This document shows, piece by piece, positions 1 through 20,173 of a stretch of 20,173 nucleotides of DNA; position 1 is the first letter of the stretch, and each line of letters begins with the position of its first letter. The DNA comes from a virus, in the IMG/VR virus record IMGVR_UViG_3300047546_001065, positions 1 through 20,173 of that record. One strand, given 5' to 3'. Under the pieces are notes generated by a model, which saw only the letters and a list, made by a program, of their open reading frames with translations, was not told the origin of the DNA and ran no database searches. The translations under genes were made by a program, and so were the position numbers.

Positions 1-463
1 CAAGACTCAACTCAACAAGATCATAATCTTTAATAATTCTAATTGTAGAATCTGATTTTTCATCATAACCATCATCCCATTTATTCATGCGTCCACCAAT
101 TGAAAACCCTGTTAGTGTACCATCCAAAACTTTTTCCCATGTATCCTGTGCACCTTTAGAAACATATGCAGATACAAAAACACCAGAATAAAACTTTTTT
201 GTGTTTGGATCAAAATATTTGTCTGCTTTAAAATTAACCATCTTACCTACTGCAAGCGGTTGATGCATTTCACGAATATTTCCACGGAAATTACTAAATG
301 CTTTCATAGATGCTTCTGATGTAACGATGTCACCTTGCTTATCTAAATTATCTAATGAAGCAAAACCAGAAACAATACGTCTTTCTTTATCCACCTTAGA
401 AAGCGGTAAAGAAAGTCTTAGCGAATCGCCATCGGAACTCCAATGGGCTTTGGATATAGTCAT
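1..463 (-). CDS. Prohead (head maturation) protease, 3' end outside window
   Basis: The first 154 codons of a gene that continues past the left edge. I read it directly from the minus strand, starting at the ATG at 463. The product resembles the XkdF-like/HK97-type prohead serine proteases that trim scaffold and capsid protein during head assembly. Visible family marks are a GFASLDN...KQGDIV stretch (residues 33-47), the EMHQPLAVG segment with a likely catalytic His67, and the SKGAQDTWEKVLDGTLTGFSIGG block (102-124) with the likely nucleophile Ser121. It lies directly downstream of the portal gene, the usual head-gene order. A TATAAT box lies 9 bases before the ATG and no Shine-Dalgarno is seen, so the message may be almost leaderless. 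The family assignment is from motif recognition; the C-terminus cannot be judged. Confidence 0.82.
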   Translation of the reverse strand, partial: MTISKAHWSSDGDSLRLSLPLSKVDKERRIVSGFASLDNLDKQGDIVTSEASMKAFSNFRGNIREMHQPLAVGKMVNFKADKYFDPNTKKFYSGVFVSAYVSKGAQDTWEKVLDGTLTGFSIGGRMNKWDDGYDEKSDSTIRIIKDYDLVELSL

Positions 464-472
464 GTTAAATAT

Positions 473-478
473 ATTATA
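473..478 (-). promoter_or_regulatory. Probable -10 element of the protease gene
   Basis: The minus strand reads CTCTATAAT, with the perfect TATAAT ending 9 bases before the protease ATG. There is no extended -10 TG here. The expected transcription start is within 2-3 bases of the start codon. A tandem repeat (495-518) occupies the -35 region. Confidence 0.5.
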
Positions 479-494
479 GAGCCTTTTTTCACAT

Positions 495-518
495 ACCTGT
501 GAATAAACCTGTGGATAA
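495..518. repeat. Tandem 12-bp repeat containing two DnaA-box-like sites
   Basis: The plus strand carries ACCTGTGAATAA followed directly by ACCTGTGGATAA, one mismatch apart. On the minus strand the cores read TTATTCACA (506-498) and TTATCCACA (518-510); the latter equals the bacterial DnaA-box consensus. The pair sits between the portal stop codon and the protease -10 box, at the -35 position. It could bind a host or phage regulator, or DnaA. Nothing else here looks like an origin. Confidence 0.55.
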
Positions 519-519
519 C

Positions 520-2109
520 CTATTGAGAAGATCTGCCCTCGCCTTTTGGATTCCGTCCACTAATTGTGGCTGGACCATCGGATTGGTTATTTAGTCGCTC
601 TCCATCCCTTGCTCTTTGCACATTGTCTGCTGGCTTAGGCTGGAAAGGCTCATCCCCTCCTTCCCGTTGAGGAAGTCCAAGTGTCTGCCTTGCTTCATTT
701 GGAAGCATAACTTGAGTCTTTACATATCTTTCAATGATCTGTGATTGAGCAATTTCATCAGTCAGAGTTAATTCTTTAAACTTTAATAATAGGATATCTG
801 TCTTTTCCTTAATGATTTTATTTAAAGTTTTTTCTAGTTCCTTTTGTGCTGGCCTAGAGACCTGTTCTTTAAAGGTTCTATCTTGTGCAAGTGCTGCTGC
901 AAGTCCACCTGCTTCTCCTCCACCAATTTTAGAAAGTGGAACTTGGTGAGCAATTAAAATATCATCACGATTTTGTTTGCGATATCTTTCAAATGAGCCT
1001 TCTTGTACACCATTTTCAATTGGTTCCATTTTAAACTCAACTTTATTTTGATCTGTATCTCCTGGAAGTGGAATATAGAGCGTTCTATGTGATTGACCTT
1101 TAAGATTAGTTTGTAAAAATCTAAACATTTTATCTTCAGCATCAGATGATAATCTTGCACCCTTAAGTGTAATTACATAGCGTGGTACAGCCTTATTGCT
1201 GAAATAATCAATGTTATATTGTGATGCTAATTGATCTCCATAAAGTGAATTGATTGCTGACATAATATCTGGAACACCATAAAATGTATTTAGTGGTGAG
1301 TATTGCTTAAAATGAATAATCTCATTTGGTCTTGGATCATCTGTAATTGGATTTGGATTGTTTGCTCCAAAATTTCTAAAATAAACTACCTTTTGTCCAA
1401 TAATTTGAACATATCCGTCACGTAATCTACGAACACGCATTGTTGTTGCTGGAATATGGCCAACATAACCAATCTGTCCAGATGTTGTTCTACCTATTTC
1501 AAGATATCCATTTCCAATTGCTTGCATATCTGTGTATACCTTGGTCATTGTGGTTGTAAATGAATCATCATCATTTAATGATTCAAGCCAAGAATGCATT
1601 TCAATTTTTGCTCTTTCAATTCTATTTCTTGCTCTATCTACTTGAGCAGAATCAGCATTTGATTCTAGTTTGAGCATTGTGCTTGGAGATAATTCAAAAT
1701 CATATCCAAGACCAACAACGTTTTCTACCTTTGCGTCGATTGCAGCATGATTGGCAAATGAGGTGTCATAAAAGTTTGCCAATTCGTAAACATTCCATGG
1801 TGGAGTGATAACATCAAATAAACCATATGCATTTCTATAAACAGTGCCTGGATTAATTTCTTTTGAACGTGCACCGTCAATACCGCTTTGATTTGCTCTT
1901 GCACTATCCATATATCCTGGCATATTATCTGGTGCCAAAGATTTTTCTGCAACTCTGTTTGCACGACGTTTAAAGTTGTTGCCTAAACCAGAATATGATT
2001 TGAGTTCAGACCAAACCTTATTAAATGGATCCTCTTGTTTAAATTGATCCAAAAAACTAGTTGGTGTATCTATATTTGCATTAATAAAAATTTGATCTTC
2101 GTTTGACAT
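520..2109 (-). CDS. Phage portal protein
   Basis: A 529-residue protein matching the usual size of PBSX/HK97-type portals, the dodecameric ring at the head vertex through which DNA is packaged and ejected. Recognisable segments are the N-terminal region around residues 103-139 (PPWNVYELANFYDTSFAN and following, ending in VENVVGLGYDF), the central VPRYVITLKGA...LYIPLPGD part, and the QVPLSKIGGGEAGGLAAALAQ to FKEQVSRPAQKELE region typical of the crown-proximal helices, followed by VMLPNEARQTLGLPQREGGDEP near the C-terminus. Its ATG overlaps the stop of the upstream gene by one base (TAATG), suggesting coupled translation. The prohead protease follows after 56 bases. Function is inferred from family resemblance, with good confidence. 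Confidence 0.92.
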   Translation of the reverse strand: MSNEDQIFINANIDTPTSFLDQFKQEDPFNKVWSELKSYSGLGNNFKRRANRVAEKSLAPDNMPGYMDSARANQSGIDGARSKEINPGTVYRNAYGLFDVITPPWNVYELANFYDTSFANHAAIDAKVENVVGLGYDFELSPSTMLKLESNADSAQVDRARNRIERAKIEMHSWLESLNDDDSFTTTMTKVYTDMQAIGNGYLEIGRTTSGQIGYVGHIPATTMRVRRLRDGYVQIIGQKVVYFRNFGANNPNPITDDPRPNEIIHFKQYSPLNTFYGVPDIMSAINSLYGDQLASQYNIDYFSNKAVPRYVITLKGARLSSDAEDKMFRFLQTNLKGQSHRTLYIPLPGDTDQNKVEFKMEPIENGVQEGSFERYRKQNRDDILIAHQVPLSKIGGGEAGGLAAALAQDRTFKEQVSRPAQKELEKTLNKIIKEKTDILLLKFKELTLTDEIAQSQIIERYVKTQVMLPNEARQTLGLPQREGGDEPFQPKPADNVQRARDGERLNNQSDGPATISGRNPKGEGRSSQ

Positions 2110-2513
2110 TAATCTGTTGCTCCATACTTTGCAATTGTATCCTTGGCTGCTTGAACCGCACCTAAGTCATTAAGGTTAGGGATTAGCCCCTCTGCCATTC
2201 TTTGCTTTTGCTCAGAGTACTCTTCATCAGTTACCCTTCCCAATCCAGCAAAAAAATATGGTTCTCCATCTGGCTCACCGTAATATGCTGCTGCTTGTTT
2301 TAATTTAGCAATCTGAGCAATATCACCTTTCATAGATGGAATATTTAATATGTTGCCTTCTCCATCAGTGAACCATTTGCCATTTGCTCTCTTCCATACA
2401 TAAAGTCCCCAGTCATAGTTTTTTTCAATTAAAGTGACCTTTGTATCACCAATCTGACCAGGCATTCTTGGTTTTCCATCTTTACCAAAGGGAGCATTGT
2501 TTTTGCTTTTCAT
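2109..2513 (-). CDS. Small conserved-looking protein upstream of portal, unknown
   Basis: I do not recognise this protein of 134 residues. It opens with a basic stretch (MKSKNNAPFGKDGKPRMPG), has a Trp- and Tyr-rich middle (YDWGLYVWKRANGKWFTDGEGN), and ends with Lys/Gln-rich helical segments. No signal peptide or membrane segment is visible. It is coupled to the portal by a TAATG overlap, so a head or portal-associated role is possible. A GTG two codons further upstream (2519) would also be in frame, but the -10 box at 2521-2526 puts the expected transcription start at about 2513-2514. The ATG at 2513 is therefore the likely start, read from a leaderless mRNA. Confidence 0.75.
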   Translation of the reverse strand: MKSKNNAPFGKDGKPRMPGQIGDTKVTLIEKNYDWGLYVWKRANGKWFTDGEGNILNIPSMKGDIAQIAKLKQAAAYYGEPDGEPYFFAGLGRVTDEEYSEQKQRMAEGLIPNLNDLGAVQAAKDTIAKYGATD

Positions 2514-2520
2514 AACCACC

Positions 2521-2529
2521 AGTATACCA
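2521..2529 (-). promoter_or_regulatory. Extended -10 promoter (TGGTATACT) for the head genes
   Basis: The minus strand reads TGGTATACT, an extended -10 element, ending 7 bases before the ATG at 2513. No convincing -35 is seen. Its position decides the start codon of the downstream gene and implies a leaderless transcript that runs into the portal gene. Confidence 0.6.
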
Positions 2530-2531
2530 TA

Positions 2532-5500
2532 CTATACTGCATTGATGACTTTAGATTGCCACACCACATCTGTATTAAAGTTATATTCGTAGTTGTCAAA
2601 CATTAAAAGCCTTTCATCATCAATAATTATCTTATTAGTTCCAGCAAAGGCATCATAGATATTCTTTGGATTAACACCATAATAACTTGTAGTAGAGAGG
2701 ATTAAGACATTATTCCAGTTACCAGCGTCAACCCAATATTCCCAATCTTGGACTGAAGATCCGCTATTGAGGACCTGGAACCATTGACGTTTAACAATAG
2801 TTTTTACTTCTTGAAGAGTTGTAGACTGATAATACGATATATTACTAAATACAAGTGGTCCAACTAGATTTAACTCGCCAGTATAGTTTGTGTAATCAAT
2901 AATATTAGCAAACGATATTCCCAAAACAGACCATTCTTTTACGGTTATAACTGGATTCTTAACTAACTTTCCATTGATATAAAATGCAATACCGTTTTCT
3001 AATCTTCCAGTATCTGAGTTAATTGCATAAATTTTTGCACGTCTACCATCTGGGCTATCTGCAACCATGTAAAAGTTTAAAGAACTATTGCGTCCATATA
3101 TATTAAATATTGGAGTTGGAGCGTATGGGAAAAAATCTTTATCATATTTAAGAAATGCTTGCATAGCCATAACTTGGTAGTCAGACGCTTTGCTTGAATT
3201 GATTTTAATAGAAAGACCTCTATCAATTTGTGGATTATATGTGCCCTTAATTTCAAAACCACTATTTCTACTTAAATACAAATATGGCATACTCTTTTTA
3301 TAAATAGTATATGGATTTGTGTGTTTATAATTATAATAAAATCCATCTTTGGTATATGGATAAACATCAGTACCGAACCTTGTGCCAATCGGAGTTAGTT
3401 GATTTGCGTTTAGTGCTTGTGATGCTAATTGCAATGATCTCACTTTAATTGGGTTAAACCTAACTCCATTAACTACAAACTCTAGATGCAAAACAATAGA
3501 TAGGTCATTAAAGTCTACTAATGTTGGTGGATAAATAACCATATTATCTACCACCTCATATTTAGTATGTTGCCAATCAGAGCCAGGAACTACTACTCCG
3601 TTCTTTGTAGCATTTTCAATACGAGTAAAATAACCAGGCTGAGCATTTGCACCAGTTTTAGTATATTGAAAAGTTATATATGATCTCACCAAAGATTTAG
3701 AAGTGTCATATAAATAACTCTTCATAGATCTTTGTGCTAAATCATCATAATTATCATAGTTAGTGTATAAATGATTGTCTAGCAAAGCATACGTCTTTTG
3801 AGTTGGTTTCTCATATTCAGATTTTAACTCTGCATAATTCCAAGTGCCCGTAGTTTCTGATTCTGTATATTTAGATGGTGCAGGATAGTCAATATTAAAT
3901 TGAATAAAGTCTAACCCATATACCGTTGAACCATCTTCTGCCACTATATTTTTACCAAAATATGTAAGCGGAATATTATCTTCCCAATATCCAGTTGTGG
4001 CAATATCTGGAATTAATTTATTAAAAACCTTTTCAAAAATCAGTGTGTGACTTGCTATGTGATCAACTAAACGCTGTACTGAGAAGTCCGATGGTGTGCC
4101 ACCATTCCATACATATTGCCAGAATGTTATGTTATTTCCAAAATATGAGTCACCAGAATCTATTGGGGTTACTCCATTAAAATATTCAAATATATCTTCG
4201 TAGTCATATGGAACACCTTTAAAGTTAAATCCTAATTCAACGTTATTAATATTTCTAGCAGTTGTAAAACCAACTTTATAAATGTTACCAGTAAAAGTAT
4301 TTGACAGTTCTTTGGTACCGCCAACATAAACATTTAACTGATTTTTATTTCCAAAAAATGATAATAAGTTTTTGCCATAATAATTAACAAAATCATCAAT
4401 ATTTATACCTGCTGCAAATATTGTTCCAACCTCAACTCCTGGAGATGAATATATTACTTTTCTAACTCCAGAATATTTTAATACATAGTCAATTCTGTGA
4501 TCCTGCACCTCAATAGAAAAATAGTTATTATTAGTTGAATCCTCTACTCTAATTAATACTTGTGGAGTATCAACGACTGCTTCTTTAATTTTAAAGACAC
4601 CATAAAATGCTTTTGTTTCTTCAGATATCATATTTAACTTATTGTAATAAATATATGCATTGGTATTATCCCAAGAAGGGTTGGGTCTAAATGTAATAAA
4701 ATTATATTGTTCTGATTGCAAATCATTACAATCTAGAAATAAATTAGACTGAGTTTTATTTGAAAAAACAAAATCTGGCAAGTTAAATGATGGAGTAGAT
4801 AAAACTCCGTTATTAGTTCCAAGATTATCTACGGCTGCTTGATTCCATTCTCCAGTATCTGGATACATATAGTTGTTTGCATATTTAGAAAATGGATAAT
4901 CTACATATACCGATGTTCCACCATATGCATGATTAATTACTTCTGGAAATTCTACACCCTGACCATAAATAAATCTACGCTTGGCAACTATTGTTGAAAC
5001 CTGATATGGATAAACAGCAACGCAGTCAATCATGTAAGGTGATACGTCATCATAAGAATAGAAGCCTAGCCAGTCTTGATGCTTACCAGTATCTGCATTA
5101 TATTCAAGTGGTAGATCTAGGATAAGTGGTGAAATAGCAAATGAAATAACCTGTTCTCCATTAATCAAAAGTGATGCATTATTATTAGAAACACGGACAT
5201 GAAGTAACATTGGCTTTGACCATTCACCAATATAATGAGAACCAAAGTCATTTCCAACTTTAAATGTAATAAAAGGACCATGAACGTATAAACCATCAGT
5301 TGAAGCAATTGGTCCAAAAATTCTAGTTTTATTTACTGCATCCGTTGTAATATTTAGCCACATCTCTATTGTGTATTCTTTAAATCTTCCAAGATCATTT
5401 AAAAATCCCTGACCTGGAATAATTAAAGATGGGTCGCCTGAATTTGAATATAATACTGTTGTATTTTGTGATCCAAAAACAAGTGGAATACCAGAATTTT

Positions 5501-6227
5501 TTGCAACTAAGGAATTATTTTTTGCTAAATAGTATCCTGCCTTATCAAATAATCCGTATGCGCTTGCCACAATTCCTTTAGTTGAATTAACTGCAATGTT
5601 TGATGGAATTGATGAAATCTGTACACCTAGCGATGTAGAATTGAACTCTTCACACCACTGACCAACAGAAATACCATTAATTAAAAATTGATAATCATTT
5701 GATGTCTGTCCACCAGCAAGGTAGTGAATTTTAATAACAATTCTAAATACTGCATCCTCAGATGGAATGTTAAATGTGTCTGAAACAAAAAACCATTTAT
5801 TAACAACTGCGACATCGAGGGATGTCAGTTGTTGGACCATAGATCCAGTAGTATGATCAAAATACTCATAACCAATTTCAACATTTGTCATAAAGGCACT
5901 AAGAGATTTAATATATGAACCAGTAGCAAATGTTGCAAGCGATTGATTTAATTCAGTAAAATTATTAATATCTTTGCTTATTATGGTTATTATTGAACTA
6001 GATCCAGTTGGCACATCTCCCTTTACAAGTAGTAATTCGCTAGATGGAAATGGAGCATCTCCCTTATTTGTTAGAAGTTGTTCTGATGATGTACCGCCAA
6101 ATGTCCAATCTGTATATGTTCTATCATTTAATAGTGATATATAGTCAGCCTGATCGTCAAGTGCCCAGAACACGCTTGGATGCTCTGCAAATATTTTTTC
6201 AGCATACAGATTTGAAGGACTTGCCAT
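2532..6227 (-). CDS. Large LamG/concanavalin-like virion structural protein
   Basis: A 1231-residue beta-rich protein. The N-terminus (EHPSVFWALDD, residues 15-25) has the phrase that often opens LamG-type lectin repeats in phage virion proteins. At least three jelly-roll-like stretches can be made out: about 280-400 (YTIEMWLNI ... ASLLINGEQVISFAI), about 520-680 (IKEAVVDTPQVLIRVED ... LNVYVGG), and about 1020-1180 (LSIKINSS ... GIAFYINGKLV ... GPLVFSNISYY). Such folds bind sugars or mediate protein contacts, so a minor tail or decoration role in host attachment is likely. No enzymatic motif, signal peptide or coiled coil is seen. It lies between the oxygenase genes and the portal cluster. 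The domain call is by pattern, not by a profile search; the exact virion location is unknown. Confidence 0.8.
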   Translation of the reverse strand: MASPSNLYAEKIFAEHPSVFWALDDQADYISLLNDRTYTDWTFGGTSSEQLLTNKGDAPFPSSELLLVKGDVPTGSSSIITIISKDINNFTELNQSLATFATGSYIKSLSAFMTNVEIGYEYFDHTTGSMVQQLTSLDVAVVNKWFFVSDTFNIPSEDAVFRIVIKIHYLAGGQTSNDYQFLINGISVGQWCEEFNSTSLGVQISSIPSNIAVNSTKGIVASAYGLFDKAGYYLAKNNSLVAKNSGIPLVFGSQNTTVLYSNSGDPSLIIPGQGFLNDLGRFKEYTIEMWLNITTDAVNKTRIFGPIASTDGLYVHGPFITFKVGNDFGSHYIGEWSKPMLLHVRVSNNNASLLINGEQVISFAISPLILDLPLEYNADTGKHQDWLGFYSYDDVSPYMIDCVAVYPYQVSTIVAKRRFIYGQGVEFPEVINHAYGGTSVYVDYPFSKYANNYMYPDTGEWNQAAVDNLGTNNGVLSTPSFNLPDFVFSNKTQSNLFLDCNDLQSEQYNFITFRPNPSWDNTNAYIYYNKLNMISEETKAFYGVFKIKEAVVDTPQVLIRVEDSTNNNYFSIEVQDHRIDYVLKYSGVRKVIYSSPGVEVGTIFAAGINIDDFVNYYGKNLLSFFGNKNQLNVYVGGTKELSNTFTGNIYKVGFTTARNINNVELGFNFKGVPYDYEDIFEYFNGVTPIDSGDSYFGNNITFWQYVWNGGTPSDFSVQRLVDHIASHTLIFEKVFNKLIPDIATTGYWEDNIPLTYFGKNIVAEDGSTVYGLDFIQFNIDYPAPSKYTESETTGTWNYAELKSEYEKPTQKTYALLDNHLYTNYDNYDDLAQRSMKSYLYDTSKSLVRSYITFQYTKTGANAQPGYFTRIENATKNGVVVPGSDWQHTKYEVVDNMVIYPPTLVDFNDLSIVLHLEFVVNGVRFNPIKVRSLQLASQALNANQLTPIGTRFGTDVYPYTKDGFYYNYKHTNPYTIYKKSMPYLYLSRNSGFEIKGTYNPQIDRGLSIKINSSKASDYQVMAMQAFLKYDKDFFPYAPTPIFNIYGRNSSLNFYMVADSPDGRRAKIYAINSDTGRLENGIAFYINGKLVKNPVITVKEWSVLGISFANIIDYTNYTGELNLVGPLVFSNISYYQSTTLQEVKTIVKRQWFQVLNSGSSVQDWEYWVDAGNWNNVLILSTTSYYGVNPKNIYDAFAGTNKIIIDDERLLMFDNYEYNFNTDVVWQSKVINAV

Positions 6228-6235
6228 AATAGTCT

Positions 6236-6244
6236 ATTTTATCA
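6236..6244 (-). promoter_or_regulatory. Extended -10 promoter (TGATAAAAT)
   Basis: The minus strand reads TGATAAAAT, ending 8 bases before the ATG of the LamG-like gene. It overlaps the stop region of the preceding oxygenase gene. There is no Shine-Dalgarno in the 8 bases, consistent with a leaderless start. Confidence 0.45.
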
Positions 6245-6751
6245 TACAATGCGTGTAAACCATCTTGGAGAGGTATATCTGGTACCTTTTAAGATTGGTT
6301 TAACACCATGCACAAAATTTTCATTATCTGGAAAACAAACTAAGTCTCCTGCTTTTGGTTTTATTGATATATTGTATGCTGGAAAGTATATCTCTCCTCC
6401 ATCATAGTTGTCATTAAGATAAATAAGGGTAGCAATGTCATTTGGCCTATTTACATCAAAATGTTCGTGCATACCAAATCCCTCTGTAAATCTAGCCACA
6501 TGTGTTTTTGATTCATCATACGGTTCAAATTGACCTTCGTAATTATTTTTAACAAATGACATTGTTGAGTTTCCATAAAAATTTAAAAGCCTTAATACAT
6601 CTGGGTTATTAAATGAAGCAAAAAAAGTAAATTCTTTTTCTCCATTTCCATATTCTATAAAGTTAGAATCAATAGATGCTGCGTACTCGGAGATTAATCT
6701 TGCGTCTTCTGGATCCATAAATCTAGAAGTATGTTTGATTTGATCAATCAT
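6242..6751 (-). CDS. 2OG-Fe(II) oxygenase, prolyl-4-hydroxylase-like
   Basis: A 169-residue protein whose C-terminal half is a clear double-stranded beta-helix oxygenase core. It has HFD at 97-99 (iron ligands His97, Asp99), then YLNDNYDGGEIYFPAY, PKAGDLVCFP, the distal iron ligand His148, and Arg158 in GTRYTSPRWF, which would hold 2-oxoglutarate. All expected catalytic residues are present. Enzymes of this type hydroxylate proteins or small molecules using O2 and 2-oxoglutarate; the substrate is not evident. Its start overlaps the end of the 201-aa oxygenase-like gene by 8 bases, so the two are probably co-translated. It lies directly before the LamG-like structural gene, making a virion protein a possible substrate (inference). 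Confidence 0.87.
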   Translation of the reverse strand: MIDQIKHTSRFMDPEDARLISEYAASIDSNFIEYGNGEKEFTFFASFNNPDVLRLLNFYGNSTMSFVKNNYEGQFEPYDESKTHVARFTEGFGMHEHFDVNRPNDIATLIYLNDNYDGGEIYFPAYNISIKPKAGDLVCFPDNENFVHGVKPILKGTRYTSPRWFTRIV

Positions 6752-7349
6752 AAAAACCCTTTATTTCCCAATCATCCCATTGAACCTGCTCGTATGGAGT
6801 TCTATTAGGCATCCATAACTGTCCCTTTGTTCCCATCCATGCTTCAGACACAAACATTTCTCCATCAAGAATTGGACTAATTCCATGTTTATCTTTTTCA
6901 GATTCTTCAAAAATAAATAAATCTCCTGGAGTAGCAATAATTTCAAGGTCGTGATTTGGAAATAGAATGTGTCCTCCAGATTTTGCATTTTGCCAAACAA
7001 TATAAGACCCATATGTATTTGCTGGTTTATCCATATTAAAATGTGGCTCTGACTCTCCACCATTTCTATAACGTGCAATATAATGTTTTGAAAACATTGG
7101 TGGATGATAATCTAGTTCTGATTCTGATTGAACTGCTTCATAGAAACCCCTTGAATATTTTGAAAATATTTCTAAAATATTATTTGGCATCTCTCCACGT
7201 GTATGAATATCAAATTTTGTACCTTCATTTTCAAATAATGCATCATGTAGGGGATCGTGTTCTTCTCTAGTATTAAACTTAATTGTAGCAATATAGTTTT
7301 GTATCGTTTTTAAGTCTTCTTCATTTATAAAATTTCCAATAAGTTTCAT
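6744..7349 (-). CDS. 2OG-Fe(II) oxygenase-like protein with altered active site
   Basis: A 201-residue relative of the neighbouring oxygenase. The core can be aligned: EPHFNMDKP (102-110), SGGHILFPNHD, TPGDLFIFEES, His155 in KDKHGISPI, and GEMFVSEAWM (163-172). Where the functional neighbour has HFD, this protein has HFN, so the acidic iron ligand is Asn105. Where Arg normally binds 2-oxoglutarate there is Met165. It may be catalytically inactive, use a different cofactor geometry, or act as a partner subunit of the overlapping 169-aa enzyme. It starts only 2 bases after the ribonucleotide reductase stop and overlaps the next gene by 8 bases, so all three are probably on one transcript. Confidence 0.8.
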   Translation of the reverse strand: MKLIGNFINEEDLKTIQNYIATIKFNTREEHDPLHDALFENEGTKFDIHTRGEMPNNILEIFSKYSRGFYEAVQSESELDYHPPMFSKHYIARYRNGGESEPHFNMDKPANTYGSYIVWQNAKSGGHILFPNHDLEIIATPGDLFIFEESEKDKHGISPILDGEMFVSEAWMGTKGQLWMPNRTPYEQVQWDDWEIKGFYD

Positions 7350-7351
7350 AA

Positions 7352-9382
7352 TTAGCCTATCTTAATCTCACATGCATCTGTTGTGCAATATGCTTCACCC
7401 TGTGCTTCTAGATTATCTACACCCTCATAAATAGCAGAAAAATCTATCTTTTTAATCTGTCCAACATAACTATTATACTCCTCTTCGGAAATTTGAGTAT
7501 AAGGTTGTTGTGGATATACGGTATTGCCCATTGGAAGGAATGATACTGCCTTTAACTGCCCCTCGTACATATGAAGTGCTGGAGCAACATGCTTTGACTC
7601 TGTTTCCTTGTCAAATGAGAGCGTTACAGAAACACCATTATCAGACCAGTATTTTTGGGCAGTTGCTGCAAGAGCAATCTTTTCAAATAATGTTACATCC
7701 TTTTCAGAACGTGGATGTCCAGATTTAACTGGGAAATATACTACAGATGTATTTGCTGAAACAATATCTTTTTCAATTTTATATCCTGCTGCACTAAATA
7801 AATGAATCATTGGATCTGTATCCCCAAATCTAATTGCACGAAGGAAGTAATTTCCTCCAGGTCCCCAGTGAACGCCAGGAGTTGCACCAGAAAGAATTGA
7901 TACAGAACCAGATGGCTTAACTGTTGTTACACGAATTGATTCACGAACACATAACCATTCTGAATATTGACGATCATACTTGCGAATTGTTTGATATCCC
8001 TCATCCATCCATTCACGAACTGCTGGTAGTCCTTTTTGATCTGCAAATGAGGCAATGCCAGTGAGCGATGTACCAATACGGCGATTGCGTTGCATAATGC
8101 CATTTGTTTGTTGCCAATGTGTTGGAAGAAGTGTTACAGTCTTTCCATAAAGATAAGCAAACTTTAATGTTCTCAAGAAATCTTCTTTAGATTCATGCCT
8201 ATTCAGATGAACCTCAACTAAAGTACAAAGTTCATATGACTCTAGTGGTTGTTCTGCACATGGATTAAAACCCATAACACGATAATCTTTTCCATCTGCT
8301 GGATCTGCTAGACGACCATAGTTACGTGCAACGTCAAGCCAAATAAATCCTGGTTCTCCATTATTAACGATTAAATCTGTATACTTTTCATAATCCATAC
8401 CGACTGTTGCAGAAATCGAATTATTTGACATCCAAGCCCATCCTGGATTTTCTGAATCAAATGAATTACGTTCTGGGAAAACTTCAGCATTTTTAAGATT
8501 AATAAAATCTTCATCTCCAGATGCACCTAAAGCAAGTGTTGCTGATCTACGAACATTTCCTGCTACTACACATGTTCCAATTAGATTAACAATATCAACA
8601 ATTGCTCTTGAATCTAGTGTCTGTCCAGCCCTAGAGCCAATTACACTACGGATAGAGTTATGTAGACGAATCAGTGGTTCTGGACCGCTTGCGACCCCTC
8701 CAAAGCCCTTAATTGGTGTTCCTAGTGGACGGATAAGGTCATAACTGAATTCTTGTATATTTTGGTTTGCTCTCAAAAATGAATTCAGGAGAAGTCTAAT
8801 TGACTCAACCCATCCTTCACGAGTGTCTGGGATTTCATAAATCTGTACTGGCTCAGTTGGTTCATAGATTATAAAATTCTTTTCCTGACCAACGGTGTCA
8901 AATCCCACACCAATACCAAGCATAAGGGCATCCATAACCCAAGCAAATAATGCACCTGGATCATTTTTATCAAGGTCTTTTGTTGAAACCATGGCACAAT
9001 TCTGAAGTGCTGCAGAATTACGTTTTTCCATGGTCATAGCAGTTCCAAATGTCCACATACCACGTCCTGGTGGTGTCCATTTAAGATTAAACATTCTATC
9101 AAATGCTTCCTTAGCAGATGACTGAGCCTTGTAATCATTCCATGGTAAACGATTTTCTTTGGCGTGGTTCTTTTGAACTGAGTACATACCTTCGATTACA
9201 CGACGGCAAACTTCATGCCATCTTTCTTTAGTTCTATCATCCTTCATACGAGAATAGGTACGAATAAACGTAATCTCTCCCAAAGAATTATTACCAGCGT
9301 CTACAAAACCAAAAGGCGACTCCTTGATTTTATACTCATTGATAAACTCCTCTGGTAAACGAAAACTAAAAAAATCTGACAT
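7352..9382 (-). CDS. Class II (B12-dependent) ribonucleoside-triphosphate reductase
   Basis: A 676-residue monomeric adenosylcobalamin-dependent reductase that converts ribonucleotides to deoxyribonucleotides. The pattern matches the Lactobacillus leichmannii-type enzyme: PPGRGMW (104-110), NCAMVST with Cys129, FNPCAEQ with Cys375 (thiyl radical), Glu377 and Asn373, and Cys386 exactly 11 residues later. Cys129/Cys386 would form the active-site redox pair. The C-terminal CTTDAC (Cys666, Cys671) is the shuttling dithiol. The full catalytic set is present. The enzyme would supply dNTPs during phage replication without needing oxygen or a small subunit; it needs host cobalamin. The start has a good Shine-Dalgarno (AAGGAG, 6-base spacer) and its own promoter with an inverted repeat next to it. 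Confidence 0.95.
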   Translation of the reverse strand: MSDFFSFRLPEEFINEYKIKESPFGFVDAGNNSLGEITFIRTYSRMKDDRTKERWHEVCRRVIEGMYSVQKNHAKENRLPWNDYKAQSSAKEAFDRMFNLKWTPPGRGMWTFGTAMTMEKRNSAALQNCAMVSTKDLDKNDPGALFAWVMDALMLGIGVGFDTVGQEKNFIIYEPTEPVQIYEIPDTREGWVESIRLLLNSFLRANQNIQEFSYDLIRPLGTPIKGFGGVASGPEPLIRLHNSIRSVIGSRAGQTLDSRAIVDIVNLIGTCVVAGNVRRSATLALGASGDEDFINLKNAEVFPERNSFDSENPGWAWMSNNSISATVGMDYEKYTDLIVNNGEPGFIWLDVARNYGRLADPADGKDYRVMGFNPCAEQPLESYELCTLVEVHLNRHESKEDFLRTLKFAYLYGKTVTLLPTHWQQTNGIMQRNRRIGTSLTGIASFADQKGLPAVREWMDEGYQTIRKYDRQYSEWLCVRESIRVTTVKPSGSVSILSGATPGVHWGPGGNYFLRAIRFGDTDPMIHLFSAAGYKIEKDIVSANTSVVYFPVKSGHPRSEKDVTLFEKIALAATAQKYWSDNGVSVTLSFDKETESKHVAPALHMYEGQLKAVSFLPMGNTVYPQQPYTQISEEEYNSYVGQIKKIDFSAIYEGVDNLEAQGEAYCTTDACEIKIG

Positions 9383-9388
9383 GTGTTT

Positions 9389-9394
9389 CTCCTT
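9389..9394 (-). promoter_or_regulatory. Ribosome binding site of the ribonucleotide reductase
   Basis: AAGGAG lies 6 bases before the ATG at 9382. It contrasts with the several genes here that lack any leader or Shine-Dalgarno. Confidence 0.75.
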
Positions 9395-9415
9395 TTAAAA
9401 AACTGTAATAAAGCA

Positions 9416-9424
9416 AGTATAGCA
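9416..9424 (-). promoter_or_regulatory. Extended -10 promoter (TGCTATACT) of the reductase
   Basis: The minus strand reads TGCTATACT. TTTACT at 9443-9438, with a 16-base spacer, is a possible weak -35 matching four of six consensus bases. The expected mRNA has a leader of about 27 bases containing the Shine-Dalgarno. The adjacent inverted repeat (9424-9448) covers the -35 region. Confidence 0.6.
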
Positions 9425-9448
9425 GAGTTTTCTAAAAAGTAAAACTCT
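9424..9448. repeat. Inverted repeat in the reductase promoter (possible operator)
   Basis: A perfect 8-bp inverted repeat, AGAGTTTT (9424-9431) and AAAACTCT (9441-9448), separated by 9 bases. It ends at the base where the extended -10 begins and overlaps the -35 position of the reductase promoter. On the minus strand no U-run follows, so an operator is more likely than a terminator for the gene upstream. It does not resemble the known NrdR box. Confidence 0.5.
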
Positions 9449-9469
9449 ACCTAAAGTGATAGTTGAGGG

Positions 9470-9598
9470 TTAACTAAAATTAAAACTTCTTGGATGCTTA
9501 GGCTCACATCTTTTGCATTGTGTAAGTTTAATTCCAGTCACTGGGCATGTAGCAATATCTAAATCATGACCAAATAAAAAACAGATCAATTTTTTCAT
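9470..9598 (-). CDS. Small DUF1660-like zinc-binding protein
   Basis: A 42-residue gene read directly from the sequence: ATG at 9598, stop at 9470. It begins MKKLICFLFGHD and continues with a CPVTG stretch and a CKRC pair, so it carries Cys6, His11, Cys18, Cys28 and Cys31. This pattern resembles the short DUF1660 prophage proteins (start MK.LIC.LFGH, ending in a C-x2-C knuckle) whose function is unknown; zinc binding is inferred from the cysteines. The ATG overlaps the stop of the upstream 212-aa gene by four bases (ATGA), supporting real coupled translation. The extended first loop and basic tail (KHPRSFNFS) differ from typical members. Confidence 0.72.
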   Translation of the reverse strand: MKKLICFLFGHDLDIATCPVTGIKLTQCKRCEPKHPRSFNFS

Positions 9599-10233
9599 AA
9601 TTCTATCCATCCATTACCAAGGCCATCAACTGCTGGTGCTATGTCATAAGCAATTGTAATTCTTGGTTTGTCTTGATACCAGTCATCTCTACCGTGTGGA
9701 TGTCCAGTTTCAGAAACAATTGCCCTGTTGTTTTTATTAATGTTTTCAAATGAATCAATACCATTAATCTTATAAAAAGTAGATGATGGCTCTGCATTTA
9801 CGCAGTAATATCCATGAAATACTGGAGCACCCTCTCCGCCCATATGGTCATGAAAGAATCTTTCATTCTTTAATGGATTAACGCCACTAGTTCCAGTTGT
9901 CTTTGGATCATAATTGAACCAACCCTTAATTGCAAATTTATTTGCCTCAAAATCAAGACCATAATATTCTGATGCCTCAATCATGATATCCTTTAGTGCA
10001 AATTTTAGTTTCTGAACTGATGGATGCGTAAAATTAAAGATATTATAGTATTTGCCAAGTTGCGTAGCAGCACCATTATTTTTATTATATTTTGATAATT
10101 CCTCTGTGGGAATTTCTGTAAGGGTTCCTGCAAGAAGTTCATCTTGTTTCATTTCAAGATACGTGTACATTTCATCTAGATTATTATCTAGAAATCTGTC
10201 AAAAAACTTATGTGGTGGCTTCATTGCAATCAT
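9595..10233 (-). CDS. 2OG-Fe(II) oxygenase-like protein, second of a tandem pair
   Basis: A 212-residue paralogue of the gene just upstream. Shared features in order are an N-terminal PHKFFDRFLDNNL segment, a helical middle, a GWFN strand (104-107), FHDHMGGEGAPVFHGYYCVNAEPS (127-150), NNRAIVSETGHPHG (168-181) and PRITIAYD (190-197). The HDH and GHPH motifs could supply iron-binding histidines and Arg191 could bind 2-oxoglutarate. The layout resembles the 2OG-Fe(II) oxygenase superfamily, but the first motif reads H-D-H rather than classical H-x-D. It starts by ATGA overlap with the upstream paralogue and ends by ATGA overlap with the DUF1660-like gene. The substrate is unknown. Confidence 0.72.
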   Translation of the reverse strand: MIAMKPPHKFFDRFLDNNLDEMYTYLEMKQDELLAGTLTEIPTEELSKYNKNNGAATQLGKYYNIFNFTHPSVQKLKFALKDIMIEASEYYGLDFEANKFAIKGWFNYDPKTTGTSGVNPLKNERFFHDHMGGEGAPVFHGYYCVNAEPSSTFYKINGIDSFENINKNNRAIVSETGHPHGRDDWYQDKPRITIAYDIAPAVDGLGNGWIEL

Positions 10234-10895
10234 GCTAAAGGAATCCAGTGTTGCTCTTGTGAGGATCCAAAACGCATAATATCTTTAAGTGGAATTACAT
10301 CATATGCAACTGTAATTCTAGGACCATCCCAATCCCAATCTGCCATTGCGTGTGGATGTCCCATTTCGGACAAGATTGCACGGTTGTTAGTATTATAGTT
10401 TTCTACATACTTATCAAATGCCTTATAGTGTGTTATTGATGGTTCTGCATTTACACAATAGTATCCGTGAAAGTTTGGTGCTCCAAGTGGTCCATGATCG
10501 TGCCAATCTAACTTGCCCTTTTTAGTATGATTAATATTAAACCAGCCCTGTAGCATATATTTTTGTTCATCAAAATCGATATCGTAATATTCACATGCTT
10601 CCTTAACCATGTCAGACACGGCAAGGTATAGATGATAAATTTCTTCAATATGGAACTGGAAGACGTTGTACTGTCTCCATTTCATGGTTGAAACACTATT
10701 AGATGATTTCCAAATCTCATTATCTGTAACAGGTGTTACACCAGTTACCTGTGCCTGTTCAATTTTTTGGTATCTGTCTTGTAGTTCTCCTGCTAGACGA
10801 ACCAAATCATTATTAAGGTATCTTTCAAAAAATCTATGTGGTTGTGTGGACTTACTGACGCTTTGTAGTCCTTCTGTTGGAAAGTCTTCCATCAT
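10230..10895 (-). CDS. 2OG-Fe(II) oxygenase-like protein, first of a tandem pair
   Basis: A 221-residue protein. Motifs are PHRFFERYLNNDL (19-31), YMLQGWFNINH, LDWHDHGPLGAPNFHGYYC (129-147), NNRAILSEMGHPHA (170-183) and PRITVAYDV (192-200). Candidate iron ligands are His132/His134 and His180/His182, with Arg193 for 2-oxoglutarate. This is a plausible oxygenase fold with an HxH-type first motif. The downstream gene is a clear paralogue, probably from tandem duplication, with the core better conserved than the N-terminal linker. The start at 10895 has GGAG with a 6-base spacer; a second in-frame ATG follows immediately. A TATAAT box overlaps the end of the sulfotransferase gene. Confidence 0.75.
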   Translation of the reverse strand: MMEDFPTEGLQSVSKSTQPHRFFERYLNNDLVRLAGELQDRYQKIEQAQVTGVTPVTDNEIWKSSNSVSTMKWRQYNVFQFHIEEIYHLYLAVSDMVKEACEYYDIDFDEQKYMLQGWFNINHTKKGKLDWHDHGPLGAPNFHGYYCVNAEPSITHYKAFDKYVENYNTNNRAILSEMGHPHAMADWDWDGPRITVAYDVIPLKDIMRFGSSQEQHWIPLA

Positions 10896-10918
10896 TTTTG
10901 TCTCCGTTCGACTTTACT

Positions 10919-10924
10919 ATTATA
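10919..10924 (-). promoter_or_regulatory. Probable -10 element before the oxygenase pair
   Basis: TATAAT in the context GGTGTATAATAG, 23 bases before the ATG at 10895. It overlaps the stop codon of the sulfotransferase gene. With GGAG in the leader it would give a conventional short 5' UTR. Confidence 0.45.
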
Positions 10925-11639
10925 CACCATTTAAAGACTTATGTTCATTGGTTTTTATATAATCATATAAATGATAATCAATACTATTTAACTCTTCAAT
11001 GCGTGATTTAATGCTTTTGGGAATATCAAATTCCAGTTTTGAGGATTCGTTTATGGGATGTCTTTGATTAAACAACGAAAACCCATAATCCTTTTTACTA
11101 ATGTCTGAAAGCCAATCTAATAATGAATCAATGTTTTCCAAAGATACGACTTTTATTCTGTCTATTTTGTCTGTTATTTTTTTGATATCAGACTCATAGT
11201 TTTCAATCATCCATCCGTTGGCAACAATTTCTGGTCTTGTAGCAGCATTCCAGCGATCTTTATTAGATGAACCAGTCAAAAACCTAGATTGTATATTTCT
11301 ATGATTTTCTGAAAACACTGGATCGTAAATCCATTTTTCAAGTAATTCTATTGTTGGTTTGGTATAAAATACATACTCAGAGAAAAAATTAAAGGTGCTT
11401 ATAAACCTTTGAAATGGGTCACGCACCACCGAAAATGAGCAAACATCTTCTAAGATAGTTTCTGGATAGCAACCAATATGTCCAAAAATATATTTAGATG
11501 TTTTTAATTTGTCATCATCAATTTTATTTTTTTGAAATACAAGTGAATAATTAATTCCCCTACTATTTAATAATGAAGTAATAGGGGAATGAATAAATGT
11601 ACCTGCAGTTCGGGGGATATGATTATGATAATAAATCAC
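10920..11639 (-). CDS. Sulfotransferase family protein
   Basis: A protein of about 239 residues. Near the N-terminus is HIPRTAGTFIH, matching the PAPS 5'-phosphosulfate loop of carbohydrate/heparan-type sulfotransferases (typically HIPKTGGTS), with Arg replacing the usual Lys. The 3'-phosphate-binding SVVRDPFQRFIS motif follows about 60 residues later, and NIQSRFLTG fits the region after it. Such enzymes move sulfate from PAPS to hydroxyl groups on sugars or proteins. No signal peptide or membrane helix is visible, so it is probably cytoplasmic. The longest frame starts at TTG 11645, but the GTG at 11639 has GGGGGA 8 bases upstream and is preferred. The gene begins 15-30 bases after the FN3/Hint gene and precedes the oxygenase pair. 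Confidence 0.8.
   Translation of the reverse strand: MIYYHNHIPRTAGTFIHSPITSLLNSRGINYSLVFQKNKIDDDKLKTSKYIFGHIGCYPETILEDVCSFSVVRDPFQRFISTFNFFSEYVFYTKPTIELLEKWIYDPVFSENHRNIQSRFLTGSSNKDRWNAATRPEIVANGWMIENYESDIKKITDKIDRIKVVSLENIDSLLDWLSDISKKDYGFSLFNQRHPINESSKLEFDIPKSIKSRIEELNSIDYHLYDYIKTNEHKSLNGV
11554..11590. repeat. Inverted repeat inside the sulfotransferase gene
   Basis: ATTCCCCTA (11554-11562) and TAGGGGAAT (11582-11590) form a perfect 9-bp inverted repeat with a 19-base loop, within the first 90 bases of the sulfotransferase reading frame. Together with the start-site hairpin it places two strong stems at the beginning of this mRNA. Confidence 0.4.
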
Positions 11640-11655
11640 TCTCAATATCCCCCGA
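11610..11655 (-). promoter_or_regulatory. Hairpin covering the sulfotransferase ribosome binding site
   Basis: On the minus strand CGGGGGATAT (11654-11645) is perfectly complementary to ATATCCCCCG (11620-11611). One more T-A pair outside makes an 11-bp stem. The 5' arm contains the GGGGGA that would serve as Shine-Dalgarno, the loop of 24 bases contains the GTG start, and the 3' arm encodes the Ile-Pro-Arg of the PAPS-binding loop. If formed, it would block initiation until opened, for example by a ribosome finishing the upstream gene. Confidence 0.55.
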
Positions 11656-11669
11656 CTATTTGATAAATC

Positions 11670-13049
11670 TTAATAATACTTCATATTGTGCATAACTAGA
11701 TTTCCTGCAAGGAATGTATCGGCATCTTCGCAGTCAAATCTGAATGTATTTGCATCTCCTTCAATCTGTTGTACTGTTTGAATAAGTACTTCAGAGAAGG
11801 CATCATGCTCATATGAATATTCAAGTACATAATCTCCTGGTTCTAATGAACCTGATAGAACGTACATGTAAGCACCATTACGCTTTGTAAGAACTGGTTG
11901 ATTAAGTGAGAACTTCTTAGAAACTTCTCCATTAATTGTCATTGTTACAGTCTTTGGTTGTGGTGTCTTAGAAATAACCTTTGTTTTACGTATTTCTAGA
12001 TTTGTAATTGTTGGAGAAGACCATTCTAGCGAAGAATCAAATCCTTCATCTAAGTACTCAGCCCATACAACACCCCATACTTCGTCTCCAGGTTGAACTT
12101 CACTTGCTGGCTTTGTTCCATATCCTCCAGTTTCAGTAACAACTGAGATTAATGTGTTTTCATCAACGCATCCTCCAAATGAGAATGGAGAGAATCCGAA
12201 TACACCGAATGGAGAGAATCCAAATGGTGAGAATCCGAACACACCAAATGGTGAGAATCCGAATGGTGAGAAACCAAACACACCGAATGGAGAAAAGCCA
12301 AACACTCCAAATGGAGAGAAACCAAATGGTGAGAAGCCGAATACGCCGAATGGTGAGAATCCGAATACACCGAATGGTGAGAATCCAAACACTGAAAATG
12401 GTACGAATGAAAATGTAGTGGTTGTTGATGAATAATCAGACCATTCACCATATCCATCAGTATTTCTAGCACGTACACGATATGCTTGTGCTGTTCCACC
12501 TTCTTGGTTTACGTTTGTAGATGTTCCAGATACCGTTCCAGATTTTCCATCATTTGATTCCCACTGGTAATCAATAATTGCTGATCCACCATTTTCAGGT
12601 GCTGACCATGAAATTGTATCGTATGATACGTTTGATGGTGATGATGCAGATGGCGCAGATGGCTTTCCTGGAAGTCCAGTAACATTTTGTGATCCACCTG
12701 AAACTTCAGTTGAAGTAACTGTTGTATTTGATTGTCCAATTGTAGCATTTGCCTTAATCTTAAAAGTCCATGATGCACCAGAGCGCAATCCTGTAACTCT
12801 ATAAGGGGATGTGGTTGCTGTGAAGGTTCTATCTCCATATGTTGCATTGCTTGCAGTAATTGTGTATGAAGATGCTGTCGATCCAATACCAGTTCCTGGC
12901 GTAAAGTAAACATCATAATCACCACTTAAATATGATACACCAACACGGACTACAGATGTAATAACTGGGTCTGCTGGTTGAATACCCCAGTATCTAATTG
13001 TCTGCTTTGCAGACTTAGATGCTTTACCACCCTTACGAATAATTCCCAT
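11670..13049 (-). CDS. FN3 - FG-repeat - Hint domain virion protein
   Basis: A 459-residue protein of four parts. Residues 1-26 are a basic leader. Two fibronectin type III-like domains follow (about 27-118 and 127-212; the second has VSYDTISWSAPENGGSAI and AYRVRARNTDGYGEWSD). Residues 213-293 are a strict aromatic tract of FSPFGVFG and FSPFG units. Residues 294-459 look like a Hint (intein/Hedgehog-type) self-processing domain: CVDENTLI (block A, Cys294), ASEVQPGDEVWGV, SLNQPVLT (block B position), LEPGDYVLEY, and FRFDCEDADTFLAGNLVMHN (blocks F/G, ending His454-Asn455), followed only by MKYY. The block B His appears to be Gln384 and the residue after HN is Met, so splicing looks unlikely, while cleavage or Cys-based attachment is possible. 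FN3 domains are common in phage tail proteins, and the fibre genes lie just upstream. Confidence 0.8.
   Translation of the reverse strand: MGIIRKGGKASKSAKQTIRYWGIQPADPVITSVVRVGVSYLSGDYDVYFTPGTGIGSTASSYTITASNATYGDRTFTATTSPYRVTGLRSGASWTFKIKANATIGQSNTTVTSTEVSGGSQNVTGLPGKPSAPSASSPSNVSYDTISWSAPENGGSAIIDYQWESNDGKSGTVSGTSTNVNQEGGTAQAYRVRARNTDGYGEWSDYSSTTTTFSFVPFSVFGFSPFGVFGFSPFGVFGFSPFGFSPFGVFGFSPFGVFGFSPFGFSPFGVFGFSPFGFSPFGVFGFSPFSFGGCVDENTLISVVTETGGYGTKPASEVQPGDEVWGVVWAEYLDEGFDSSLEWSSPTITNLEIRKTKVISKTPQPKTVTMTINGEVSKKFSLNQPVLTKRNGAYMYVLSGSLEPGDYVLEYSYEHDAFSEVLIQTVQQIEGDANTFRFDCEDADTFLAGNLVMHNMKYY
12171..12413 (-). repeat. FSPFGVFG / FSPFG coding repeat tract
   Basis: This DNA encodes residues 213-293 of the FN3/Hint protein. 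It holds six FSPFGVFG units and three FSPFG units in irregular order, flanked by a divergent first unit (FSFVPFSVFG) and last unit (FSPFSFGG). Synonymous codons differ between units (Ser TCA/TCT, Gly GGA/GGT, Phe TTT/TTC), so the units are conserved mainly at protein level. The plus-strand readings of this tract (Asn/Gly/Glu/Pro-rich) are shadows. Confidence 0.9.
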
Positions 13050-13063
13050 TTTATCTTCCCCCT

Positions 13064-13069
13064 ATTATA
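13064..13069 (-). promoter_or_regulatory. Possible -10 element before the FN3/Hint gene
   Basis: TATAAT in the 25-base gap upstream, 14 bases before the ATG. GGGGGAAG lies between it and the ATG as a Shine-Dalgarno-like stretch. No extended TG is present, so this is a weaker promoter call than others in the window. Confidence 0.35.
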
Positions 13070-13074
13070 AATTA

Positions 13075-14535
13075 TTAAGCAGTTAGGTCGCCTGTAACGA
13101 TCCAAGTATTTGTATCACGCTTGACTGCAGTTGCTGCTGAGTATTGAGCACGTAACTTCAATCCAGGTGTGTAGAGCACTGTTACCCCAGATGCTCCAGC
13201 GATTGTTACTTGTCCTGTTCCACGTTGGAAAATATCAATTGCACTTCCGATTGGGAATGCTACTGATGCATTTGTAGGAATTGTAACTGTTGTTGCAGAT
13301 GAAGATGTAGCCTCAACCATGTTTGTAGCATCTGACAATGCAAGTGTATAACTTGCTGATTGTGCATTGAATGCTACAAGTGTTGCTGCATCTAATTCTG
13401 TCTTTGTTGCCTTAGTTGCAAGTGCAGCAGTAACTGTTGATGCATAGTTTGCATCGTTACCAAGTGCTGTTGCTAACTCATTAAGAGTATTTAGTGTTGA
13501 AGGAGCAGATGCAACCAAATCAGCGACTGCTGTTGATACGAATGCTGTTGTAGCAATCTGTGTTGTATTTGTTCCTGCTGTTGCTGTAGGTGCTGTAGGT
13601 GTACCAGTAAGTGCTGGTGATACCAAAGGTGCCTTAGCAGAAAGATCTGTTGTAAGATTTGTGATCTTATTTTGTGATAATGTTCCGCTAATCTTAGCAT
13701 CTGTTACAGAAGCATCTGAAGGTGTTCTTGTATCTGTTAGACGTGAGTCATTTGTGTAAACAAGATTTGTTGTGTCTGTAATACCGTGAACATTTGTTGT
13801 ATCTGAATTATGAGTTGAAATTGCTGCTGCTGATGCAACTCCTGCTGCAGTCTCTGCTGCTGTTGCCTTTGTAGAAGCATCTGCTGCTGCTGTTGCTACT
13901 GCTTGATCAATTGCATCATTCATTGCAATAGTAACTGCATCATCAATTGCATCATTCATAGCAGTTGTTGTAACGAGAACTGTTGTATCTGCAATACCAT
14001 GAACATTGTGGCTTGCATTGTGTGCCGATAATGAGTCTGCAGATAAATCTACTGCAGATTGAATTGTTGTCTCAAGTGCGGTTGTAAGGTTAGTATTTGT
14101 TACTAATTCTGCTGTATCTGCAATCCCGTGAACACTTGTTGTGAGTGCATTGTGTACTGATAATGCACCCTCAGTATTTGTAAGAGCAGTCTGTGCAGCC
14201 TGAACTGCATCTGCAATTTCTTTAAGAGTATCTAGTGCTTCTGGTGCTGAATCAACAAGGTCTGCTAATTGACCAAGTGGGATTCTTCCAAGCGAATTAA
14301 GTGTTGCTACACCGTTTGGCACACCCTTTTCTGTTAATGGGATATAGTCGTCAAGTGTTCCACCTAAGTCTTCTAAATTTTTGAAGTAGGAGAGGTCTGA
14401 CCATGCGTTAACGCCATCACCAATCTTAAATTGGCTGGTATCTGTTTCAAATCCAATTTCTCCTGCTGCTAAAATTGGGTCTGCGTCAGTCCATTGCTGA
14501 GCAGTACCTCTGCGTTGCTGCATTCTTGTTGCCAT
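13075..14535 (-). CDS. Tail fibre protein with Mtd-like N-terminal domain
   Basis: A 486-residue fibre protein. It opens with MATRMQQRRGTAQQW...LAAGEIGFETDTSQFKIGDG, a virion-attachment domain also seen at the N-terminus of the Bordetella phage major tropism determinant and many other fibres. The middle contains three copies of a S-x-HN...VHGI(A/T)DT motif, Ala/Thr-rich helical stretches, and the common fibre phrase APLVSPALTGTPTAP...TTAFV. The C-terminal 80 residues are beta-rich (IGSAIDIFQRGTGQVTIAG ... TNTWIVTGDL), a frequent phage fibre or head-decoration ending. The in-frame ATG at 14565 is rejected because AAGGAG (14545-14550) sits 9 bases before the ATG at 14535. Host recognition is the likely role. 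Confidence 0.85.
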   Translation of the reverse strand: MATRMQQRRGTAQQWTDADPILAAGEIGFETDTSQFKIGDGVNAWSDLSYFKNLEDLGGTLDDYIPLTEKGVPNGVATLNSLGRIPLGQLADLVDSAPEALDTLKEIADAVQAAQTALTNTEGALSVHNALTTSVHGIADTAELVTNTNLTTALETTIQSAVDLSADSLSAHNASHNVHGIADTTVLVTTTAMNDAIDDAVTIAMNDAIDQAVATAAADASTKATAAETAAGVASAAAISTHNSDTTNVHGITDTTNLVYTNDSRLTDTRTPSDASVTDAKISGTLSQNKITNLTTDLSAKAPLVSPALTGTPTAPTATAGTNTTQIATTAFVSTAVADLVASAPSTLNTLNELATALGNDANYASTVTAALATKATKTELDAATLVAFNAQSASYTLALSDATNMVEATSSSATTVTIPTNASVAFPIGSAIDIFQRGTGQVTIAGASGVTVLYTPGLKLRAQYSAATAVKRDTNTWIVTGDLTA

Positions 14536-14544
14536 GTTTTTTAT

Positions 14545-14550
14545 CTCCTT
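14545..14550 (-). promoter_or_regulatory. Ribosome binding site deciding the fibre start
   Basis: AAGGAG, 9 bases before the ATG at 14535. It lies downstream of the alternative ATG at 14565 and so favours the shorter product. Confidence 0.7.
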
Positions 14551-14565
14551 ATGGGTGCTACCCAT
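14551..14565 (-). promoter_or_regulatory. Small hairpin in the fibre gene leader
   Basis: ATGGGT-AGC-ACCCAT on the minus strand is a perfect 6-bp stem with a 3-base loop, directly 5' of the Shine-Dalgarno. It may stabilise the mRNA 5' end or tune translation. A comparable leader hairpin precedes the plus-strand lysozyme gene. Confidence 0.4.
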
Positions 14566-14579
14566 CTTTTACTTTTCTT

Positions 14580-14588
14580 ATTATAACA
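14580..14588 (-). promoter_or_regulatory. Extended -10 promoter (TGTTATAAT)
   Basis: TGTTATAAT lies in the gap before the Mtd-like fibre gene. It would give a leader of roughly 38 bases holding the hairpin (14551-14565) and the AAGGAG site. No clear -35 is seen. Confidence 0.6.
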
Positions 14589-14595
14589 TCAATTT

Positions 14596-15051
14596 TTAGT
14601 TGAAGTTATCAATTGGTGAGCCACCGTCTGCAGTAATGTCCCAAGAAGTTGTGCTTGGTCCGCCACCGTCAAAACCTTGACCCAATGGACTATTGAAACT
14701 TCCACCCTCACGGAATGTAGTAACAATAAATCCTGTTCCATCGATTGCTGTATCGTGGATGTGCTGTGGAAGATTTAAGGTATCATCAATAGTTGCCTGG
14801 GTATACCAAACACCATCGTAATAGACATTAACTCTTTTTGTTAATGTATCTAGCCACATCTTTCCATCTGTTGGATTTTCTGGAGGGGTAGATCCTGATG
14901 AGACTGCACCAGAATTGCCATCAACATACTCTTTCGTAGCAGCATGTGAAGCAATTGTAGGTGAGCCAACTACTACAGCACCTCCGAAACTACCAGTTCC
15001 ATTGACCTGTAGTCCGTTCTTTACTCTAAAGTCTTTATTTACTGTAGCCAT
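14596..15051 (-). CDS. Short fibre-associated protein with shared N-terminal anchor
   Basis: A 151-residue protein starting MATVNKDFRVKNGLQVNG, closely similar to the start of the 752-aa fibre upstream (MATVNKNFKIKQGLIVEG). It then has ATKEYVDG (38-45), typical of phage fibre repeats, and PTDGKMWLDTLTKRVNVYYDGVWY, a beta-strand module common in tail proteins. The C-terminus is Gly/Ser-rich (GFDGGGPSTTSWDITADGGSP). The shared N-terminus suggests both attach to the same baseplate site, perhaps as alternative or stacked fibre parts. GGTAAGGGG provides a Shine-Dalgarno. No catalytic features are seen. Confidence 0.78.
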   Translation of the reverse strand: MATVNKDFRVKNGLQVNGTGSFGGAVVVGSPTIASHAATKEYVDGNSGAVSSGSTPPENPTDGKMWLDTLTKRVNVYYDGVWYTQATIDDTLNLPQHIHDTAIDGTGFIVTTFREGGSFNSPLGQGFDGGGPSTTSWDITADGGSPIDNFN

Positions 15052-15070
15052 TATCTACCCCTTACCTTAA

Positions 15071-17329
15071 TTAGTCTCCGTATGCAAGCAACATGCCTGA
15101 TACGATAACCTCTGTTGAATTATTTACTGCATTTACTGTCAATGAATATGTACCGTTTGCAAATTCTGCAGAGATATCTCCTAGAATTCCATTTGTATGA
15201 ACGATTGCATATTCTGTTATAGCAACATTTCCATTGTCATCCTTAGTTACAAGAACCTCAGAAACTTGTGAATGTTGTCCTTCACGAACTCTTACTAGGA
15301 ACTTTGCTGCAGGGAATGATGATCCATTCCATTGGTACACAGTAGCAACTCCTGAATTAGGAACCCATGTATATGTACCAATTTGCTTTGTTGCCCATGT
15401 AAAGTTAATTTCTTGATATGTTGGTGAGGCATTTGAGTCACCAGCAGCGATTGCATCGTTGATGTTTCCACCTACTGCATCAATTGCTCTCTGATTTGTG
15501 AAGTATAGGTTAGTTCCTTCTTCAATATCTGTTGTAGTGATTGCATTTACTGCATTTGATACCGCTGTAGCAATATTACCAGCCACTGCAGATTGTGCAC
15601 GAGCATCTGTGAAGTATAGGTTATTTGTTCCCTCTTCAATATCATCTGTATCTAGTGCATTAACTGCTGCTGTAATTGCAGAGTTTCGATCTGAAACCTC
15701 TTGAGAAATTGCAGCATCGATGTCTCCACCTACAGATGTATTAAGATTGCTAATTGCCAAGGTAATTGCAGAATCTCTGTCTGCAACTTCTTGTCCAATT
15801 GCTGTATTAATAGCAGAATTTCTATTTGTTATTTCATCTGAAATTGCTGATGAAATCGCAGAGTTTCTATCTGCAACTTCTTGTGTAATTTCTGCATTTG
15901 TGTATGAATTTGCTGCTGCTTCTGCTGCATCTGCTTTTGAAGTAGCATCTGCCGATGCTGTAGCCTCTGCAGCGAGTTGTGCAGCGTTAGCCTTTGTAGT
16001 TGCATCTAGTGCTGCAGTTGCAATGGCATTATCTTCTGCTGTATCAGCATATCCTTGTGCGGTAGCCTCTGCCTCTGATTTTGCTGTAGCAATATCATCA
16101 GTGACTGTGCTATAAAGTACTGAATCTGCATTTGTAGCAAATGTTTCTGCTGCAGATTGTGCATTTGAAGCATAACCTTGTGCTGCTGTATCAAGATCTG
16201 ATATTTCTGAATTTACATATGAAGTATCAGCCTTAGTTGCAACAAGATTTGTTACGTCTGTAGCATAATTTGGATTATCAGCAATTGCTGCTGCTAACTC
16301 ATTAAGAGTATCAAGCATTTGTGGTGCTGAATCAACAAGCGCAGCGACTGCTGCATCTGTATGAGCATTTGCATCAGAAATTGCTGCAGCCTTAGCAGTT
16401 GCAATATCTGTTGTTACTGTTGAATAAAGTGCTACATTTGCTGCATTTGCAGTTGCCTCTGCTGCAGCCTGTGCTGCATTAGCCTTAGTAGTAGCATCTG
16501 CTGAGGCAGTTGCTTCTGCTGCTGCTTGAGCAGCATTAGCCTTAGTAGTAGCATCTGTTGAAGCGGTTGCAATTGCTGCAGCCTGTGCTGCATTAGCCTT
16601 AGTAGTAGCATCTGCTGAAGCGGTTGCAATTGCTGCAGCCTGTGCTGCATTAGCCTTTGATGTTGCATCAGTTGCTGCTGCACTAATTGCGTCGGATTCT
16701 GCTTGATCTGCATATGACTTAAGAGAAAGATCTAGTGCAGTAATTTCATCATCTGTGTATGAATTTGCACTTGCCTCTGCAGCGTTAGCCTTATTTGTAG
16801 CATCTGTTGATGCTGCTGAAATTGCTTCTGACTTAGCAGTTGCAATTGCAGAGTTACGATTTGTAACTTCTGTAGAGATTTGTGCATCTGTATATGTTCC
16901 TGCATCGCTGATTGCTTCTGACTTTGCTGTTGCAACTTCTGCATCTGTTGCAAAGTCTGCATCTAGTGATGCTTGAATTTGAATATTTGATGTACCGTCA
17001 AATGATGCAGAACCTGTTATGTCTCCAGTCAATTCAATTGTACGAGCAGTCTCAAGAGCAGTTGCTGTATCTGCATTACCAGTTAAATCACCAGTTACAT
17101 CACCAACAAGATCTGCATTGATTGTTCCTGCTGCAAAATTACCATTTGCGTCACGCTTTACAACCTTATTAGGTTCGTTAGAAGTTGAAGCACCGCCACC
17201 AGCAAGATTAACAATGTAATCTTGGTCTGCTTGCTTCTTTGTAAGGATATCATTACCTGCTACGGTAGCCTCGCTACCTTCGACAATGAGTCCTTGTTTG
17301 ATTTTAAAGTTTTTATTTACTGTTGCCAT
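15071..17329 (-). CDS. Long tail fibre with Ala-rich coiled repeats
   Basis: A 752-residue fibre. It has the N-terminal anchor (1-20), a beta segment with GDVTGDLTGNADTATALETARTIELTGDITGS (76-107), a long Ala/Thr/Ser-rich helical shaft (about 125-560) with 19-residue repeats, two copies of the D-I-E-E-G-T-N-LYFT motif widespread in phage fibres (562-574 and 600-611), and a compact beta C-terminal domain (about 637-752). That last domain resembles the C-terminus of the 148-aa protein encoded next upstream. It is probably a trimeric host-recognition fibre. The ATG is preceded by AAGGAG with a 7-base spacer. Confidence 0.87.
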   Translation of the reverse strand: MATVNKNFKIKQGLIVEGSEATVAGNDILTKKQADQDYIVNLAGGGASTSNEPNKVVKRDANGNFAAGTINADLVGDVTGDLTGNADTATALETARTIELTGDITGSASFDGTSNIQIQASLDADFATDAEVATAKSEAISDAGTYTDAQISTEVTNRNSAIATAKSEAISAASTDATNKANAAEASANSYTDDEITALDLSLKSYADQAESDAISAAATDATSKANAAQAAAIATASADATTKANAAQAAAIATASTDATTKANAAQAAAEATASADATTKANAAQAAAEATANAANVALYSTVTTDIATAKAAAISDANAHTDAAVAALVDSAPQMLDTLNELAAAIADNPNYATDVTNLVATKADTSYVNSEISDLDTAAQGYASNAQSAAETFATNADSVLYSTVTDDIATAKSEAEATAQGYADTAEDNAIATAALDATTKANAAQLAAEATASADATSKADAAEAAANSYTNAEITQEVADRNSAISSAISDEITNRNSAINTAIGQEVADRDSAITLAISNLNTSVGGDIDAAISQEVSDRNSAITAAVNALDTDDIEEGTNNLYFTDARAQSAVAGNIATAVSNAVNAITTTDIEEGTNLYFTNQRAIDAVGGNINDAIAAGDSNASPTYQEINFTWATKQIGTYTWVPNSGVATVYQWNGSSFPAAKFLVRVREGQHSQVSEVLVTKDDNGNVAITEYAIVHTNGILGDISAEFANGTYSLTVNAVNNSTEVIVSGMLLAYGD
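16442..16669 (-). repeat. Four 57-bp tandem repeats in the fibre shaft
   Basis: Four units of 19 codons (residues 221-296) with consensus DATTKANAAQAAAxATASA. The units differ by few residues, mainly Ile/Glu and Ala/Thr exchanges. The DNA units are near copies too, so this tract can expand or contract by recombination and alter fibre length. Confidence 0.75.
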
Positions 17330-17343
17330 TTTTATCTCCTTAT

Positions 17344-17790
17344 TTATGCCTTAAGTCCAATACGTGCAAAACGTGCTGTGACTGGCGTAATTGCAGGATC
17401 TGGAGTCACTGTTAAAGCGACGGTATTTCCAGTCCTTGAGACGCTAATGGTGCCAATATTCCCATCATTGTCTATTGTGCCATATTCGCTGACGTTAATG
17501 TTTGATCCGTCAACTAAAACTGTAATTTCTGTAGCATAGAATTTATTGTTTCCTGATGCTGTCATGGAAAGAGAAACCAGGTACTTAACCATTCGCCAGT
17601 CAGATGCGCTAAAGTTATCGATGACTGTAGCGTTCTCTATCCCATTAATTGTATTTTCGTTATTGCCTGATGTGCCAAGGTCTGTTGCCTGAGCAGATAC
17701 TGAGTCAATTAAATCTTCGTAGTCTTCCTGTGTAGGACGATCTCCCGTTTGAAATTTATTCTTGACTAATGATAATGATAACTTTGCCAT
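17344..17790 (-). CDS. Small fibre/baseplate protein sharing the long fibre's C-domain
   Basis: A 148-residue protein. The N-terminus (KNKFQTGDRPTQEDYEDLIDSVSAQA) is helical, and resembles short baseplate-anchoring segments. From about residue 80 it carries ATEITVLVDGSNINVSEYG...GNIGTISVSRTGNTVALTVTP, which aligns with VSEVLVTKDDNGNVAITEYA...GILGDISAEFANGTYSLTVNA in the 752-aa fibre. It is probably a structural partner at the fibre tip or base. The stop is 14 bases before the fibre ATG. A TGTTATAAT box 6 bases before its ATG implies a leaderless mRNA. Confidence 0.72.
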   Translation of the reverse strand: MAKLSLSLVKNKFQTGDRPTQEDYEDLIDSVSAQATDLGTSGNNENTINGIENATVIDNFSASDWRMVKYLVSLSMTASGNNKFYATEITVLVDGSNINVSEYGTIDNDGNIGTISVSRTGNTVALTVTPDPAITPVTARFARIGLKA

Positions 17791-17796
17791 GTATGA

Positions 17797-17805
17797 ATTA
17801 TAACA
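17797..17805 (-). promoter_or_regulatory. Extended -10 promoter (TGTTATAAT), leaderless
   Basis: TGTTATAAT ends 6 bases before the ATG at 17790. The predicted transcription start therefore falls at or next to the start codon. There is no Shine-Dalgarno and no good -35. Confidence 0.6.
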
Positions 17806-17812
17806 TTATTTT

Positions 17813-18070
17813 TCACAGAATATAATTGCTGTGTCCAATAATGGCTACTCCAATCCCTGCTGGATTTTTCCTTGTATATCCGTCAAGGACTACATTGGAA
17901 ATTCTAAGTTTAAAAGGTAAGTGTTCATTAACTAATACCTTTTTTGGTGCTTGTGTTAGTTCAACCTCAACATATCGACTATCTAAGTTAGTAATTTCGC
18001 CTATTGGATTAAGTGTTGCTAATCCTACTAAGGCTGCACTTGTTATTGTAGTTACAACCTGTTTTGCCAT
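17813..18070 (-). CDS. Small virion-module protein, unknown
   Basis: An 85-residue protein I do not recognise. It is beta-strand rich, with MAKQVVTTITSAALVGLATLNPIG at the start and VEVELTQAPKKVLVNEHLPFKLRISNVVL in the middle. There is no signal peptide. The N-terminal hydrophobic stretch is too broken by polar residues for a confident membrane helix. Its ATG overlaps the stop of the BppU-like gene by one base (TAATG), so the two are coupled. Its position within the structural cluster suggests a baseplate or fibre-associated role. Confidence 0.68.
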   Translation of the reverse strand: MAKQVVTTITSAALVGLATLNPIGEITNLDSRYVEVELTQAPKKVLVNEHLPFKLRISNVVLDGYTRKNPAGIGVAIIGHSNYIL

Positions 18071-18474
18071 TATTCACGATCAGTTACTTCATCAATAACT
18101 GTCATTACTCCTCTGCAAACAGTCCAAACAACCACAGAATCTGATAGTTGAACGTCAAAAATATCTCCCGTTGCTAATTGCTTACAGTGCGCTGGAGTAA
18201 GATATACCGTAAACTCTCCATTGCTATCAAATTCAGTTTTAGATGGATTTGTTGAAAACAATAATGTTGTACCTCTACGGAAGTCTGCTTTAATATTATA
18301 ATCTGTTGGATCAATTGCATTTGCATTATCATCTTCAACATAAATTCTAAAAGATGCGCTATCTCCCTTAACAACTGTCCATCTTACTTTTGGTGGAATT
18401 GCACCAACAGGAATTTCACCTGCAGCATTTGTTGCTTGTGTAGATGTGATAGTAGTTGTTCTTAATACCGCCAT
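18070..18474 (-). CDS. BppU-like baseplate protein (probable)
   Basis: A 134-residue protein. After a short lead, residues 30-134 read as one immunoglobulin-like beta domain: RWTVVKGDSASFRIYVEDDNANAIDPTDYNIKADFR, then GEFTVYLTPAHCKQLATGDIFDVQLSD, then VVWTVCRGVMTVIDEVT. The order (KGD..f.i.v.D, DpTdY, LTP..t..l..Gd..fDvq, G.m.V..dVT) resembles the N-terminal domain of lactococcal phage BppU, which links receptor-binding proteins to the baseplate. The call rests on pattern similarity only. A TGGTATAAT box 6 bases before the ATG implies a leaderless message. Confidence 0.68.
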   Translation of the reverse strand: MAVLRTTTITSTQATNAAGEIPVGAIPPKVRWTVVKGDSASFRIYVEDDNANAIDPTDYNIKADFRRGTTLLFSTNPSKTEFDSNGEFTVYLTPAHCKQLATGDIFDVQLSDSVVVWTVCRGVMTVIDEVTDRE

Positions 18475-18480
18475 AATTTA

Positions 18481-18489
18481 ATTATACCA
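18481..18489 (-). promoter_or_regulatory. Extended -10 promoter (TGGTATAAT), leaderless
   Basis: TGGTATAAT ends 6 bases before the ATG at 18474. The intervening TAAATT holds no ribosome binding site. The same arrangement recurs before several other minus-strand genes. Confidence 0.65.
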
Positions 18490-18497
18490 TTAACGAT

Positions 18498-19028
18498 TTA
18501 TGAAAGTCCATTTTTCAATGCACCCCAAGTACCGTTCCCCTTTGCTTCTACAATTATAATACCATTATCAACTGCATATGCTGCGTGAGCAACAACTCCA
18601 ACGGCAGCAGCACCATTTGTTGGTCTAACATTAGTTAAACCTCCACCAGATTTAACATATAATACATCGCCATCCTGAAATAAATGAGTATCTACATTTT
18701 CTAATACTCCAGCAACAACAACTACACCGCTATGATCTTTTGCTATAGATTCTTTTGTGATTCCCAATACTGGTTTAGTTGTTGTTGGTAATGATGGCTC
18801 AATTGTCGGTTTGCTAGATAAGTTAGAATATCCTGTTATATATACTGGATACCCTGCTGGTATTGTGATATCTGTCACATTAGTTGCTTCAAGTTGAAAT
18901 GCAGAAATACCAAGTGGTGGAAGTATAATATTAAGTTGATCTACTAATTTTTTAATATCTCCATGCACATTTACAGCATCATCAGCGGTAGGATATGGTA
19001 ATGCAAAATTAGAAGATTGTCCAGGCAT
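18498..19028 (-). CDS. Virion-associated protein, DUF2190-like beta fold possible
   Basis: A 176-residue protein. The start (MPGQSSNFALPYPTADDAVNVHGDIKKLVDQLN) is a common opening in phage structural genes. The body is strand-rich with AGYPVYITGYS, KPVLGITKESI, SGVVVVAGVLENVDTHLFQDGDVLYVKSGGGLTN and AVGVVAHAAYAVDNGIIIVEA. The G-V...F..GD.LYV..GG.LT and A.GVV..A rhythm recalls small head or tail decoration folds. No catalytic motif is seen. It is the first gene of the leftward cluster; the -10 box lies 9 bases before the ATG. Confidence 0.72.
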   Translation of the reverse strand: MPGQSSNFALPYPTADDAVNVHGDIKKLVDQLNIILPPLGISAFQLEATNVTDITIPAGYPVYITGYSNLSSKPTIEPSLPTTTKPVLGITKESIAKDHSGVVVVAGVLENVDTHLFQDGDVLYVKSGGGLTNVRPTNGAAAVGVVAHAAYAVDNGIIIVEAKGNGTWGALKNGLS

Positions 19029-19037
19029 AGTGTTTTT

Positions 19038-19046
19038 ATTATACCA
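19038..19046 (-). promoter_or_regulatory. Extended -10 promoter (TGGTATAAT) of the leftward cluster
   Basis: TGGTATAAT ends 9 bases before the ATG at 19028, predicting a leader of only about 2-3 bases. It lies back-to-back with the plus-strand lysozyme promoter in a 118-base divergent gap. Confidence 0.62.
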
Positions 19047-19062
19047 TATTTGATTTTAGTAT

Positions 19063-19092
19063 TTGACAAAGAAAGTGAAAAGATGTTATACT
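19063..19092 (+). promoter_or_regulatory. Strong sigma70-type promoter of the lysozyme gene
   Basis: A perfect TTGACA -35 (19063-19068), an 18-base spacer and TATACT -10 (19087-19092) preceded by TG at 19084-19085 (extended -10). The transcription start is expected near 19099, giving a leader of about 48 bases. It is the only promoter here with both consensus boxes, which sets this gene apart from the leftward genes. Confidence 0.82.
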
Positions 19093-19104
19093 AAGAAGTA
19101 ATAT

Positions 19105-19124
19105 GGCACCCCTTAAAAGGTGCT
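19105..19124 (+). promoter_or_regulatory. 5' leader hairpin of the lysozyme mRNA
   Basis: GGCACC (19105-19110) pairs with GGTGCT (19119-19124), with one G-U pair and an 8-base loop, close to the predicted mRNA 5' end and 10 bases before the Shine-Dalgarno. It probably stabilises the transcript; no U-run follows it. Confidence 0.45.
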
Positions 19125-19134
19125 GTTTGTTTCT

Positions 19135-19141
19135 AAGGAGG
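19135..19141 (+). promoter_or_regulatory. Ribosome binding site deciding the lysozyme start
   Basis: AAGGAGG with a 5-base spacer to the ATG at 19147. It rules out the in-frame GTG at 19120, which lies within the leader hairpin. Confidence 0.8.
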
Positions 19142-19146
19142 AAACT

Positions 19147-19710
19147 ATGATTAACTTTATGAATGATAAAAAGCAAATCATTGGCGTACTCAGCATTCTT
19201 TTGATGTTTGCTGTATGGTCAAACTCTGCAAACGCAACAGACGTGCTTATTAATAATAATATAAGTACAATTCAACCTTCGGAAGCACCTGTGTCCTCGC
19301 AAGAGGACCTAGTTGTTTCTAGGGCAGAAGATAAATTAGCAAAATATCGAAACTATACAACCTTAACAGATCTTGAACTAAAGGATTTATTATGGGCTGT
19401 TGGTTTTAGAGGAAAGCACCTTGTAGAGGCCTGGGCTGTTGCTAAAAAGGAATCTAATGGAAGACCTTTGGCTTTAAATCAGAGCCATAGGACTGGAGAT
19501 AGTTCGTTTGGACTATTTCAAATCAATATGATTGGAGACCTTGGGCCTGATCGTAGAGAGAAGTTCAATCTAACTGCTAATGCCGAACTATTTAATCCTG
19601 TATTAAATGCCGATGTTGCATTTTATATGTCACATGGGGGAGATGATTGGTCTTCTTGGCATGGATTAACACCAAGGACAAAAGAACTCATGAAACAGTT
19701 CCCAAACTAA
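19147..19710 (+). CDS. Secreted lysozyme-like transglycosylase/muramidase
   Basis: A 187-residue protein with a clear Sec signal peptide: MINFMNDKKQ, a hydrophobic core (IIGVLSILLMFAVW) and an SANA cleavage site after residue 30. A linker with Ser/Pro/Glu follows to about 60. The catalytic domain carries AVAKKESNGRPLALN with the likely acid Glu102, then GDSSFGLFQINM (117-128), the signature of the lysozyme-like/SLT transglycosylase fold, and ends near WSSWHG. It would cut peptidoglycan glycan strands outside the membrane. It is the only plus-strand gene, with its own strong promoter, leader hairpin and terminator. It could be a signal-peptide-exported lysin for release, or another wall-acting enzyme; no holin is seen beside it. 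Confidence 0.87.
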   Translation: MINFMNDKKQIIGVLSILLMFAVWSNSANATDVLINNNISTIQPSEAPVSSQEDLVVSRAEDKLAKYRNYTTLTDLELKDLLWAVGFRGKHLVEAWAVAKKESNGRPLALNQSHRTGDSSFGLFQINMIGDLGPDRREKFNLTANAELFNPVLNADVAFYMSHGGDDWSSWHGLTPRTKELMKQFPN

Positions 19711-20173
19711 ACAGCAAATGATATAAGCACATATTTTGTACCACTTATGACTGGTATAACCCTATGAAGGTACTCTGGAAAAGATGGAAACATCAACAGA
19801 GTACCTTTTTTAGGTTTATAGGGTGATCCAACAAAATTCCTAAATTCAATTTCTCCACCCTCATAGTCATCGTTTATATAAAATACAAAAGATACTTTTC
19901 TTTTATTTTTTGCATCTCCGTCTGTATGCCATGTTAAAAATTCTGTATCTGCATACCTAACTAATCCCCATCTTTCACGTTTAGATATGCCTGGTGAAAA
20001 TGATTTGATATAGTCCATGGATGGTTCAAAAATTATTTTATCTATTTTTGCATTTAATAATTGTTTTTCTTTAACAAAATCTGGTCCAAAAGTATAGTCA
20101 TTTGGGTGTGTGTGTAGCCAAAAAGCGGTAGATGTGACCTTGTGTCTATCTTCCTCATAGTTATTTATTGTAC
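19707..20173 (-). CDS. 2OG-Fe(II) oxygenase, P4H-like, 5' end outside window
   Basis: The frame is open from the right edge, giving about 154 visible residues; an internal ATG at 20018 is only part of the gene. Upstream of that Met the frame continues with AFWLHTHPNDYTFGPDFVKEKQL, so the real start lies beyond the window. Counting from Met(20018), the iron ligands are His31 and Asp33 in WHTDGD and His85 in EYLHRV. YINDDYEGGEIEFRNF and KKGTLLMFPS fit the P4H core, and Lys95 in SGTKYVLISF may bind 2-oxoglutarate. It is the fifth oxygenase-like gene of the window and looks catalytically complete. Its stop overlaps the stop of the convergent lysozyme gene by three bases. Confidence 0.85.
   Translation of the reverse strand, partial: TINNYEEDRHKVTSTAFWLHTHPNDYTFGPDFVKEKQLLNAKIDKIIFEPSMDYIKSFSPGISKRERWGLVRYADTEFLTWHTDGDAKNKRKVSFVFYINDDYEGGEIEFRNFVGSPYKPKKGTLLMFPSFPEYLHRVIPVISGTKYVLISFAV
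19767..19811 (+). terminator. Intrinsic terminator of the lysozyme transcript
   Basis: AAGGTACTCTG (19767-19777) and CAGAGTACCTT (19797-19807) form a perfect 11-bp stem with a 19-base loop, ending in six T (19806-19811). It sits 57 bases after the lysozyme stop codon, inside the coding region of the convergent oxygenase. The minus-strand side lacks a T-run, so termination should act on rightward transcription only. Confidence 0.78.

Follow-up and report, generated by a model that had tools for sequence, protein, structure and literature searches.

A C-terminal Hint domain, probably self-processing, in a family of adhesin-like phage proteins with variable repeat tracts

Introduction

The closest described counterparts of the phage protein treated here come from several systems. 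A-type BIL domains have a Hint fold with a Cys at position 1 and a C-terminal His-Asn, lack a nucleophile at position +1 and reside in variable host proteins. In Hedgehog proteins, the C-terminal Hint domain (Hog) begins with a Cys and is accompanied by a sterol-recognition region, and the upstream part is the functional product. Class 1 inteins, among them those of RecA, DnaB, RadA and CDC21, possess a C-extein with Cys, Ser or Thr at +1. Their only omnipresent residues are an initial Ser/Cys and a terminal Asn/Gln/Asp, and active inteins devoid of the block-B His or of the penultimate His exist (PMC7664689). A bulky residue at position −1 can stand in for the block-B His, and CDC21-1 inteins are without this His (PMC6333167). 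In Erwinia and Dickeya jumbo phages, a low-complexity, collagen-like virion protein carries a C-terminal Hint domain (PHROG 38766) and sits in an annotated set of virion structural and tail genes. Autoprocessing of the BIL or Hog kind is known. In the open-licence literature searched, such a use in adhesin-like phage proteins whose repeat tracts vary seems to be undescribed, and no account of phage adhesins with a C-terminal Hint domain turned up there.

The gene and its parts

The window, i.e. the whole stretch of DNA analysed, comprises 20,173 bases of a virus contig. On its minus strand, which encodes all parts described below, lies a gene for a 459 aa protein (11670..13049, from ORF and translation) composed of two FN3-like domains, an FG tract and a Hint domain. 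The first FN3-like beta domain (12675..12977; residues ~25-125, boundaries approximate) is defined by two Pfam fn3 stretches and by AF2 strands at residues 29-123 with high pLDDT, the second (12414..12671; residues ~127-212) by a Pfam fn3 match at residues 130-209 (E 2.5e-5) and by AF2. With two stretches, an E-value of 2.5e-5 and 24.8 bits, the fn3 match of the entire protein narrowly missed the cut-off of 25 bits. In AF2 modelling of the full-length protein, residues ~25-210 form beta domains with confidence; the two FN3-like domains proposed in a sequence-only reading of this DNA are present. Directly upstream, a tail-fibre gene (13075..14565, minus strand) encodes an Mtd_N domain, found in Pfam/PHROGs scans, and a C-terminus ending in GDLTA.

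The FN3 domains are followed by a low-complexity tract (12177..12413; residues 213-291) built of FSPFG and VFGFSPFG units, in which VFGFSPF recurs. Its tandem repeats were confirmed computationally; its length is 79 aa and not 81 as had been read. As a monomer, the tract has a pLDDT below 50 in the AF2 model. In a comparison with the relative L010 over these 79 codons, dN was 0.000 and dS 0.815; with L014, the values were 0.006 and 1.17. Since dN is near zero although synonymous sites are almost saturated, the tract is not a product of drift, and its exact repeat sequence is conserved in the clade. Against L010, dS was 0.64 in the FN3 part and 0.6-0.8 across FN3 and tract, but 0.17 in the Hint segment. 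This difference between Hint and FN3 parts suggests module recombination and a mosaic history of the gene.

Opposite the tract, an ORF of 93 aa (12154-12435, plus strand) encodes NGENPNTP repeats that mirror the tract codons; it is probably not a gene. Several 2OG-Fe(II) oxygenase-like genes are found near the Hint gene (6242-7349, 9595-10895 and 19707-20171). Pfam matches were above the cut-off for 6242-6751 and 19707-20171 and weak for 6744-7349; the other two calls were made by eye. A Sulfotransfer_2 gene (10920-11645) is located close by. It is conceivable that the oxygenase and sulfotransferase products modify the Pro- and Ser-rich tract.

Identification of the Hint domain

With the single sequence, scans of Pfam, NCBIfam and PHROGs yielded no Hint match, and a profile was therefore required for detection. 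A profile of 26 relatives matched inteins and one BIL in the PDB at E ~1e-5 (best 2.5e-5). The AF2 model of residues 285-459 reached a pLDDT of 90.9 and a pTM of 0.86. In Foldseek, this model matched the Tetrahymena BIL2 at 1.7e-7, and in VIA, Z was 18.1 for BIL2, 17.0 for the Hint domain of Hedgehog (1at0) and 17-18 for the inteins of RecA and DnaB. Cys294 (model residue 10) aligns with intein residue 1 and with Cys258 of 1at0, and Asn455 with the last Asn of the RecA intein. Judged from these models, the C-terminal 166 residues almost certainly adopt a Hint fold, with the domain proper spanning residues 294-455 (11685..12170). Both the landmarks and the length of 166 residues from Cys294 to the end had been read correctly from the sequence. 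Structure prediction, named beforehand as the test on which the Hint assignment could fail, returned the horseshoe-like all-beta fold.

The predicted junction between tract and Hint domain is Gly293-Cys294 (12168..12173), Cys294 being Hint position 1 according to the structure alignment. The domain closes with His454-Asn455 (11685..11690), as seen in the sequence as well as in the structure and family alignments. Beyond Asn455, the translation contains only the four-residue tail MKYY (11673..11684), with neither a +1 nucleophile nor a C-extein. Since no C-extein exists and residue +1 is Met, a splicing intein was ruled out. Membership in the Hedgehog (Hog) group was rejected as well, the protein stopping four residues past Asn455, and so was a polymorphic-toxin PT-HINT, as no toxin domain is located C-terminally of the Hint domain.

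Comparison with the known systems

Like A-type BILs, which are among the best VIA matches (BIL2, 6y75; Clostridium thermocellum BIL, 2lwy), the phage domain combines the Hint fold, Cys1 and a C-terminal His-Asn, here followed by Met456, with the absence of a +1 nucleophile and with variable host proteins. In contrast to them, it is located near the C-terminus and preceded by a repetitive tract, its block B reads Ser-x-x-Gln, and its cleavage is only predicted. With Hog (Z 17, Cys258 in register) it shares the C-terminal position and the N-terminal Cys, but it has no sterol-recognition region, and the N-terminal domains are unrelated. Fold and terminal residues resemble those of class 1 inteins, whereas C-extein and +1 Cys/Ser/Thr are missing. 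The jumbo-phage protein of PHROG 38766 is similar in joining low complexity to a C-terminal Hint domain; yet, its Hint is canonical (Cys, Thr-x-x-His, His-Asn), its repeats are collagen instead of an FG tract, and identity is ~22%. The same Hint structure is found in UniProt/BFVD entries of uncultured Caudovirales named Fibronectin type III, PASTA_pknB or Hint domain, names that are automatic only. The match of these structures (e.g. A0A6J5MFV5, TMq 0.86, 33% identity) means that family members are already present in databases.

A family with clade-specific active sites

A tblastn search with the whole protein against annotated phages found no match. Clade alignments were used to scan viral contigs because the alignment of 26 sequences was too divergent. 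The tract retrieved 177 relatives, of which 80 were kept. Scans by Hint clade retrieved 25 sequences in the Gln clade, to which the 459 aa protein belongs, 19 in a second clade and 217 in the Ser1 clade (80 kept), and one Ser1-type domain gave 62 matches overlapping the earlier sets. A scan of genome contigs with a Ser1-type Hint detected no relative. Annotated phages have related Hint domains on one intein-labelled protein and on the collagen-like virion proteins of jumbo phages of Erwinia, Dickeya and Yersinia. The search for the same architecture in aquatic phages, suggested at the outset, uncovered a large family, many of whose members belong to uncultured aquatic phages and adjoin tail-fibre genes.

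By its sequence, the 459 aa protein is a member of this large, uncharacterized family, in which FN3 repeats or a PASTA domain at the N-terminus are followed by a low-complexity tract and a Hint domain. The tract type varies by lineage (FSPFG, FGAFGAF, FFAPPG, VTPVTP, TPTPTP, FFPPFFP). In nearly all complete members, the Hint domain is C-terminal and followed by a tail of 1 to 39 residues; 18 proteins end in HNK*.

Active sites were surveyed in 112 unique aligned Hint domains, including those of jumbo phages, which are related sequences and not independent events. Without exception, position 1 is Cys (53) or Ser (59), and the same holds for 17/17 further complete domains; the 459 aa protein with Cys294 follows this rule of the Hint superfamily. 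At the other end, 105 domains close with Asn or Asp; in class 1 inteins, these first and last positions are the omnipresent ones. Written as position 1, block-B pair and last two residues, the signatures are Cys/T-H/H-N (21/112), Cys/S-Q/H-N (16/112, the clade of the 459 aa protein), Cys/S-H/H-N (1/112), Cys/S-E/Y-x (15/112) and Ser/(S,T,V)-H/x-D (59/112). Catalytic columns are mostly invariant within a clade, the exceptions being the last residue in the Glu clade and the penultimate one in the Ser1 clade; median column entropy is 1.3-2 bits.

In the 459 aa protein, sequence and family alignment place Ser381-Leu-Asn-Gln384 (11898..11909) where the textbook block B has Thr-x-x-His. Owing to this alteration, its activity is uncertain. 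The −1 residue is bulky (Y, I, F, L, V) in 14/15 members of the Glu clade and Gly in 16/17 of the Gln clade. Because Gly293 occupies this position in the 459 aa protein, compensation by a bulky residue is unavailable to it.

Gene neighbourhood, paired Hint genes and host

Among the carrier contigs, 22/32 contain a pair of Hint matches that share a strand and are separated by roughly 6-12 kb, and in the relatives a fibre gene ending in GDLTA precedes each of the two Hint genes. G001, a near-identical phage, encodes as the partner a protein with a PASTA domain, TQN repeats and a Hint domain (L214:9786-11258), ~7.3 kb upstream of the FN3 gene. The Hint of this partner is canonical, with Cys, Thr-x-x-His and His-Asn, and its C-terminus is HNFIIAK; the window ends before the counterpart of this gene. 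In 5/9 pairs, a phage's own two Hint domains resemble each other more than they do their positional counterparts in other phages, a pattern as in lineage-specific duplication or gene conversion. At another locus, a PASTA gene with a Cys-rich end precedes a Hint-like ORF that is detached and degenerate and lacks the first Cys (L218:420-2723, the ORF at 2196-2723), probably a decayed copy.

Gene order next to the fibre genes, together with the FN3 and PASTA domains, points to a putative tail-adhesin role of the adhesin-like 459 aa protein, and it is gene order that suggests incorporation of the family into the virion. Streptomyces phages of the Stanwilliamsviridae have portals 45-48% identical to the one encoded here. 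With Coruscant and Yaboi, the window shares a gene order that runs from transglycosylase through ribonucleotide reductase, LamG-type protein and portal to protease; the LamG label stems from the Coruscant annotation, and the large protein at that place here has no Pfam match. Portal identity and shared gene order make an actinobacterial host plausible.

Relatives without a Hint domain

Six relatives (G033-G038) contain at the same locus an FN3-tract gene whose product ends in FSPAFNFAPWG, i.e. at the junction. On their contigs, the A1 profile produced matches to the tract end only and nothing credible as a Hint. The PASTA gene of G034 likewise stops at its tract (EASFNFSP). Some relatives can therefore do without the Hint domain, and a product that stops close to the junction is viable. 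These homologues fit a removal of the Hint domain in the other phages; alternatively, they could be ancestral forms and not equivalents of a cleaved product. L027, considered as a further Hint-less relative, was dropped, since its gene runs off the contig.

Proposed mechanism and alternatives

On balance, the 459 aa protein is probably a tail-fibre-associated, adhesin-like protein with a C-terminal self-processing domain resembling A-type BILs, which would release or transfer the adhesin with its tract. An N-to-S acyl shift at the Gly293-Cys294 peptide bond would yield a thioester. Resolution by water would liberate the FN3-tract part with loss of the Hint domain, whereas resolution by another nucleophile would transfer this part; the functional virion product would be FN3-FN3-tract. 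The conservation pattern and the Hint-less homologues make self-processing the best explanation. For the family as a whole, autoprocessing is likely. For the 459 aa member with its Ser-x-x-Gln block B, activity is given only a slight preference, and what counts against it is that the block-B His, essential in many inteins, is replaced by Gln in the clade of this protein and by Glu in another. The earlier proposal that the Hint domain releases or attaches the FN3/FG part is thus upheld in part: the Hint is real, a nucleophile lies at the junction with the FG tract, the family is fibre-adjacent and homologues ending at the junction fit, but the block-B His is Gln and no bulky −1 residue is available. 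Furthermore, N-terminal cleavage alone leaves the retention of His-Asn, and of a short tail bearing Lys/Arg at +2, without an explanation.

The loss of the block-B His in two clades, and of the penultimate His or the last Asn in others, would suit a decayed autoprocessing domain retained as an inert structural cap, i.e. as a tip, oligomerization or binding module. The detached L218 copy without Cys and a tail too short for C-terminal processing to matter point the same way. Yet no complete copy lacks the Cys or Ser of position 1, the catalytic residues hardly vary inside a clade and shift in concert between clades, and some related phages dispense with the domain, so that an inert cap appears rather unlikely.

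A bolder version of the chemistry would use the thioester for covalent transfer of the FN3-FG or PASTA-tract C-terminus to a fibre protein, a tail Lys or a nucleophile of the host envelope, a Hedgehog-like ligation on a phage tail with an active site that differs by clade (Cys/Thr-x-x-His/His-Asn, Cys/Ser-x-x-Gln/His-Asn, Cys/Ser-x-x-Glu/Tyr-x, Ser/Ser-x-x-His/x-Asp). This is regarded as unlikely.

It is quite improbable that the C-terminal Hint domain serves to help the low-complexity tract fold or assemble and is then cut off, or retained, after assembly, a role comparable to that of the auto-cleaved intramolecular chaperones of tail spikes. Such a helper would match the invariable position of the domain behind a repetitive tract of varying type and the extreme constraint on the tract's amino acid sequence, but no structural sign of trimerization emerged, and phages lacking the Hint domain nevertheless produce a comparable FG tract. 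That the domain is the remnant of an ordinary mobile intein deprived of C-extein and endonuclease, as the same fold and conserved termini might suggest, is hardly credible given its occurrence in many lineages always near the C-terminus, the lack of a +1 nucleophile, the conserved short tails such as HNK*, two paralogues per phage and no visible homing endonuclease region.

Concluding remarks

If self-processing holds true, receptor-binding modules of phages would join the few natural uses of Hint chemistry. The family constitutes a natural series of active-site variants for which the Hint-less homologues serve as controls. Protein engineering could gain new domains for cleavage or ligation from this family, and it may account for tail maturation in uncultured phages.
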